From Nitrospira sp. (GTDB lineage: Bacteria; Nitrospirota; Nitrospiria; Nitrospirales; Nitrospiraceae): a stretch of 64,000 nt of DNA. The translations under genes were made by a program, and so were the position numbers. The stretch spans positions 62,001-126,000 of the forward strand of contig JALHPO010000001.1 of NCBI GenBank assembly GCA_022842445.1, read 5' to 3'. Shown here piece by piece: positions 1-64,000 of the stretch (its first letter is position 1; each line of letters starts with the position of its first letter). The notes beneath the pieces are model-generated. The model searched no databases and was not told the DNA's origin. It saw only the letters and a program-made list of their open reading frames with translations.

Positions 1-704
1 GCAGCCCACCAGGCTGATGTTTGGGCGCCCCAGCCGGGAAAGAGACTGTCGGTCGCGCCGTGCATCACCATGACCGGGATAGGCGCCGGACACTGATAGG
101 GCTCCAAGTCCTTGCCCGTCCATCCGGCAGCGGACGGCGCAATCGCAGCCGGCACTTTCTTCGTCTTATCAAGCAGGGCCAACGCCAATGACGCGGTGCC
201 GCCATCCGAGTGGCCGGTCACGAATACCCTCTGCTCATCGATGCACCACTTCTTCGCCATCGAAGCGGGAATGGTTCCCAGCTGTTCGATTGCGGGAATC
301 CCGAGCGGCCGATGATCGGCGTACACAATCACGAATCCAGAGGCAGTGGCCATCGAGGTAAGACCCGTCATACGCTCAGACGCCAGGCCACTCTGGCCGG
401 CTGCAGCATAGACCATCAATAACGGATGTGCGATCGTCGCGTCATAATTCGATGGTGTGCGTACGTGATAGCGAAGACCTTCAGCGGAAGCTTCCCCGTC
501 GCTTACACCGGCCTCGCCGATTCGCGCGCCCGCCTCACATCTGGCCGCCGCCGGAGCACTCGAATAGGCATAGGACTCTATTTTCGGAGGCGCGGCGTTC
601 TCTGTGCAGGCAGAAAGATTGAGCAGAAGACTGAACGAGACGAAGACTTGAATGGAAAACGTGACAGTGCCCACAGCGGTGAGGTCGAACCGGTGCGTTC
701 TCAA
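1..704 (-). CDS. Secreted lipoprotein esterase, polyhydroxybutyrate-depolymerase/LpqC-like (3' end beyond window)
   Basis: Read on the minus strand from a TTG at 704, which overlaps the pgsA stop by four bases (TTGA) behind a GAAGGG-like ribosome site; a GTG at 674 is an alternative. The N-terminus is a hydrophobic signal ending in a lipobox (LLNLSAC), so the protein is probably an envelope lipoprotein. The mature part has an alpha/beta-hydrolase pattern: a nucleophile elbow GHSDGG, and MHGATD, probably the acid region. The usual HG oxyanion strand is replaced by [10 protein letters not shown]. This fits secreted poly(3-hydroxybutyrate) depolymerase or feruloyl-esterase-like proteins; the substrate is unknown. 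It is the last visible gene of the lepA-to-pgsA run. The C-terminus lies outside the window. Confidence 0.6.
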
Positions 705-1297
705 AGACCCTTCGCAACCACCTGCTTCCAAAAGCTCCAGACATACTGCCCGCCGGAAATGTACCCCAGGACCAAAGACAGATACAGCGTCCCCGTGCCG
801 GCCAGGTGCAGATTGCCGAGTTCCGCCAGGCCCGTCCCTTCCAGAATCAGCAGGACGATCGCAATGACTTGCAGCGCCATCTTGTACTTGCCCGTAACTT
901 CCGCTGCGATGATCAGACGTTCCCCGGCGGCGATGGCGCGGATGCCGGTCACGGCCAGTTCCCGAGCAATAATGAGCAGCGCCACCACGGCGCTGACACG
1001 GTCGATGTTGACGAGGAGGATCAGCGCCGACAACACCAGGAGCTTATCCGCGAGCGGATCAAGCAACTTACCGAGCTTCGTCACCTGTCCGGTTCGGCGA
1101 GCGATGTATCCGTCCAGCAAATCCGTCACGGCGGCGACGGTAAATATGACGGCGGCGAGCAACGACCGATCCGGCGTCGGCGCAAGGAAGATCACGACGA
1201 AGACCGGAATCAAAAGGATCCGGACGAGCGTAAGAAAATTCGGCAGATTCAGCGAATCTTGCCCGATTTCTTTCCAGGTTTCCAAGACGCGATTCAT
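701..1297 (-). CDS. pgsA: CDP-diacylglycerol--glycerol-3-phosphate 3-phosphatidyltransferase
   Basis: This 198-residue inner-membrane enzyme makes phosphatidylglycerol phosphate from CDP-diacylglycerol and glycerol-3-phosphate. The CDP-alcohol phosphatidyltransferase signature DG-x2-AR-x8-G-x3-D-x3-D is intact at about residues 62-84 (DGYIAR, then GKLLDPLAD), and several hydrophobic segments surround it. Length is normal for PgsA. The start lies two bases after the kdsD stop and the stop overlaps the start of the lipoprotein gene, so it is a middle gene of one minus-strand transcript. Confidence 0.93.
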
Positions 1298-1299
1298 CG

Positions 1300-2328
1300 T
1301 CAGACAATCCCGTTCTTCAACAAGTCATGCAGATGAACCACGCCTCGGATTTCCCGATCGCCTTCGGTCACCACAAGCGTCGTGATCGAAAAGCGCTCCA
1401 TCATTTCCACCGCTTTGGCGGCCAAATCATCGGGTCCGATGGTTTTAGGATCCCGTGAGGCGAGCTCTCCGGCCGTCGCACTCACCAAATCCGTCCCGCG
1501 CTGGATAAACCGCCGCAAATCGCCGTCTGTAATCACGCCCAGCAACGCATCGCCCTGATCGACGACGATCGTCATACCCAGTTTCTTGGCCGTCATTTCG
1601 AGCATCGCTGCCATGCCCCCGACGGAATGCTGGACGATCGGAATTTCCGGTCCGGCATGCATCACATCCTTTACCTTCACCAGCAACCGGCGTCCCAGCG
1701 TGCCGCCCGGATGGAACCGCGCAAAGTCCTCTTCCTTGAATCCGCGCTTCTGCAACAAGGCCACCGCCAGCGCATCGCCGAGAGCCAGCGTGGCCGTGGT
1801 GCTCGCGGTGGGCGCCAGCCCCATCGGACAGGCCTCTTCCTCCACTGACACATCCAAGACGACATCGCAGTGTTTGCCCAGGGTGGAATCCATCCGTCCT
1901 GTGAGGCCGATCACCGGAATACTCATGCGCTCCACGTAGGGAAGCAATTGGAGCAACTCCTGAGTCTCGCCGCTGTTGGAAATTGCGATCAAGGCGTCGC
2001 GGCGGGCCAGCATGCCAAGGTCTCCGTGCACGCCTTCGGCAGGATGAAGAAAAAACGACGAGGTGCCGGTGCTGGCCAACGTGGCGGCGATCTTCTGACC
2101 GATCAAACCGGACTTCCCCATGCCCGATACGACGACCTTCCCCTTACAGCGAGCCAGCAGATCCACAGCCTTGGCGAACGTAGCGTCCAACCGGCCGATC
2201 AATGTCTGGACGGCGCGGGCTTCGATTGCCAGCACACGCCTCCCTTCGTCAAGACTCTCCTGGCCTTTGACGGACTTGGCAACCGGTTGAGCAGCCGGTT
2301 TTATGGTCTCGGTTTTGTCGCGTCGCAT
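1300..2328 (-). CDS. kdsD: Arabinose-5-phosphate isomerase (Kdo pathway)
   Basis: This protein converts ribulose 5-phosphate to arabinose 5-phosphate, the first committed precursor of Kdo. Its 342 residues show a SIS sugar-isomerase domain ([15 protein letters not shown], then [10 protein letters not shown]) followed by two CBS domains, the usual KdsD/KpsF architecture. The first ~20 residues are extra and low in conservation. The start at 2328 overlaps the end of kdsA by 28 bases, so translation is probably coupled. A start inside the extra N-terminus cannot be excluded. Confidence 0.92.
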
Positions 2329-3128
2329 ATGCGCAGGACCCGTTCCAACAGTGACTTCAATTGATGCAACGGTACCATGTTTGGTCCGTCGGACAAAGCC
2401 TCATCCGGATTCGGATGCACTTCCATGAAAAATCCATCGACACCGGCCCCGGCCGCAGCGCAGGCCAACGGCTCCACGAACTCGCGTTGGCCGCTGGATT
2501 TCGTGCCTCCCCCGCCGGGCAACTGGACACTATGAGTCGCATCGAACACCACGGGATAGCCGAAACTCCGCAAGATAGGAAAGGACCGCATATCGACGAC
2601 CAAATTGTTGTAGCCGAACGAGGAGCCACGCTCGGTCAGGAGGATACGCCGGCTGCCGCACTCCTCCACCTTCTTGACCGCATTGCCCATTTCGATCGGA
2701 GAGAGAAACTGGCCTTTCTTCACATTCACAACTTTTCCGGTATTCGCTGCGGCAATCAGCAAGTCTGTCTGCCTGCACAGGAAGGCTGGAATTTGGAGCA
2801 CATCCACAACCTTTCCAGCCTCAGTCGCCTGTTCTTCCGTATGAACATCGGTCAAAACCGGACAGCCGACATGGTGCCGTACGTTCTTGAGTATGGCCAT
2901 CCCCTGCTCGATCCCTGGACCCCGGAAGGATTTGATGGACGTTCGGTTGGCCTTGTCGAATGAAGACTTGAAGATATAGGGGATCCCGAGAGATTTCGTG
3001 ATTTCGGCAATGCGGCCCGCCGTCTCCATCACGAGTTGCTCACTCTCGATGACACAGGGCCCCGCGATCAGAAAGGGCGGCTGCCCCTGGCCGGCTTTGA
3101 CGGAACCGATGTCGACAAGATGCGCCAT
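2301..3128 (-). CDS. kdsA: 3-deoxy-8-phosphooctulonate synthase
   Basis: KdsA condenses phosphoenolpyruvate with arabinose 5-phosphate to give Kdo 8-phosphate. The ATG at 3128 gives 275 residues beginning [10 protein letters not shown], matching the family length; an upstream TTG at 3161 only adds an unlike extension. The conserved AGPCVIES strand near the N-terminus and a KSSFDKANR segment are present. It sits between pyrG and kdsD. With kdsB in the same run, most of the CMP-Kdo pathway is here; the Kdo-8-phosphate phosphatase KdsC is not seen. Confidence 0.93.
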
Positions 3129-3266
3129 AGTTTTCAGACTCGTCTCACATGAGAAGCTCAAACCGGCCCTGCGTTCTCACCCGCCCAACCCTGAGGGCGC
3201 CAAGACGCCCTCCTGTCCCAAACCAAAGCCGAGAACGCCGTTGAAAACCGGTTTCAGCATCTCGCT

Positions 3267-4868
3267 TTACTGTCCCAGCTTTTTCCTCAAAGCCGCGCCA
3301 ACGAATCCACCGAACAGCGGATGCGGGTGATGCGGACGGGAACGATATTCCGGATGGAACTGGGTGCCTAAGAACCAGGGATGATCCTTCAACTCGACGA
3401 TTTCAACCAATCGTCCGTCAGGGGACAGCCCGGAGAGCACCAGCCCTTTGGCTGCCAGCTGTTCACGATAGGCATTGTTGAATTCGTAGCGATGCCGGTG
3501 ACGTTCGCGGACTTCGGCGACTCCATACATCTTCTGCGCAAGCGTACCCTCGCCAAGCCGGCAAAGGTAGGACCCCAGGCGCATCGTGCCGCCTTTGTCG
3601 TTGACGCCTTGCTGATCAGACATCAAATGAATGACCGGATGGAGCGACTGCTCGTCGAACTCGGCACTGTTGGCTCCGGTCAATCCCGCGACGTTGCGTG
3701 CAAACTCAATCACCGCGCACTGCATGCCTAAACAAAGGCCAAGAAACGGAACCTGCCGCTCCCGCGCATATCGGATCGTGGCAATTTTCCCCTCGATCCC
3801 CCGCGCGCCGAACCCGCCGGGAATCAAAATCCCGTCGGCCTCGCGCAGAATCCGCTCCGTGCCTTGTCGCTCGACATCCTCGGACTCGATCCAACTGATA
3901 TTGACCTTCGTTTCGTGATCGAGTCCACCGTGGACTAATGCCTCACCAAGACTCTTGTAACACTCCTTCAACCCGGCGTACTTTCCCACCAGCGCTACCG
4001 AAATTTCATGCTTGGGCCGCTTGATTTTCTGCACCATCGCGTCCCACTCACGCAAGTTCGGCTGTCCGGTTTTCAGATGCAGCTGCCGGATGATCAGTTC
4101 GTCCAAGCCTTCTTTCCGAAAGACGATCGGCACTTCATAAATCGTATCGACGTCTTTGGCGGTGATGACGGCATCCTTCTCCACGTTGCAGAACATGGCA
4201 ATCTTACCCTTGAGTTCGGGAGGCAGATAGCGATCCGTGCGGCACAAGAGAATATTCGGCTGAATGCCGATCTCACGCAACTTGTTGACCGAATGTTGCG
4301 TCGGTTTGGTCTTCAATTCTCCGGCGGCGCCGATGTACGGCACCAGTGTCAGATGGACGTACAGCACATTGTCTCGCCCGACGTCGTACGGTAACTGCCT
4401 GATGGCTTCAAGGAAGGGCAGACTTTCAATGTCGCCCACCGTCCCGCCGATCTCGACGATCGTCACATCCATGCCCTTGGAAATACGCATGATCGCCTGC
4501 TTGATCTCGTCCGTCACATGGGGCACCACTTGTACCGTTCCCCCGAGATAGTCCCCGCGCCGTTCTTTGGTGATGACGGAATGGTAGATCCGGCCGGTCG
4601 TATAATTGCTTTCCTTCGTCAGCGACAGCGTGGTGAACCGCTCATAATGCCCCAAGTCCAGGTCGGTTTCGGCGCCGTCATCCGTCACATAGACTTCGCC
4701 GTGCTGATAGGGATTCATCGTGCCTGGATCCACATTGATATAGGGGTCCAGCTTCAAAAACGTGATCTTCAAACCTCGGCTCTCGAGGAGATTGCCGATC
4801 GATGCCGAAGCCAACCCCTTTCCCAGTGATGAGACGACTCCACCCGTAACAAAAATAAATTTGCTCAT
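3267..4868 (-). CDS. pyrG: CTP synthase
   Basis: PyrG aminates UTP to CTP using glutamine and ATP. The protein starts [18 protein letters not shown] at the ATG 4868, which follows a strong AGGAGG site; longer upstream frames lack family similarity. The 533 residues contain the N-terminal synthetase domain and a C-terminal class I glutamine amidotransferase domain with the nucleophile in GLCLGMQ and the late HPEY. The position between kdsB and kdsA is sensible because KdsB consumes CTP. There is a 138-base gap to kdsA. Confidence 0.96.
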
Positions 4869-4917
4869 GGCTGCCTCCTGTGCCGGAGCCCTGACCACCC
4901 TGATACGCATCGTGTCC

Positions 4918-5727
4918 TCATCGGCTCGACACAACCCCTTTGAACCCCATGAATCCCACCTCGCGCTTGACGACCTCGAACTGCTGCAACTTCTCGGCGA
5001 CAAGCGGCACATCGTCCGGCTGATCGACTCTCAGCGACGCATGCTTCGTTTCCCACACTCTGATGCGAATGCCGTGTTCCAATCCACGGAGTTGCTCCAG
5101 CTTTTCGGCGTCCTCCAAGGTACTGGTCGGCAAGGCGGCGAACTTCAGCAATGCCTCTTTCGTGTAGATATACAGCCCCAAATGGATATAGTGCAGTCCG
5201 CCGACGACTCCGCGGTCGGGATCGTCACGCACCAGCGGAATCGGCGCTCGCGAGAAATAGAGCGCGTACCCTTGGGAATCGGTCACCACTTTGACCACGG
5301 CCGGATTATGCAGATCCTCCGTGGTATCCAGCATTCGCTTCAGCGTCCCCATTTCAGCGCCGCTTTGAACGAACGGCTCGATGAGATCATCCAGCAATCT
5401 CGGATTCAGGGGAATTTCATCACCCTGCAGATCCACGAACAAGTCACCCACAAACATGCGCGCCACTGCCGCGACACGGTCCGTGCCTGTTCGATAGTTT
5501 CCAGTCACCATGACGACACGCCCTCCGAACTGCTCAACCGCATGCTTGATGCGGTCGTCGTCGGTCGCCACCAATACGTCCGACACAGCCCGGCAGGCCA
5601 CAGCCCGTTCATAGACATGTTGGATCATCGGCTTGCCGTTGAGCATAACCAACGGCTTCCCCGGAAATCGGGATGATCCATAGCGCGCCGGAATGACGAC
5701 AACGACAGAACGCGAGGGACTACTCAT
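4918..5727 (-). CDS. kdsB: 3-deoxy-manno-octulosonate cytidylyltransferase
   Basis: KdsB activates Kdo with CTP to CMP-Kdo for lipid A glycosylation. The protein has 269 residues with the N-terminal nucleotide-binding signature [15 protein letters not shown], followed by LVATDD and a FVDLQGDEI segment typical of the family. Length is slightly above the usual ~250. It overlaps the rfaE1 stop by eight bases and precedes pyrG by 49 bases, placing it inside the lepA-to-pgsA operon. Confidence 0.94.
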
Positions 5728-6760
5728 TTCCCAAGGCCTCCGTCAGTTGTTTGGGAGAAACCGTCGCCGTCCCTACCATGCCGACCACGATCCCCGCCGC
5801 ATGATTCGCCAGGATCGCCCCATGCTTGATGCTTGCGCCGGTCGACAACGCCAGTGCCAGCGTCCCGATCACCGTATCGCCGGCGCCGGTCACATCGTAG
5901 ACCTGCCTGGCTTGCGTCGGCAAATGCCAAGACTTCCCATCGCCTTCATACAAACTCATGCCCTTTTCACCACGGGTGATGAGCACCGACTGACATCCGA
6001 GCCGCTGACGGATCATTGCACCGGCTTCATTGATCGTTTGATCGTCGTCGCCGTGCAAACCGGACGCTTGAGTCGCTTCCAGATGGTTCGGCGTCATCAC
6101 GGTGACATTCTTGTAGTATCCAAAATGTTCCACCTTCGGATCGACAATAACCGGAACTTTTCGCAAAGCGGCCAGCCGGGTGATATCGGACATCAACGAC
6201 GCCGACACGACCCCCTTGGCATAGTCGGAGACCACCACACAGGATAGTTCCCGTAGCCGCGACTCGACATATTGAACGATTCTACGCTGGAGCGCCGGCT
6301 TCAATTCGTGTCGTCCTTCGACATCGTACCTGACGATCTGCTGATTATGCGCGATCACCCGGCTTTTCCTCGTCGTCGGACGGTCGTGGTCGATCACCAC
6401 ACCTCCACGCCCGGAGCGCCTCGTCCCCAACTCCTTCATCAGCAGCCGCCCGCTTTCATCCGCGCCGATCACCCCGCAGAGATCGGCTTTCCCGCCCAGC
6501 GCCAGAATATTGTTAAACACGTTGGCCGCGCCGCCGAGCCGCAGCGACTCTGACTCGACGTGCACAACAGGTACCGGCGCTTCCGGAGAAATCCGGCTCA
6601 CCTTGCCCATGACATAATGGTCGAGAATCAGGTCTCCCACGACAAGGACGGATGCCTGCGGAAACCGCTGGATATACTGCCGGAGCGCCTGAGACGTCGG
6701 CTGCTGATTCCGGCTGCCAGCCTCGCCTGCCACGATGGAAGATTTCACGCCCGTTTTCAT
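5720..6760 (-). CDS. rfaE1: D-glycero-beta-D-manno-heptose-7-phosphate kinase (RfaE domain I only)
   Basis: This ribokinase/PfkB-family kinase phosphorylates heptose 7-phosphate for lipopolysaccharide inner-core heptose. Conserved parts are VVGDLILDHYVMG near the N-terminus, the glycine-rich GGAANVFNNILALGG and the C-terminal DVTGAGDT catalytic motif. At 346 residues it lacks the nucleotidyltransferase domain of the fused HldE, so the adenylyltransferase must be encoded elsewhere. The ATG at 6760 overlaps the lepB stop as ATGA, which decides the start over a longer frame reaching 7243. Confidence 0.9.
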   Translation of the reverse strand: MKTGVKSSIVAGEAGSRNQQPTSQALRQYIQRFPQASVLVVGDLILDHYVMGKVSRISPEAPVPVVHVESESLRLGGAANVFNNILALGGKADLCGVIGADESGRLLMKELGTRRSGRGGVVIDHDRPTTRKSRVIAHNQQIVRYDVEGRHELKPALQRRIVQYVESRLRELSCVVVSDYAKGVVSASLMSDITRLAALRKVPVIVDPKVEHFGYYKNVTVMTPNHLEATQASGLHGDDDQTINEAGAMIRQRLGCQSVLITRGEKGMSLYEGDGKSWHLPTQARQVYDVTGAGDTVIGTLALALSTGASIKHGAILANHAAGIVVGMVGTATVSPKQLTEALGNE

Positions 6761-7530
6761 TGGATCCCCTTGGCAAACCGTTCCCATCGGACCCACTCCG
6801 TCCAGTTGCCCTGCCCGCTCCACGACCAGTAGATCCTGAACGCTTTGCCGCGGATTTTCTCTTCCCGCACGTACCCCCAGAACCGGCTGTCGAGACTTTG
6901 ATCGCGATTGTCGCCCATCACGAAATACGATCCTTCGGGAACCGTGACCGGCCCGAAATTGTCGCGCGAGTTGATCGTACTGTCGATAATGCCGGGGTCG
7001 ATACGCTGTGTAAAGGCCTTGTCGTCCAGGGGCTGCCCGTTGACGAATACCACTTTGTTGCGCAGCTGCACCGTATCGCCGGGGATCCCGACGATGCGCT
7101 TGATAAAGTCCTTTTCCTCGTCTTCCGGAAAACGGAAGACGATAACATCCCCACGCTGCGGCTTTCCAAACTCGATCACCGTCGTGGACGTATAACAATT
7201 GACCGGCGGCACATTCCATTGAAGCTTGCAGTCGGCAGGCCACTGGAATCCATATGACAATTTGCTCACTAAAATATGATCCCCGATCAACAAGGTTGGA
7301 ATCATCGAGCCGGAGGGAATCTTGAAGGCCTGCACCACGAACACCCGAATGGCAAAGGCCAGCAAAATGGCCACGATGATGGCTTCCGAATACTCACGAA
7401 AGATCGACTTCTGTCCGGCCCGGTTGGCATTCCGTTCGGACACCGTAGCCCCGGACACAGGCGTTTGCGGCTCTCCGGCAGAAGAACCGGACAGCTTCTC
7501 GATATTGGCCCGGTTCGGATCCGCACTCAT
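6757..7530 (-). CDS. lepB: Signal peptidase I
   Basis: LepB is a membrane-bound serine protease that removes signal peptides from exported proteins. After a ~40-residue cytoplasmic segment comes a transmembrane helix, then the catalytic serine in PSGSMIPTL (about S75), the general-base lysine in [12 protein letters not shown] and the family box [12 protein letters not shown]. Length is 257 residues. The start overlaps the lepA stop (ATGA) and the stop overlaps the rfaE1 start, so the three genes are translationally linked. lepA-lepB adjacency is common in bacteria. Confidence 0.95.
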
Positions 7531-9338
7531 TCATCACCGACTTTCAAAATCGCCAGGAACGCTTCCTGCGGCACTTCGACGCTCCCGACGGCTTTCATGC
7601 GTTTCTTGCCTTCCTTCTGCTTTTCGAGCAATTTCCGTTTCCGTGAAATGTCGCCGCCGTAACACTTTGCCAGGACGTTCTTCTTCATCGCCCCGATCGT
7701 TTCGCGCGCAACGATCTTGCTCCCGATCGCCGCTTGTATGGCGATCTCATACATCTGCCGGGGGATGAGTTCCTTCATTTTCTCCGCAAGCTGGCGCCCG
7801 CGCTGCACCGACCGGTCCTTATGGGTGATGAAGGACAAGGCATCGACCGTTTCCCCGTTCAAGAGAATGTCGAGCCGCACGAGCTCGGAGTTCCGATAGC
7901 CGAGCAGCTCATAATCCAGCGAGGCATAGCCCTGGGTGCGGGACTTCAGTTTATCGTAAAAATCGAGAATGACTTCGTTGAGCGGCAGCTCGTAACTGAT
8001 CATCACACGTGTCGGATCGAGAAATTGCATGCTCCGCTGAATCCCGCGCCGCTCCTGGCACAGCTGGAGAATCGCGCCCATGTACCGCTCCGGCGTGATG
8101 ATCGAGGCCAGAATGAACGGCTCCTCGAAGGACTCGATGCTGCTGGGAGGCGGCAATTGCGATGGATTATTGACCTCCAGCACCTCGCCTTTGGTCGTCA
8201 ACAGACGATAGACCACCGTCGGCGCAGTCGTGAGCAGTGTCAGATTATATTCGCGCTCTAACCGCTCCTGAATGATCTCCATATGGAGCAATCCCAGGAA
8301 CCCGCACCGGAAACCGAATCCCAGCGCCAGCGAGGTCTCAGGCTCATAGACGAACGACGAGTCGTTCAATCGAAGCTTGACCAACGCATCGCGCAGATCT
8401 TCATAGCGGGCCGTGTCGGTGGGATAGAGTCCGCAGAAGACCAGAGGCTTCACTTCCTTGTAGCCGGGGAATGGCGCACTGGTCGGCATCACCGCATCCG
8501 TGAGTGTATCGCCGATCTTCACATCGGCGACTTCTCGCATATTGGCACAGAGGTATCCGACTTCACCGGTGAGGAGCTCCGTCTTTTTGGTGCGTTTAGG
8601 TGTGAATTGCCCGACTTCCATGACTTCAAACGTCCGGTCGTTTGACATGACCTTGATCTTCATCCCGGGCCGAATCGATCCGTCCACCAGTCTCGTCAGC
8701 ACGATCACGCCCTGATAATTGTCAAACCAGGAATCGAAAATGAGAGCCTTGAGCGGCGCCTGGGGATTGCCGGCCGGCGGAGGAATCCGTGCGATCACCG
8801 CCTCCAACACCTCCGGCACACCCTTGCCGTCCTTGGCGCTGATCGGCATCGCGTCGGTGGCATCCAGCTGCAACACCTCCGAAATCGAGTGTTTCGTCCC
8901 CTCGACATCCGCGCTTGCCAAATCGATCTTATTGATGACCGGGATAATGGTGAGGTTGTTGGCCATCGCCAGATTCACATTGGCGATGGTCTGGGCCTGG
9001 ACTCCCTGGGTGGCATCAACCAGCAAGAGTGCCCCCTCGCATGCGGCAAGACTCCGTGAGACTTCATATGTGAAGTCGACGTGCCCCGGCGTATCGATCA
9101 AATGCAAGGCGTAGGTCTTCCCGTCTTTGGCCTTATACCGGATCGCCACTGCATGGGCCTTAATCGTAATGCCACGTTCTCGTTCGAGATCCATGGCATC
9201 GAGGATCTGTTCTTTGGCCTCTCGAGCAGTGACTGCGCCAGTAGCTTCTAAGAACCGGTCAGCGAGGGTTGATTTGCCGTGATCGATATGAGCGATAATT
9301 GAGAAATTGCGTATAAGGCTTTGCAAATCCTGGCTCAT
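7527..9338 (-). CDS. lepA: Elongation factor 4 (ribosome back-translocase)
   Basis: LepA is a ribosome-associated GTPase resembling EF-G without domain IV. The 603 residues include the G1 loop AHIDHGKST (16-24), DTPGHVD, the NKID motif and the LepA-specific C-terminal domain. It is the first gene of the minus-strand operon; its ATG at 9338 is preceded by a 345-base repeat-rich gap separating it from the divergent bioA. Confidence 0.97.
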
Positions 9339-9422
9339 TTCAAAAAAATCGCTTCATTATAGTAACTGCCTCCCAGGTTGTCAAAGAAATCGACCCCCCG
9401 TATAATCCGCGCCGCACGGAAG

Positions 9423-9685
9423 CGTGAAACGTGAGGGGTGAAGGGTTAGGGGTAGGTGGCGAGTGGTAAGTGGCAAGTAGCAAGTGGTCAATAGCGAGTG
9501 GTTCGGAACGAATGACAAATGCCCACTGACGAATGACGCCCCGACGCTGGCTACGCGCGTAGCGAGTAGTGAGTGGCTACTATTTTGTGGCTCCGAACCA
9601 TTTGAGGCTAAGGAGTCCGACACGAGTGCCACTTGCTACTGACCACTTGCCACTCGCCAACACCCCATTGACGATTGACGTTTAA
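9423..9685. repeat. Long heptad-repeat palindrome in the lepA-bioA gap
   Basis: The gap holds no convincing gene. From 9423 to about 9541 the sequence is a tandem run of ~16 degenerate 7-mers, drifting from CGTGAGG-like units to GGCGAGT/GGCAAGT-like units and then GACGAAT-like units, with no loss of phase. From 9630 to 9685 the complementary units run (CACTTGC, CACTCGC), again in 7-bp register, so the two sides form a long imperfect inverted repeat. A perfect 14-bp palindrome (GCTACGCGCGTAGC) lies at 9550-9563, and GGTTCGG near 9500 faces CCGAACC near 9593. Function is unknown; it may be structural or a mobile repeat. Confidence 0.8.
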
Positions 9686-11079
9686 TGCATATGACCAAAC
9701 CACCCTCGACCAAACAACTGCGCGACTGGGACCGGAAATACCTCTGGCATCCGTTCACGCAAATGCAGGAATGGGAGCAGGAAGATCCCCTCATTATTGA
9801 GCGTGGCAAAGGCTCCTACCTCATCGATAACGACGGCAAGAAGTATCTCGACGGCACCTCGTCCATCTGGGTCAATCTCCACGGCCATCGGCATCCGGCC
9901 CTCGACCGCGCTCTCAAGAAGCAGATCGATAAGATCGCACATTCCACTCTGCTCGGCCTCTCCAACCAGCCGGCCATCGAGCTGGCCCAGGCCCTGATTA
10001 CAATCGTCCCCAAGGGCCTCGCCCGCGTATTCTATTCCGACAACGGGTCAACGGCAGTCGAGGTGGCACTGAAAATGGCCGTCCAGTATTGGCGGCAGCG
10101 CCATCCGGAGGCAGGGGCCAAGAATTCGTTTCTCCATCTGAAGCTGGCCTATCACGGCGACACCATCGGCGCCGTCAGTGTCGGCAACATCGAGATCTTC
10201 CATTCTCGCTTCAAACCGCTGCTCTTTCCAACCGTCGAGGCAGAACCACCCTACTGCTACCGCTGCCCCCTCAACCTCGCCTATCCATCCTGTCAGATGG
10301 CCTGCATTGATCCGATCGAACAGATTCTCAAAACCCGGCACCGCGACCTGGCCGGCTTTATCATCGAGCCCTTACTTCAAGCAGCAGCCGGCATGGTGAC
10401 CCAGCCGCCGGGCTATCTGAAACGGATCCGTGAACTCTGCTCGCACTATAATGTGTTGCTGATCGCCGATGAAGTGGCTACCGGATTCGGGCGAACCGGT
10501 AAGATGTTCGCCTGCGAGCATGAAGGAGTGACACCGGATCTGTTGGCGATCAGCAAGGGCATGACCGGCGGCTATATGCCGTTGGCGGCAACGGTGACGA
10601 CTGATGAAATCTATCAGGCCTTTCTCGGGAACTACGAAGAATTCAAATCCTTCTTCCATGGTCACAGCTACACCGGCAATCCACTCGGCTGCGCCCTGGC
10701 CCTGGCCAATCTCCATATCTTCCGGACAGAAAAGACCTTGAGTCAACTGCGCCCGAAGATCACAGCGCTCAAGAACTTGCTGCGTCCACTTGAAAAGCTG
10801 AATCACATCGGCGACATTCGTCAGCAGGGATTCATGGCCGGGATCGAATTGGTGCAGAATCGATCGACAAAAGCGCCGTTTCCGCTCGCAGCCAGAATCG
10901 GCCACAAGGTCGCGATGGAAGCCCGACGACGTGGCCTCCTCCTCCGCCCCATCGGCAACGTCATCATCCTCGTCCCCCCCCTCAGCACATCGCTTCCGGA
11001 ACTCAGGCGGATGGTTGAAATTCTGGAGGAGGCCGTCGAGGCAGTGGCCCCTCTCATGACGACCAATCGCCGCTCATGA
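9685..11079 (+). CDS. bioA: Adenosylmethionine-8-amino-7-oxononanoate aminotransferase
   Basis: BioA is a PLP enzyme of biotin synthesis that uses S-adenosylmethionine to aminate 8-amino-7-oxononanoate. The BioA-typical N-terminus (WHPFTQM, then DGTSSIWVNLHGH) and the PLP-lysine region AISKGMTGGYMPLA are present in 464 residues. ATGs at 9685 and 9691 are both possible; neither has a clear ribosome site. No other biotin genes are nearby. The 5' flank consists of the heptad repeat element. Confidence 0.94.
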   Translation: MHMTKPPSTKQLRDWDRKYLWHPFTQMQEWEQEDPLIIERGKGSYLIDNDGKKYLDGTSSIWVNLHGHRHPALDRALKKQIDKIAHSTLLGLSNQPAIELAQALITIVPKGLARVFYSDNGSTAVEVALKMAVQYWRQRHPEAGAKNSFLHLKLAYHGDTIGAVSVGNIEIFHSRFKPLLFPTVEAEPPYCYRCPLNLAYPSCQMACIDPIEQILKTRHRDLAGFIIEPLLQAAAGMVTQPPGYLKRIRELCSHYNVLLIADEVATGFGRTGKMFACEHEGVTPDLLAISKGMTGGYMPLAATVTTDEIYQAFLGNYEEFKSFFHGHSYTGNPLGCALALANLHIFRTEKTLSQLRPKITALKNLLRPLEKLNHIGDIRQQGFMAGIELVQNRSTKAPFPLAARIGHKVAMEARRRGLLLRPIGNVIILVPPLSTSLPELRRMVEILEEAVEAVAPLMTTNRRS

Positions 11080-11087
11080 TCGGATGA

Positions 11088-11723
11088 ATGATGAAGGTCT
11101 ACGAGCACAGTGACCCCGACTCCTTGAAGCCCCGGTCGCACCCATGGACTGACGCAGAATCCGATCCGACCTGCAGATATTACGATTTCAAAACGCAGCC
11201 GGACCTCATCCGGTCATCGCTGGAAGATCTACGGCAGTGGACGTCCTATCCTGCGATCGAAACCTTCTATCGGCTCCTTGAGTGGCTCAATGGATCTGAA
11301 TCGATCTTCGAGTCCAATGATTCCGCCTTCAGCGGCGCGGCTGCTACTGCCGGTACTCCGTCCTCCAAGCCCCTGCAATGTTCCGGCCGCCTGATGATCC
11401 TGTACCGAAACCTCGCGTTGAATACCTTGCCGGAGCAACTGCACCGGCTGACCAATGCGACCGCTCGGGCATTGAGCGAGACCGATCCACTATTCCAATG
11501 GGGAGCCGTCGGCGCCACGATCATGTCAGCCCGATTTACCACTCTGCCAGGTCTGCCGGAACGTCAGCGTGGGCATCAGCTCATGTTGTCCTTTTGGGCG
11601 TGGGGTGAGACCGAGGCTGAGACGATGCGCCACCTCGATCGTATCTTTCACAATCTGACCGGTGCGCTCCAACAAGTGACCGAGGAGATCCGCCGCTCAA
11701 TACCGGCCGCCAGCCCGGAATAA
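11088..11723 (+). CDS. Hypothetical protein downstream of bioA
   Basis: I do not recognise this 211-residue protein. It starts eight bases after the bioA stop (ATG 11088 or 11091), so it is probably co-transcribed. It is predicted soluble, with no signal peptide or clear membrane segment, and is acidic to neutral with a low-complexity Ala/Ser/Gly linker around residues 80-95 and an amphipathic C-terminal part. Codon use resembles its neighbours and the frame is long and clean, so it is likely real. It ends 31 bases before the convergent SAM hydroxide adenosyltransferase. Confidence 0.65.
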   Translation: MMKVYEHSDPDSLKPRSHPWTDAESDPTCRYYDFKTQPDLIRSSLEDLRQWTSYPAIETFYRLLEWLNGSESIFESNDSAFSGAAATAGTPSSKPLQCSGRLMILYRNLALNTLPEQLHRLTNATARALSETDPLFQWGAVGATIMSARFTTLPGLPERQRGHQLMLSFWAWGETEAETMRHLDRIFHNLTGALQQVTEEIRRSIPAASPE

Positions 11724-11754
11724 TGTACTGCAAGATCAGCCTGCGGCACGCCGA

Positions 11755-12606
11755 TCAGCACAGCCGCACTTCTTCGCCCACACCGATTTGCAAATGCCGG
11801 GCTGCGCTCTGCTGATCCACAAAAATTTCCAGCTTGCCGGAGCTGTTGATCAGCGCGGAGGGACTGTCGAGTTGGCCCTGGCTGTAACTGGTCACCAGCC
11901 CTTGGATGACACAGGTCCCGACGTGCACCTCCGGATGCGGCCGCCCGGCAGTCTCCGACCATTCCCGCACATTCGCGGCAGTGATGTTCGTGATCAAATT
12001 GCCGAATCGATCGACATACTCGATTTGTCCGATCAGCATCCCGTCCTGCGTGATCGGAAACGCGAGCGGAAGCAGGACAGGGTCATCGATGACACGTCCG
12101 AACGATGACGTCGGCTCTCCCATCGCAAGCCAGGCAGCCGCCGGGGAAAAGAGATCCCGCCCATCGAAGGTTGCCCCTTCGGATGGGAGACGATACAGGA
12201 CGTTCTCGATCTGCCTGACCTCGGCGTGACGCTCGTTCCACAGGACTCGCGTGAGCAATCCGTTATCAGGGGCCAGAAAATAATGCCGCGACGTGGTAAC
12301 CAGAAGCGACCGCCTGGCGCTGCCCACACCGGGATCCACAACGACAACGTGGATCGTTCCGTCCTCAAAATATTGGTGGCATGAAGCGATCACGTAGGCC
12401 GCCTCTTCGATTCCATGGGGCACAATCTGGTGAGACAGATCGACGATGCGGACTTCGGAGTGAATCGAGAGGATGACCCCCTTCATGCTCGCCACAAAGC
12501 TATCGCGGGAGCCGAAGTCGGTCAACAGTGTGATCAGGGGACGCGCCGGCGCCACACCGGCAGGCCATTTGAAGAGTTTTCTATCAGAATGAAAACGAGA
12601 CGCCAT
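11755..12606 (-). CDS. SAM hydroxide adenosyltransferase / SAM hydrolase (DUF62 family)
   Basis: The family (duf62/SAM hydroxide adenosyltransferase) hydrolyses S-adenosylmethionine to adenosine and methionine; related folds include fluorinase. Diagnostic parts are LLTDFGSRDSFVASMKG, the VVVDPGVGS motif and APDNGLLTRV. The C-terminal half matches the second domain of the family. Length is 283 residues including ~20 extra at the N-terminus. It follows greA in the same direction after 44 bases and may be the last gene of the pyr transcript. The physiological purpose of the family remains poorly defined. Confidence 0.88.
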   Translation of the reverse strand: MASRFHSDRKLFKWPAGVAPARPLITLLTDFGSRDSFVASMKGVILSIHSEVRIVDLSHQIVPHGIEEAAYVIASCHQYFEDGTIHVVVVDPGVGSARRSLLVTTSRHYFLAPDNGLLTRVLWNERHAEVRQIENVLYRLPSEGATFDGRDLFSPAAAWLAMGEPTSSFGRVIDDPVLLPLAFPITQDGMLIGQIEYVDRFGNLITNITAANVREWSETAGRPHPEVHVGTCVIQGLVTSYSQGQLDSPSALINSSGKLEIFVDQQSAARHLQIGVGEEVRLC

Positions 12607-12650
12607 GAGCGGTCACTTCGTCGCTCGTCGTTCGTAACGTGTATCTGAAA

Positions 12651-13127
12651 CTAGAGCTCCTCAAATTTGATCTCGACGACCTCGTATTCGACGACCTTGG
12701 CCGGGGTTTTGACTTCGACGAAGTCGCCCACCCGCTTTCCGATTAATGCGCGCCCGACCGGTGACTGGACGGAAATCTTGTTGAACTTCATATCGGCTTC
12801 GTCCTGGCCGACCAGTGTATAGTGCTTCTTCGCCTGCGACTCTTGTTCGATCACCGAGACCGTCGCGCCGAAGACAACCGTCTCCGTGGTTCGGCCCGTG
12901 ATTTCGATGATACGGGCATCGGCTAATTTGGCTTGCAATTCGACAATGCGCGACTCGATGAAACCCTGACGTTCCTTGGCCGCATCGTACTCGGCGTTTT
13001 CGCTCAGATCGCCATGGGCGCGCGCTTCGGCAATGGCTTCGATATTCTTCGCCCGCTCAACTTTGCGCAAGCGATCAAGCTCTGCCTGAAGCGCCTCGTA
13101 CCCTTTTCGTGTTATCGGTGTCGGCAT
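12651..13127 (-). CDS. greA: Transcription elongation factor GreA
   Basis: GreA rescues backtracked RNA polymerase by stimulating transcript cleavage. The 158-residue protein begins MPTPITRKGYEALQAELDRL and has the acidic coiled-coil tip region HGDLSENAEYDAAKERQ, followed by the FKBP-like C-terminal domain (VGRALIGKRVGDFVEV). It lies four bases after carB, an arrangement consistent with co-transcription. Confidence 0.96.
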   Translation of the reverse strand: MPTPITRKGYEALQAELDRLRKVERAKNIEAIAEARAHGDLSENAEYDAAKERQGFIESRIVELQAKLADARIIEITGRTTETVVFGATVSVIEQESQAKKHYTLVGQDEADMKFNKISVQSPVGRALIGKRVGDFVEVKTPAKVVEYEVVEIKFEEL

Positions 13128-13131
13128 AGGA

Positions 13132-16100
13132 TCATGACTCCGGCAGACCAGGGGTCCGATGATACTCCTGCAAAGAACGGATGGATAGTTTCTTTTTTAC
13201 CATCGCTTCGATGCCGAGCACGGCGGCCATCGCCCCCCGCATCGTGGTGTAATACGGCAACCCCTTGTGTAAGGCCTCTCGACGAATCGATATGGAGTCG
13301 GAATGGGCCGAGGCGGTCCTTACCGTATTCACGACCAGCGCCACCTCTCCGTTCTTGATATGGTCGACGATGTGAGGCCGCCCTTCCCTGACCTTGTGGA
13401 CCGTGGCCACTTCAACGTCCTGCTCTCTTAGATAACCGGCCGTTCCAGTAGTCGCCTGAATCTGAAACCCAATGGCTCGCAGCCGCCTCGCCAGACCCAA
13501 CGCCACAGACCGATCCTCTGCCTTTACACTAATAAAAGCGGTCCCCGATATGGGAAGGCCGGCGCCAGCGCCGGCCTGTGATTTGGCAAATGCCCAGCCG
13601 AAATCGCTGTCGATACCCATCACCTCTCCTGTCGACTTCATCTCCGGCCCCAACAAGACGTCCACTCCGGGAAACTTATTGAATGGGAACACTGCCTCCT
13701 TGACCGACAGATGCGTCGGCTGGGGCGCGTGCGTGAATTCAAGATCCTCGAGTGTCCGCCCGATCATCACCTTCATCGCCAACTTGGCCAATGGTACGCC
13801 AATCGCTTTGCTGACGAACGGCACGGTTCGCGATCCCCTTGGATTCACTTCGAGCACATAGACGGTCTTGTCTTTCACTGCAAATTGCGCATTCATCAAT
13901 CCCACAACGCCGAGCTTCAGCGCCAACAGCTTCATTTGGCGCTCGATCTCTTGCACGATGGTCTTCTCCAGCGTATAGGGCGGCAGCGAACAGGCGGAAT
14001 CGCCCGAATGGACCCCGGCTTCTTCGATGTGCTCCATAATTCCCGCCACGACGACCGTCTGTCCATCCGAGATCGCGTCGGCATCGACTTCAATGGCATC
14101 GGCCAGGTATTTGTCGATCAACACAGGGTGTTTCGGCGATGCCTTGACGGCGGTACGGACGTACTCCAACAATTCAGTCTCGTCATAGACAATTTGCATC
14201 GAGCGCCCGCCCAACACGTAGGAGGGTCGGACCATGACCGGATACCCGATCGTGCCTGCGATGCGCACCGCTTCATCGACAGAACGCGCCATTCCACTTT
14301 CCGCCTGCCGGAGGCCGAGCGTATTCAGGAAATCCCGGAACCGCTCGCGATCTTCCGCCAGATCGATCGCATCGGGGCTGGTGCCGAGAATCTTCACGCC
14401 AGCCTTGGACAACGGAAGCGCCAGCTTCAATGGAGTCTGTCCGCCGAACTGCAGCACGACCCCGATCGGCTGTTCCGTGTTGACGATATTGAGCACATCC
14501 TCCTCCGTGAGCGGCTCGAAGTACAGCCGATCCGAGGTGTCATAGTCCGTGCTTACTGTTTCCGGATTGCAGTTCACCATGATCGTTTCGATCGATTCTT
14601 CCCGAAGTGCCATAGCGGCATGCACACAGCAATAGTCGAATTCGATCCCCTGTCCGATGCGGTTAGGGCCTCCGCCAAGAATGACGACCTTCTTCCGATC
14701 CGACGGCCTGGCCTCGCATTCACTTCCATATGTGGAATAGAGATAGGGAGTATGAGCCTCAAACTCGGCTGCGCAGGTATCAACCCGCTTATAGGTGACG
14801 GATCGGCCTGGAACGAGGCTTGTTCCGATTTTTCCAAGCCCGAGACGCGCCTTGCGAACCTTTGCCGGCTCAACACCCAGCAATTGACCGATCCGATCAT
14901 CCGAAAACCCCTGTTGTTTGGCTTCCCACAACCACTCACCCGCCGTTGCCAACGCGGTGGCTCCCGCTTTACTCACAAGCCCCTGTTCAAAACCTACCAG
15001 TTCCCGAATCTGTTCGATGAACCATGGATCGATTTTCGTCATCGCGAAAAGCTCGTCATTCGTAAGGCCCAAGCGGATTCCGTCGGCAAGATACCAGAGC
15101 CGCTCGGGCAACGGCGTACGCAATATTCGATGCACCTTCTCGAGCACCTCGTCCCGATTGAACTCCGGAGGAATACCCCGATCGATCCCCACCCGCGAGC
15201 CCAACCCATTGAGATCCAACTCCAGAGAACGGATGGCCTTCTGCAGCGCTTCCTTGAACGTCCGTCCGATCGCCATTGCTTCACCCACCGATTTCATTTG
15301 CGTCGTCAACGTGGGATCTGCGCCTTTGAATTTCTGAAATGCGAACCGGGGAATTTTCACCACCACATAGTCGATTGTCGGTTCGAACGAGGCCTTGGTC
15401 ACGCCGGTAATGTCGTTCGTAATTTCGTCCAACGTATAGCCGACCGCCAGCTTGGCTGCGATTTTTGCGATCGGAAACCCCGTGGCTTTCGACGCCAACG
15501 CTGAACTCCGGGAGACCCGTGGATTCATTTCGATGACGACCATGTCTCCGTTCTTCGGATCGATGCCGAACTGAATATTTGAACCGCCGGTATCGACTCC
15601 GATCTCTCTGATGATCCGGAGCGCCGCGTCCCGCATCCGCTGATACTCTTTGTCGGTCAAAGTCATAGCCGGTGCGACGGTGATGCTGTCGCCGGTATGG
15701 ACGCCCATCGGATCGAGATTCTCGATCGGACAGACGATGACGACGTTGTCTTTGATGTCCCGCATGACTTCCAATTCATACTCTTTCCACCCGATGACCG
15801 ACTCCTCGATCAGCACCTGGCTGACCGGACTCATCGCCAGCGCCCAATCGATCAGTTTTTCAAACTCTTCCCGATTGTAGGCAATGTTTCCGCCGGTTCC
15901 CCCCATCGTAAAGGACGGACGAATGATGGCTGGAAATCCGACGATGTCCAGAATTCCGACTGCCTCCTGACGCGTATGCGCGGTGCCGCTTTTGGGAACG
16001 CGCAAACCGATCCGCTGCATCGCCAGTTTGAAGGCTTCCCGATCCTCCGCCTTATGGATGGCTTCGGCCGAGGCACCGATGAGCCGGACACCGTATTTCT

Positions 16101-16425
16101 CGAGCACGCCGCGTTTGACCAATCCCATGGTCGCGTTGAGCGCCGTTTGCCCCCCCATCGTCGGCAGCAACGCATCGGGCCTCTCACGCTCGATCACTTT
16201 CTCGACGACATCCAGCGTAATCGGCTCCACATAGGTGCGGTCCGCCATCTCCGGATCGGTCATGATCGTGGCAGGATTGCTATTGATGAGGATGACCCTA
16301 TAGCCTTCCTCTTTAAGGGCTTTACATGCCTGTGTGCCTGAATAGTCGAATTCACAGGCCTGGCCGATGACGATCGGACCGGACCCGATCATAAGAATGG
16401 AGCGTATGTCTGTACGTTTTGGCAT
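13132..16425 (-). CDS. carB: Carbamoyl-phosphate synthase large subunit
   Basis: CarB makes carbamoyl phosphate from bicarbonate, ammonia and two ATP for pyrimidine and arginine synthesis. The 1097 residues show the expected duplicated architecture: two ATP-grasp halves ([19 protein letters not shown] at the start and [19 protein letters not shown] at the middle) and a C-terminal MGS-like allosteric domain. It is separated from carA by two envelope peptidase genes, all on one strand. The long frames on the opposite strand here are shadows of this gene. Confidence 0.97.
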
Positions 16426-16431
16426 GTGTTC

Positions 16432-17418
16432 CTATGAGAAAAAAGCCGGCAGGCTTGACTGGGGCATGGGCCCGACTGGAGGACGGTATGGGTCCGGTAT
16501 CGTCACCGGCGGTGCAACTTCCCCTCCCGATCCTCGGTAGTATTTCATGGCGCCCGGCAACCAGGCTTCGATCTGATTGATACGGGACACATCGGACGGG
16601 TGAGTCGACAGGAACTCCGGGATCGTTTGTTTCGATCGGAAACAGGCCTTGTCGATCAGCTGTCTGGGACAGCCGCTCATGCGCTCCCAAAACGGCACGG
16701 CTTCGCGGGGATCATAACCGGCCTGGGCCATCAGGCGAAGTCCTATCAAATCCGCTTCTGATTCCTGGCTTCGCCCGAACGGCAGCGACACTCCGACTCC
16801 ATAGGCGCTCATCGCAGCCATGGCTGCATCCGGACGTCCTGCAGCGGCTCCGGCGGCCAGCGCGCCGATCTGTCCGATGGTTTCCAGAATCCCACGGCTA
16901 TACCGTTCCGCTCCATGGCGTTGCAGCGCATGAGCCACTTCATGCCCCATCACGGTTGCCAGCCCATCTTCAGTCTTCGTGAATTTGAGAATGCCGGTGA
17001 ACACCGCGACCTTGCCGCCCGGCAGAGCGAACGCGTTGACCGTCTTGTCGTCATCGATCACGGCAAATTCCCACTGATACTCCGGTTTTGCAGCCGCGGC
17101 GGCAATTCGATTGCCGACCCGATGGACCATTTCATTGATTTCCAAATCCTGGCTCAGCCGGGCATTGCGCAAGACCTCATGGAACGCACTGACCCCCATG
17201 GCAATTTCTTTTTCTTCAGAGATGTAGATGAATTGGTCGCGGGACGTGCCCGGCGCGCGAAGACAGCCGGTCAGCATAGATGCAAGCCCAACAGCGGCCC
17301 CCGCATTTAAGAGTCCATACAGCCCCATCGCACCTCGAATGCCGCACCCAAGCAGCGCACGGCGCCCAACCGGCAGGGTGAGCACATGGTTGACAGAACA
17401 GTCGTATGCCCCTGTCAT
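16432..17418 (-). CDS. M48-family metalloprotease, lipoprotein
   Basis: This zinc peptidase has the HEVAH active-site motif (in MGHEVAHALQRHGAER) and the downstream ESEAD third-ligand region typical of M48 LoiP/YcaL/BepA-like proteins that survey the outer envelope. The N-terminus contains GRRALLGCGIRG, a long hydrophobic stretch and a lipobox ending LTGC, so it is probably a lipoprotein. The ATG at 17418 follows a CAGGAG ribosome site and gives 328 residues; longer frames are unsupported. It lies between sppA and carB. Confidence 0.88.
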   Translation of the reverse strand: MTGAYDCSVNHVLTLPVGRRALLGCGIRGAMGLYGLLNAGAAVGLASMLTGCLRAPGTSRDQFIYISEEKEIAMGVSAFHEVLRNARLSQDLEINEMVHRVGNRIAAAAAKPEYQWEFAVIDDDKTVNAFALPGGKVAVFTGILKFTKTEDGLATVMGHEVAHALQRHGAERYSRGILETIGQIGALAAGAAAGRPDAAMAAMSAYGVGVSLPFGRSQESEADLIGLRLMAQAGYDPREAVPFWERMSGCPRQLIDKACFRSKQTIPEFLSTHPSDVSRINQIEAWLPGAMKYYRGSGGEVAPPVTIPDPYRPPVGPMPQSSLPAFFS

Positions 17419-17467
17419 GCGGAACTCCTGACATTGCCCGGATACGTCCGATCGGCTCATACGTTGG

Positions 17468-18421
17468 TTAGGGCATCCAGAGATACATGAATTGCGGCGT
17501 ACCTCCCCGTGCGAGCGCCATGATATCGAGATCGGCAAATCCAGCCAGCGGACCTGGTACGAGGAGCTTGGAATAGATATTGTTTGAGTACTCGCCGGGA
17601 CGCTGATAGGTGACCACACGCGCTTCCGGAAGCTTTGCTTTCTTCTTCGCCAGTTCAATAGCATCTTCCAGATACCCGAGATCGTCTACAAGGCCTACCG
17701 CCTTCGCTTGATCGCCCGTATAGATTCGTCCATCGGCCAGCTTTTTGATCTGCTCCATCTGCAGCTGCGGACGCCCCTCCTGCACAATGGTCAAAAACCG
17801 CTGATAGAACGAATCAATCAGGCCTTGAAAGATTGCCCGCTCCTCCGGCGTCATCACGCGAAACGGCGACCCCATGTCTTTGCGGGGACCGGACGTGACC
17901 GCGGTCGCTTCAACTCCCACCTTTTCCAACAATCCCCTGGCATTGATCGTCAGCATGATGACGCCGATGCTTCCTGTAACCGAAGAGGGATGCGCCAACA
18001 CCGTATCGGCAGCTGCAGCGATATAGTATCCGCCGGATGTACCCAGATCCATAATCGAAGCGATAATCGGAATTTTCTTGGACGCCTTGAATGCTTTGAG
18101 TTCGTGATGAATGATGTCCGACGCCGTCACTGTGCCCCCGGGTGAATTGATCCGGAGGACGACGGCTTTGACCTGGTCATCCTGCGTCGCTCTCGCCAAC
18201 TGTTCCTTGATTCTGGCAAGAAGACTTGGCGCAGGAATCAAGCCGTCCTTCTCCTGTGAACTGATCATGCCGGAGACCTCGATCAGCAAGACCTTGGCCG
18301 CTCCCGTGCCGCCGACCTGCATCTCTTGGAGGGGTCCTTGGCCTGGAAGCAGCGTAAAATTGAATGTGCAACCTGACACCGACAATCCGACGAACAACAA
18401 TGCAAGAAACCGGTTACGCAT
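17468..18421 (-). CDS. sppA: Signal peptide peptidase SppA (S49), lipoprotein
   Basis: This serine/lysine-dyad peptidase is of the type that degrades cleaved signal peptides. S49 hallmarks are [13 protein letters not shown], the nucleophile region [15 protein letters not shown] and SVTGSIGV. It begins [18 protein letters not shown], a lipoprotein signal, giving 317 residues; this is the short single-domain form. The start at 18421 overlaps the end of carA by eight bases, so the gene is physically embedded in the pyrimidine operon. Confidence 0.9.
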
Positions 18422-19592
18422 GGTGGGTCTCCATAAGACGGACGAATTCCTCGAACAAATAGGCCGAATCATGAGGTCCCGGAGAGGCTTCCGGATGATA
18501 CTGCACCGAAAATACAGGCCGATCCATACAGACCATGCCCTCGATCGAATGATCATTCAGGCTGAGATGCGTGATCGAAAGTCTTCCATACTTGGTATCA
18601 ATCGTCGGCGGACCATTCGGCGCCTCGCTAAACGACACAGGAGTCTTGACGGCAAAGTTATGGTTCTGCGATGTGATCTCAACCTTCCGGCTCCGTAAAT
18701 CAATCACCGGATGATTCGCGCCATGATGTCCGAACTTGAGCTTATAGGTTTCAAGCCCGAGCGCAAGCCCTAAAATCTGATGTCCCAAGCAAATGCCGAA
18801 GATCGGATAACGGCCGATCAACGTCCGCACGGCTTCCACGGCATAAGGAACACCTTCCGGATCGCCGGGACCATTGGAAAGGAAAATGCCGTCCGGCTTG
18901 CGTGCGTCGATCTCGGCAGCCGTCGTTGACGCCGGCACGACGGTGACCTGACAACCGACATCGACCAGCCGATTCAGAATATTCTGTTTGACTCCAAAAT
19001 CATAGGCGACGACCTGCCAGGGTCGGCGGTGCTGTCTCTCCGATCTGCTCCCGCCTCCCTCCGGTGCCCACGCTCCGGATCCGGCCTCCCATTCATACGA
19101 CCGCTCACACGTGACTTCAGCCGCTAAGTCCCGCCCAACGATTCCAGGCGCTTTCCGCGCTTTGGCCACAGCCTGTGCCGCGTCGAGTCTTCCGTGTGTA
19201 ATGACCCCTTGCTGCGATCCATGTTCACGCAAATGTCTCGTCAACGCTCTGGTATCGAGCCCTTCGATCGCTACAACTTTCGCTTGCGTCAAATACTCGT
19301 GAATCGTGTGCGTGCCCCGCCAATTGCTGGCCAGCCGGCTGGCCTCCATCACCACAAACCCCTCCGCCCACAGGCGGCGTGACTCACTGTCCTCGGGTGT
19401 TGTTCCGTAATTCCCGATATGGGAACAGGTCATCGTGATGATCTGCCCCTTATAGGAGGGATCGGTCAGCACCTCCTGATAGCCGGTCATGGCCGTGTTG
19501 AATACGACCTCCCCGACCGTATCGCCTTCGTACCCGAGCGCGCGCCCTTCGAAGCATGCGCCGTCCGCCAATGCCAACAGCGCTTTTTTCAT
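18414..19592 (-). CDS. carA: Carbamoyl-phosphate synthase small (glutaminase) subunit
   Basis: CarA hydrolyses glutamine and channels ammonia to CarB. The CarA N-terminal domain starts [16 protein letters not shown]; the class I amidotransferase domain carries the nucleophile in [10 protein letters not shown] and the His/Glu pair in [12 protein letters not shown]. At 392 residues it is a little longer than usual because of a Gly/Ser/Arg-rich linker around residues 170-190. The ATG at 19592 overlaps the stop of the upstream membrane gene (ATGA), which rules out a longer frame. Confidence 0.95.
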
Positions 19593-20110
19593 GAGGCCTG
19601 CCCGCTCGAAAAGAACGTCCGTTTTGACTTTATTCCAATCAACAGAACCCCCAATACTAAATTGACGATATCGAGAACCCGAATTGGCATCAAGACACGA
19701 AATAACGACTCGAAGGCTGCCTTCTTGGCCGTCTCCTCTTGTGCCGCAAAGGCCTGCGCTTGGAGTATAGCAGCCTGAGGATGCAGCGCCAGAATTACGA
19801 CCCCGGCGATTGCCGCCATCAAAGCCAACACGATTATCTCTCCTCGGCCAACCGCCGCAGCCGGTTCTCCGCTCCACCAGCGGTAGAGGGACGCAGCACA
19901 CAACACCACCATGGCCCCGAACACGAACCGATGGTATCCCTCGAACGCCCGCGTCAGAAACAACCCGCCTGAATCCTGTCCGCCGAATGTATTGAATACC
20001 GCCGGAATCACCGCTCCGACCAGTACCACCATCCCGCCGATCCAGACCCCCAGCGCGAGCCATTCAAGCGTGAAACAGCAGAGTAATCCCCAATAGGTCA
20101 CGCGCCGCAC
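19589..20110 (-). CDS. DUF4149-like integral membrane protein
   Basis: This 173-residue protein has about four hydrophobic segments (roughly residues 10-40, 60-80, 90-110 and 145-162). The N-terminal pattern [25 protein letters not shown] resembles DUF4149 membrane proteins of unknown function. It sits between pyrC (four bases away) and carA (four-base overlap), so it is part of the pyr operon. A link to pyrimidine metabolism is not supported beyond position. Confidence 0.7.
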
Positions 20111-20114
20111 TATT

Positions 20115-21401
20115 CTATGATTCCAGCGGTCCAGCCTTGAACACCACCTGTCCCCCTACGATCGTCGTCAGGACTTGTCCCTTGACCTTCCATCCGACAA
20201 ACGGCGTATTGCGACTTTTTGAGCGGAACTTGCCGGGATCGACCACCCACTGGGCCTGTTGATCGACAATCACCACATCAGCATCCGCGCCGACTGCCAG
20301 CGTCCCCTTTTTCAACCCGAACGCGGCCGCCGGAGCCGACGTCAGCTTCTCAACCGCCTGCTCCAACGACAAGACTCCTTCCTCCACCAATCCCAGCGTC
20401 AAGGAAAACGCAGTCTCCAGTCCAACGATTCCAAACGGAGCTTCGGTAAAATCCTGCTGCTTCTCCTGCGTGGCATGTGGCGCATGATCGGTTGCGATCA
20501 CATCGATCGTGCCGTCCCGCAATCCTTCTTTGATCGCACGGACGTCGTCCCATGTGCGCAACGGAGGGTTCATCTTCGCATGCGTGTTGTACCCGCGAAC
20601 CACTTCTTCAGTCAGAGTGAAGTGATGGGGACAGGCTTCTGCCGTGACCTTGATACCGCGCGCCTTCGCTTCGCGGACCATGCGGACCGATCCGGCCGTG
20701 CTGATATGAGCGAGATGGAGCCGCGCGCCCGTCAGCTCCGACAGAGACAGATTACGCGCAACCATCACATCTTCCGCCGCCGAGGGAATGCCGGGCAGCC
20801 CCAGCTCGGTGGAGACCAGGCCTTCGTTCATGCAGCCGCCTTCCGCTAAATGCAAATCCTCGCAATGATCGACCACCGTCAGATCGAACGCCAGCGCATA
20901 CTCCATCGCCCGGCGCATCACCAGACTGTTCATGACCGGCCGGCCGTCGTCTGAAATCGCCACGCAGCCCGATCGCCGCAGATCACCGATTTCAGCCAGT
21001 TCTTTCCCTTCCGAGCCTTTCGTGATCGCACCGACCGGCCATACATTGGCCAAGCCGGCGATTCTGGACCGCTCCAGGATGAATTCCGTCACCGCCTGGT
21101 TGTCGTTCACCGGGTTCGTGTTGGGCATGCAACAGACCGTCGTAAACCCGCCGGCCACCGCTGCGGCGCTGCCGCTCTGAATCGTCTCTTTATATTCAAA
21201 CCCCGGTTCTCTAAAATGGACGTGTAGATCAACAAACCCCGGCAACACCAGCCGATCCTTCGCCTCGATCATCGTGCTTCCCGCCGGTGCCTGCAAATCG
21301 GGACCTACCGCAGCAATCTTGCCGTCATTGATCAATACATCGCCCATACCGACGAAACGGCCCGGATCGACGATCTTCCCGCCCTTGATGAGAATCGGCA
21401 T
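20115..21401 (-). CDS. pyrC: Dihydroorotase
   Basis: PyrC cyclises carbamoyl aspartate to dihydroorotate. This is the long amidohydrolase type: HVHFREPGFE metal motif near residue 60, the DHCED region and ATDHAPH near residue 300. The ATG at 21401 lies behind AAGGAGAT and gives 428 residues; the upstream frame extension is ignored. It lies 33 bases downstream of pyrB in the operon. Confidence 0.95.
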   Translation of the reverse strand: MPILIKGGKIVDPGRFVGMGDVLINDGKIAAVGPDLQAPAGSTMIEAKDRLVLPGFVDLHVHFREPGFEYKETIQSGSAAAVAGGFTTVCCMPNTNPVNDNQAVTEFILERSRIAGLANVWPVGAITKGSEGKELAEIGDLRRSGCVAISDDGRPVMNSLVMRRAMEYALAFDLTVVDHCEDLHLAEGGCMNEGLVSTELGLPGIPSAAEDVMVARNLSLSELTGARLHLAHISTAGSVRMVREAKARGIKVTAEACPHHFTLTEEVVRGYNTHAKMNPPLRTWDDVRAIKEGLRDGTIDVIATDHAPHATQEKQQDFTEAPFGIVGLETAFSLTLGLVEEGVLSLEQAVEKLTSAPAAAFGLKKGTLAVGADADVVIVDQQAQWVVDPGKFRSKSRNTPFVGWKVKGQVLTTIVGGQVVFKAGPLES

Positions 21402-21434
21402 AATCTCCTTATCCTCGCACAATGCGCGACGCCA

Positions 21435-22355
21435 TTATCCGGCTTCCGACATGAGATACAAAATACCCATGCGCACCGCTACACCGTTTGCAACCTGGTC
21501 AAGAATGACGGACGAGAGGCTGTCCGCCACATCCGGTGCAATTTCCACTCCGCGATTGATCGGTCCCGGATGCATAACGATCGCACCGGTATCGGCCAAC
21601 TTAACCCGCTCCGCCGTCAATCCATAGAGCCGCGCGTACTCGCGGATGGTCGGAAAGAGCGCACGCCCTTGCCGTTCCAGTTGGAGACGGAGCATCATAA
21701 TGACGTTGACGCCGCGCAAGCCCTCATCCATATCGGAATAGACCTTCACTCCAAGTTTTTCGACACCCCACGGCATCATCGTGGGCGGCCCCACCAAACG
21801 CACGTCAGCGCCCAACTTAGTCAACGCATAGATATTCGAGCGGGCTACCCGGCTATGCGACACGTCGCCGACAATCGCCACCCGCAACCCCCCAAAACCC
21901 ATTCCACGCCCCCGGATGGTATACAGATCGAGCAGCGCCTGCGTGGGATGCTCATGCCATCCGTCACCTGCGTTGATAACCGAGGACTTGACCCCGCGCG
22001 CCAGTGTTTCGGCAGCCCCGGCGGACGAATGGCGCAGGACAATGATATCCGCCTGCATCGCCTCGATATTGCGCGCGGTATCAAGGAGCGTCTCACCTTT
22101 TACGACGCTGCTCGACGAGGGCGAGAAGTTGATGACATCCGCGCTCAGCCGTTTCGCCGCCAGCTCAAACGAGGTGCGGGTTCTTGTGCTCGGCTCGAAA
22201 AACAGATTGACGACGGTCTTCCCTCGCAGCGCCGGCACCTTTTTGATCTCACGGCCCGTCACTTCCTTGAAGGAGTCTGCCGTCTCAAGAATGAGCGCGA
22301 TCTCATCCACGGACAAAGACGCCAGACTCAGCAAGTCTTTGCGTTTGAGACTCAT
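21435..22355 (-). CDS. pyrB: Aspartate carbamoyltransferase catalytic subunit
   Basis: PyrB joins carbamoyl phosphate and aspartate. The carbamoyl-phosphate loop [12 protein letters not shown] and the motif [12 protein letters not shown] are intact in 306 residues. The ATG at 22355 has a GGAGGAGGCC ribosome site; the 60-residue upstream extension of the frame is a shadow of pyrR. No pyrI regulatory subunit is adjacent, consistent with PyrR-type control at the RNA level. Confidence 0.96.
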
Positions 22356-22368
22356 GGCCTCCTCCGCA

Positions 22369-23053
<685 letters not shown>

Positions 23054-23065
23054 AACAAACTCCTT

Positions 23066-23085
23066 GCTCACCTCACAGGATGAGC
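23066..23085 (-). promoter_or_regulatory. PyrR-binding loop (anti-antiterminator hairpin)
   Basis: The minus strand reads GCTCA-TCCTGTGAGG-TGAGC: a 5-bp stem closing a loop with the PyrR consensus UCCNGNGAGG. Family knowledge: PyrR bound to such loops stabilises the anti-antiterminator and favours termination. GGTGAG from this hairpin can alternatively pair with CTCACC in the 5' arm of the downstream terminator, so the structures look mutually exclusive. An AAGGAG ribosome site follows directly. Confidence 0.8.
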
Positions 23086-23143
23086 GTTAAAGGCTTTCGC
23101 ATACTACGAAATCACCCTGCTGCTGTCAAGCGTACCCGGCCGA

Positions 23144-23248
23144 AAGAGCGAATGGCGTATGGCTGATGGTAGGGAACCGGAGAGGGATTCGAAGCGAGCG
23201 AATCCCATGATCCGATTACGTGCCATATGCTATCGGCCATCAGCTCTT
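23144..23248. repeat. Heptad-repeat palindrome, family A
   Basis: Left arm: AAGAGC then units GAATGGC, GTATGGC, TGATGGT (23144-23170). Right arm: units GCCATAT, GCTATCG, GCCATCA then GCTCTT (23222-23248). The arms pair imperfectly. Inside is a second hairpin GGATTCG/CGAATCC near 23185-23205. It lies downstream of the thiamine-binding-like gene and upstream of the pyr leader. No gene is present here. Confidence 0.75.
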
Positions 23249-23264
23249 ATTCCCTCCAGTCCGC

Positions 23265-23573
23265 TCACTGTTTGATTGAGCGCTTGAGCGTTTTTTCGAT
23301 GGTCGCCACTTTACTCTGTAACCGGCCCTTATGGCCTTTGCGATAATCCACCTTAACAGTGCAGGAAATGCGCTTGCAGTCCTTTCTCATCCGTTCATAA
23401 CATTGCTTTACAACGCCGAACACGTCATCCCATTCCCCTTCCAACACCGTGCCCATCGGATTCAACCGATAGGGCACTCCGCTCTTATCGATAATGTCGA
23501 GCGAGCGGGCCACATACTTCCCAACGCTCTCGCTCTTTCCCAGTGGCGACATACTGAATTCCAGCAATACCAT
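23265..23573 (-). CDS. Thiamine-binding-like protein, MTH1187/YqgV family (UPF0045)
   Basis: This 102-residue protein of the MTH1187 ferredoxin-like-fold family has characteristic segments LEFSMSPLGKSESVGKYVA near the N-terminus, MGTVLEGEWDDVF in the middle and a basic C-terminal helix. Some members bind thiamine or its precursors; the biological role is uncertain. The ATG at 23573 follows AAGGAGGAGTG; a GTG at 23576 is the alternative. It stands alone between two heptad-repeat elements. Confidence 0.8.
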   Translation of the reverse strand: MVLLEFSMSPLGKSESVGKYVARSLDIIDKSGVPYRLNPMGTVLEGEWDDVFGVVKQCYERMRKDCKRISCTVKVDYRKGHKGRLQSKVATIEKTLKRSIKQ

Positions 23574-23597
23574 CACTCCTCCTTCTGTCTCTTATCA

Positions 23598-23633
23598 CCT
23601 TACCCCTCACGCCTAACCCCCTTACCCTTCACG
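23598..23633. repeat. Half heptad element, family B
   Basis: A single arm of CCTTACC/CCTCACG/CCTAACC units in 7-bp steps, with one 1-base slip, lies between the thiamine-binding-like gene and the met8-like gene and runs into the latter's stop region. No complementary arm is visible, so it may be a decayed or partial copy. Confidence 0.6.
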
Positions 23634-24255
23634 TCTTCTTCCTCTCCAACCAGACCTTCGGATATTGCACCTTGCCCAACAGGCGAAAGCCATCTAAGGC
23701 TTCGCGCAGGAGCGCTCGGCGCTTCTCGGCATCCGGCTCATTTGCTTTGGCTTGTTCCCGCAATTCCCCCAGCCAATCCACAAAGGCGGCAAACTCAGGG
23801 TCCAAAATTCGCTCCAGATCTTCCTTCATAAAACCTGATAAGGCCGGCGCGACGCCGCTCGTGCTGATGGCCACTCGCGCATGGCCCGACGCCACCACCG
23901 CCGGCATCGTGACGCTCGAGGCTTCCGGAAAATCCACAGACCAGACCAACACCCCCTTCTCCTTTGCCTTGGCCAGCAGCGCCCTCGCAAAATCACGGTC
24001 ACCGCGCAGCGTATTCAACACCAAAATGGCATGTTCAAGATCCGTGTCCCGAAAATGCCGTCCACGATGAATCACCTTCGCCGAAGCCGCCAAGGTTCGC
24101 AACGTTTCGTTGAGCGTCGGGCTGATGACCGTGACGCGCGCGCCGGATTCGAGCAATCGTTGCGTTTTGTCCGACGCCTCATCATCTCCGCCGATCACCA
24201 ACACCGTCCAACTCTTTACATCAAGAACTAACGGGAAGCCCGGATTTGCAGCCAT
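23629..24255 (-). CDS. Precorrin-2 dehydrogenase / sirohydrochlorin ferrochelatase-like (Met8/CysG N-domain)
   Basis: This NAD-dependent enzyme would oxidise precorrin-2 to sirohydrochlorin for siroheme or heme d1. The N-terminal Rossmann segment VLVIGGDDEASDKTQRLLESGA, the motif near VNDFPEASS-type VWSVDFPEASSVTMPA and ISTSGVAPALSGFMKEDLE match the family. The ATG at 24255 lies behind AGGAG and gives 208 residues. It lacks the methyltransferase domain of full CysG. Position-wise it is a single gene with its own plausible promoter. Confidence 0.87.
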   Translation of the reverse strand: MAANPGFPLVLDVKSWTVLVIGGDDEASDKTQRLLESGARVTVISPTLNETLRTLAASAKVIHRGRHFRDTDLEHAILVLNTLRGDRDFARALLAKAKEKGVLVWSVDFPEASSVTMPAVVASGHARVAISTSGVAPALSGFMKEDLERILDPEFAAFVDWLGELREQAKANEPDAEKRRALLREALDGFRLLGKVQYPKVWLERKKT

Positions 24256-24288
24256 CGTCAACACTCCTAGCAAGTAAGTATTGCGCAC

Positions 24289-24318
24289 ATCATACAATAG
24301 GGGGTTTTAGAGCGTAAA
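24289..24318 (-). promoter_or_regulatory. Possible sigma-70-like promoter of the met8-like gene
   Basis: On the minus strand TTTACG and TATGAT are separated by 18 bases, ending about 34 bases before the ATG at 24255. The match is fair, and no experiment or conservation backs it. Confidence 0.35.
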
Positions 24319-24453
24319 CCAGGCAGTCTCTTTTTCTTGGCTGGAACTGTCGCTATAATGCGGCGTTACTGACCGCGAGACGAGAATGTTGGGTATTGAG
24401 TGAGGAGCACGGGCCAGTCCGGCCACTGACAATGAAGAACGACGACCGAACAA

Positions 24454-24999
24454 CTATGTTTCAGCCGGATCCGTATCTAACTCCATATTCCAGTAGAGAT
24501 AGTCACGCCAGCTTTCCGGCGTATTGCGGATACCGATGGTGATCGTGATAACTGGACTCCATCGCGGCTTCACCGGTCGTTTCTTCAACTTCATACCGGC
24601 TTCATCGGGCGTGCGGCCGCTCTTCCGGTTATTGCACCGCCAGCAGGCGGTCACAATATTTTCCCACGTCTTCTTACCGCCTTTGGCAATAGGCACGACA
24701 TGATCGAAGGTGAGTTCTTCCGTCCGGAACCGATGGTTGCAATACTGACAGGTGTAGCCGTCACGCGTGAAAATATTGATGCGGGAGAACTTGACGGCGC
24801 GGTGGCTGTCCTTCAGCCGCACCAGCTTGAGCAGCCGCATCACCGCCGGGAGCTTGATCGAGAGCGAGATACCGTGGATCTCACGGTCATAGACTTCGAG
24901 AACTTCGACTTTGCCCTGCCAGAGAAGCGCGATTGCTTTTTGCCAATGGACGACCCGGAGGGGTTCGTAGGTCGAATTCAGGAGGAGAGTCATTTCCAT
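24454..24999 (-). CDS. HNH endonuclease family protein
   Basis: This 181-residue protein has a central HNH fold: zinc pair CQYC, the LTFDHVVPIAKGGKK core, the conserved Asn in WENIVTACWRC and CWRCNNRKSGRT. The N-terminal 70 residues (LLNSTYEPLRVVHWQKAI) are the conserved partner domain often found with stand-alone genomic HNH proteins of unknown role. It starts at 24999 or 24993. It is not next to phage or restriction genes. The 155-base gap downstream contains nothing identified. Confidence 0.85.
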   Translation of the reverse strand: MEMTLLLNSTYEPLRVVHWQKAIALLWQGKVEVLEVYDREIHGISLSIKLPAVMRLLKLVRLKDSHRAVKFSRINIFTRDGYTCQYCNHRFRTEELTFDHVVPIAKGGKKTWENIVTACWRCNNRKSGRTPDEAGMKLKKRPVKPRWSPVITITIGIRNTPESWRDYLYWNMELDTDPAET

Positions 25000-25160
25000 G
25001 CAACAACCTCATTCCCAATCATGCCCCCTATGCGAGAGCGGAGATCGTTCGATGGGCCGGGATATGCTCCTGTATGTCTATGCCATATGCCTACAGTGAA
25101 ATCAAGCAATCGCCCCTCTCCCACAGGGCCCATAACCACACAACACGGGAAGAGCTCCCT

Positions 25161-25490
25161 ATGGTAAGCGACTTCACCACCGTCGCACAGGTTCAGGACA
25201 TCCCGCCGGGGACCGGACGCACCGTGGAGATCAAAGGTGTCTGGATCGCCGTCTTCAACATAGAGGGAACGTTCTACGCCATCGACAACGCCTGCCCCCA
25301 CGCCGGCGGTCCGCTGGGGGAGGGAAAACTATGCGGATCCGTCGTTGAATGTCCCTGGCACGGCTGGAAGTTCAACGTCGTCACCGGACAACGAGAGAAT
25401 AATCCAAACTTCGAAGTGCCTTGCTGCCAGGTTCGCGTGGAAGGGACCCACATCCAAATCTCATTGCCTCCCGGCTTGGCTGCGCCCTAA
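25161..25490 (+). CDS. Rieske [2Fe-2S] ferredoxin-like protein
   Basis: A soluble 109-residue Rieske protein of the NirD/BphF type. Ligands are C45 and H47 in CPHAGG, and C64 and H67 in CPWHGW. It would pass single electrons to an oxygenase or reductase, but no partner is encoded next to it. The ATG at 25161 follows GGAAGAG; the frame is open further upstream but lacks similarity there. It is divergent from the HNH gene. Confidence 0.88.
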   Translation: MVSDFTTVAQVQDIPPGTGRTVEIKGVWIAVFNIEGTFYAIDNACPHAGGPLGEGKLCGSVVECPWHGWKFNVVTGQRENNPNFEVPCCQVRVEGTHIQISLPPGLAAP

Positions 25491-25502
25491 CCCGTGAAGG
25501 GC

Positions 25503-25613
25503 AAGAGCGTATAGCCGATGGCGTATAGCAAAAACTCTTCATCTCAGTCTCGTGCCATACGCTATTGGCCATATGCTCTTCCTCCCGTTCTGGCCATACG
25601 CCATAGGCTCTTT
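25503..25613. repeat. Heptad-repeat palindrome, family A, reverse orientation
   Basis: AAGAGC plus three units (GTATAGC, CGATGGC, GTATAGC) at 25503-25529, a 24-base spacer, then GCCATAC, GCTATTG, GCCATAT and GCTCTT at 25554-25580. A short spacer leads to a further arm GCCATAC, GCCATAG, GCTCTTT at 25593-25613. The central spacer and the second spacer are near-perfect reverse complements of those in the element at 26786-26902, so the two are inverted copies of one element. Confidence 0.85.
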
Positions 25614-25658
25614 CACCCGACTGCGCTTCACGAGATACGAAACGTGCGGCATGAGCGC

Positions 25659-26177
25659 CTAAGATAGCGGCACTGGTGACTGTTCCGTATCCGGGTCTTT
25701 GGGCGTGACGCCATCCGCCGGCAGCGACGCCGCATTCACCTTCTTCAGCTTGAGATGCGCGTGCCAGATAAATTCCCGCTCAAACCACTGGCCGCGTACA
25801 CTTTGATCCCGCAATTGCACGCGAATTTCATACACATCGCCTTCGACATGCTTCACACGCCACTCCCCAAGCCGCACTCCCTGCCCGCGCTCCTTCATCG
25901 ATCGCACATGATGATTCATCGCGTCCAGGATCGTGCCGGAGCCGATGGCGCGGGAGGACTGCACGAGTGCCAACGCTTCCGCCTCGCGCTGGTCCTGCGT
26001 AGGAGGGGAAGGAGACAGCTGGTTCCAGGAATAGTAACCCGCCCCCAGCATCAGCACGACAACTGCCGCTACACGAATCAGCCTGATGACGACAGGCGAT
26101 GGAGACGACGACCTCGTATTGGAACGATCCTCAGCCATTGATTGAATCGGGAACCCATTTCGCGCCGAGACCGCCAT
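25659..26177 (-). CDS. Hypothetical single-pass membrane protein
   Basis: I do not recognise this protein. It has up to 172 residues: a short basic N-terminus, one transmembrane segment (VAAVVVLMLGAGYYSW) and an extracytoplasmic domain with alternating charged beta-like strands (GEWRVKHVEGDVYEIRVQL). The start may be 26177 or the ATG at 26138. It lies between the inverted heptad elements. It probably has a periplasmic role of unknown kind. Confidence 0.6.
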   Translation of the reverse strand: MAVSARNGFPIQSMAEDRSNTRSSSPSPVVIRLIRVAAVVVLMLGAGYYSWNQLSPSPPTQDQREAEALALVQSSRAIGSGTILDAMNHHVRSMKERGQGVRLGEWRVKHVEGDVYEIRVQLRDQSVRGQWFEREFIWHAHLKLKKVNAASLPADGVTPKDPDTEQSPVPLS

Positions 26178-26336
26178 GAGGGCAGCCTAGCCAGGACAGC
26201 GATTATCTTACCGTCTCATTCATGACAGTTCATCACGCAATCGTCAAGCCGCGTGGTGACGCAGGGCAACGCTTGTTTGACGAAAAGCCCGTGTGCTACA
26301 AATACCGGCAGTCATCAACACGCATGAGCGCATCGA

Positions 26337-26780
26337 ATGAAGTTTTTTCTATATGCCGATCATCTGAACCCCGTCCAGCTGAAGCGACGCGCCCCGGAGC
26401 ACCGGTTCCTCTACCTCGCCACACTGGCGGACCACACAATCAAGTTCTGCCGCTGGTCATCTCAATGGCGCTGCGGCCTCGCAAGCATCGTACCGTCGCC
26501 GGGTGAGAAAGTCTGGGGGGGTGTATTCGAGGTGACCGATGAGGATCTGAAGCTGATGGATGAGTTCGAGCAAGATGTCCCTCAGGGGGCCTATCGGCAC
26601 CTGCAAGTCACAGTGCTCAACGAAGCCGGATCGAAGGAACTCGTCACCACCTACGCTGCGAATCCGATCGGCAAATTCAAAGCCAAAGACCACTATCTCG
26701 ACTGGGTCATGAAAGGGCTTACACAGTGGAAACTTCCCCAAGAAGCAGTTCAACAGTGGGAATCGTATAGGCCACGATAG
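26337..26780 (+). CDS. Gamma-glutamylcyclotransferase-like (AIG2/GGCT fold) protein
   Basis: This 147-residue protein resembles the gamma-glutamylcyclotransferase fold: FLYADHLN at the N-terminus in place of the usual YGxL loop, VWGGVFEVTDEDLKLMDEFE containing the probable catalytic Glu, and a C-terminal YLDWVMKGL helix. Members cyclise gamma-glutamyl amines; the substrate here is unknown. It stands alone and its stop is followed at once by a heptad element. Confidence 0.75.
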   Translation: MKFFLYADHLNPVQLKRRAPEHRFLYLATLADHTIKFCRWSSQWRCGLASIVPSPGEKVWGGVFEVTDEDLKLMDEFEQDVPQGAYRHLQVTVLNEAGSKELVTTYAANPIGKFKAKDHYLDWVMKGLTQWKLPQEAVQQWESYRPR

Positions 26781-26785
26781 GCCCA

Positions 26786-26902
26786 GGGAGCGAATGGTTG
26801 ATGGCCGACGGCCAGAAAGGGAGCAAGAGCCTATGGCCAATAGCGTATGGCACGAGACTGAGATGAACAGTTTCCGCTATACGCCATAAGCCATACGCTC
26901 TT
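26786..26902. repeat. Heptad-repeat palindrome, family A, forward orientation
   Basis: Outer arm: GGGAGC plus GAATGGT, TGATGGC, CGACGGC. A 15-base spacer leads to AAGAGC plus CTATGGC, CAATAGC, GTATGGC, then a 24-base spacer starting ACGAGACTGAGATGAA, then GCTATAC, GCCATAA, GCCATAC and GCTCTT. It is the inverted counterpart of 25503-25613. The arms vary but their 7-bp phase and the spacers are conserved. Confidence 0.85.
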
Positions 26903-26985
26903 CGCTCTGTGCACGCTCAAGGCTAATATGGTATAAATTGCCGTTCGGATCTCATGAGAGGTTCGCTGTATCAATTGAGGAGACT

Positions 26986-27312
26986 ATGCCGAAACCTAAA
27001 TATCACATTCTCGTCTGCACCAACTCACGCCCACCAGGCCATCCAAAACCTTCATGTGGAAGCGCCGGAGCCGGACAGCTGCTCATGGCCTTCAACATGG
27101 GATTGATGCAACGCGCTGTGCCCCCGGGCCAGGTCCTGGTGAGCGCCACCGGCTGCCTCGGTCCCTGCGAACAGGGTCCGACGGTTGTCGTGTACCCGGA
27201 CAATACGTGGTACTCGAAGGTCACTGAGGCGGATGTCGCGACAATCCTGGACGAGCACATCACCAAGGGAACCCCGGTCGCGAAACTCAATCCAGATGCA
27301 GCATGGCGATAG
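26986..27312 (+). CDS. Thioredoxin-like [2Fe-2S] ferredoxin
   Basis: This 108-residue ferredoxin is of the shethna/NuoE-like thioredoxin fold. Cysteines lie at about 11 (HILVCTNSR), 24, 57 and 61 (GCLGPCEQGP), the family pattern for a [2Fe-2S] cluster. The ATG at 26986 sits behind GAGGAG. No redox partner gene is adjacent. Confidence 0.87.
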   Translation: MPKPKYHILVCTNSRPPGHPKPSCGSAGAGQLLMAFNMGLMQRAVPPGQVLVSATGCLGPCEQGPTVVVYPDNTWYSKVTEADVATILDEHITKGTPVAKLNPDAAWR

Positions 27313-27393
27313 GTTAAGCGACGAAGGTTGAGGCTCCATTGAAGCCCCCCCTTTGAGAGCTCAGCCAGTGCTGCGCCTTGACCATTTCACAGT

Positions 27394-27927
27394 ATGAAGA
27401 ACCAGGCATACGATATGACGAACTCACCAGCCCATGAACACAAGCACGATGCGCCACGGTCAATCAGCTGCATGGTGATCACCTGCAGCGACACGAGAAC
27501 GCCGGAGACCGACACGAGCGGGCAGCTTATCCAACAGCTGCTTGAGGCAAGTGGTCACAAGGTTGTGGCCTACCATATCGCAAAAGACGACCCGGGGCAG
27601 ATCACACATCGCATTGCGCTGGGAATTTGGAAGTATGCAGCCCAAATCATCATTGTCAACGGGGGAACCGGCATTTCCCGGCGAGACTCGACGTTCGAAG
27701 CAGTGAACAAGATGTTGGAGAAGCGGCTTGACGGATTTGGCGAAATCTTTCGGTTCCTCAGCTATCAAGAGATCGGGTCGCCCGCGATTATGAGCCGGGC
27801 TGTTGCCGGTATCATCGAAGGCCGCGTCGTGTTCTCAATCCCCGGCTCTGAGAACGCCGTCCGCCTGGCGATGGAAAAACTCATCCTGCCGGAACTGGGC
27901 CACCTCGTGAAAGAGCTCACGAAGTAA
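27394..27927 (+). CDS. moaB: Molybdenum cofactor biosynthesis protein MoaB
   Basis: MoaB/MogA proteins adenylylate molybdopterin. Family motifs SDTRTPETDTSGQL, NGGTGISRRD and SIPGSENAVRLAMEKLILPELGHL are clear in 177 residues. The start is 27394 or the ATG at 27415; the first ~20 residues are poorly conserved and His-rich. It stands alone, 81 bases after the ferredoxin gene, and converges with the CBS gene across a heptad element. Confidence 0.92.
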   Translation: MKNQAYDMTNSPAHEHKHDAPRSISCMVITCSDTRTPETDTSGQLIQQLLEASGHKVVAYHIAKDDPGQITHRIALGIWKYAAQIIIVNGGTGISRRDSTFEAVNKMLEKRLDGFGEIFRFLSYQEIGSPAIMSRAVAGIIEGRVVFSIPGSENAVRLAMEKLILPELGHLVKELTK

Positions 27928-27928
27928 C

Positions 27929-28015
27929 TGTGAGGCGTCAGGGGTGAGGGGTACGGCGCGAAAGTATCCTTCTTCGACCTCTTCTCGCCTAACGCCTCAC
28001 GTTTCACGCCTTACG
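27929..28015. repeat. Heptad-repeat palindrome, family B, between convergent genes
   Basis: Left units TGTGAGG, CGTCAGG, GGTGAGG, GGTACGG (27929-27956) face right units CGCCTAA, CGCCTCA, CGTTTCA, CGCCTTA (27986-28013). It fills almost the whole gap between the moaB stop and the stop of the opposing CBS gene, so it could serve both as a 3' hairpin; there is no T-run. Confidence 0.75.
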
Positions 28016-28020
28016 TCTTC

Positions 28021-28455
28021 CTAGTCCTGCGAGATTTTTGGTTCCGAATACGTCCCCCCTGCTGGAATCACCGACTGTGCGTATCGCTTATAATGCAACA
28101 GCAGATCGCGCACCGAGATCACGCCCACAATCGCGCCACCCTTCGTCACGCCAAGATGCCGAACGCCCAAGTCCGCCATCATGTCCTGGGCATCGTCGAT
28201 CGTGCTGTTCTCCTCGATCGTGCACACGGGGCTGGTCATGATCTTCTCAACCGTCAACTTGCCCAACGGCTTGCCGCTTGCCACGGCTCGTCGCACGATG
28301 TCCGTATCCGTGACGACACCGACCAACTGTTTCCCCTTCTTCACGAATAACGACCCCACCCGCGCCGTCCGCATCGTCTTGGCAGCGCTGGCAATCGAGG
28401 TCTTCGGCCCCACACTCTTAGGTTTCTTGTTCATGATCTTCGATACTGTGGACAT
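28021..28455 (-). CDS. CBS-domain protein
   Basis: A 144-residue protein made of two CBS repeats (MNKKPKSVGPKTSIASAAK... and IMTSPVCTIEENSTIDDAQ...), the adenosine-nucleotide-sensing Bateman module, with no catalytic domain. The segment GVVTDTDIVRRAV is typical. The regulatory target is unknown. It converges with moaB. Confidence 0.85.
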   Translation of the reverse strand: MSTVSKIMNKKPKSVGPKTSIASAAKTMRTARVGSLFVKKGKQLVGVVTDTDIVRRAVASGKPLGKLTVEKIMTSPVCTIEENSTIDDAQDMMADLGVRHLGVTKGGAIVGVISVRDLLLHYKRYAQSVIPAGGTYSEPKISQD

Positions 28456-28508
28456 GCTTTCCTCCCTTCTCCTGGCTGAGTTTTAACTGGATCGATTCCC
28501 AAAACCCG

Positions 28509-29537
28509 TTACACAGTCAGTACAATCTTGCCGAAGAACTTTCGGCTCAACATGAGTTCCTGTGCCGCACGCGCTTCCCGAAGCGGATAGGTGCGGTCGA
28601 TCACGGCCATCAATCGCTTCTGTCCGACTAGCTCCGCTGCCTTGACCAGTTCTGCACGGGTGCCCATGTAGGAGCCTTTGATCGTGAACTGGCGGGAATA
28701 GACATAGCGGAGGTCCAGCTTGACCTCTGCTCCGGTCGTGGCACCGCAGGTAATCAATCGGCCGCCCTTGGCCAGAGAGGCCAGGCACGTCTCCCAGACT
28801 TCCGGGCCGATGTGCTCGATGACTACGTCAACGCCCTTCCCTTCGGTCAGGAGCTTCACGCGCTCTGCCACCTTTTCTTTGCTGTGATTGATGACCGCGT
28901 CGGCGCCAAGCACCACGGCCTTGGGAATTTTCTCGTCGGAACCGACCGTCGTGATGACCCGCGCCCCGGCCAACTTCGCCAATTGAACGGCCATGCTCCC
29001 CACTCCGCTTCCCGCGCCCATAATCAGCACCATCTCTCCATGTTGCAGTCCAGCCAGCGCAAACAGCATGTGCGAGGCGGTCACGGAAACAAGCGGAAAA
29101 GCCGCAGCCTGCTCAAATGCCAGGTTCTCCGGTATCGGCAGGATATTGAGAAACGGCACCTTCACGTACTCGGCATAGCCACCATGCGTCTTCGCTCCGA
29201 CGATCCCGAAGGTACTGCAGAAATTATCCCGGCCGGCCAGACAATTCTCACACTTCCAACAACTGAGTCCCGGCGAGACAACCACCCGCGCGCCAACAGT
29301 TACTCCCTCAACCTGTGCCCCAATCTGCTCTACAACCCCTGCGATATCCGATCCGGATACATGAGGCAACGGAATCGGATAGGCAGGATTCCCCTGCCTG
29401 ATCCAAATGTCGAGATGGTTCAACGCGCAGGCCTTGACCCGAACAAGAACCTCTCCCGTACCGATCGTCGGCGTCGGCAAGTCTTCAAAGGTTAATTTTT
29501 CTGGCCCGCCATGTTCACGAAACAATACCGCTTTCAT
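28509..29537 (-). CDS. Zinc-containing alcohol dehydrogenase family (MDR) oxidoreductase
   Basis: This 342-residue medium-chain dehydrogenase/reductase has the structural zinc loop with four cysteines (SCWKCENCLAGRDNFC) and the Rossmann motif GAGSGVGSMAVQLAKLAGA. The position normally holding the first catalytic-zinc cysteine is an Asn/His (CALNHLDIW), so catalytic zinc binding is doubtful and a quinone-reductase-like reaction is possible. The substrate is unknown. Confidence 0.88.
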   Translation of the reverse strand: MKAVLFREHGGPEKLTFEDLPTPTIGTGEVLVRVKACALNHLDIWIRQGNPAYPIPLPHVSGSDIAGVVEQIGAQVEGVTVGARVVVSPGLSCWKCENCLAGRDNFCSTFGIVGAKTHGGYAEYVKVPFLNILPIPENLAFEQAAAFPLVSVTASHMLFALAGLQHGEMVLIMGAGSGVGSMAVQLAKLAGARVITTVGSDEKIPKAVVLGADAVINHSKEKVAERVKLLTEGKGVDVVIEHIGPEVWETCLASLAKGGRLITCGATTGAEVKLDLRYVYSRQFTIKGSYMGTRAELVKAAELVGQKRLMAVIDRTYPLREARAAQELMLSRKFFGKIVLTV

Positions 29538-29546
29538 TTCATACCA

Positions 29547-29570
29547 CCCCTACCGCCTCACTCCTTACGG
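29547..29570. repeat. Fragment of heptad element, family B
   Basis: Three consecutive units CCCCTAC, CGCCTCA, CTCCTTA followed by CGG sit just upstream of the MDR gene start. No partner arm is seen; the rest of the gap up to 29770 shows nothing else. Confidence 0.45.
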
Positions 29571-29770
29571 TTGAATCTTATTACTTTCTTCGTAACCAGA
29601 TCTCAGGATGATCAAAACGGCATGTCACAAGGCCGCAGGGAGCATGGCAGCTGAGGCGTACTTTTCTCACCCACCCTCCCCGAGCTGCCAGAGCAGCTCT
29701 TTCCCGATGGGGTACGTCGCAAGGAGACATGCGACTGAGCACGCAGTGAGATGGCGTTTTCATCATCCTG

Positions 29771-30700
29771 CTAGAATCTCAACGTCCCCTCCAATACCCG
29801 CACACACTGCCCTCCCACCTTGACGGATTGAATGATGTCGTCGTCTGAATCCACCCGGACATACACGCGCGAAGGCCGATCGATTTCATAGCCTTGCTCG
29901 GCGATAATTTCGGTGACCGGCCCCACATCAACGACGCCGTTTTGGACCAGATAGGCCCCCAAGGCGCCGCTCGCGCTGCCCGTCGCAGGATCTTCCAGAA
30001 TTCCGATTGACGGGGCAAACATCCTGGTATGCACCGTAGAAGAGGGCTCCACCGTGACAGTGGTAAACACCATGATGCCGTTCGCGCCATACCGGCGGCA
30101 CACATCCGCAATCGCCGAGGCATCGGGACGGATTGATCGGACTGCCGTCAGTGTCCGCACCGGGACGATCAATACCGGCAGTCCGGTGGAGACGGCTTCG
30201 ATCGGCCACTTAGTGTCGGCAATGACGTGCTTTGACAGGCCTAGGGCCGCGGCAACTTTGTAGAGATCCTCCGTCTCCTCGATTGGCCCAAGAAATTCCG
30301 GTTTGGGCTGTGTCATCACCACCTGCTCTACCTGCCCATCGTCCGCGTGCAGTTCGACGGGGAACAACCCGATATTGCACTCCTGCATCAGCCGCGTGAC
30401 CGGTTCTTTCACGGAGATGATTCCCAGCTCGGCCAGAATAAAGAAAGTGCCCAGGACCGGATGGCCGGCGAACGGAATTTCCTGCGTGGGAGTAAAGATG
30501 CGCAGCCGCGCCACGGCGGCCGGATCGGTCGGCGGGAAAACAAACACCGTCTCGGACAGATTCATTTCGCGCGCGATTTGCTGGAGCAGATCGTCGCTCA
30601 ACCCTTGCGCATCGGGGATAACGGCGACAGGATTCCCTCCGAACGGCTGGGAGGTAAACACGTCGGCCTGGTAAAACTTCAGCGACCGCGGCTCAGGCAT
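29771..30700 (-). CDS. PhzF-family isomerase/epimerase-like protein
   Basis: 309 residues of the PhzF/diaminopimelate-epimerase-like fold. Motifs are FTSQPFGGNPVAVI near the N-terminus, the probable catalytic Glu in EMNLSETVFV, PFAGHPVLGT and DPATGSASGALGAYL. PhzF isomerises a phenazine precursor, but most chromosomal homologues have unknown substrates and no phenazine genes occur here. It is a single gene. Confidence 0.88.
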   Translation of the reverse strand: MPEPRSLKFYQADVFTSQPFGGNPVAVIPDAQGLSDDLLQQIAREMNLSETVFVFPPTDPAAVARLRIFTPTQEIPFAGHPVLGTFFILAELGIISVKEPVTRLMQECNIGLFPVELHADDGQVEQVVMTQPKPEFLGPIEETEDLYKVAAALGLSKHVIADTKWPIEAVSTGLPVLIVPVRTLTAVRSIRPDASAIADVCRRYGANGIMVFTTVTVEPSSTVHTRMFAPSIGILEDPATGSASGALGAYLVQNGVVDVGPVTEIIAEQGYEIDRPSRVYVRVDSDDDIIQSVKVGGQCVRVLEGTLRF

Positions 30701-30802
30701 TCCGTCACGATACTCCTTCTGCTGAAAAATGGAAACCGGCGAAAGAACGGACCATCATCGACCTGATTTGACAGGTACCGCGCGGCTTTGTCACACTTGC
30801 GC

Positions 30803-31057
30803 ATGACCGATGACGCCGTCCCGCAAGAAATCACCCGTGCGCTCGAGATCCTGGGACTGACACTCCCCGTCACATCCGACGCGCTCGATCGGGCTAAACG
30901 GGTCCAACTCTACAACTGGAACCCGGCCCGTTACGCGAATCTCACGAACAACCCGACCCAATATATGACGGCCTACAAGAAGGCCGAAGAGATGACCAAG
31001 CTCGTCGAAGCCTCACATGCACTGCTCTCGGCGGTACTTGTGCCGGATGAGAGCTGA
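30803..31057 (+). CDS. Small J-domain-like protein lacking HPD
   Basis: This 84-residue protein has a spacing reminiscent of a J-domain: EILGLTLPVTSDALDRAKR, an NWNPARYANLTNNP segment where HPD would be expected, and a final helix KKAEEMTKLVEASHALLSA. The catalytic HPD is absent, so DnaK stimulation is doubtful. The family is not recognised with certainty. Its last codons and stop lie inside a heptad-repeat element (GAGAGC TGA). A TTG at 30788 is an alternative start. Confidence 0.6.
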   Translation: MTDDAVPQEITRALEILGLTLPVTSDALDRAKRVQLYNWNPARYANLTNNPTQYMTAYKKAEEMTKLVEASHALLSAVLVPDES

Positions 31058-31189
31058 TAGCGTATGGCGCATAGCACGTGAAGGACTGAGAGCTGATTGC
31101 CTCTAGCATATGGAAGAAGCTCCTCATTCCAATCTCATCCCATACTTCTTCATCCCGCTTGTGCCATAAGCCATTAGCTATACGCTCAT
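31049..31189. repeat. Heptad-repeat palindrome, family A, overlapping a gene end
   Basis: GAGAGC plus TGATAGC, GTATGGC, GCATAGC (31049-31075) faces GCCATAA, GCCATTA, GCTATAC, GCTCAT (31163-31189). A second, more decayed set of units (TGATTGC, CTCTAGC) lies inside, with a spacer resembling that of the copies at 25.5 and 26.8 kb. The left arm supplies the stop codon of the small J-like gene; the right end abuts the radical SAM gene. Confidence 0.75.
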
Positions 31190-31196
31190 TCTCTTA

Positions 31197-33149
31197 TCAT
31201 CCCACCTCGTGACTTGTGACCCGGCTCATCCCTTCATCGCCTTCCGGACGGGCCACCGGCCAGGTAATCAAACCCGACACCCCTTCCGGCGATCCGACCG
31301 GCTGGGTTTGCTGCGCATAGATCTGCGGCAACCGGTTGGTTCCAAACTTCGAGATATATAGAAACACATGTTCGCGCGAGTTGACGCGCACCGCCCAAGG
31401 GTGAAAATCGTTCTTGTAGAACTCTTCACAAAGCTGCATCGCATCCAGGCAGGACAGCGTGCTGGGGTCATTCAGTGTGTAGTAGTAATCGAGCGGGAGA
31501 TCATACTCTTCCTGTTTATGAATCGTAATGCCGAATTGTTCCGGACGGCGCACCATCGGCGTATGGCGGTACGCTACGAAATAGAACAGTTCCAGCGAGT
31601 GAATCGCCGGCTGGTTCTCAAGGACGAACCGCCTGGTTTCCATCGCTTCCTCGAACGTTTCGCCCGGAAATCCGTAGAAGGCCATCACATGGTTCCAGAT
31701 CCCGGCCTGCGCCGCCATCTGAAGATTGCGCTGGATCACGTGCTTCGTCGCGTGCTTGTCCATGAGATTCAACACGCGCTCGTTCGCCGATTCCATGCCG
31801 TAATAGAGCGTACAGCAGCCGGCCTTGGCGGCGAGATCCCAGGTGGCCTGGTCTTGTAGCGTCTCCTCAAATCGGATCAGGGTCGTCCACTTGATCCCGA
31901 CGTCCTGATCGATCAGCAGCTGTGAAACTTTCTTAAACAGTGCCGGCGGATAGGATTCGTCGGAAAAGAGGAAGTGCCGGCAGCGATACTTGTCCCGCAG
32001 CGCCTTGATCTGTTCGACCACCAGCTGGACCGGCATCCCCCGATACTGATCAAAATACCCCTGGCCATGGTCGCAGAATGTGCAGCGCCCCCAATAGCAG
32101 CCGCGCGTCGCCAGGTAGGGAATGATCAGTTCCGGAACGAAGTAGCGATCCAGCGGCATCCCCTCGAAGTCCGGCAACGGCAGCGCAGCCGTCTTCTCGG
32201 TATAGACTTCGGTATTCCGGTGAAGACCTGTGTCATCGCGATAAATCAAGTTCGGCACGGTGGCGATCGGTCGCTGTCCGTTCAAGGATTCAATGAGCCA
32301 CAGGAGCGCATGCTCTCCCTCATAAAGAATTGCTGAATCAAAGACTTCCGTGAAAAACCGCTCGTGATTCACTAGGTCCTCGTGAAGGCGCGTAATGACG
32401 TTGCCGCCCACCACCACATGGATCTGCGGGAACGTGTCCTTAATCATCTTTGCGAAGGTCAGACCCGCTAAGAACTGCATCTGCGTCCCGATGGAAATCC
32501 CGATCACATCCGGCTGCTCTCTCGCCACCTCCGGCATGACCAGCTGATTACAGAGATCCCGATAGACGTTCACCTGCTCATCTTCTAAACAGGCAAACAC
32601 TTCCTTCGAAACACCGGGACGATAGCCTAAGTTGCTTTCCATCGGATAGAACACCAGCGAGGCGGGATAGTACGCGGCGGAGATATAGGCCATGGCCTCA
32701 CGAAAGGTATTGAGCGCCCCCTCCAGAATCTCTGCCTCATAGAACCGTTCGCCACGCACGATCAGCTTGGCATCCTCCGCCCGTTCCGCGAGATCGAACA
32801 CATCGACATCATAGGCCTGCTCAACCACTGCTTTTTGTCCCACATCACGTTCGGTCAGACTTCCCGCCTTCTCTTTGTCCTGCAATGCTTTGAGCTGCAT
32901 GCCCAATCGGGCCTTCACCCAGATCAAAAACTCCACACTGAAGAAATGATCCCACATCCCGATATTGATATCGCGCTGGATGACGGTATGGCCCGCCTCC
33001 CGCAATACAGCAGTCAAGGAAGGCAAGGCGAGATAGGGCGCTGTCGGCACCCACTCAGGCGGGAATAGGAGCATGACCTTGGATTGCTTCCGATCTTCTT
33101 TCTTGATCGGAGCCAGGCCGTCAATTTGTACAAGTCCACTCGCGCTCAT
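31197..33149 (-). CDS. B12-binding-domain radical SAM protein (copy 1)
   Basis: 650 residues. The N-terminal part carries a cobalamin-binding-like Rossmann domain (PSLTAVLREAGHTVIQRDIN, later VVVGGNVITRL). The radical SAM core follows, with cluster cysteines C351, C356 and C359 in RGCYWGRCTFCDHG, a CX4CX2C spacing rather than CX3CX2C. Late hallmarks include FYGFPGETFEEAM. The C-terminal ~60 residues differ from copy 2. Such enzymes methylate or rearrange unreactive carbons; the substrate is unknown. No clear ribosome site precedes the ATG at 33149. Confidence 0.85.
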   Translation of the reverse strand: MSASGLVQIDGLAPIKKEDRKQSKVMLLFPPEWVPTAPYLALPSLTAVLREAGHTVIQRDINIGMWDHFFSVEFLIWVKARLGMQLKALQDKEKAGSLTERDVGQKAVVEQAYDVDVFDLAERAEDAKLIVRGERFYEAEILEGALNTFREAMAYISAAYYPASLVFYPMESNLGYRPGVSKEVFACLEDEQVNVYRDLCNQLVMPEVAREQPDVIGISIGTQMQFLAGLTFAKMIKDTFPQIHVVVGGNVITRLHEDLVNHERFFTEVFDSAILYEGEHALLWLIESLNGQRPIATVPNLIYRDDTGLHRNTEVYTEKTAALPLPDFEGMPLDRYFVPELIIPYLATRGCYWGRCTFCDHGQGYFDQYRGMPVQLVVEQIKALRDKYRCRHFLFSDESYPPALFKKVSQLLIDQDVGIKWTTLIRFEETLQDQATWDLAAKAGCCTLYYGMESANERVLNLMDKHATKHVIQRNLQMAAQAGIWNHVMAFYGFPGETFEEAMETRRFVLENQPAIHSLELFYFVAYRHTPMVRRPEQFGITIHKQEEYDLPLDYYYTLNDPSTLSCLDAMQLCEEFYKNDFHPWAVRVNSREHVFLYISKFGTNRLPQIYAQQTQPVGSPEGVSGLITWPVARPEGDEGMSRVTSHEVG

Positions 33150-33159
33150 GTTTGTTCTT

Positions 33160-33242
33160 TGTTAGGCGTGAAACGTAAGGCGTCAGGTGTAACCCAAGGA
33201 TTGCATCCTCGCCCCTTACGCCTCACCCCTTACCCCTTACGG
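33160..33242. repeat. Heptad-repeat palindrome, family B, between the radical SAM genes
   Basis: Units TGTTAGG, CGTGAAA, CGTAAGG, CGTCAGG (33160-33187) face CCTTACG, CCTCACC, CCTTACC, CCTTACG (33214-33241). It fills the gap between the two tandem radical SAM genes, so it would form a hairpin in an mRNA spanning both. Confidence 0.75.
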
Positions 33243-33248
33243 CCCCCA

Positions 33249-35147
33249 TTACATTTTCCCCGCCAATGTGTGCGTGACTCCGGATATTTTTGCAGCTTCA
33301 TACTGCAGGTCTTGCCGCTTTTCTAAACCAAATTTTGAAATGTAGAGAAAGATGTATTCCCGGATGTACAGGCGCAGATCCCAGCCTGGATTGTGGTTCC
33401 GCTCGAATTGCTCGAACACACGCTCCGCCTCTTCAATGCTCATCCCATGTTTCACTGTGTAATAGTAGTCGAGCGCCAAGTCCCATTCGGGATTCTTGTA
33501 GGCGGTCACCCCCCACTTCTCCGGATGCCTGGCGACCGGGTTGTGCCGGCCCAGGTCGAAGGTACCGAAGCCCAGGGAATGCACATGGTCCTTGTTCGCT
33601 TCAAGAAATTGTACCGATTGCCAGGCCTCCTCCTTCGTCTCACCGGGAAATCCGAAGAAGCCCATACAGTGGTTCCAAATGCCCGCATCGGCCGTGAGCT
33701 GCAAATGCTTCGTCATGATCTCAGTCGTGGTCGCCTTATCCATGAGCTGCAGAACTCGCTCGACGCCAGACTCATAACCGAAGTGGAGATACTTGCACCC
33801 CGATTCCTTCGCATCTTGCCACACCGTCTGATCCAGCAAACTCTTTTCAAACCGCATGTGCGTGGTCCAGACGATGCCCATCTTGCTGTCGATCAGCCCG
33901 CGCGCCAACTTGCGGAAGAGCGCCGGCGGATAGGATTCGTCCGTAAAATGGAAATGCTTCGCGCCATATTTGTCGCGCAGGTATTGGATTTCACCCAGGG
34001 CCTCTTGAATGGTCTTTGATCGGTAGCCTGCCGTATAGCCCTCACCATGGTCGCAGAACTCGCAGCGGCCCCAGTAGCAGCCACGTGTCGCCAGATAGGG
34101 CATGATCTTCGTCGGGACGAAGTATTTTTCCAGCGGCAGGCCGTCGAAATCCGGCGGCGGAAGCGCGTGCATATCTTCCGCAAAACTGATCGTGGAGGCG
34201 TGGATGCCGGCCTCATCCTTATAGATGGTATTGGGCACCGCGGCCAAACTCCGCTTCGCCCCCACGGCCGAGACCAGCTGCACAAAGGCCGTCTCCCCTT
34301 CATAGACCACGGCGCTGTCAAAATACTGAAACAGGGGCGACTGGGGCAGCACATCGCGCAGGCGGGTTACCGTATTACCGCCAATCGTCACGTGGATATG
34401 GGGGAAGTGCTGCTTGATGAGGGCGCAGAAGGTCATGGTGGAAAACATCTGCTGCTGGAGGACGATCGAGATGCCGATCACATCCGGCTGCTCTTTCTCG
34501 ATCACCGGCTTCACAAGATGCTCAAACACATCGCGGTAGATGTTGACCTGGATGTCGTTCACCGCGTCCATAATCTCGGACGAGACGAAGACCTTGTACG
34601 AGAGATTCGTCTCCATCGGCGGCATGCAGATCCGCGCCGGAGCATAGACCATCGAGATGACCGCAGTAACTTCTCGAAAGACTTGAATGGCCCACTCTAA
34701 CTGATCGATATCGTAGAACTCTTCTCCTCTGATAATACGCTTGGCCTGCTCCGCCTTCTTGATCAATTCATCGATCTTCTGGCGGGTCACGTCGCACAGC
34801 GCCAGCTGCAAATCCATCTCATTGGCGTCGAGATCCCGCTTCTTCGAGAGCTTCCGCAGCCGGTCCAACTGCTGCGGCACCTTGCGGAGAACTCTCTTCA
34901 AAAAGTCCTCGCTGAAGTACCAGTCCCACATCTCCAGATTGATATCTTTTTGAATGACCGTATGGCCTGCCTGCCGCAGGACGGCGGTGAGGGAGGGAAG
35001 ACTCAAATAGGGTTCGGAGGGGTACCAATCGGGCGGGAAGATCAGCATGACCTTCATCTTCCGGCCACTGGTGGCTTCGAAGGACTGACGATTGAGGAGG
35101 ATCAGCTCTTTAGAAGCCCGCTCGCCTTTAGAATACTCGATACGCAT
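33249..35147 (-). CDS. B12-binding-domain radical SAM protein (copy 2)
   Basis: A paralogue of the next gene downstream, about 632 residues from the ATG at 35147 (the ATG of the MKVMLIFPPDWY segment ~90 bases further in is also possible). Shared features are the N-terminal domain PSLTAVLRQAGHTVIQKDIN, THVTIGGNTVTRLRD-type strands and the same CX4CX2C cluster motif in RGCYWGRCEFCDHGEGY, then GFFGFPGETKEEAW. The two proteins are similar over most of their length, so they arose by duplication. The function is unknown. Confidence 0.85.
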   Translation of the reverse strand: MRIEYSKGERASKELILLNRQSFEATSGRKMKVMLIFPPDWYPSEPYLSLPSLTAVLRQAGHTVIQKDINLEMWDWYFSEDFLKRVLRKVPQQLDRLRKLSKKRDLDANEMDLQLALCDVTRQKIDELIKKAEQAKRIIRGEEFYDIDQLEWAIQVFREVTAVISMVYAPARICMPPMETNLSYKVFVSSEIMDAVNDIQVNIYRDVFEHLVKPVIEKEQPDVIGISIVLQQQMFSTMTFCALIKQHFPHIHVTIGGNTVTRLRDVLPQSPLFQYFDSAVVYEGETAFVQLVSAVGAKRSLAAVPNTIYKDEAGIHASTISFAEDMHALPPPDFDGLPLEKYFVPTKIMPYLATRGCYWGRCEFCDHGEGYTAGYRSKTIQEALGEIQYLRDKYGAKHFHFTDESYPPALFRKLARGLIDSKMGIVWTTHMRFEKSLLDQTVWQDAKESGCKYLHFGYESGVERVLQLMDKATTTEIMTKHLQLTADAGIWNHCMGFFGFPGETKEEAWQSVQFLEANKDHVHSLGFGTFDLGRHNPVARHPEKWGVTAYKNPEWDLALDYYYTVKHGMSIEEAERVFEQFERNHNPGWDLRLYIREYIFLYISKFGLEKRQDLQYEAAKISGVTHTLAGKM

Positions 35148-35337
35148 CCCGGCCTGATCCTTGCTCAAACTTGCCAAAACTGACAAGAAAGCCAATGGGT
35201 TAGATTCAGAGTGGCTATTTTAGGGGGCGAAAGAGGGAGATGCAAGGGCAGGAGGGATTGCGGGGCGACCAGGCACTTTCCTCTGCTCGCTGACCGCGCA
35301 CGCAAGATCTGATTAGACTTTTAGATCATGGGCGGTG

Positions 35338-35550
35338 CTCGGTCAATGCGCGCAATAAGGAAAGTACCTCGCCCCCCCCCGCATATGAAGAGAAGAAGAG
35401 AAAAGCAACATCGGTCGACGATCCAACCCATTCGTCCTCGCTCCACCCATCCCCCAGTGGGTCCCTTCCGCTGCGGGCGAATGGGCACCCAAATCGACGC
35501 CACCCGAAAGCGAGGAAAAGTTATGAGAAGACACTCGGTCAATGCGCGCA
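35338..35550. repeat. Direct repeat pair, 196 bp apart
   Basis: CTCGGTCAATGCGCGCA followed by RTAARGAA occurs at 35338 and 35534. Similarity fades after about 30 bases. It may mark the ends of a decayed small insertion or a partial duplication. Confidence 0.6.
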
Positions 35551-35591
35551 GTAAAGAACCGCCTGCCCTCCCCTTCTTGAGTCTAGAAAGA

Positions 35592-35764
35592 GGGTCAAGT
35601 CTTGCAATCCAACACCACCCTGCCGCCGCCACGCCCTCTACCGCCCCCCCCTGCTCCGTTTAATCGGTGCTCGCCGTAGGATGCCTCTCGGAGGGTAGCT
35701 GGAGTTCCGCCTCACGGCGCCGCCATAGACCCGCCCTCTCCGACAAAGTAGAATGTCCCCGTTT
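35592..35764. repeat. REP-like repeat cluster
   Basis: Three pieces recur elsewhere in 35-45 kb: GTCAAGTCTTGCAATCCAAC at about 35594 (also near 36450 and, diverged, 39832), GCCGCCGCCACGCC at 35622 (also near 37109, 38122 and 39860), and GCCATAGACCC...AAGTAGAATGTCCCC at 35722-35764 (also 37145-37187). Similar GGGGACATTCTACTT-type termini are known from REP elements mobilised by IS200-like REP-associated tyrosine transposases; no transposase gene is in the window. Confidence 0.6.
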
Positions 35765-35816
35765 CGTTCTGTTTCAGCCCGGCCTTTGCGCACATGCCAG
35801 AGGAGACCTGAGCGAG

Positions 35817-36179
35817 ATGCTCTATCGAGCCGGTGCGGATCTTGTGTTGTGTGTGCATTTAGCGTTTGTGGCATTTGCAGTGTTCGGAGGATTCCTGGTG
35901 TGTTGTGATCCCGGCTGGACATGGGTACACATTTCCGTCGTGCTCTGGTCTTCGATCGTCAATCTGATGAGCTGGACCTGTCCCCTTACGCCGATCGAGC
36001 AGACTCTACGTCGTCGTGCTGGCGAATCCGGCTATTCCGGCGGCTTTGTGCAGCACTACGTTGGACGCCTTGTCTATCCACGCGGCATGCCGCGCCAATT
36101 GGAGCTGGTGGCCGGGGTTTCTGTTGTGGTGGGCAATGTGCTGGTCTATGCGTTGATGTTTGCTCTAGCTGGACAATGA
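35817..36179 (+). CDS. DUF2784 family membrane protein
   Basis: A 120-residue integral membrane protein with three or four hydrophobic segments. The start LYRAGADLVLCVHLAFVAF, the central WTCPLTPIEQTLRRRAG and the final hydrophobic helix match DUF2784, a family without known function. The ATG at 35817 follows AGGAG at a slightly long distance; the frame extends further upstream into REP-like sequence that is not coding. It stands alone. Confidence 0.8.
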   Translation: MLYRAGADLVLCVHLAFVAFAVFGGFLVCCDPGWTWVHISVVLWSSIVNLMSWTCPLTPIEQTLRRRAGESGYSGGFVQHYVGRLVYPRGMPRQLELVAGVSVVVGNVLVYALMFALAGQ

Positions 36180-36222
36180 CCCCTAGCAGTTTCGCGCACT
36201 GATAAAGCGATTTGGGAGAAAC

Positions 36223-36240
36223 AACGGGGACATTCTGAAC
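36223..36240. repeat. REP-like terminus
   Basis: AACGGGGACATTCTGAAC is the reverse complement, with small changes, of the AAGTAGAATGTCCCCG pieces at 35.7 and 37.2 kb. With the copy at 35722 it brackets the DUF2784 gene in inverted orientation. Confidence 0.5.
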
Positions 36241-36263
36241 CTTCAAGCAAGAGTTAGGTCTTC

Positions 36264-36624
36264 GCCGCCGCAGCCTCCGCCACGCCCTCCGGTTGTGTCG
36301 TGAGCGTGTACTACGGTCCTGTCAGATGGCAGAGGGATCGCTGCTGGTGATGACTCGCGCAGTGATACGTGGATGCGATGTAGCCTTGGTATCTCACCTT
36401 CCCTGAGACAGGTGCATGACAGCGGTTTCTGCGAAAAAAGAATAAGGGGTCAGGTCTTGCAATCCAACACCCCCACCCGCCGCCACTCCTCTGGCCGTTT
36501 CCTGAGCGTTTGTGACGGTCCAGTCAGATGGCAGAGGGATCGCTGCTCTTTATCCCACCCACCCTTCTATGCCTTGCTATCTGAACTTTCTATCCTGAGA
36601 CAGGTGCATGATAGCGGTTTCTGC
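36264..36624. repeat. Diverged ~195-200 bp tandem duplication at the smbP 3' end
   Basis: Two blocks repeat in the same order: GTCAGATGGCAGAGGGATCG at 36321 and 36523, and GAGACAGGTGCATGA at 36405 and 36597, so offsets are about 192-202 bases. The second copy includes the true smbP end; the first copy carries only a remnant. REP-like GGTCAGGTCTTGCAATCC (about 36449) lies between them. Confidence 0.75.
36394..36433 (-). pseudogene. Remnant of a duplicated smbP 3' end
   Basis: On the minus strand this reads AETAVMHLSQGR then stop, nearly the same as the end of the neighbouring intact gene (AETAIMHLSQDRKFR). Nothing upstream continues the gene because REP-like sequence intervenes. It is a short broken copy left by duplication. 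Confidence 0.65.
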
Positions 36625-36972
36625 GTGTTTCGCAGCTACGTCGGCATGGCCCGCTTTCCCATGCTCAATAGCAGCATTCAGATGCGTGATCCCTTCGTCC
36701 ACATGCGGATAATCCTTGCCTATATTCAGGGCATACTGCCGTGCAGCTTCCGCATGTGCCACGAGTTCCTCTATGTGACCCTGTTTGCTATGGTCCACCG
36801 CCTCTGTCGCGTGATCGATGGCATCTTTACGGTTCTGCTCTTCGAGACGCACAACGTTAAGCCGTGCCCCACCCCCTGCTCCGAAGATCGGCTGTACAGG
36901 CAACACAGTGGTGGCGACCACGGCTAGGACTCCGGCCATTATGACTGTCAGTTGGGTTGTAGATCGTTTCAT
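36577..36972 (-). CDS. smbP: SmbP-like periplasmic small metal-binding protein
   Basis: 131 residues with a cleavable signal peptide (hydrophobic to about residue 32). The mature part is a His-rich four-helix-like repeat: DHATEAVDHSKQGH, LVAHAEAARQYA, GITHLNAAIEHGKAGH and AKHAETAIMHL. This matches SmbP of nitrifiers, which binds several copper or other divalent ions. The ATG at 36972 lies eight bases after AAGGGA; the ATG at 36978 is possible. Its 3' end has been duplicated downstream. A role in copper handling is inferred from the family. Confidence 0.82.
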   Translation of the reverse strand: MKRSTTQLTVIMAGVLAVVATTVLPVQPIFGAGGGARLNVVRLEEQNRKDAIDHATEAVDHSKQGHIEELVAHAEAARQYALNIGKDYPHVDEGITHLNAAIEHGKAGHADVAAKHAETAIMHLSQDRKFR

Positions 36973-37106
36973 CGGCATGTTCCCTTTCCCAAGAGAGGTG
37001 AAAAGCCCTCCATAGACCAACAGAAAGCACCGTCCGTCTTTAGGAGGTGGCATTGTATCACCCCCTCCTGCCTCTGGCGAGTCTCGTCAAGTCACCCGAC
37101 ACTCCC

Positions 37107-37187
37107 AGCCGCCGCCACGCCCTCCAACCGCCCCTTCCAATCACGCCATAGACCCACCCACTCCGAAAAAGTAGAATGTCCCCGTTT
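37107..37187. repeat. REP-like repeat cluster
   Basis: GCCGCCGCCACGCCCTCC (about 37109) followed by GCCATAGACCC and AAGTAGAATGTCCCCGTTT (to 37187), in the same order and spacing as at 35622-35764, apart from loss of some sequence between. It lies between the divergent smbP and reductase genes. Confidence 0.6.
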
Positions 37188-37311
37188 GTTTTCTCACGGT
37201 GATCATGAGAAATCTAGCCTGCCCCTTGACAGTCTATTTTCGTGTTCAAGGGCTCAGATAAGATATCAAGAGTCCGTAGCGAACTCTGTCCGAATAGAGG
37301 GGGACTCAAGG

Positions 37312-38037
37312 ATGCAGACAAACGCCGCCGAGGTCGCCAGAGTGCATGATCTCACACATGATGTCCGTGAGCTTGACTTGCGATTGATCTCGCCTGCGAC
37401 ACTGGACTTCCAGCCGGGGCAATTCATTTCTTTTGAGATTCCCATCGAAGGGAGGCCGCATCCGATCACACGCGCCTATTCGATTGCTTCGCCGCCCAGT
37501 CAACGGGGCCTCCTGACATTGGTCTTCAACCGCGTGGACCACGGACCCGGCTCGACATTTCTATTTGGTCTCAAACCCGGCGATCAAGTTCACTTCAAAG
37601 GACCTGCGGGAAACTTTCGTCTGAGCGACGATGCGTCACGCAATCTCCTGTTTGTCGCGACCGGCACGGGGATTGCCCCGCTCCGGTCTATGCTCCATAC
37701 CCTGTTACCCAAAGGCACCCCGCAGGTCGTGTCCTTGCTCTGGGGTCTCCGAGCTCAGCGGGATCTGTACTATCAAGCAGAGCTGCACGAACTCGCTGCC
37801 CGGCATCCCATGTTTCACAGTACCACCACATTGTCTCGTCCGGATCCGGGATGGACCGGTCCGACCGGCCGCGTCACCGCTCTGGTGCAGGAGCGCGTCG
37901 CGACAGTGGACAAGCTCGCGGTATATCTCTGCGGAAACGGCGGCATGATTAAGGACGTGACCGACTTTCTCCGCTCGAAAGGCCTCTGCCCGATCTATCG
38001 CGAAAAGTGGTACGACGAAGAGCATGAAGAGGAATGA
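37312..38037 (+). CDS. FAD/NAD(P)-binding ferredoxin-reductase-type oxidoreductase
   Basis: 241 residues of the FNR superfamily. The FAD-binding motif RAYSIASPP, the glycine-rich NAD(P) motif GTGIAPLRSM and the C-terminal YLCGNGGMIKDV are clear. There is no fused iron-sulfur or globin domain, so it would use a separate electron acceptor. The ATG at 37312 is preceded by GAGGGGG; the frame is open upstream into repeats, which I exclude. Its electron partner is unknown. Confidence 0.87.
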   Translation: MQTNAAEVARVHDLTHDVRELDLRLISPATLDFQPGQFISFEIPIEGRPHPITRAYSIASPPSQRGLLTLVFNRVDHGPGSTFLFGLKPGDQVHFKGPAGNFRLSDDASRNLLFVATGTGIAPLRSMLHTLLPKGTPQVVSLLWGLRAQRDLYYQAELHELAARHPMFHSTTTLSRPDPGWTGPTGRVTALVQERVATVDKLAVYLCGNGGMIKDVTDFLRSKGLCPIYREKWYDEEHEEE

Positions 38038-38060
38038 CATTGCGGTCAGGAGCTGGCGAA

Positions 38061-38140
38061 AAATGGGGACAGGCTACTTTTCTGATGGCTTCGTGAACCG
38101 CCCTCGCTTTCAGGGTCCCCAGCCGCCGCCACGCCCTCCC
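38061..38140. repeat. REP-like repeat
   Basis: AAATGGGGACAGGCTACTTTT at its start and GCCGCCGCCACGCCCTCCC at its end, with a short GC-rich hairpin between. It lies directly after the reductase gene. The rest of the gap to 38322 holds the palindrome at 38220 and no gene. Confidence 0.6.
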
Positions 38141-38219
38141 TGCGTGACTTGTCCTGATATGGTCGAAGCAAGCCAGCCGATGGGCTGCCGCCGTTCTCGC
38201 CCATGTTCGTGCGCCCCTC

Positions 38220-38245
38220 GACTGGGTCTATCGATAGACCCAGTC
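38220..38245. repeat. Perfect 26-bp palindrome
   Basis: Each half reads GACTGGGTCTATC, so the 26 bases equal their own reverse complement, centred on TCGA. The right half plus the following bases resembles the CATAGACCC...AAGTAGAATG repeat piece. It could be a REP hairpin, operator or resolution site. Confidence 0.7.
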
Positions 38246-38322
38246 TATGAGAAAGAGTAGAGTAATGGCACTCATACCTTTCCCTTGAGCGGGTTCTCTG
38301 AGGCCGGAGAAACGAGCGGAGG

Positions 38323-38697
38323 GTGGCACGATCAAAGCATCTCGCGGGGTTACTCGGCCCCAGCCTGATTGCCGTCACTCTTACCGAATCCATCAACGCC
38401 GACATCTTTATCAACACGTCGGCGCATCTCGTGTACCTCAACGGCGCGTTACTGTTTGTTGCCGGCCTGGCGATCGTCCGCACCCACAACCTATGGAGTG
38501 CTCGCTGGCCCGTCTTGATCACGCTCATGGGATGGACATGTCTTCTCGTCGGGCTTGCCAGAATGACCGCTCCGGTTTCCGCCCTTCAGGCTGCTCAATA
38601 TCCCACGGCTGTGCAGGCGCTCACTGTTCTGCTTTTCGTCATTGGAATCATTCTGAGCGTTTATGCGTACCGTCGAGAGGACACCAGGAGGGAATAA
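38323..38697 (+). CDS. Hypothetical four-helix membrane protein
   Basis: 124 residues with four hydrophobic segments (about 8-25, 33-52, 62-80 and 97-115) and a charged C-terminus YRREDTRRE. I do not recognise the family. The frame starts at a GTG placed too close to a GGAGG to be ideal, so the true start is unsure. It is followed after 53 bases by an MDR oxidoreductase on the same strand. Confidence 0.55.
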   Translation: MARSKHLAGLLGPSLIAVTLTESINADIFINTSAHLVYLNGALLFVAGLAIVRTHNLWSARWPVLITLMGWTCLLVGLARMTAPVSALQAAQYPTAVQALTVLLFVIGIILSVYAYRREDTRRE

Positions 38698-38750
38698 CCG
38701 GCATAGCGTATTCTCAGCACTCGCGCCTCATCCCCCCAAAGAAGCGATCT

Positions 38751-39794
38751 ATGAAACACACACGCATCATCGTCACTCACTACGGCGGGCCTGATGCGCT
38801 TCGGCTGATTGAAGAAGAGCGTCCGGAGCCAAAGCAGGGTGAAGTGCGCGTGAAAGTACTGGCCGCAGGTGTGTCCCTTCCCGACCTCATGATGCGCGAG
38901 GGCATTCATCCCGAAACACCTCCGCTCCCCTTCACGCCCGGGTGGGATCTGGTCGGCGTGGTGGATCGGCTCGGCAATGGTGTCTCCGGGATCACACCGG
39001 GTCAGATCGTTGCTGCACTCCCGATCCACGGTGCCTATGCGGGATTTGTCTGCTTGCCAGAAAATGAGCTGGTGCCGGTGCCGTCCGGCCTGAAACCCGC
39101 CGAGGCTGTCAGTCTGGTGCTGAACTACATCACGGCCTACCAGATGCTGCATCGCTCGGCTAAGGTTGCATCCGGCCAGCGCGTGTTAATCCACGGGGCG
39201 GCCGGCGGCGTCGGCTCGGCCCTCTTGCAGCTCGGGCGTCTTACTGGATTGGAGATGTACGGCACCTGTTCATCCCGTGGAGCCTCGACCGTAACCAAAC
39301 TGGGTGCAACCCCGATCGATTACGAGCATCACGACTTCGTGAAAGAAATTCATCGCCTTGCGGATGAGGGAGTTGACGTGGTCTTTGACAGTATCGGAGG
39401 CACCCATATCTGGCGGTCGCGCGAGGCTCTCCGGTCCGGCGGGATGGTCGTAGCCTATGGTCTGACTGGCTCGCTGCGAGGAGGACGTTTGGCGTCAGGT
39501 CATTCAGGTCATCGTCACCGCTTTCGCGCCATTGCGAGCTTCGGACTATATATTGCGGGCAGCTGGCTACTCCCAGGGCGGAGGCGGGTGATCCCGTACA
39601 GCATCCAGTGGTTCAAACGGCTCAAGCCAGCCTGGTTTCGCCAAGATTTGATCGCCCTGTTCGACCTGCTTCACCAGCATAAGATTAACCCGCTTATCGC
39701 GCAGTGCCTGCCGATTTCCGGGGCACGACAGGCGCATGAGTTACTTGGAAAGGGAGGCCTGTCGGGCAAGATCGTACTCGTGAGCGATACATGA
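38751..39794 (+). CDS. Quinone-reductase-type MDR oxidoreductase
   Basis: 347 residues of the zinc-independent medium-chain reductase group. The nucleotide motif HGAAGGVGSALLQLGRL is present, and no structural-zinc cysteine cluster. An extra segment around residues 240-290 (GGRLASGHSGHRHRFRAIAS and a hydrophobic stretch) is unusual and could touch the membrane. The ATG at 38751 is chosen by alignment of the N-terminus. The substrate is unknown. Confidence 0.85.
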   Translation: MKHTRIIVTHYGGPDALRLIEEERPEPKQGEVRVKVLAAGVSLPDLMMREGIHPETPPLPFTPGWDLVGVVDRLGNGVSGITPGQIVAALPIHGAYAGFVCLPENELVPVPSGLKPAEAVSLVLNYITAYQMLHRSAKVASGQRVLIHGAAGGVGSALLQLGRLTGLEMYGTCSSRGASTVTKLGATPIDYEHHDFVKEIHRLADEGVDVVFDSIGGTHIWRSREALRSGGMVVAYGLTGSLRGGRLASGHSGHRHRFRAIASFGLYIAGSWLLPGRRRVIPYSIQWFKRLKPAWFRQDLIALFDLLHQHKINPLIAQCLPISGARQAHELLGKGGLSGKIVLVSDT

Positions 39795-39828
39795 GAGCCC
39801 GACTCAGCAATGAAGTGCGGAGCATGGT

Positions 39829-39880
39829 ACGGAATCAAGTCTTCCAATCAGACAACCCCAGCCGCCGCCACGCCATCCCT
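39829..39880. repeat. REP-like repeat
   Basis: A diverged copy of the CAAGTCTTGCAATCC piece followed by CCAGCCGCCGCCACGCCATCC, in the same order as at 35.6 and 36.45 kb. The rest of 39795-40070 shows no gene. Confidence 0.55.
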
Positions 39881-40070
39881 GTAGTGAGCATAGTCGAACT
39901 ACCTGCCCTGCTTGTCCCGAACTTGTCGAGGAAAGCCGGTTGAAGGACAGCCCCCTCTCCCCACGCGCGGCCCCTGCGCCTGTCGTACGAATACGCCGGC
40001 GCCTGGAACCATTTTTCCGTGCAGGGTCGTGCGGCTGTTAACCGGTGAGTCCGGCTGAGGAGGATACGGC

Positions 40071-40577
40071 TTACCCGACCACCCACACAGCAAGTTCTTG
40101 GGCCTGCTCCACAAGTCCTTCTCCCGTGTGGTGATGAAAAAAATCCTGGACGAAGGGGAGTCGATGCCGCCCCACCACTACGGTTCCACATTCGGACTGT
40201 TTGGCGGCATTGAGGATTTCCTGGACGATATCCAGCTTATGGATCGTGTGAGAAAAGTGCGTGCTGATTTGGCATTCAGACACGCCGTGATCCTCGAGAA
40301 TAGCCCGTGCGCGTGTCATCGCGGGCTGGACTGCGTCTTTGGCCTTCTCAATCCATTCCGTCTGTGCGGATTTGAGCTCCGTATGGAGCACATGCTCCTT
40401 TTGAGGGTCTTCCGTTCCTCCGTACTCCAAGAGTCGTGGTGGAATTGGAGGGAGTGCATGGAACAGACAGATGTGGATGGCCTCATGTCCCCGTACTATC
40501 TCAGCCACATAAGCAACAGCCTTCATGGACGCCTCAGAGTCTTCGATGGCAACCAGTATCTTATTGGTTTCTCCCAT
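40071..40577 (-). CDS. Universal stress protein
   Basis: 168 residues of the UspA fold: KILVAIEDSEASMKAVAYVAE at the N-terminus with the conserved Asp, and TVVVGRHRLPFVQDFF followed by the late helix EQAQELAVWVVG. The ATP-binding glycine signature is incomplete, so nucleotide binding is uncertain. The ATG at 40577 follows GGAAGGA. It opens a cluster of small stress and envelope genes. Confidence 0.85.
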   Translation of the reverse strand: MGETNKILVAIEDSEASMKAVAYVAEIVRGHEAIHICLFHALPPIPPRLLEYGGTEDPQKEHVLHTELKSAQTEWIEKAKDAVQPAMTRARAILEDHGVSECQISTHFSHTIHKLDIVQEILNAAKQSECGTVVVGRHRLPFVQDFFHHHTGEGLVEQAQELAVWVVG

Positions 40578-40799
40578 GGGATTCCTTCCAGGCCGATAGA
40601 TGGTCTTGCAAGTGAAATCGTCGCCAAGATTAATCAGTCGGCAACATGCTGTCAATATTGGTCAGGCTGGATATCCTGATGCGGATGGAGAAAACGGATG
40701 AGTCGGCCTGGATGTGGTTTAAACGACGGATCAGCGAGTCTTAACCCGGTGTCTACTAAGCCCGGGCCAGTTCAACTTGCCCCCTACACTTGGAACCGA

Positions 40800-41354
40800 T
40801 CAGAACCCGAGCCCAATTCCTCCACCGCCACGAGTTCCCCCACCGATTCCTATGCCACCGAAGAATCCGACCGACGGTCCCCGTTCACGCCGGCTATAAG
40901 ATTGATCCGGCCAGACGTGTAGATGTTTTACGATCAGGGTGGGATATCGATACACCACGTCGTCGATTCGATCGATCTTCGTCCCGGACACTTCTCCGAC
41001 AATAGTCATCCGCGTTCCTGCGACCACCGTGGCCGGGTCAAGAAATTCTTTCTGCAATGCAAGGAACCGTCCCTGAGATTGTTGGCGATCATGACTCGGC
41101 TCCTCGCCGTCCTCAAGCGGAAGTTGCAAGAGTTCGATCTGGGTGCTGTCGCGGAGTCGCTTGGCGTTCAGCGCCTCACCGCCAAACACGAGCAGGCGCC
41201 CCTTGTAGGACTCCGGCGAGGCTAATAGATCGCGAAAGGAGACCGTGCGATCGACGAGAGGCTCCATTGACTCTGGAACGATATGCTGAGATGAACAGCC
41301 TGAGCACACGATAGTCACAAGGAAACATACAGAAAAAAGATATCGTCCTCTCAT
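40800..41354 (-). CDS. Slp-family outer-membrane lipoprotein
   Basis: About 184 residues starting with a signal peptide and lipobox (VTIVCSGC). The mature part follows the Slp pattern: VSFRDLLASPESYKGRLLVFGGE, then GRFLALQKEFLDPATVVAGTRMTIVGEVSG. The C-terminus is a Gly-rich tail (GGIGIGGGTRGGGG). Slp proteins are starvation- or stress-inducible in enterobacteria; the role here is inferred. An ATG seven codons earlier at 41375 is an alternative start. Confidence 0.78.
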   Translation of the reverse strand: MRGRYLFSVCFLVTIVCSGCSSQHIVPESMEPLVDRTVSFRDLLASPESYKGRLLVFGGEALNAKRLRDSTQIELLQLPLEDGEEPSHDRQQSQGRFLALQKEFLDPATVVAGTRMTIVGEVSGTKIDRIDDVVYRYPTLIVKHLHVWPDQSYSRRERGPSVGFFGGIGIGGGTRGGGGIGLGF

Positions 41355-41720
41355 GCGCACACTACACCTCATCACTACACCTCATTAGCCGCCCTAACGC
41401 GTGGCCTTAGCCCCCCTCAACGGATGTGGCCTCCACGGTTACTAGTGTCTTGAGTACTACATCTCCCGGGGCAGTCCATACAAGGAATTACCCTGGGGAA
41501 GGCCTGAACAATTCCCAATTTCAATGACGCATCGCAGAAAACACAGAATGAATAATTGGGGCCCTAACTAATCGAGGTTGATCTTCTATCGTGCATGAGG
41601 AGGGAAACGAAAGGGGGTCTGGAGTCTTAATTTAACGCAGGTGGTTGAAGAAAGTCCCCCACTTCTTTTCTGTCTTCATCGATTTCATTGGATTGTGAAA
41701 CAAGACCAGGACAAGAGCCA
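41355..41720. other. Gap without recognised gene
   Basis: I see no coding frame with a ribosome site, no RNA gene and no repeat of the families seen elsewhere in this stretch. Confidence 0.4.
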
Positions 41721-41936
41721 CTACTTCGTCTTGTTTTTCCACAGGAGGCAGAGGGCACCGCCAAGGGCGAGTCCGCCGATAAAACTGAGCGAGAGGGCGG
41801 TGGTAAACAGCCCCTCGACACGCCTCCCTCGATACCGCAGATACTGTTCAGCTTGTGCACCCACGGCCGCTTCGCGACCGATCCATGCATGAGGATCTTC
41901 GGAGTGCGACTCAGGTTCCATCCACAATCGCTTCAT
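41721..41936 (-). CDS. Small tail-anchored membrane protein, hypothetical
   Basis: 71 residues: a soluble N-terminus rich in His, Glu and Arg (MEPESHSEDPHAWIGREA) and one C-terminal transmembrane helix (LSLSFIGGLALGGALCLLW) ending in a KNKTK tail. The ATG at 41936 is directly preceded by a strong GGCGGAGGCAT ribosome site, which is the main support. Family unknown. Confidence 0.55.
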   Translation of the reverse strand: MKRLWMEPESHSEDPHAWIGREAAVGAQAEQYLRYRGRRVEGLFTTALSLSFIGGLALGGALCLLWKNKTK

Positions 41937-42219
41937 ATGCCTCCGCCTTGCTCGATGGTGATACATGCCTCGATTATATATTCCGACTCAATGAACAGCA
42001 TACCTGTTTTCAGGAGTAAAGGCACGATGTGTTTATCCTAGGTCGACACAGAGGCTTTGGAGACGAGGCCTGGGTCAAGCGAATGGCGAAACGCTTCGAA
42101 ATGGAATCGACACTACGGCCCAGCGGACGGACGAACCGATCGTGAAGAACGACTCCCTTTTCTTTCAATTGAATCCGGCGTCGACGGAGTAGGCCCCGTC
42201 GACGCCCGCAGTAGGAGCT

Positions 42220-42630
42220 TTATGACGTATGTTTCTTGACGATTGCCGAATCTTTGATGGCCGGATTCGATGGGGACAGTGCGGTCGCCTGTTTAAAAGC
42301 CGCCACTGCCTGGTCATGCTTTCCCATTTTGTCAAAACTAAGCCCCAAATTATACTGGGCTTCGGCTGACTTTGGATCAGCCTTGGCGGCTTTCATGAAC
42401 CCTTCAATCGCGGCTTCCATCTTCCCCTGCTGGTACTGCGACACAGCCTCGTCATTGGCTGCTTGGCCCGGCGATCCTGCAATTGCCATCAGCGCCGTCT
42501 CCGTCGCAGGCACTGCTACCGCAGCACTGGTCTTAACCGCAGGAGTCTCCGGCTTATTGGAATCGCACGATGCAAAAATGGGAATGAGCCCTGCAAGCAT
42601 TACACTCACAATCACAGGCACCTGTTTCAC
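42220..42630 (-). CDS. TPR-repeat lipoprotein
   Basis: 136 residues with a lipoprotein signal (MLAGLIPIFASC), an Ala/Thr/Pro-rich linker and three tetratricopeptide-like repeats (AVSQYQQGKMEAAIEGFMKA, AEAQYNLGLSFDKMGKHDQA, PSNPAIKDSAIV). The GTG at 42630 lies behind AGGAGGTGACTT, which fixes the start. It is presumably an envelope scaffold; the partner is unknown. Confidence 0.8.
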   Translation of the reverse strand: MKQVPVIVSVMLAGLIPIFASCDSNKPETPAVKTSAAVAVPATETALMAIAGSPGQAANDEAVSQYQQGKMEAAIEGFMKAAKADPKSAEAQYNLGLSFDKMGKHDQAVAAFKQATALSPSNPAIKDSAIVKKHTS

Positions 42631-42951
42631 AAGTCACCTCCTGTTAAACGTAAATCGTCACCCTTTTGTATACTGCTGCACTCAGAAGCGCCTCGTCTGA
42701 TCAAAAGCGCTCACTTCTTCAAAAAGCTGCAGAACGCCACGACGCACACCGGGAACACAAATTCCCAACGCGTCTCACCTGTTCACTATTGATCAGTTTT
42801 CCAAGCTCCCGCTGGGTATCATTACGACAGTGTGCGCTCGTGATATCGTTTATTCGTCGAGTATTGCCCTCATATGCAGCATCCGATGCTGAACTTGTGT
42901 AATTGGCATGCTCGGAGGTTCCACGGATTCCACTCTTACCAGGAGGATTCA
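42631..42951. other. Divergent intergenic region
   Basis: It separates the TPR lipoprotein and the CsbD-like gene, which are read away from each other. It must contain both promoters, but no strong -35/-10 pair stands out. No gene or repeat is seen. Confidence 0.4.
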
Positions 42952-43227
42952 ATGCACAAGATTATGATAGCCGCTATCGCAGTGACCGGTATGTGTTACG
43001 CAATGCCACAGATGACTCAAGCCGATGACACGAAAGCCAAGATGGAAAGCATGAAGGGGGAGGCGAAGGCCAAGGGTCAGGAGGCGAAGGGCGAAACGAA
43101 GGCCTTAATCGAAGATGCTCAGGGAAATAAAATGAGCGGGACGATGGAACGGGCAAAAGGCAATACCAAAGCCGCCGGCGAACGTATCAAAGGCAAAGCG
43201 AAAGAGTTAAAGGCGAAGACCGAATAA
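42952..43227 (+). CDS. Secreted CsbD/LEA-like small stress protein
   Basis: 91 residues: signal peptide (IMIAAIAVTGMCYAMPQMTQA) and then a highly charged Lys/Glu/Ala/Gly sequence with repeating KGEAKAKGQEAKGETKA and AKGNTKAAGERIKGKAKE units, expected to be disordered or helical as in CsbD and late-embryogenesis-abundant proteins. Start fixed by a perfect AGGAGG. It probably acts in the periplasm; a desiccation or osmotic role is inference. Confidence 0.75.
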   Translation: MHKIMIAAIAVTGMCYAMPQMTQADDTKAKMESMKGEAKAKGQEAKGETKALIEDAQGNKMSGTMERAKGNTKAAGERIKGKAKELKAKTE

Positions 43228-43484
43228 CAATTCCCGCAAGACGCAGGTTCCTGCGAACACGCAGCAGAGTGAGATGCTCGAGGTCGGATTACGGATGTCC
43301 GCGTTCAAAGCCCGCCGTGACAGGCCGGCGTCTTAACACCTGATCCACGCGAGAACGCCAACGGGTCAGATGTGAAGCGGATGCAGGAGAGGCGGAGCCA
43401 TCCACAGGGAGCCATGCCACAAGGAACCCATTCGTCGTCCACAGAACAACTGCCGATGGATCAGGCTGTAGCGTAACGAGGCCC

Positions 43485-43625
43485 ATGAAACTCGAGACCA
43501 GTGCAATCAATCCGGTCATTCTCTGGATTCTCGGCCTTGTCGGTTTCTACACCATGGGCGGACTCATTCATGCCCTCCTGGTGCTCGCGATCGTCGTCAA
43601 ACAGATTCGGGTCATTCAGGGATAA
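43485..43625 (+). CDS. Lmo0937-like small hydrophobic protein
   Basis: A 46-residue frame encoding MKLETSAINPVILWILGLVG, then FYTMGGLIHALLVLAIVV and a basic end KQIRVIQG. This is the pattern of lmo0937-family (DUF5670-like) mini-membrane proteins with two short hydrophobic stretches. The ATG at 43485 follows AACGAGG. Function is unknown; such genes often occur near stress genes, as here beside the CsbD-like gene. Confidence 0.7.
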   Translation: MKLETSAINPVILWILGLVGFYTMGGLIHALLVLAIVVKQIRVIQG

Positions 43626-43723
43626 CGCGTGTAAAGACGACGGAGAAAGAAACTGAGGCCAGACCTGTCTTCACCCTTTCCGTCGGCCTGCGTGACCAAC
43701 CCGAGGCCTCCTCCAAGACGACT

Positions 43724-44863
43724 TCAACTTGTCTCCTCAGGTCTGTCCGTCACGATTGGGCCCAGCTCGGCCGTATCACTCCGGTACGTCTCCAGCAGTG
43801 TTATCGCCACCGCGACGACCAATGGCCCGGCCACGATCCCGAGCAGGCCAAAGAACTGAATGCCTCCGATCACACTGAAAAACATGATCAACGAGTGCAC
43901 TTTCGACACTTTACCGACGATCATGTTCCTGACCAGTTCGTCGATCACCACGGATAACACAATTCCCACCGCGACCAGCGCCCCTGCCTGCATATACGCC
44001 CCCTGGATTGCCAAATAGCCCGCAGCCGGAATCCAGACCAGTGCAGCCCCCACGAACGGGATATACGCCGTGATGGCCATGACGGCGCCCCACAGGATCG
44101 GGGACGGTAATCCCACCGACCAAAATGCCAGCCAGCCGATGACCCCTTCCAGCAACGCCACGATCGTATTGCCGTACACAGCGCCTTTGACCACTTCGTC
44201 GAAGCGTGTCAGAACCAACCGGCGGCGCTCCGGCGTGAGCGGGAAATTCTCCTGTGTCCAATCGACGATGCGCTTTCCGTCCCGAAAAAAGTAGAACGCG
44301 GACAACAGCACGATGCCGAACTCGATCGCCCATTGCACCAGATTGCTTACCACGTTGGTCGACTGCTGAATCAAGAGTTTCCCGAGATCAGCCACGCCCG
44401 TCACCAAGCTCGACTGCAAATCACTCCCCGTCAACCGCTCGAGGTTCTGAAATTGGACGACAAACCCCGCAATCACCGGGTACCGCCGCCAACCTTCCCC
44501 TACGGATAGTTCGCCCTGCTGCAGATACGTGGCCAGCGAGGACACCATCCCTGCGAGATCTTGCGCGACGAGAAGCGTGAGATAAAACAGCGGAAGCAGG
44601 AGTCCAACGGTCATGATTGCGCACAGGAGAAAAGCGCTCAGCGCCTCCCGTCCACCGGTAGCACGGAGGACGAGGCCATACAGCGGATACAGTGCATACA
44701 CCAGCACGACGGCCCAGAGAATTGGAGAAAATAGCGGGCTGAGGATGAATCCGGCGAGTGCCAATGTCCCGGCCATCAACGCGATATGCGTCAGTCTGCT
44801 GGCCTTCAACATCGTCGGGTGCTGAGGTTGATGTGGCATCTGCCAACAAGCATAGCGAAGCAC
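43724..44863 (-). CDS. AI-2E family transporter (PerM/YdiK-like)
   Basis: About 379 residues (ATG at 44839 is a possible later start). Seven to eight hydrophobic segments, a central amphipathic cytoplasmic/periplasmic stretch and the C-terminal family signature around GVIGWLAFWSVGLPSPILWG and PFVGAALVWIPAAGYL. Members have been linked to autoinducer-2 export or to sodium/proton exchange; the substrate here is unknown. Confidence 0.87.
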   Translation of the reverse strand: MLRYACWQMPHQPQHPTMLKASRLTHIALMAGTLALAGFILSPLFSPILWAVVLVYALYPLYGLVLRATGGREALSAFLLCAIMTVGLLLPLFYLTLLVAQDLAGMVSSLATYLQQGELSVGEGWRRYPVIAGFVVQFQNLERLTGSDLQSSLVTGVADLGKLLIQQSTNVVSNLVQWAIEFGIVLLSAFYFFRDGKRIVDWTQENFPLTPERRRLVLTRFDEVVKGAVYGNTIVALLEGVIGWLAFWSVGLPSPILWGAVMAITAYIPFVGAALVWIPAAGYLAIQGAYMQAGALVAVGIVLSVVIDELVRNMIVGKVSKVHSLIMFFSVIGGIQFFGLLGIVAGPLVVAVAITLLETYRSDTAELGPIVTDRPEETS

Positions 44864-44915
44864 AGCGAGTACAGCAACCTGACAAAAGGTTCCTATGAAG
44901 GTTCAAGATTCTAGT

Positions 44916-44939
44916 GCATCACCAGTATCCTGGTGATGC
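44916..44939. repeat. Perfect 10-bp stem hairpin
   Basis: GCATCACCAG, a four-base loop, then CTGGTGATGC. It sits in the gap between the AI-2E gene start and the tpm-like gene end. Neither strand has a T-run, so it is not a standard terminator. Confidence 0.6.
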
Positions 44940-44951
44940 CAGACGGGCAGG

Positions 44952-44972
44952 AAAAGGGAACAGGCTACTTAT
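44952..44972. repeat. REP-like terminus
   Basis: AAAAGGGAACAGGCTACTTA is a diverged copy of the AAATGGGGACAGGCTACTTTT piece at 38061. It is the last REP-like copy found in the window. Confidence 0.45.
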
Positions 44973-45056
44973 CTAACAATTTTGGCGGTCGCCTGCGCGG
45001 CCTCAGTGTTGATTCCAGCCCCAAGGCTGCCGCAATTCTCGCCTGCCACTGGCTTC

Positions 45057-45695
45057 TCACGGCCGCTTTAACAGCCAGACATTTTCTTTCGCCGGCGCTT
45101 TCCCCTTCAGTCCACCCTGCACCTCCGTGCCGGCAATGAGGGTAAGAGTGTACGTGGATACGTAGTGTCGGCGAACTTCTTCGTTGCTCACGGAAAACGG
45201 GGGCCCCTCCACGAGGCTCTGATCGTACTCGTAGCTAATCAGGAGCTGTGGCGCCTTACCGGTTATCTCCAGGAGATGCGCGACATATCGTTTTCGCATG
45301 TCTTCGGGCAACGCAACCAAGGCAGCCCGGTCATAGACGGCATCGACCTGGCCGAGCATCAGTCGAGACACCGAAAAGATGTCGCCGACAAAGAGGTCGA
45401 GATTGTTCGCGCTCCACCGCTCGATGCTTCCCACGTTCTCGATGTCCGGCTGCATTCCGAGCTCGATGAATAACTGCTCAATGGCGAGTTGACTCAATTC
45501 GGCTCCGGCTACGCGATAGCCACGGGACAGCAGCCACGAGATATCCAGCGTCTTTCCGCATAAAGGAACAAACACCCGGCGACCTTTGCCGACCGACAAT
45601 TCGCGGAAGTATGTGACCAGGAGTGGGTTCGCTTTTTTTTCGTGGAAACCGATTTCGTTCTTTTCCCACCGTTGGCGCCAAAAACTTGCATCCAT
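45057..45695 (-). CDS. Thiopurine S-methyltransferase family protein
   Basis: A SAM-dependent methyltransferase of the TPMT type, 212 residues. It begins MDASFWRQRWEKNEIGFHE and contains VFVPLCGKTLDISWLLSRG, the SAM site, plus VDAVYDRAALVALPEDMR. Bacterial members methylate thiols or selenium and tellurium compounds. The ATG at 45695 is spaced well from AAGGGG; earlier ATG and GTG codons (45701, 45710) are alternatives. It stands alone. Confidence 0.87.
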   Translation of the reverse strand: MDASFWRQRWEKNEIGFHEKKANPLLVTYFRELSVGKGRRVFVPLCGKTLDISWLLSRGYRVAGAELSQLAIEQLFIELGMQPDIENVGSIERWSANNLDLFVGDIFSVSRLMLGQVDAVYDRAALVALPEDMRKRYVAHLLEITGKAPQLLISYEYDQSLVEGPPFSVSNEEVRRHYVSTYTLTLIAGTEVQGGLKGKAPAKENVWLLKRP

Positions 45696-45840
45696 ATTCA
45701 TCCCCTTCACTCTAGTGTCTTCCTGAACGAGCCAACGCGCACTGGCTCGATCAACCTACAAGAACACGATGGAGCGATCAGAATCACCCCTTCGCTTCAC
45801 TTACATGTGGAGCAACGTAGTCCATTCGGAGGAGCCGGAG

Positions 45841-46707
45841 TTATCGTGGAAGCTTGAGCACCCAGCTGAGCACTGTGTCGGAAACCCGATCGGGCAGGAG
45901 CTTCACCATCAGCGCACGGAATTTCGCATCGGCGCCCACGAGATACCGGGTCTTCGGACGAGCTGCCGTCAATGCATGTTCTACAGCCTGCGCCACGGCA
46001 TCGGGAGCAATGGCCCGATTGGCTGCCTCCGCGACAACCTTCTTTACCCCGGCGATCACGCCTGCATATAACAGTCGCAACTCAGGCGTGGTGGCAGCCT
46101 CCAGATCTGTCGCACCCTTGCCCGACTTATCCCAGATCGGTGTCGCAATCGCGCCCGGCTCTACAATCGACACCTCGATCCCCCATTGCTGGACTTCCAA
46201 TCGCAACGCATCGGTGATCGCTTCGAGAGCAAACTTGGACGCAGAATAGGGACCCATCAGAGGCATCGCTGCGCGGCCAGCAATCGAACCCATATTCACA
46301 ATACGTCCCCGGGCCGTCCGTATCAGCGGGAGGAACGTCTGTGTGACCGCCACCTGGCCGATCAGATTGATCTCTAACTGCCGGCGCAGATCCGGAATCG
46401 GCACCGCCTCCAGCGGACCCACTACAGCAATACCGGCGTTATTGATGAGGCCGAACAATCCGCGGGTGCCAACGTGCGTTGCAACGATCGTGCGGGATTG
46501 TTGGATCGACACGTCATCCGTCACATCGAGGATGAGAGGGATCAACCGGTTCGCTTCACCCTGCCGTTGCAGCGCCTCGCCATCCTCAATTTTCCGGACG
46601 CCTGCAAATACCACAAAGCCCAAGCGGTCCAGATGAAACGCGCAGGCTGCGCCGATTCCCGTAGACGCGCCGGTGATGACAACCGCTCTCCCGTTCCCAA
46701 TCGACAT
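45841..46707 (-). CDS. Short-chain dehydrogenase/reductase
   Basis: 288 residues of the classical SDR family: cofactor motif TGASTGIGAACAFHLDRLG, NNAGIAV, catalytic Ser in NMGSIAGRAAMP and YxxxK in GPYSASKFALE. The motif TGxxxGIG and an Arg two positions after the second strand suggest NADP. The C-terminal extension resembles SDRs acting on steroids, retinoids or other lipids; the true substrate is unknown. Confidence 0.9.
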   Translation of the reverse strand: MSIGNGRAVVITGASTGIGAACAFHLDRLGFVVFAGVRKIEDGEALQRQGEANRLIPLILDVTDDVSIQQSRTIVATHVGTRGLFGLINNAGIAVVGPLEAVPIPDLRRQLEINLIGQVAVTQTFLPLIRTARGRIVNMGSIAGRAAMPLMGPYSASKFALEAITDALRLEVQQWGIEVSIVEPGAIATPIWDKSGKGATDLEAATTPELRLLYAGVIAGVKKVVAEAANRAIAPDAVAQAVEHALTAARPKTRYLVGADAKFRALMVKLLPDRVSDTVLSWVLKLPR

Positions 46708-46900
46708 ATCGAGCCTTCTTCCTTGATGATTTCAACAATAGCCGGTCTATGGGCCACTTCGCACCGTTCAGAACGATACGTCGAAAACAGGTTACTGGAA
46801 TACCGCTTGAGTTTCCGGTCTGAGCTACGAGCCTTGGAACAAGTGCTCTGATAGTACACCCCCAAAACTAGAAACCTGCAACTTTCCAATCGGCGCTTGG

Positions 46901-46930
46901 TAGACACCGGCCTGGGTCTTCGGCTATCAT
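46901..46930 (+). promoter_or_regulatory. Candidate promoter of the tRNA gene
   Basis: TAGACA and TATCAT are separated by 18 bases and end 32 bases before the tRNA. This is a fair sigma-70-like match at a sensible distance. Confidence 0.5.
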
Positions 46931-46962
46931 CTCCCCCGACTTACCGGCAAATTCAACACCGT

Positions 46963-47038
46963 GGCGGTGTAGCTCAGTTGGTAGAGCAGCGGACTCATAA
47001 GCCGCGGGTCCCCCGTTCAATCCGGGGCACCGCCACCA
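46963..47038 (+). tRNA. tRNA-Met (CAT anticodon)
   Basis: A 76-base cloverleaf with CCA encoded. The acceptor arms GGCGGTG/CACCGCC pair over seven bases, the D arm is AGCTCAGTTGGTAGAGC, the anticodon loop CTCATAA carries CAT and the T arm CCCCG/CGGGG closes TTCAATC. The G-C start of the acceptor and the anticodon stem without three G-C pairs in a row indicate an elongator rather than initiator tRNA; a tRNA-Ile with modified CAT is the alternative. Confidence 0.93.
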
Positions 47039-47311
47039 TACGAAGCCAACTCGACCTAGAGACGTTCTCATGGCTCTTGGCAACGAGACCAGCTCTTCCA
47101 TTGCAACAGGCCCTTTTCATCAGTGTCATGCCCGGCGTGGCATCGCGTGTTGTTTTGTCCTAACAGATGGCAATTTTTCTATTGGAGTAGCTTATCCTTC
47201 AGACGACGGCGCAGTTTTTCATGCTCCATGCAAAGATCTCACTAGGAACTAGGAGGCATTACCCCGGAAGCAAAACGATCAGGTTTGAGTTCTCTACTGA
47301 AAGGATGCCCC

Positions 47312-47836
47312 ATGCTCAATTTGCCCGTGAAGGTTTCGGCGAGACACAACGGGAAATCGTTGCACCTGGACAACGCAGTGGAAACTATGACTTTGATCGG
47401 CCAGGATGACGAGCCGATCGGAACAGTGTCCTGGGACGCTGTGATCGATTTCATTCACAACTCAAGCAGAACGACCCGCCCTCAGCGACCACCCCGCAAT
47501 TACTCCCGCAGCCCGCTCGCAGCCACACTGAGATATACGACACCAGGCAGTAGAAACTCCTCGGGCGTCACCTGTGAGATCGGCGGAGGCGGTATTTTCA
47601 TTGAGACATCGAATCCTCCCCAAATAGGCACGATACTCACGCTGGAACTCGCCCTCCCTGATGATCCCGCCAACCCGATCAGTGCGCAAGGGCAAGTCGC
47701 CTGGGTCAGGGCCGAGGAACAGCGTCACGTGCTCTATCCCGGGATGGGGGTTCAATTCACTGAGATTTCAGATGAAAGCCGGGCCCGCATCGTCAAGATG
47801 GTCAAATCCCTAGACCACTCGCGCAGCGGAAAGTGA
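47312..47836 (+). CDS. PilZ-domain protein (probable cyclic-di-GMP effector)
   Basis: 174 residues: an N-terminal ~55-residue part of unknown type (GQDDEPIGTVSWDAVIDFI) and a C-terminal PilZ domain with RNYSRSPLAATLRY in place of RxxxR, then GGGGIFIETSNPPQIGT in the D/NxSxxG region and VAWVRAEEQ. The second motif reads CEIGGGG, which departs from the consensus, so c-di-GMP binding needs confirmation. The ATG at 47312 follows AAGGATG. Confidence 0.78.
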   Translation: MLNLPVKVSARHNGKSLHLDNAVETMTLIGQDDEPIGTVSWDAVIDFIHNSSRTTRPQRPPRNYSRSPLAATLRYTTPGSRNSSGVTCEIGGGGIFIETSNPPQIGTILTLELALPDDPANPISAQGQVAWVRAEEQRHVLYPGMGVQFTEISDESRARIVKMVKSLDHSRSGK

Positions 47837-47887
47837 GCCACATGCTTCTGTCTCCGACCACGCTCGAGCATCGAACCATAAACGCGC

Positions 47888-50500
47888 TCACTCCTCCCTC
47901 AGCCCCTCTGCCACCGGCTGACGTGCGGCCCACCGGGCGGGAAAGTACCCGGCCACGAGTGTTGCAGCTGCGGCAAGGCCGACGGCTTGAATGAGGGGAC
48001 CGATGGGCACGATCATTTGAATCGTCCACCCGAACGACTGTTTATTGATCACTGAAACGAGCAGGAACGAGAGCGCGCCGCCGCCGATCAAACCCAAGCC
48101 GATCCCCACCAGACCCAGGTACGCAGCTTCCCATAGCACTAACTCCTGGATCTGTCGGGCGCTACCGCCGATGGCCCGTAACGTGGCAAACTCCCTGCGC
48201 CGTTCCAGCACCGACGTGACCAAGGTATTGACGATGCCGAGCATGGCGATGATGATCGCGATCGCTTCCAGCACATAGGTCATCAGAAATGTCCGGTCGA
48301 AGATTTCGAGGATCTCCGTTCGTAGTTCGGTGTTGCTGATAACCAACGGGGGGAGTCTGCCGCTATTAGCCTCGCCCAGTTTCTGGACAATGGCTTTCCG
48401 CACCTGGTCTGCATCCGCTCCCGCCGTAAGATAGACAGGAAAGACCGTGACCAGTTCATCATGCCAAAGCGACTGATACAGAGTGCGATCTATCACGAGC
48501 TTTCCTCCGTCGGTCGAATAGTCATAAAACACTGCGACGACCGGAAACTGTTTGATGCCTTCCGGAGTCGTGACCTCCAGTAACGAGCCCTCCTCAACCC
48601 CCAGCCGATCCGCCAATACTTCAGAGATCAGCACACCACCGATATCCGCCGCGCGGTTGAGTTGCTCGGAGGAGTCACCTTTCCGGAGAAGATACCGGCT
48701 CCGTTGCGCATGCAGTCGCAAGTCACGCGAGACGATCGCGACGCGCCGACCATCCACGGTGATGCGGACATCGCGGTACGTATCCACCGCCTCCACACCG
48801 GGAATCCCCGACAACGCCTGCAGCCAGGACGGCGGAAGACTCCGTCCAATACTTCCTGCTTCTGTGCCTCGCAACCATAGCGACGGCGCCACAACCACGT
48901 CGGACAACACCGTATCGGCCACCCACACCTCCACCGTATGCCGGAAACTGCGTACCATGACGAGCACGCCGATCATGATCGCGAGTCCGACCATCAAGGC
49001 GGACACCGTGACTCCGTTGCGTCCGGGATTGCGTGACGCATGATCGACCGCGATCTCCCTGATAACGCCCCGCGTTCCCGATGCGCCGCGTTCCCTCCGG
49101 CCGCTCCGCCACCCGACGATGCAAATCGGAGCAAGACACGAGAGTCCTGCCAGCACACAGAGGGTGGCCAGGTAGCCCAGCACCGGGATGCCTCCTATGG
49201 GCTCGGTCAGACTCAACCCGCCGGCGGTCGCGAGCAACACCAATCCGACCGCCCCCAACGTGCCGGCCCGAAGCTGCCGGCCTGCTTCATAATCACCGGG
49301 GGCCAAGGCGCGCGCAGGTGCCGTTCGACTCGCATCTCCGCTCGGCCCGATGGCGCCGATCATGGACACTACGACTCCGATCACGATCCCTTCCAAAGAA
49401 ATCTGCCAGAACCAGCCGGCTTCGAAGAACCGGCCGGCCTCGGCCGCAACCGGGACGTAGAGATCCGAAATCGTCCGGCTCAACAGCGCGATCAGTTTCT
49501 GAGCCAGTATCAAGCCTGCGACACTCCCGACGATTCCACCCGCCAATCCGAACAGACCGGCCTCGGCCAAGAAGAGCGCCGCCACGCGAGATTGAGTCAT
49601 GCCGATGGCCCGATAAATCCCGATCTCCCGGCGCCGCCTGGCTACGGCAAATGCCATTGTGTTGTAAATCAGGAACATGCCGACCAGCAGTCCCACCCAA
49701 CTCAGCACCGTCAAGTTCAGGCGAAACGCCCGCACCATTTGCTCTACTTGTTTCGTCCGACTCGACGGGCGTTCGATTGTGACGTGAGGCGGCATAACCT
49801 CGCGCAGATTCTGCGCCACCTCTTCAACCGATTTTGTCACATCGGTCACCAGATCGATCCGATCCAGCCGCCCGACCATCCCGAACGTAATCTGGGCCGC
49901 CGCAATATCCATCACCGCAAGGTGATCCCAGGATGACGTTCGATCCGAGCTATCTTCTAAAATGCCTGACACCAGGCACAGGATAGGACCTGGGCCGATC
50001 TGCAAAGAAACCCTGTTGCCGACCGACAGATTCCACTCGGCCGCCAGCTTCCGCCCTAACAACACCGTGTTTGGATCGAGTACCACATCCAACCGGTGTT
50101 CCGTCGCTTGCTGGGTGAGCCGAAACCCGCGCGAATCAGCCTCGGCGAAAATATCCAAGCCAAGCACCTGCACGGCCTGACTGCGCCCGCCGGCGTCGAT
50201 CCGCACTGCCGTTTGAAGAATCACAGGAGAAGCCGATGTGACACCGGACACACGGCGCGCAGCCGTAATGAGCCGTTCGTCCAGCCCTAATTCACCGCCT
50301 GAAATTTCCAGGGTTGTCGGACCTGCCACCGTCAACACGGCCTGTTCAAACGAACGAAGCACGTCGACATTAGCCGTCCGCACCGCCACAGAGGCTGAGA
50401 CGCCAAGGGCGACCCCGATGACGGTCAACAGCGTGCGCAGCGGCCATTGAGTCACATGGGCGGAAACGATCAGCAGGAAGACTTTGATAAAGGAGGGCAT
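47888..50500 (-). CDS. ABC transporter permease with two FtsX domains (LolE/DevC-like)
   Basis: About 870 residues. An N-terminal transmembrane helix (RTLLTVIGVALGVSASVAV), a large extracytoplasmic domain, a first FtsX block (VGMFLIYNTMAFAVARRRREIGIYRAIGM), a middle multi-helix section, a second periplasmic domain and a second FtsX block near the C-terminus (NTLVTSVLERRREFATLRAIGG). This is the long AttF/YbbP-like permease type. It probably works with the ATPase at 51870-52568 for lipid, lipoprotein or peptide export. The ATG at 50500 is preferred to a start 15 codons upstream. Confidence 0.87.
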   Translation of the reverse strand: MPSFIKVFLLIVSAHVTQWPLRTLLTVIGVALGVSASVAVRTANVDVLRSFEQAVLTVAGPTTLEISGGELGLDERLITAARRVSGVTSASPVILQTAVRIDAGGRSQAVQVLGLDIFAEADSRGFRLTQQATEHRLDVVLDPNTVLLGRKLAAEWNLSVGNRVSLQIGPGPILCLVSGILEDSSDRTSSWDHLAVMDIAAAQITFGMVGRLDRIDLVTDVTKSVEEVAQNLREVMPPHVTIERPSSRTKQVEQMVRAFRLNLTVLSWVGLLVGMFLIYNTMAFAVARRRREIGIYRAIGMTQSRVAALFLAEAGLFGLAGGIVGSVAGLILAQKLIALLSRTISDLYVPVAAEAGRFFEAGWFWQISLEGIVIGVVVSMIGAIGPSGDASRTAPARALAPGDYEAGRQLRAGTLGAVGLVLLATAGGLSLTEPIGGIPVLGYLATLCVLAGLSCLAPICIVGWRSGRRERGASGTRGVIREIAVDHASRNPGRNGVTVSALMVGLAIMIGVLVMVRSFRHTVEVWVADTVLSDVVVAPSLWLRGTEAGSIGRSLPPSWLQALSGIPGVEAVDTYRDVRITVDGRRVAIVSRDLRLHAQRSRYLLRKGDSSEQLNRAADIGGVLISEVLADRLGVEEGSLLEVTTPEGIKQFPVVAVFYDYSTDGGKLVIDRTLYQSLWHDELVTVFPVYLTAGADADQVRKAIVQKLGEANSGRLPPLVISNTELRTEILEIFDRTFLMTYVLEAIAIIIAMLGIVNTLVTSVLERRREFATLRAIGGSARQIQELVLWEAAYLGLVGIGLGLIGGGALSFLLVSVINKQSFGWTIQMIVPIGPLIQAVGLAAAATLVAGYFPARWAARQPVAEGLREE

Positions 50501-50661
50501 CAGGAACCAGTGACACCGGACGAACAGGAGAGATCCTGGAAGCAACCACCCGTCAAAACCCGAGAAATCAACCCCAAAATCCCGTGCGAAGATCGGCCGT
50601 TTCGTTTACACATGTAGGATCCTTTGCTAGACTTACCTCACGATTTCAGGAGGCACCTACG

Positions 50662-50940
50662 GTGGCACACAGTCGAGGCAATACCGCACTCTCCTTCGAA
50701 CCGGCAGAAAACGGACGAAAACAGGCTTCCCAGATTACTCCCCGTCAATCGCAAATCCTCAAGATGGTAGCGATGGGGCACACCAACCGCGAAATCGCCG
50801 TTTCGTTGAAGATCAGCGTCCGTACGGTCGAAGTGCACCGTTTCAATCTGATGCGGCGGCTCAACGCCCGCAACGTCGCCCAACTTCTGCGCCAATCGCT
50901 GCGCAATAACTTGCTGCCGGCAAGTTTCGGCAAACGTTAA
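50662..50940 (+). CDS. Stand-alone LuxR/GerE-type HTH regulator
   Basis: A 92-residue protein consisting of a ~30-residue leader and a complete LuxR-type helix-turn-helix: TPRQSQILKMVAMGHTNREI, then AVSLKISVRTVEVHRFNLMR. There is no receiver or ligand-binding domain. The GTG at 50662 sits behind CAGGAGG. It lies on the opposite strand between two parts of an ABC export locus and may regulate it. Confidence 0.82.
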   Translation: MAHSRGNTALSFEPAENGRKQASQITPRQSQILKMVAMGHTNREIAVSLKISVRTVEVHRFNLMRRLNARNVAQLLRQSLRNNLLPASFGKR

Positions 50941-50943
50941 CGG

Positions 50944-51873
50944 CTACAGCTCTTTGACCATCCCCCGGCATTCCGCGACTGAGCGATATCCTTTTCGCGC
51001 CAGAATTCCGGCCAGCTCCTTGTCCAGCCGGCCGAACACATCCAGCCCCTCTTCTACCAACACCGTACCGACTTGTATTGCTGATGCACCGCACAACAGA
51101 TGCTCGAACGCATCCACGCCGTCCATAACACCGCCGGTGCCGATGATCGGGATTCTGCCTTGAAAGATTTTGTAGAACGCGCGGACATTCGCCAGTGCCA
51201 CCGGTTTAATGAGCCTGCCACCCAGCCCGCCGAATCCGCCCTTTGGTTTGATAACGACGGCTTCGCGCTCCGGATCGACCACCAATCCGTTGCCCACCGA
51301 ATTGATCATGTTGAGAAAGTCGATGCCGTATCGTCCGATCACTTTCCCCATCGCCTCGTGATGCGCCGGATCAAAATAGGGTGGCAGCTTCAACCCCATG
51401 GGAACCGTGATGATCTGGCGTACCCGCTTGATCACCCGCTCGGACGACTCCGGATCGTAGCCGATTTGAGGTTTACCGGGGATGTTCGGGCACGAGAGGT
51501 TCACTTCGATGAGGTCCGGCTGAGCCGCATTGATGGCAGCGGCAATGGTCGGGAAGTCCTCCTCACAAAGACCCGCCACACTCGCCACGACCGGCTTTCC
51601 AAATCGCTTCAGCTCAGGAATCAGTTCGGCATAGGCCTTGTACCCAAGGTTGGGCAGTCCCATGGAATTGATCGATCCGCCGGGAAATCCATAGTAACGC
51701 GGCTCAGGATTGCCCTGACGCGGTTCGACCGTCATCGACTTGGTCACGATCGCACCGGCTGCGGACTTTCCCAACGCCACCAGTTCATCACGTGTGACGC
51801 AGAGAGCCCCGGCGGCATTCATGAAACAGCTGGGAAATCTCACGCCTGCGATCGTGGTCGAAAGATCTGTCAT
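50944..51873 (-). CDS. pyrD: Dihydroorotate dehydrogenase, class 1A type
   Basis: PyrD oxidises dihydroorotate to orotate. The 309 residues contain the FMN site and NLSCPNIPGKPQIGYD, with the catalytic Cys that marks the class 1 enzymes; the PGKPQ sequence is that of soluble class 1A enzymes, which use fumarate. No pyrK subunit is adjacent. It overlaps the ABC ATPase stop by four bases (ATGA) rather than lying in the pyr operon. Confidence 0.85.
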   Translation of the reverse strand: MTDLSTTIAGVRFPSCFMNAAGALCVTRDELVALGKSAAGAIVTKSMTVEPRQGNPEPRYYGFPGGSINSMGLPNLGYKAYAELIPELKRFGKPVVASVAGLCEEDFPTIAAAINAAQPDLIEVNLSCPNIPGKPQIGYDPESSERVIKRVRQIITVPMGLKLPPYFDPAHHEAMGKVIGRYGIDFLNMINSVGNGLVVDPEREAVVIKPKGGFGGLGGRLIKPVALANVRAFYKIFQGRIPIIGTGGVMDGVDAFEHLLCGASAIQVGTVLVEEGLDVFGRLDKELAGILARKGYRSVAECRGMVKEL

Positions 51874-52568
51874 CGCGCCACCAGTTCGGGGTGCCGCTCG
51901 GTCCGCGCCACCAGCCGCCCATCTTGTATCGTCCAGACATAGTCGGCCGTATGGGCCGCCTGGTCGCTGTGTGTGACCAGCAAGACAGTCTGTTCACCCG
52001 CCTTGGCCAAATTCCTAATGAGGGTCATGATATCGGCCCCCTGATGCGAATCGATATTGCCAGTCGGTTCATCCGCCAGCAATAGACGCGGCCGATGTGC
52101 CAGAGCCCTAGCAATCGCCACCCGCTGCTGTTCACCCCCGGATAGCTCGCCCGGCCGATGATGTCGCCGCCGGCTCATCCCCACCATCTCCAACACCTCG
52201 CTGGCCCGCATCGCCGCACTGCGTCCGCTGTCTCCGCGCAACAACAACGGCAGCGCAACATTCTCCTCCGCCGTCAGTCCGTGCACCAGATGAAAGGCTT
52301 GAAACACGATGCCGATGGTCTCACGCCTGATTCTTGTCCACTCGGAGCTGGACAAGCCGGTCGTGGACCGCCCATCGAGCACAATGTCTCCCGTCGTGGG
52401 CTGATCCAGCCCGGCAATGAGATTCAGCAACGTGCTTTTCCCACACCCGCTCGGCCCGATAAATGCACAGAACTCTCCGCGCCGTATTTCCAAATTAATA
52501 TCGGCCAACGCGGCCACCGTGGCTCCGCCGCGCACGTATGATTTGGAAAGCCCCTTCAAAACGACCAC
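51870..52568 (-). CDS. ABC transporter ATP-binding protein (LolD/MacB type)
   Basis: 232 residues with Walker [10 protein letters not shown], the signature LSGGEQQRV and Walker [13 protein letters not shown], the MacB/LolD/FtsE subgroup. It is the likely partner of the FtsX permease at 47888-50500, though pyrD and a LuxR gene lie between them. It overlaps the pyrD start, so expression of pyrD appears to depend on this gene. Confidence 0.9.
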
Positions 52569-52732
52569 GAACGTATCTCCAAGACCCGTACATTGACTAA
52601 GTATGAATAACCGCTGTCGCGACGCCTGCTTTCGTATAGCACAACCATTTAGAATGCGACAACCTTGACAGGATAGACCTGTTCACCATAAAGAGAACAT
52701 CGTGCTCATACGCTGGGACGCCGATACCGCCT

Positions 52733-53551
52733 ATGGCTCACTCCTGGATTACAGCAATACCGGAACTCATGCGCCGGGCTGTCCGGTTCCTCTTACCGGC
52801 TGAGTGTACGGTCTGCCGTACACCCTTGACCGACGATCCGATTCCGCACTTCTGCTCCGACTGCTGGAATACCATCGTGCTGGCAAGCCATTCACGCTGT
52901 GCGCGATGTGACCGCCCTTTCGTCTCACCGGTTGCGACGGTTTTTAGCCCGACGCATCTGTGCTACTCCTGCACCGCGCGCCCCCCGTCCTATACCAGAG
53001 CCTGGACACTCTATCCCTACCAGTCCCCTCTACGGGACGCCATCTGCCTATTCAAATACCGGGGAAAAGTCTCACTGGCGACGCCGTTGGCTCGCCTTAT
53101 GATCGACCAGCTTCCGGCGCTCGATTCCATCGACCTTATCATGCCCGTGCCGCTCCACACCGGGCGGCTGCGCGAACGGGAATTCAATCAATCCTTACTG
53201 CTGGCAGACCGGATCGGCCGCCATCTCTGCAGGCCCGTCTCCTGCGTCAATCTGATCCGAACCGTTCCCTCGCCGGCACAGACCACCCTCCCCAGAAAAG
53301 AACGATTGAGGAATCTCCGCGGAGCCTTTGCCGTCACTCGCCCTGAATCGATCGCCGGCAAACGCATTCTGTTGATCGACGACGTGTTCACGACCGGCGC
53401 CACAGTGAATGAATGCGCGAAGACACTCCGCAAAGCGGGTTCCAGCGACGTCTTTGCGCTGACCCTGGGACGCACCATGGATGCGAGCCACATCCCGGAT
53501 CGAGTCCTTGCGGAGAGAACTCACATGACGGCCGATGTCATGGGAGGATGA
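52733..53551 (+). CDS. comF: ComF family phosphoribosyltransferase-like protein
   Basis: 272 residues: an N-terminal zinc-ribbon with CTVC, CSDC and CARC pairs, and a C-terminal phosphoribosyltransferase domain with the PRPP loop ILLIDDVFTTGATV. ComF proteins assist DNA uptake in competent bacteria; in many others they are conserved without a defined role. Downstream comes fmdB after three bases. Confidence 0.88.
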   Translation: MAHSWITAIPELMRRAVRFLLPAECTVCRTPLTDDPIPHFCSDCWNTIVLASHSRCARCDRPFVSPVATVFSPTHLCYSCTARPPSYTRAWTLYPYQSPLRDAICLFKYRGKVSLATPLARLMIDQLPALDSIDLIMPVPLHTGRLREREFNQSLLLADRIGRHLCRPVSCVNLIRTVPSPAQTTLPRKERLRNLRGAFAVTRPESIAGKRILLIDDVFTTGATVNECAKTLRKAGSSDVFALTLGRTMDASHIPDRVLAERTHMTADVMGG

Positions 53552-53554
53552 CCC

Positions 53555-53917
53555 ATGCCGATTTATGAATACCTCTGCCGAGCCTGTGGGAAACGTTGTT
53601 CCATCTTAATCCTGAATCTCCGCAATCCTCCACCGGCAGGCTGCCGGCATTGCGGCAGCTCGCAGGTGGATCGCCTCCTGTCTCGATTCGCCGCGCCCAA
53701 ATCCGAAGAGGCGCGGCTCGAATCGCTGACAGACCCCGACAATCTCGGTGCATTTGACGAAAACGATCCACACAGCACCACCCGCTTCATGAAAAAAATG
53801 GGTGAAGCGATGGGCGAAGACGTGGGTGACGATATGGAGGCCCTGATGGAGCAAGCGGGAGAATCGGGAGAGATAAGCGGGGATGGGGAGACAACGGCGG
53901 GTATTGACAGTCTGTGA
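53555..53917 (+). CDS. FmdB-family zinc-ribbon protein
   Basis: 120 residues beginning MPIYEYLCRACG, with a second pair CRHCGSS, together a zinc-ribbon putative regulatory protein (FmdB/CxxC_CxxC_SSSS). The C-terminal half is acidic and longer than usual, with GEAMGEDVGDDMEALMEQA. It may be co-transcribed with comF. Function is unknown. Confidence 0.82.
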   Translation: MPIYEYLCRACGKRCSILILNLRNPPPAGCRHCGSSQVDRLLSRFAAPKSEEARLESLTDPDNLGAFDENDPHSTTRFMKKMGEAMGEDVGDDMEALMEQAGESGEISGDGETTAGIDSL

Positions 53918-53940
53918 CAGGCATTGTCATGTATTTTAAC

Positions 53941-53968
53941 TTGACAATTCTCCGACGATCCCTAGAAT
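53941..53968 (+). promoter_or_regulatory. Candidate sigma-70 promoter upstream of the HTH-mraZ genes
   Basis: A perfect TTGACA and TAGAAT with a 16-base spacer lie about 60 bases before the HTH gene. This is the clearest promoter seen in this part. Confidence 0.6.
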
Positions 53969-54026
53969 AGACCCATTATTGGGAGCCTCATGAGTCTGTA
54001 TCCTTGCGATGAGATCTGGTGGCACT

Positions 54027-54224
54027 ATGGGGACCGCCCCGAAAAGCGAATTGATGACGGCGACGGAGACTTGCCGTTATCTGAAAATTACCCCGCGCAC
54101 ACTTTATCGCTATTTACAGAGTCGGCAGATTCCCGCTTTCAAGCTTGGAAAAGAATGGCGGTTCGTGCGCTCGGATCTGGAACAGTGGATTCGGGAACGA
54201 ACCAGAACCGCCGTGTCCTCTTAG
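54027..54224 (+). CDS. Excisionase-type (MerR-like) small DNA-binding protein
   Basis: 65 residues of the DNA-binding excisionase fold: MTATETCRYLKITPRTLYRY, then IPAFKLGKEWRFVRSDLEQW. Such proteins occur both in phages and as chromosomal regulators. No integrase or attachment site is nearby, so I favour a regulator. It ends 16 bases before mraZ. The ATG at 54027 gives the usual length. Confidence 0.8.
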   Translation: MGTAPKSELMTATETCRYLKITPRTLYRYLQSRQIPAFKLGKEWRFVRSDLEQWIRERTRTAVSS

Positions 54225-54239
54225 ACTAGGACCTGATTG

Positions 54240-54680
54240 ATGTTTGCCGGCGAATACTTGTGCAAAGTTGACGAGAAGGGGCGATTCATCGTCCCCTCGC
54301 CTATCCGCGAGCAAATCGAGGCCGATGGCCAATCCGTCGTATTCTTGAAGGGGCCGGAACAATCCTTACTCATCTATTCGGCCAGGGAATGGAAACAAGT
54401 CCTCGAACGGACCAAAACGTCGTTGGACGAAGATCAGAGCCGTCTCTTCATGCACTTCGTCGTCTCTGAAGCAGGCACCTCGGATATCGACAAAACGGGT
54501 CGCATTCTCATTCCCGGCCGCTTAAGAAAACTGGTGCCGCTCGACGACGATCAGGAAGTGATTTTGGTCGGTCTCTATCACCGTATGGAAATCTGGAACC
54601 CCAGCGAATGGCGGCGATATATCGCCCGCACGGAAGATCGCTACGAACAAAACATGGCCAAGATTCTGAATCTTTTGTAA
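54240..54680 (+). CDS. mraZ: Transcriptional regulator MraZ
   Basis: 146 residues with two SpoVT/AbrB-like repeats (GEYLCKVDEKGRFIVPSPIR and SDIDKTGRILIPGRLRKL), typical of MraZ. MraZ normally heads the division and cell wall cluster just before rsmH; here the next gene is a RusA-like nuclease, so this copy is detached from dcw genes. The ATG at 54240 is used. Confidence 0.92.
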   Translation: MFAGEYLCKVDEKGRFIVPSPIREQIEADGQSVVFLKGPEQSLLIYSAREWKQVLERTKTSLDEDQSRLFMHFVVSEAGTSDIDKTGRILIPGRLRKLVPLDDDQEVILVGLYHRMEIWNPSEWRRYIARTEDRYEQNMAKILNLL

Positions 54681-54688
54681 TTTGCTTC

Positions 54689-55297
54689 ATGCCATCACAC
54701 CGTCGTCGCTCAGGCTCACGACTTTCCAATCTGCCGGTACGCACGGTCTCCTATAGACCCTCAGCAGGACAGCCATCTGTTTCTTCACCACCAGTCTTAC
54801 GGCCTCTTGACCGGTTTGCCCTACTGTCTCAATTCCAAACATCCAAGACTATCAGCGCCTCCCAAGAGATGCCGGCTGGCGCAACCGTAGCCCACGGACG
54901 ATTGTCGCTGACCCTGCCGGTTCCTCCCAGCATCAATCGCCAGTACGCCACCGTGAATGGACGCCGGCTGCTATCCTCTAGCGGGCGCGCCTATAAAATA
55001 CAGGTGGGACAGCAGGTCTGGATCGCGCTGGCTCAATCGCCTGCACGGGCCTCGCTGATGACTCAGTTTCAATCCGGCCCACTAGCCCTCTCCATCCGAT
55101 TCTTCTTCACCTCAGCCCTGCGTCGCGACATTGACGGCGGCCTCAAGATTGCTCAGGATGCCCTCTGTGAAGGCTTGGGAATCAACGACAACCGGATCGT
55201 CGAAACCCACCTCTATAAGGAGATCGACAAATTACATCCTCGCATCGAAGTGTCCCTGTCCGCCGCTTCCCCTTCTTCCAAACCTGCATCCCGATAA
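54689..55297 (+). CDS. RusA-family Holliday-junction resolvase-like protein
   Basis: Up to 202 residues. The RusA fold is seen in the C-terminal half: VPPSINRQYATVNGRRLLS, the acidic pair in RRDIDGGLKIAQDALCEGLG and INDNRIVETHLYKEI. RusA resolves four-way DNA junctions and is often phage-borne. The first ~60 residues look disordered; a start at the ATG 54869 would give the core domain only. It follows mraZ by eight bases. Confidence 0.78.
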   Translation: MPSHRRRSGSRLSNLPVRTVSYRPSAGQPSVSSPPVLRPLDRFALLSQFQTSKTISASQEMPAGATVAHGRLSLTLPVPPSINRQYATVNGRRLLSSSGRAYKIQVGQQVWIALAQSPARASLMTQFQSGPLALSIRFFFTSALRRDIDGGLKIAQDALCEGLGINDNRIVETHLYKEIDKLHPRIEVSLSAASPSSKPASR

Positions 55298-55515
55298 TCG
55301 CGCGCATGCCGATTACGGTCCGGTATACGCTTGACTGATACCTAACGTCATACGGACACCCGCTACTCGTGAAGCGTCAAGCGCGGAACGGAAAGAGTGG
55401 TTCGGTATCGGGTATCGTTGTTGGAATATCTGGTCCGACTGGCTCACCGTCCTGAGCTCGCCGAACAGGTAACAAACTGATCGATTCGGATTGAGCCTGC
55501 CGCCGTGGCGCCCCG

Positions 55516-56751
55516 CTATTCGTACCGTAGGGCGTCGATGGGATTGAGCCGTGAGGCCTTGTTGGCCGGGTAGAGTCCGAAGAACAGCCCGACGGCGATG
55601 GAGAACACAAAAGCAGCCATGACAGTTTCCGCGGAGATGATAGTGGGCCATCCGGCAATCGCAGTCGTCACGCGCGCTCCCAGTATCCCGACGAGAATCC
55701 CCAGACAGCCGCCGACCACGCTGAGCGTCACGGCTTCAATCAGAAACTGCATGACAATGTGCCGCCGCTTGGCGCCCACCGCCATCCGCACGCCGATTTC
55801 CCTGGTCCGCTCCGTGACCGACACCAAGAGAATGTTCATAATGCCGATCCCGCCGACGAGGAGCGACACAGACGCGATAGCGAACAACATGACCGTCAGC
55901 GTCTCGCTCGTGCTTTCCTGAACCTTGCCGATATCCACCTGCGTTCTGATTGTAAAGTCGTCTTCTTGATCGGGTTGCAAACGATGCCGCGCGCGAATGA
56001 CGTCGCGGATCTGGGCCGCTGCGGGCGTCAGGTCCTCTAATCGTTCCGTCGACGCGAACAAGGCGCCGACTGATCCCAAAAACTGTGTGCCAAAGACCTT
56101 CCGCTCCGCGGTGCTGAATGGAATGAAAATAATGTCGTCCTGGTCGGACCCTTGGCTCGATTGCCCCTTGGGCGACAGAACGCCGATCACGCGAAACGGC
56201 ACGTTCTTGATGCGGATGATCGCCCCGACCGGCTCCTCTCCCACATCGAATAAATTCTCAACGACCGTCTGTCCGACCAATGCGACTCGATCAGCCGTAT
56301 CCACATCCTGCTGCGTGAACGCCCCCCCGCTGCTGAACGACCAGTCTCGAATCGTCAAGTAGCTCGGCGAGATGCCGTTGACCAGTCCGCTCCAGTTCTT
56401 ATTGCCATTGATGATCTGCATGGTATCCCGCTTGCCCCAGCCGACTTCGCTCAGCATGGGAATGCGTTTCTTGAGTTCCATGCCGTCCGATATCGTCAAT
56501 GTCACGGCACCGCCCTGCCCGCCCCGCACCCCACTCGTGGTCATCGAGCCAGGCAGCACCATGATGACGTTGGTACCCATGCTGGCCACCCGTTTGGCTA
56601 CTGCGGCCTTAGCCCCCTCTCCGATGCTCACCATCGCGATCACGGCTCCAACCCCGATCACAATCCCTAGCATGGTCAGTCCGGCCCTGAGCCGATTACG
56701 GCTCAGAATCCGAATCGCCGTCAACACCGTCAGCAGCACGAACGCCGGCAT
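55516..56751 (-). CDS. MacB-like ABC permease
   Basis: 411 residues with an N-terminal helix (RAGLTMLGIVIGVGAVIAMV), a MacB-type periplasmic domain and three C-terminal helices of the FtsX block (GGIGIMNILLVSVTERTREIG). The separate ATPase upstream starts its stop at the same base (TGATG), and an MFP adaptor precedes it, giving a tripartite MacAB-type efflux system. The outer-membrane channel is not in the window. Confidence 0.92.
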   Translation of the reverse strand: MPAFVLLTVLTAIRILSRNRLRAGLTMLGIVIGVGAVIAMVSIGEGAKAAVAKRVASMGTNVIMVLPGSMTTSGVRGGQGGAVTLTISDGMELKKRIPMLSEVGWGKRDTMQIINGNKNWSGLVNGISPSYLTIRDWSFSSGGAFTQQDVDTADRVALVGQTVVENLFDVGEEPVGAIIRIKNVPFRVIGVLSPKGQSSQGSDQDDIIFIPFSTAERKVFGTQFLGSVGALFASTERLEDLTPAAAQIRDVIRARHRLQPDQEDDFTIRTQVDIGKVQESTSETLTVMLFAIASVSLLVGGIGIMNILLVSVTERTREIGVRMAVGAKRRHIVMQFLIEAVTLSVVGGCLGILVGILGARVTTAIAGWPTIISAETVMAAFVFSIAVGLFFGLYPANKASRLNPIDALRYE

Positions 56752-57470
56752 CAGGCCTCCGGACCAGACAACGAAACAGTCGATTTGGTGTGGCGGTCGG
56801 TCAGGATACGGCCATCCTTCATTACAATTTCACGTTCCGCATAGGCGGCAATATCCGTTTCGTGAGTGACGAGAATGATCGTAATGCCCTGCTCTTTATT
56901 CAGCTGGTCGAGAATTGCCATGATCTCCCGGCTCGACTCGGTATCAAGATTGCCGGTCGGCTCGTCCGCCAAGAGGAGGGACGGTGCTGTGACCAATGCT
57001 CGTGCGATCGCCACACGCTGCTGCTGGCCTCCTGAAAGCTGTGTGGGATAGTGCCCCTCTCGCCCTTGAAGGCCAACACGGCAAAGGGCCTCTGTGGCCA
57101 ATACCCGCTGCTCCCTCAACGAGACTCCCCGATAAAACAGAGGCAATTGTGCATTTTCCAGCGCGCTGGTGCGTGGGATCAAATTGAAGTTTTGGAACAC
57201 AAACCCGATCTGTCGATTCCGAATATCAGCCAGTTGATCAGCCCGTAACCCCGCAGCATCGACGTCATTTAACCAATAGCGACCTCTAGTTGGTTGGTCC
57301 AAACAACCAAGGATGTTCATGAGGGTCGACTTCCCTGATCCGGACGACCCCATGATGGCGACAAACTCGCCTGATGCAATCGACAAATTCAGCCCTCGAA
57401 GGGCCTGCACCTCGACATCCCCAAGACGGTAGATTTTCCAAAGGTCTTCACAACGGATGAGCGCAGCCAT
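56751..57470 (-). CDS. MacB-type ABC ATPase
   Basis: 239 residues: Walker [10 protein letters not shown], signature LSGGQQQRV and Walker [13 protein letters not shown]. It belongs to the LolD/MacB ATPase subgroup and is coupled to the permease by a one-base overlap. It is preceded by the adaptor gene after 121 bases, so all three are probably transcribed together. Confidence 0.93.
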
Positions 57471-57591
57471 CAGCGGGTGACCCTCTTATCATTGGGAAAA
57501 AAAGACCCTGAGCAGAGACACATACCATAGCGAACCAAGCATTACGTGCTTAGCGGGGAATGGCACACAGCTACATCCCGCGACCTGGAGC

Positions 57592-58848
57592 CTACCGACG
57601 CTGGCCACCACTACCAAATCCCGGCGGCAACTCGCCGGATCGCCGCTCCCCCCGTGCGCTCTCAATCCCTATCACCACCATATCGCCGTCGGCCACTGCG
57701 CCATCCAGCACTTCCGTTGAAACCCCGTCGGAAATGCCCGTATGAACGACGACCGCCTCCGGCTCTCCGGTGACACCTAACTTCCAGACCTTCCTTGCCT
57801 GTCCCCCAGAATTTGCGGAGCCGTCTAGTGAGTAGCTACCGGCATCGACTTTGACCGGTTTCCCCCCACTACTTGCCCCCCGGGTACGTTCACTCTGTGG
57901 CGGACTGAATCGCAACGCAGCATTCGGCACTTTCAAGACTTGATCCTTCTGCGCCACAACGATTGAAACATTCGCCGTCATTCCTGGTTTGAGCCGAAGA
58001 TCTTTGTTGTCCACCGCCACAACCACATTGTACGTCACAACATTTTGCACATTGATCGGCGCCAACCGCACTTGTCGAATGACCCCCTCAAACCGCACAC
58101 CCGGATAGGCGTCCACCGAAAAGGCTGCGCCCTTACCTTCGGTGATACCGCCGATATCCGACTCGCTCACATTGGTATCCACCTGCATTTTGGTGAGATC
58201 GAGGGCGATTAAAAACAGATTCGGCGTGGCAAAGCTGGACGCCACGGTCTGCCCCACCTCCACATTGCGCGCAACGACCACCCCGTCGACCGGCGAACGG
58301 ATGACGGTATACTTCAGTTCCAGATCAGCGGCATTCAGTACCGCTTCGGCCTGCTTCACCTGCGCTTCACTGACCCGAAGTTGCGCCTCGGCACTCTGGT
58401 AATTCGTGAGGGCAACATCCACGTCGTTCTGCGAGACAAACTCCTGAGCCACCAGCGATTGCACACGGTCACGCTCCCGTTTGCGCTGCGCAAGATCGGC
58501 TTTGGATCGAGCCACGTTTGACCGTGCCATTTCAAGATTCCCGGCTGCTTGATCGCGGCGAGCCTTGAACGGCTCCGGATCAATGGTGGCGATCTTGTCG
58601 CCCGCTTTCACCTGCGAATTAAAATCCGCATGAAGGCTCTTGATCATCCCCGAGACTTGGGTGCCGACTTGTACGGAAACCACAGGATTGATCGTTCCGG
58701 TCGCGCTCACAACGGACACGACTGAACCACGCTCGATAGCGGCCGTCCGGTATCGAACCGGCACCTTTCGCTCTCCGTTGAAAAACATGTACCCGCCGAT
58801 GGCCAGTCCGATGGCAACCACACCGAGGATAATGCCAAGACGTTTCAT
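57592..58848 (-). CDS. MacA-like periplasmic adaptor (MFP) subunit
   Basis: 418 residues. An N-terminal membrane anchor (LGIILGVVAIGLAIGGYMFF), a split lipoyl/barrel-sandwich domain (VQVGTQVSGMIKSLHADFN and VIRSPVDGVVVARNVEVGQ) around a coiled-coil hairpin (residues ~95-170) and beta-barrel domains. This links the MacB-like permease to an outer-membrane channel. The C-terminal Gly/Arg-rich end is unusual. The substrate is unknown; macrolides, peptides and lipids are exported by relatives. Confidence 0.92.
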   Translation of the reverse strand: MKRLGIILGVVAIGLAIGGYMFFNGERKVPVRYRTAAIERGSVVSVVSATGTINPVVSVQVGTQVSGMIKSLHADFNSQVKAGDKIATIDPEPFKARRDQAAGNLEMARSNVARSKADLAQRKRERDRVQSLVAQEFVSQNDVDVALTNYQSAEAQLRVSEAQVKQAEAVLNAADLELKYTVIRSPVDGVVVARNVEVGQTVASSFATPNLFLIALDLTKMQVDTNVSESDIGGITEGKGAAFSVDAYPGVRFEGVIRQVRLAPINVQNVVTYNVVVAVDNKDLRLKPGMTANVSIVVAQKDQVLKVPNAALRFSPPQSERTRGASSGGKPVKVDAGSYSLDGSANSGGQARKVWKLGVTGEPEAVVVHTGISDGVSTEVLDGAVADGDMVVIGIESARGERRSGELPPGFGSGGQRR

Positions 58849-59022
58849 ATCTTCATCCTACAAAATGTCAGGAGCTGACGCCACTTTATCAAGAATGTGC
58901 GGTGTGAATCACCCTGCTGCCAGCAGGACTGCGGCCCCGCCTCAATCCAGAAGAAAGCAGAAACAGCGCAGACCATCTTTTCAGGATGACGCCATCCGCA
59001 CACGCGGCTTGCGCCTCCGGAA

Positions 59023-60363
59023 CTATCTGGCGAGTAGCTGCTCCAGGAAGGCAGTGGAAATGTGGCCTTTTTGGAACTCAGGATCGTTAAAGATCCTGCG
59101 ATGGAGCGGAATAGTGGTCTTGATCCCTTCGATCACGAACTCATCGAGCGCGCGCCTCATCCGAGCCATGGCTTCTTGGCGGTCTCGCCCGTGCGTGATC
59201 AACTTTGCGATCATTGAGTCATAATACGGCACGACCGTCGCGCCGGACTCCATAGCAGAATCAACTCGAACGCCGAACCCTCCTGGCGCGCTGTATTTGG
59301 TAATCTGCCCGGGCGACGGAGTAAACTTTTCAGGATCCTCCGCGTTGATCCGGCATTCCATGCTATGCCCGTTGAGCACGACGTCCTGCTGTCTGATCGA
59401 AAGTGGATGACCGGCTGCCAGACGAATTTGTTCCTTGATCAAATCGATGCCGGTTACCATTTCGGTGATGGGGTGCTCAACCTGGATCCGGGTGTTCACC
59501 TCCATAAAAAAGAAGTTCCGCTCTTTATCAAGGAGAAACTCCACGGTGCCGACATTTCGATAATGCACAGCTTTGACGGCTTCTACGGCGACCCGTCCAA
59601 TCTCCCGGCGAAGCTTCTCATCGATGGCTGGAGAGGGAGTTTCTTCGACCAGCTTTTGATGCCGCCGTTGAATCGAGCAGTCGCGTTCACCCAGATGAAT
59701 GACATGGCCGCGGTGGTCGGCCATGACCTGAACTTCAATATGGCGCGGCTCCAGAAAATACCGTTCGAGATAGACGTTTTCATTGCCGAAGGTCGACTTC
59801 GCTTCGGCCTGGGCAGCCTGAAACGCCCGGCCCAAATCTTCAGCCTTGTTCACGACGCGCATGCCGCGGCCTCCGCCTCCGGCCGTCGCTTTGATAATGA
59901 CGGGAAAGCCGATTTTCTGAGCGGCTTGCATCGCATCCTCTTCGCTCCGCAACTCACCGAGACTGCCGGGAGTCACAGGCAACCCCCGCCTGGAAACGAC
60001 CTCACGGGCCTTTGCTTTGTCCCCCATCATGGCAATGTTTTCAGACGTCGGGCCGATGAATTTGACACCGATCGATTCGCAGACTTCAGCAAAGTGGGCG
60101 TTCTCGGACAAGAACCCATAGCCGGGATGGATGGCATCCACGCCGGTCACCTCCGCCGCGCTCAAAACATTCGGAATATTGCGGTAGCTCAACGCTGCGT
60201 CCGGTGGCCCCACACACACCTTCTCATCGGCGGCGCGCACGTGCAGACTCGCAGCATCAGCCTCCGAATGGATGGCAACGGTCCTGATTCCGAGCTCCTT
60301 ACAAGCTCGGATGACCCGTAGGGCAATCTCTCCGCGGTTGGCGACCAGAACCTTCTTGAACAC
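59023..60363 (-). CDS. accC: Acetyl-CoA carboxylase biotin carboxylase subunit
   Basis: 446 residues of the ATP-grasp enzyme that carboxylates biotin on AccB. N-terminus [19 protein letters not shown], glycine loop [32 protein letters not shown] and the C-terminal domain are intact. It is the last gene of aroQ-efp-accB-accC, a recurring bacterial order. Confidence 0.96.
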
Positions 60364-60394
60364 GTCGTGACTCCGATACGTCGGCGAGAACCGT

Positions 60395-60964
60395 CTATTG
60401 GACGGGGTTGGGATCTATCAAGAAGAGCGCGTGACCGTACTCGACAGGCTTGGTGCTCTCGGCCAGAATCTTGACGATGCGGCCGTCCGTTTCAGACTCA
60501 ATTTCATTCATCAGTTTCATCGCTTCAACGATGCACAGCACTTGGCCTTTTTTGACAATATCGCCCTCTTCAACATAGGGATCGGCATCCGGAGAAGGCG
60601 AACGATAGAACGTCCCGACGATGGGGGAAGTAATTGTCACCATGCCGGTCGTGTCTTCGGCCGGAGGACCGGAAGCACTCGTGGGATGGACGCTTGGCTG
60701 AGAAATATTGGGGACAGTCTCTTGCACCGAAGCCGAGACGGACTTGATGCCGATCTCATGGCGGACTCGGATACGCACCCCTTGGCGCTCTAATTCCAAC
60801 TCGGTCAAGTTGTTCCGGCGAAGCAGATCAATGAGATCTTGGATCTGCTTGGTTTGGCTACTCGTGAGCAATGCGTCCTGCCCCTGCCCAGGCCCACCCG
60901 GCATGGACGGCAAAATGATCGGTCTCGGTTTCTTCTTCGGTATAGACCGTCGGCGCGCGCTCAC
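60395..60964 (-). CDS. accB: Biotin carboxyl carrier protein of acetyl-CoA carboxylase
   Basis: Up to 189 residues. A conserved N-terminal helix ([20 protein letters not shown]), a Pro/Ser-rich linker and the C-terminal biotinyl domain with the biotinylated Lys in [16 protein letters not shown] at 60964 overlaps the efp stop; the ATG at 60904 is an alternative that still keeps the whole family region. Together with AccC it starts fatty acid synthesis; AccA and AccD are not here. Confidence 0.94.
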
Positions 60965-61521
60965 CGGACCCGCTCCACATACGACCTGGTACGAGTATCG
61001 ATCTTGATCACAGTGCCGACTTCCAAATACAGAGGGACTTTGATCGACGCTCCGGTTTCGACAATCACAGGCTTGGTCCCGCCGGATGCGGTGTCGCCTC
61101 GAACTCCAGGCTCCCCATCGACGACCTTCAGCTCAATGAAATTTGGCAGTTCGACATCGATCGGCCGGTGTTCATAGACCAGGATCTTGACGACCATATT
61201 TTCTTTTAAGAGATCCGCATTGTCTCCGAGCGTGCTCTTCTCGAATGAAAGCTGTTCATAGGATTCCGTGTCCATAAACGTAAACAACTCGCCGGTGGCA
61301 TAGAGAAACTGCATGTCGCGCTCTTCCAAATCAGGCTCGTCAAACCGTTCCCCGGACCGAAAGGTTCGATCCAGCACATTCCCCGACAGATAGCTTTTCA
61401 GCTTGGTACGCACGAATGCGCCGCCCTTTCCCGGCTTCACATGCTGAAATTCCACGATATAGAACGGCTCACCTTCCACCATAAGCCGAACCCCATTTCG
61501 AAAATCAACGGTCGAAATCAC
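60961..61521 (-). CDS. efp: Elongation factor P
   Basis: 186 residues of the three-domain translation factor that relieves polyproline stalling. The loop KPGKGGAF carries Lys32, the residue modified in lysine-type EF-Ps. The end is less conserved (TRSYVERVR). It lies between aroQ and accB. The modifying enzymes are not in the window. Confidence 0.96.
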   Translation of the reverse strand: MISTVDFRNGVRLMVEGEPFYIVEFQHVKPGKGGAFVRTKLKSYLSGNVLDRTFRSGERFDEPDLEERDMQFLYATGELFTFMDTESYEQLSFEKSTLGDNADLLKENMVVKILVYEHRPIDVELPNFIELKVVDGEPGVRGDTASGGTKPVIVETGASIKVPLYLEVGTVIKIDTRTRSYVERVR

Positions 61522-61564
61522 TCCGTGCTCCCTTCAATCAGAAGAATGAACCATGGCCCAAAGG

Positions 61565-62062
61565 TCAATGGCTGCGCGTCTCGGCCCCACGACTCAATCC
61601 CGCTCCTGAGACAGGCTTGGATCCGTGCGAAGACAAATGTTCATGCAGCCCCCGTAGCGCCAAGAGATAGCCAATCGGGCCGAATCCTGAGATCTGGCCC
61701 AGCGCCACCCCTGAAACATAGGAATGCCTGCGAAACTCTTCCCGCCGGTGAATATTGGACAGATGTACTTCGATCGCCGGGATCTCGACAGCCGACAGTG
61801 CATCTCTCACCGCAATACTGGTATGCGTGTATGCCGCAGGATTAATGATGATCCCGTGATAGTTGCCGCGCGCTTCCTGAATCCACGTCACCAACTCACC
61901 TTCATGATTCGACTGGCGGATCTCCAGTTCCACTCCCAGTTCGCTGCCGAGCTTCGACAACGACGCGTCGATCTCAGCAAGCGTGGTGGTCCCATACACA
62001 GACTCTTCACGATTCCCCAGCAAATTGAGGTTGGGCCCGTGCAGAACGAGTACTCTCAGCAT
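61565..62062 (-). CDS. aroQ: 3-dehydroquinate dehydratase, type II
   Basis: The shikimate-pathway enzyme, 165 residues from the ATG at 62062. The type II signature [10 protein letters not shown] with the catalytic Tyr further on in ESVYG, then NPAAYTHTS and [14 protein letters not shown] are intact. The C-terminal 20 residues form an extra tail. The start follows AGGAGGCGG at a long spacing. Confidence 0.95.
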
Positions 62063-62175
62063 TGGACGTACCAACCGCCTCCTGATCAAACGAGACCTAG
62101 CACCTCGGCATGGAATGAGGGCGGTATTCTAGCAGTCCCTCCCGGGATGGTCAAACCATTGAACTATCTGGGAAG

Positions 62176-62865
62176 TTATGGATTGTTATACGTCGAAGCA
62201 GTACGATCGCGCCGGCGATCCCGAATCAAGCTCAGCCACTGTTCAAGCCGGATCACCGTGGCGCTCTTCTGCTCAGGAGTGATCGTGGCGCTGTCGGTCG
62301 CGGCCTCTGGACGGTCTCGTTGCATGATGTCGACATATCGCGGCTCTTCTACATTTTCCATCGTCACGGCAGATTCCGCAGCCGGTTGAACGGACTCGAT
62401 CACCGGCTGTGGCGGAGCAAGTTCTGCTGGTGCGGGAACAGCAAGCGCCTCAAGCGCAGCACGTAGCGACAGGACTTCCACATCCTGAGGATTTGCCGCC
62501 AAAATGACACCGCACGACCGCAACCCTGCCTCCTTCACGCCCTGAGACATATAGATCTTTGCCAGTATTCTGTGCGCGCGAAAGTTCTCCGGGCTTAATT
62601 TTATCGCCTCTTCCAATATCGCGATGGCCTTGGCCGGCTGGTTCAGCTGCTCATAAACTCGACCTAACGCAACCATCGCTGTAATGAAATTCGGCGAGGC
62701 TTTCAATCCGTCTTCAAGGACTCCCGCGGCTTCGTCCCACATCCCGGCTTTTCCATATTCCTCAGCCAGCGGAATGAACGCCTTCGATCCCGGATCCATG
62801 GCGACAGCCAAAGCCAACCGGTCTATCTCAGCAGCATTTCCAGCCCTATTGGATCCAGACCCCAT
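62176..62865 (-). CDS. TPR-repeat protein downstream of coaBC
   Basis: 229 residues with three to four tetratricopeptide repeats in the first half (EYGKAGMWDEAAGVLEDGLK, YEQLNQPAKAIAILEEAIK, YMSQGVKEAGLRSCGVILA) and a Pro/Ala/Glu-rich linker leading to a basic C-terminus. No signal peptide. The ATG at 62865 follows GGAGTAGGA eight bases after the coaBC stop. It is a likely cytoplasmic scaffold; the partner is unknown. Confidence 0.8.
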   Translation of the reverse strand: MGSGSNRAGNAAEIDRLALAVAMDPGSKAFIPLAEEYGKAGMWDEAAGVLEDGLKASPNFITAMVALGRVYEQLNQPAKAIAILEEAIKLSPENFRAHRILAKIYMSQGVKEAGLRSCGVILAANPQDVEVLSLRAALEALAVPAPAELAPPQPVIESVQPAAESAVTMENVEEPRYVDIMQRDRPEAATDSATITPEQKSATVIRLEQWLSLIRDRRRDRTASTYNNP

Positions 62866-62873
62866 CGTGAATC

Positions 62874-64000
62874 CTACTCCACCCCTATAGACGATGTGCG
62901 GCATGTTACAGGTAAATCCCGCACTTCAGTCAGAATATAGTCCGCCAGCCGGCGTTTAGACATGAGCCCGAATTCTTTCCGCCGGCCGCCACGCGAAAGA
63001 ACGACGGCGGCATTGTCGTCGCTGCCGAATCCGGCGCCTTCTTTCGTCACATCGTTCGCGACGATGGCATCAAGTCCTTTTCCGACAAGCTTCGCCATGG
63101 CATGCGCAACCACATCCTCAGTCTCTGCAGCAAACCCTACGAGAACTTGAGCAGTTCGCTTGGCGGACAACATCGCGAGAATATCGGGCGCCACTTCAAG
63201 GTCGAGGGTCAACGACATTCGGCCTTGCTTCTTCATTTTCTGAACCGCTTGCTCCCGTGGCCGAAAATCCGCGACCGCGGCTGCCATTACCACCACCGTA
63301 GCCCAGGCAAAATGACGGCAGAGGCTGTCGGCCATTTCTTGCGCCGATGTGACAAACACGACTTCGACACCGGCCGGTGGCACAAGAGCCGTTGGCCCGG
63401 TGACCAGCACGACTTCAGCACCCCGGTCACGAGCCGCTTCTGCAATCGCATAACCCATCTTGCCCGACGAACGATTGGAAATGAACCGAACCGGATCAAT
63501 CGCCTCCTGAGTGGGTCCCGCGGATACCAACACCCGATGCCCCAACCAATCAGCCTGCGGAATCAGCAACGCTTCCACCGCTTCCACGATCCTCGCCTCA
63601 GCAGCCAGTCTCCCTTGCGCCACTTGCCCCGACGCCAGCGGCCCCTCTTCAGGATCAAGCACTATAACACCACGCGCGCGAAGCATCCGCACATGCTCGA
63701 CCACGGTGGGATGTTCCCACATGCCGCCGTCCATAGCCGGGGCAATGATCATCGGACACTGGGCCGTGAGCAGCATCGTCGAAAGGACATCATCCGCCAA
63801 TCCGACGGCCGCCTTGGCCAGGAAATTCGCCGTCGCCGGCGCAATGATGACGGCATGGGCGCCTTCAGGGACTGTCAGATGCCGCATCTCTTCACGGGCT
63901 TCGAAAAGACTGGTCGTGACTCGCTCCCCGGACAGCACTTCAAAGGTCAGCGGCGCCACGAACTTAGTTGCGCTGTCCGTCATTACTACGGAAACAGATG
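62874..64000 (-). CDS. coaBC: Bifunctional CoaBC (phosphopantothenoylcysteine decarboxylase/synthase), N-terminus outside window
   Basis: The reading frame is open to the window edge, so the first ~60 residues of the CoaC part lie beyond 64000. What is seen: VMTDSATKFVAPLTFEVLSG and the APAMDGGMW loop of CoaC (most homologues have PxMN; here Asp replaces Asn), then the CoaB half VLVSAGPTQEAIDPVRFISN with KMKKQG. The protein makes 4'-phosphopantetheine from 4'-phosphopantothenate and Cys for coenzyme A. It precedes the TPR gene. Confidence 0.93.
   Translation of the reverse strand, partial: SVSVVMTDSATKFVAPLTFEVLSGERVTTSLFEAREEMRHLTVPEGAHAVIIAPATANFLAKAAVGLADDVLSTMLLTAQCPMIIAPAMDGGMWEHPTVVEHVRMLRARGVIVLDPEEGPLASGQVAQGRLAAEARIVEAVEALLIPQADWLGHRVLVSAGPTQEAIDPVRFISNRSSGKMGYAIAEAARDRGAEVVLVTGPTALVPPAGVEVVFVTSAQEMADSLCRHFAWATVVVMAAAVADFRPREQAVQKMKKQGRMSLTLDLEVAPDILAMLSAKRTAQVLVGFAAETEDVVAHAMAKLVGKGLDAIVANDVTKEGAGFGSDDNAAVVLSRGGRRKEFGLMSKRRLADYILTEVRDLPVTCRTSSIGVE

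Follow-up and report, generated by a model that had tools for sequence, protein, structure and literature searches.

Two adjacent genes in the window (the whole 64,000-nucleotide stretch of Nitrospira sp. DNA that was analysed), here called A and B, encode anciently duplicated cobalamin-type radical SAM proteins, a pair that runs almost throughout the nitrite-oxidizing Nitrospirales and is absent from their non-nitrite-oxidizing neighbours. The reading that we favour, at a probability of about 0.5, is that A and B are two cobalamin-dependent, methylase-type radical SAM enzymes in a modification specific to nitrite oxidizers, acting on one substrate or on two linked ones. Because of this distribution, and because a third paralogue, C, lies inside an accessory cluster of nitrite oxidoreductase (NXR), we suggest that a B12-dependent step, so far undescribed, is tied to nitrite oxidation.

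Architecture of the gene pair

The pair and its domains are arranged as follows:

33249..35147, minus strand: gene A, the upstream gene of the two, encoding a 632-aa cobalamin-type radical SAM protein, ATG at 35147
34647..34943, minus strand: helices inserted into the N-terminal Rossmann domain of A (AF2 secondary structure, model residues 69-167)
34275..34523, minus strand: B12-binding (PF02310) match of A, 41.8 bits against a Pfam cut-off of 32.1
34053..34079, minus strand: CX4CX2C motif of A (C357-x4-C362-x2-C365), RGCYWGRCEFCDHG
33603..34091, minus strand: Radical SAM (PF04055) match of A, 53.8 bits against a Pfam cut-off of 29.5
33150..33248, minus strand: spacer of 99 bp between A and B (relatives have 3 to about 236 bp, with both genes on the same strand)
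31197..33149, minus strand: gene B, the downstream gene of the two, encoding a 650-aa cobalamin-type radical SAM protein
32304..32594, minus strand: B12-binding (PF02310) match of B, 37.1 bits against a Pfam cut-off of 32.1
32073..32099, minus strand: CX4CX2C motif of B (C351-x4-C356-x2-C359), RGCYWGRCTFCDHG
31623..32111, minus strand: Radical SAM (PF04055) match of B, 60.8 bits against a Pfam cut-off of 29.5

A longer predicted frame for A, beginning at a TTG at 35195, was dropped, this start lying upstream of the conserved region; the ATG at 35147 was chosen because alignments with almost all relatives begin at residue 8-17 of the TTG frame. Both proteins have the class B-type layout, in which an N-terminal B12-binding Rossmann domain is followed by the radical SAM domain, and they are 47% identical across 606 aa with 4 gap positions, far above chance. 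The initial annotation had described a tandem paralogue pair with cobalamin-type N-terminal domains, differing C-terminal tails and a shared motif with four residues between its first two cysteines, all of which is borne out: both reading frames are present, both domains exceed the curated Pfam cut-offs in each, the tails do differ, and the spacing is exactly C-x4-C-x2-C in A and B alike. The two genes probably share one transcript and are very probably expressed together.

A three-cysteine cluster motif sits near the start of the barrel in A, B and C, with a spacing that departs from the canonical CX3CX2C. It is kept in 111 of 112 distinct A, 78 of 78 distinct B and 12 of 12 C sequences, and it recurs in five plasmid-borne homologues from other phyla. 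The motif had initially been taken as distinctive; however, it is general across the subfamily and common to the homologues inspected, and a CX4CX2C motif has been published for the gentamicin C-4'' methyltransferase GenD1 (PMC4340712), so it is no novelty. By description, GenD1 resembles A and B as a cobalamin-dependent radical SAM enzyme of similar size (77 kDa), but it acts on an aminoglycoside and sits within a biosynthetic cluster.

Ancient duplication and divergence

Wherever the flank suffices, A is followed directly by B (135/135 loci), and the initial proposal that the paralogues co-occur thus holds strictly. In the tree, A forms one clade and B another, the two are sisters, and C falls outside; the duplication is therefore older than the diversification of the Nitrospirales. 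Purifying selection acts on A and B alike (dN/dS about 0.04-0.10 for each), and 94 positions, the cysteines included, are fixed across A, B and C. A recent or redundant duplication is ruled out by the 47% identity, the separate clades, the fixed differences and the dN/dS values, as is one dead copy by the intact cysteine motif, the family-fixed positions and the same dN/dS; both copies are, judging from their sequences, apparently catalytically intact. Another 65 positions carry fixed differences between A and B, many within barrel strands, among them (A/B) H400/L394, H430/L424, H455/Y449 and GFGTFDL/ELFYFVA at 526-532. Their clustering in the catalytic barrel suggests that A and B have different substrates or steps, and so accords with the two-step reaction first proposed for the pair.

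The strict one-to-one linkage, together with the joint absence of A and B from a streamlined subclade (below), would also be expected of an obligate heteromer in which one subunit is catalytic and the other a scaffold. We consider this very unlikely, as both proteins keep the cysteine motif and the family-fixed positions under equal constraint.

Predicted folds and profile matches

The AF2 models of A (pLDDT 79.8, pTM 0.83) and B (pLDDT 78.5, pTM 0.83) agree in secondary structure to the extent that B has a counterpart of the helical insertion of A; the cluster loop is modelled at low confidence (pLDDT 43-66). Their fold matches are characterised radical SAM proteins, cobalamin-dependent ones foremost: OxsB (Z 23.0), TsrM (22.8), AprD4 (22.2) and MgmA (21.6) for A, and OxsB (19.1), TsrM (17.9) and MgmA (17.0) for B, with TokK also among them. 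OxsB (5ul4) and TsrM (6wte/6wtf) are the best structural matches of both proteins, yet at about 14-19% identity and with differing substrates, OxsB carrying out a nucleotide ring contraction and TsrM the methylation of tryptophan. MgmA, the methyl-coenzyme M reductase glutamine methylase (9ccb; PMC11796369), shares the cobalamin-radical SAM fold but is shorter, with 417 residues in its solved chain. Since OxsB and the diol dehydratase AprD4 match the fold equally well, methyl transfer is not forced by it.

The best named profiles are those of methyltransferases, namely the PhpK and RiPP C-methyltransferases, and no NCBIfam family was reached at its cut-off; the pair thus falls in no named family with a characterised substrate, an outcome that the initial annotation had named as one that would refute it. 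TIGR04479, the PhpK/BcpD family of P-methyltransferases, is the best NCBIfam match for B (147.3 bits) and the second for A (117.6 bits; C, 130.4 bits), spanning the B12-binding and radical SAM regions but scoring far below the cut-off of 600, and no phosphonate genes were identified near A and B. TIGR03975 (rSAM_ocin_1; RiPP maturation C-methyltransferase) is the best match for A (122.1 bits) and C (163.1 bits; B, 106.3 bits), below a cut-off of 281.85. TIGR04014, the methyl-coenzyme M reductase glutamine methylase family, lies further off (B 45.4, A 49.0 and C 62.0 bits, against a cut-off of 360).

With RiPP C-methyltransferase profiles ranking first or second for A, B and C, and the protein C-methylase MgmA among the best structural matches, A and B might instead act on a ribosomal peptide, or on a protein, much as RiPP enzymes do. 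This we regard as unlikely: the scores fall far under the family cut-offs, Pfam finds no PqqD/RRE domain in A or B, no precursor-like peptide was found beside the genes (precursors are easily missed), and the sole linked small reading frame encodes a J-domain-like protein. An RRE/PqqD domain suspected by eye in the plasmid-borne homologues was likewise not found by Pfam.

Gene neighbourhood

Two conserved features lie downstream of the pair:

30788..31057, plus strand: convergent 89-aa reading frame (sm89), J-domain-like without HPD, found downstream of almost all A-B pairs whose flank is long enough
29771..30700, minus strand: PhzF-family isomerase, a conserved downstream neighbour of A-B

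The L134 orthologue of sm89 matches DnaJ at E 0.0043, below the cut-off. No cobalamin riboswitch was found near A/B or C at the Rfam gathering threshold. The initial view that the pair has no recognisable biosynthetic neighbours holds for this genome, from which a second radical SAM gene, R9, is cleanly missing; it fails for 40 related loci, where R9 lies just downstream of A-B. Counting the window, 28 loci with enough flank have no R9; A and B remain at all of these, and PhzF at nearly all.

These neighbours bear on a somewhat doubtful but weighty alternative, that the pair tailors some small molecule, be it a lipid, a quinone, a cofactor or a secondary metabolite, alongside R9 and PhzF and, in some species, an oxygenase and a methyltransferase. 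R9 directly follows the pair in 40 loci, and PhzF is an almost constant follower; 2OG-Fe(II) oxygenase and SAM methyltransferase genes stand close by in several Nitrospiraceae; the closest named profile of B, PhpK, is that of a small-molecule P-methyltransferase; and the OxsB fold match points the same way. However, the window's genome and 27 other flanked loci keep A and B without R9, neither R9 nor PhzF adjoins them at the NS-4 type locus L133, and genome G038 has R9 without A and B. A PhzF-ADH-CBS-MogA run also persists without the pair in G349, so the association may be plain synteny.

Distribution and the third paralogue

At least one copy of the family is present in all 140 sampled genomes of the three families f1, f2 and f3, and in none of the three genomes of f4, the NXR-negative family of the same order, which we infer from PMC12342949 to be UBA2166. 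NxrB at 92% or more occurs in f1-f3 only, in agreement with the published NXR distribution (PMC12342949). Outside the Nitrospirales, homologues of about 30% identity were met in only 2 of 252 genomes, in searches that were limited beyond the phylum, the contig scan giving close relatives only and Nitrospina, anammox bacteria and Nitrotoga lying outside the coverage.

Four small genomes (G009, G253, G349 and G355) form a subclade that has NXR at 99% and C at 85-89% without A and B, which are therefore not required for NXR itself. The subclade is read as having truly lost the pair, because G349 has none on a 585-kb contig bearing the PhzF-ADH-CBS-MogA run and the other three also have none. Loss does not explain every absence, those in G031 and G076 being contig breaks beside PhzF or sm89. 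The A/B loci showed no linkage to NXR genes or to the NXR accessory set.

Paralogue C is differently placed. In 11 of 11 genomes examined (L143 and 10 others drawn from f1, f2 and f3) it lies inside a conserved accessory cluster, flanked by NxrC-type, TorD-type and multihaem genes; the locus holds two NxrC-type genes, a TorD-type chaperone and two multihaem cytochromes. This is apparently the NXR accessory cluster of Nitrospirales (NITMOv2_3614-3631; PMC12342949), in whose published description radical SAM and cobalamin go unmentioned, whereas A and B lie elsewhere in the genome, away from it. We found no literature linking Nitrospira NXR with radical SAM or methylation. Both C and the restriction to nitrite-oxidizing Nitrospirales lie outside the window and had escaped the initial annotation.

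The NXR-bearing families form one clade in the order, so that the order-wide distribution is confounded with shared ancestry. A and B might accordingly be a lineage-wide housekeeping pair unconnected to nitrite oxidation and co-distributed with it by descent alone, an explanation that we hold to be rather unlikely, though of real weight. Their dispensability in an NXR-bearing subclade fits it; the synteny between C and the NXR accessory genes, seen in all genomes checked, and the lack of the family in the NXR-negative family of the same order, do not. By analogy with MgmA, which modifies a key enzyme of a geochemical pathway, methyl-coenzyme M reductase (PMC11796369), C may modify the NXR system.

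Proposed mechanism

In our favoured reading of A and B as paired methylase-type enzymes, an ancient tandem duplication would have yielded two catalytically competent proteins, each with its own fixed substrate pocket. The [4Fe-4S] cluster held by the CX4CX2C motif would cleave SAM, the resulting 5'-deoxyadenosyl radical would take a hydrogen from the substrate, and methylcobalamin in the N-terminal Rossmann domain would serve as the methyl donor. Between them, A and B would catalyse two related radical reactions, of which C-methylation at unactivated positions is the likeliest form, on one substrate or two linked substrates of a process specific to nitrite-oxidizing Nitrospirales. C would probably play the corresponding part for the NXR system, where its target is plausibly a protein residue.

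Significance

In the global nitrogen cycle, nitrite oxidation by Nitrospira is one of the main steps, and in Nitrospira marina a B12 requirement of nitrite oxidation has been seen. MgmA and Mmp10 both modify methyl-coenzyme M reductase, and by extension, as a long shot, nitrite oxidation might need a dedicated B12/radical SAM system, with C acting as the C-methylase of some residue in the NXR system and A and B making two further modifications specific to nitrite oxidizers. With the A/B/C family, each genome of the nitrite-oxidizing Nitrospirales has as many as three more predicted B12 enzymes, one of which lies within the NXR accessory cluster. Should C act on NXR, this enzyme, central to bioenergetics, would bear a B12-dependent modification that has gone unrecognised; and if the A/B/C system serves nitrite oxidation, the B12 requirement of N. 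marina would have a direct molecular explanation.

A tandem pair of cobalamin-type radical SAM genes

The window, from a Nitrospira-like genome of 3.46 Mb in 32 contigs, carries two adjacent genes, A and B, and a small ORF that converges on them:

33249-35147, minus strand: gene A, ATG start at 35147
31197-33149, minus strand: gene B
30788-31057, plus strand: small convergent ORF (89 aa), follows the pair in almost every locus whose flank is long enough

The initial annotation described A and B as side-by-side B12 radical SAM paralogues, and this holds: they share 47% identity across 606 residues, and each has both the B12-binding and the radical SAM domain above Pfam cut-offs. A TTG start giving a longer A was rejected, as it lies upstream of the conserved region. 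In the 99-bp spacer (33150-33248), GTGAGGCGTAAGGG...CGCCTTACGTTTCACGCC form an imperfect inverted repeat resembling an intergenic repeat element. Neither protein reaches the cut-off of any NCBIfam model, the nearest being PhpK P-methyltransferases and RiPP C-methyltransferases. AlphaFold2 models (pLDDT 79.8 for A and 78.5 for B; pTM 0.83 for both) predict a Rossmann domain of the B12 type, interrupted by ~100 residues of helical insertion, and after it a radical SAM barrel. The solved structures that best match these models are OxsB, TsrM, AprD4, MgmA, CysS and TokK, OxsB also ranking first in a profile search of PDB sequences; as the cluster-motif loop is modeled with low confidence, this comparison concerns the fold and carries no claim on loop geometry.

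That loop bears the C-x4-C-x2-C motif that had been noted in both proteins, and it is kept in 111/112 distinct A sequences, all 78 distinct B sequences and 12/12 sequences of C, a third paralogue encoded elsewhere in the genome. Five plasmid-borne homologues (Rhizobium, Sinorhizobium, Parabacteroides, Aureibacter and Ideonella) and two distant Nitrospirota homologues likewise have it. Novelty of the motif is ruled out, since the CX4CX2C that A and B have in common with GenD1 of gentamicin biosynthesis was already described there (PMC4340712); judged by its spread among these homologues, it is a mark of a broad subfamily.

Conservation and divergence of the pair

Co-occurrence of the two paralogues had been named as a check, and it holds: B follows on the 3′ side of A, on the same strand, in all 135 loci where the sequence extends 1.4 kb or more past A; these come from related genomes, some sampled twice, and so are not 135 independent events. 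The gap between A and B is 3 bp at its narrowest and about 236 bp at its widest. A quick maximum-likelihood tree, in which the outgroup branches are long, gives A, B and C one clade each, with A sister to B. Approximate dN/dS values are 0.07-0.10 in A and 0.04-0.09 in B, dS being close to saturated. Because 94 alignment positions are fixed across A, B and C and 65 positions are fixed differences between A and B, of which the barrel strands hold many (including H400/L394, H430/L424, H455/Y449 and GFGTFDL vs ELFYFVA), we read A and B as having common cofactor machinery and two separate, putative substrate pockets.

In Nitrospiraceae and f3, one of three families (f1, f2 and f3) of Nitrospirales that bear nitrite oxidoreductase (NXR), the usual order is A, B, the small ORF, R9 and PhzF, often followed by an alcohol dehydrogenase, a CBS protein and MogA. 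The product of the small ORF is J-domain-like but without HPD, and has the signature W-x-P-x-R-Y-A-x-L-T-N-N-P. R9 is a further radical SAM gene:

L054:14294-15529 and homologues, plus strand: R9, 412-aa radical SAM protein with CX3CX2C (CPVKCEFC), Pfam match sub-threshold only

In 40 loci it is placed between A/B and PhzF. It is cleanly absent from the window's genome and, in all, from 28 loci that have sufficient flank (the window and 27 others), in most of which the remaining genes close up. As record names suggest, the R9-lacking clade includes comammox Nitrospira (CG24A, CG24E). Since R9 is missing from these 28 loci, and in an NS-4 type locus (L133) neither R9 nor PhzF adjoins A/B, the tight unit, by synteny, is A, B and the small ORF only. 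No cobalamin riboswitch was found near A/B or C at the Rfam gathering threshold; the window's sole match at that threshold is a tRNA gene (46963-47035, plus strand). In five f3-type loci (L134, L135, L142, L110 and L107), MetH, the cobalamin-dependent methionine synthase, is encoded upstream of A in the same orientation, at a distance of a few kb. One of these, L110 (JACZVJ010000009.1), is titled Nitrospinota, yet its A/B region groups with f3 by sequence and synteny, and the MAG is probably mislabelled.

Distribution and the third paralogue

Among 395 sampled genomes of the phylum, at least one A/B/C family member occurs in 140/140 genomes of f1, f2 and f3 and in 0/3 of the NXR-negative family f4, a distribution confounded with ancestry; outside the order, two genomes only have a homologue, at ~30% identity. 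NxrB at 92% identity or more is confined to f1-f3, with a 71% partial match in one genome outside the order, in agreement with the published comparison, which places NXR in Nitrospiraceae, UBA8639 and NS-4 and not in UBA2166 (PMC12342949). We take f4 to be UBA2166 because it lacks NXR.

The third paralogue has about 35% identity to A and B:

G000:C1:591369-593051 and L143:8256-10037: C, CX4CX2C family

C sits between two NxrC-type genes (PF09459), next to genes for a TorD/NarJ-type chaperone (PF02613), a NapG-like ferredoxin and a TPR protein, along with two for multihaem cytochromes. This arrangement is kept in ten further f1, f2 and f3 genomes (two of them truncated where a contig or region ends). 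C is syntenic with NXR accessory genes in every Nitrospirales genome checked, and appears to be universal. Its surroundings fit the cluster NITMOv2_3614-3631, which was proposed as diagnostic for nitrite-oxidizing metabolism and is expressed during growth on nitrite (PMC12342949), and which in N. moscoviensis includes nxrC_1 (3617) and nxrC_2 (3624) (PMC6606698); the text of PMC12342949 mentions neither radical SAM nor cobalamin. The best analogy for the putative activity of C is MgmA, the enzyme that adds a methyl group to a glutamine in methyl-coenzyme M reductase (PMC11796369).

Four genomes of 2.4-2.9 Mb (G009, G253, G349 and G355), a small-genome subclade of Nitrospira, have NxrB at 99% and C at 85-89% and lack A/B; in G349, PhzF, the alcohol dehydrogenase, the CBS gene and MogA are intact on a 585-kb contig from which A, B and the small ORF are all missing. 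As NXR and C are kept in these natural knock-outs, A/B are, judging by gene content, not needed for NXR itself. In G031 and G076, A/B seem absent although both are otherwise complete MAGs; we rejected these as further losses, since their contigs (G031:C171 and G076:C16) end right after PhzF or the small ORF, just short of the place expected for A/B.

Proposed mechanism and implications

From what is known of the family, the Fe–S cluster would reduce and cleave SAM, the 5′-deoxyadenosyl radical would take a substrate hydrogen, and methylcobalamin would supply the methyl group. We infer that A/B may catalyze methyl transfer, and put it no more firmly because OxsB and AprD4 have the same fold but chemistry other than methyl transfer. 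On the best reading, A and B would perform two related steps of a putative modification specific to nitrite oxidizers. Together with C, they form an undescribed subgroup within a known enzyme type. When N. marina is deprived of B12, nitrite consumption stops, and only three B12-dependent enzymes were named (PMC8115632); the additional predicted B12 enzymes, one of them in the NXR accessory cluster, make it possible to test whether nitrite oxidation is directly linked to B12.
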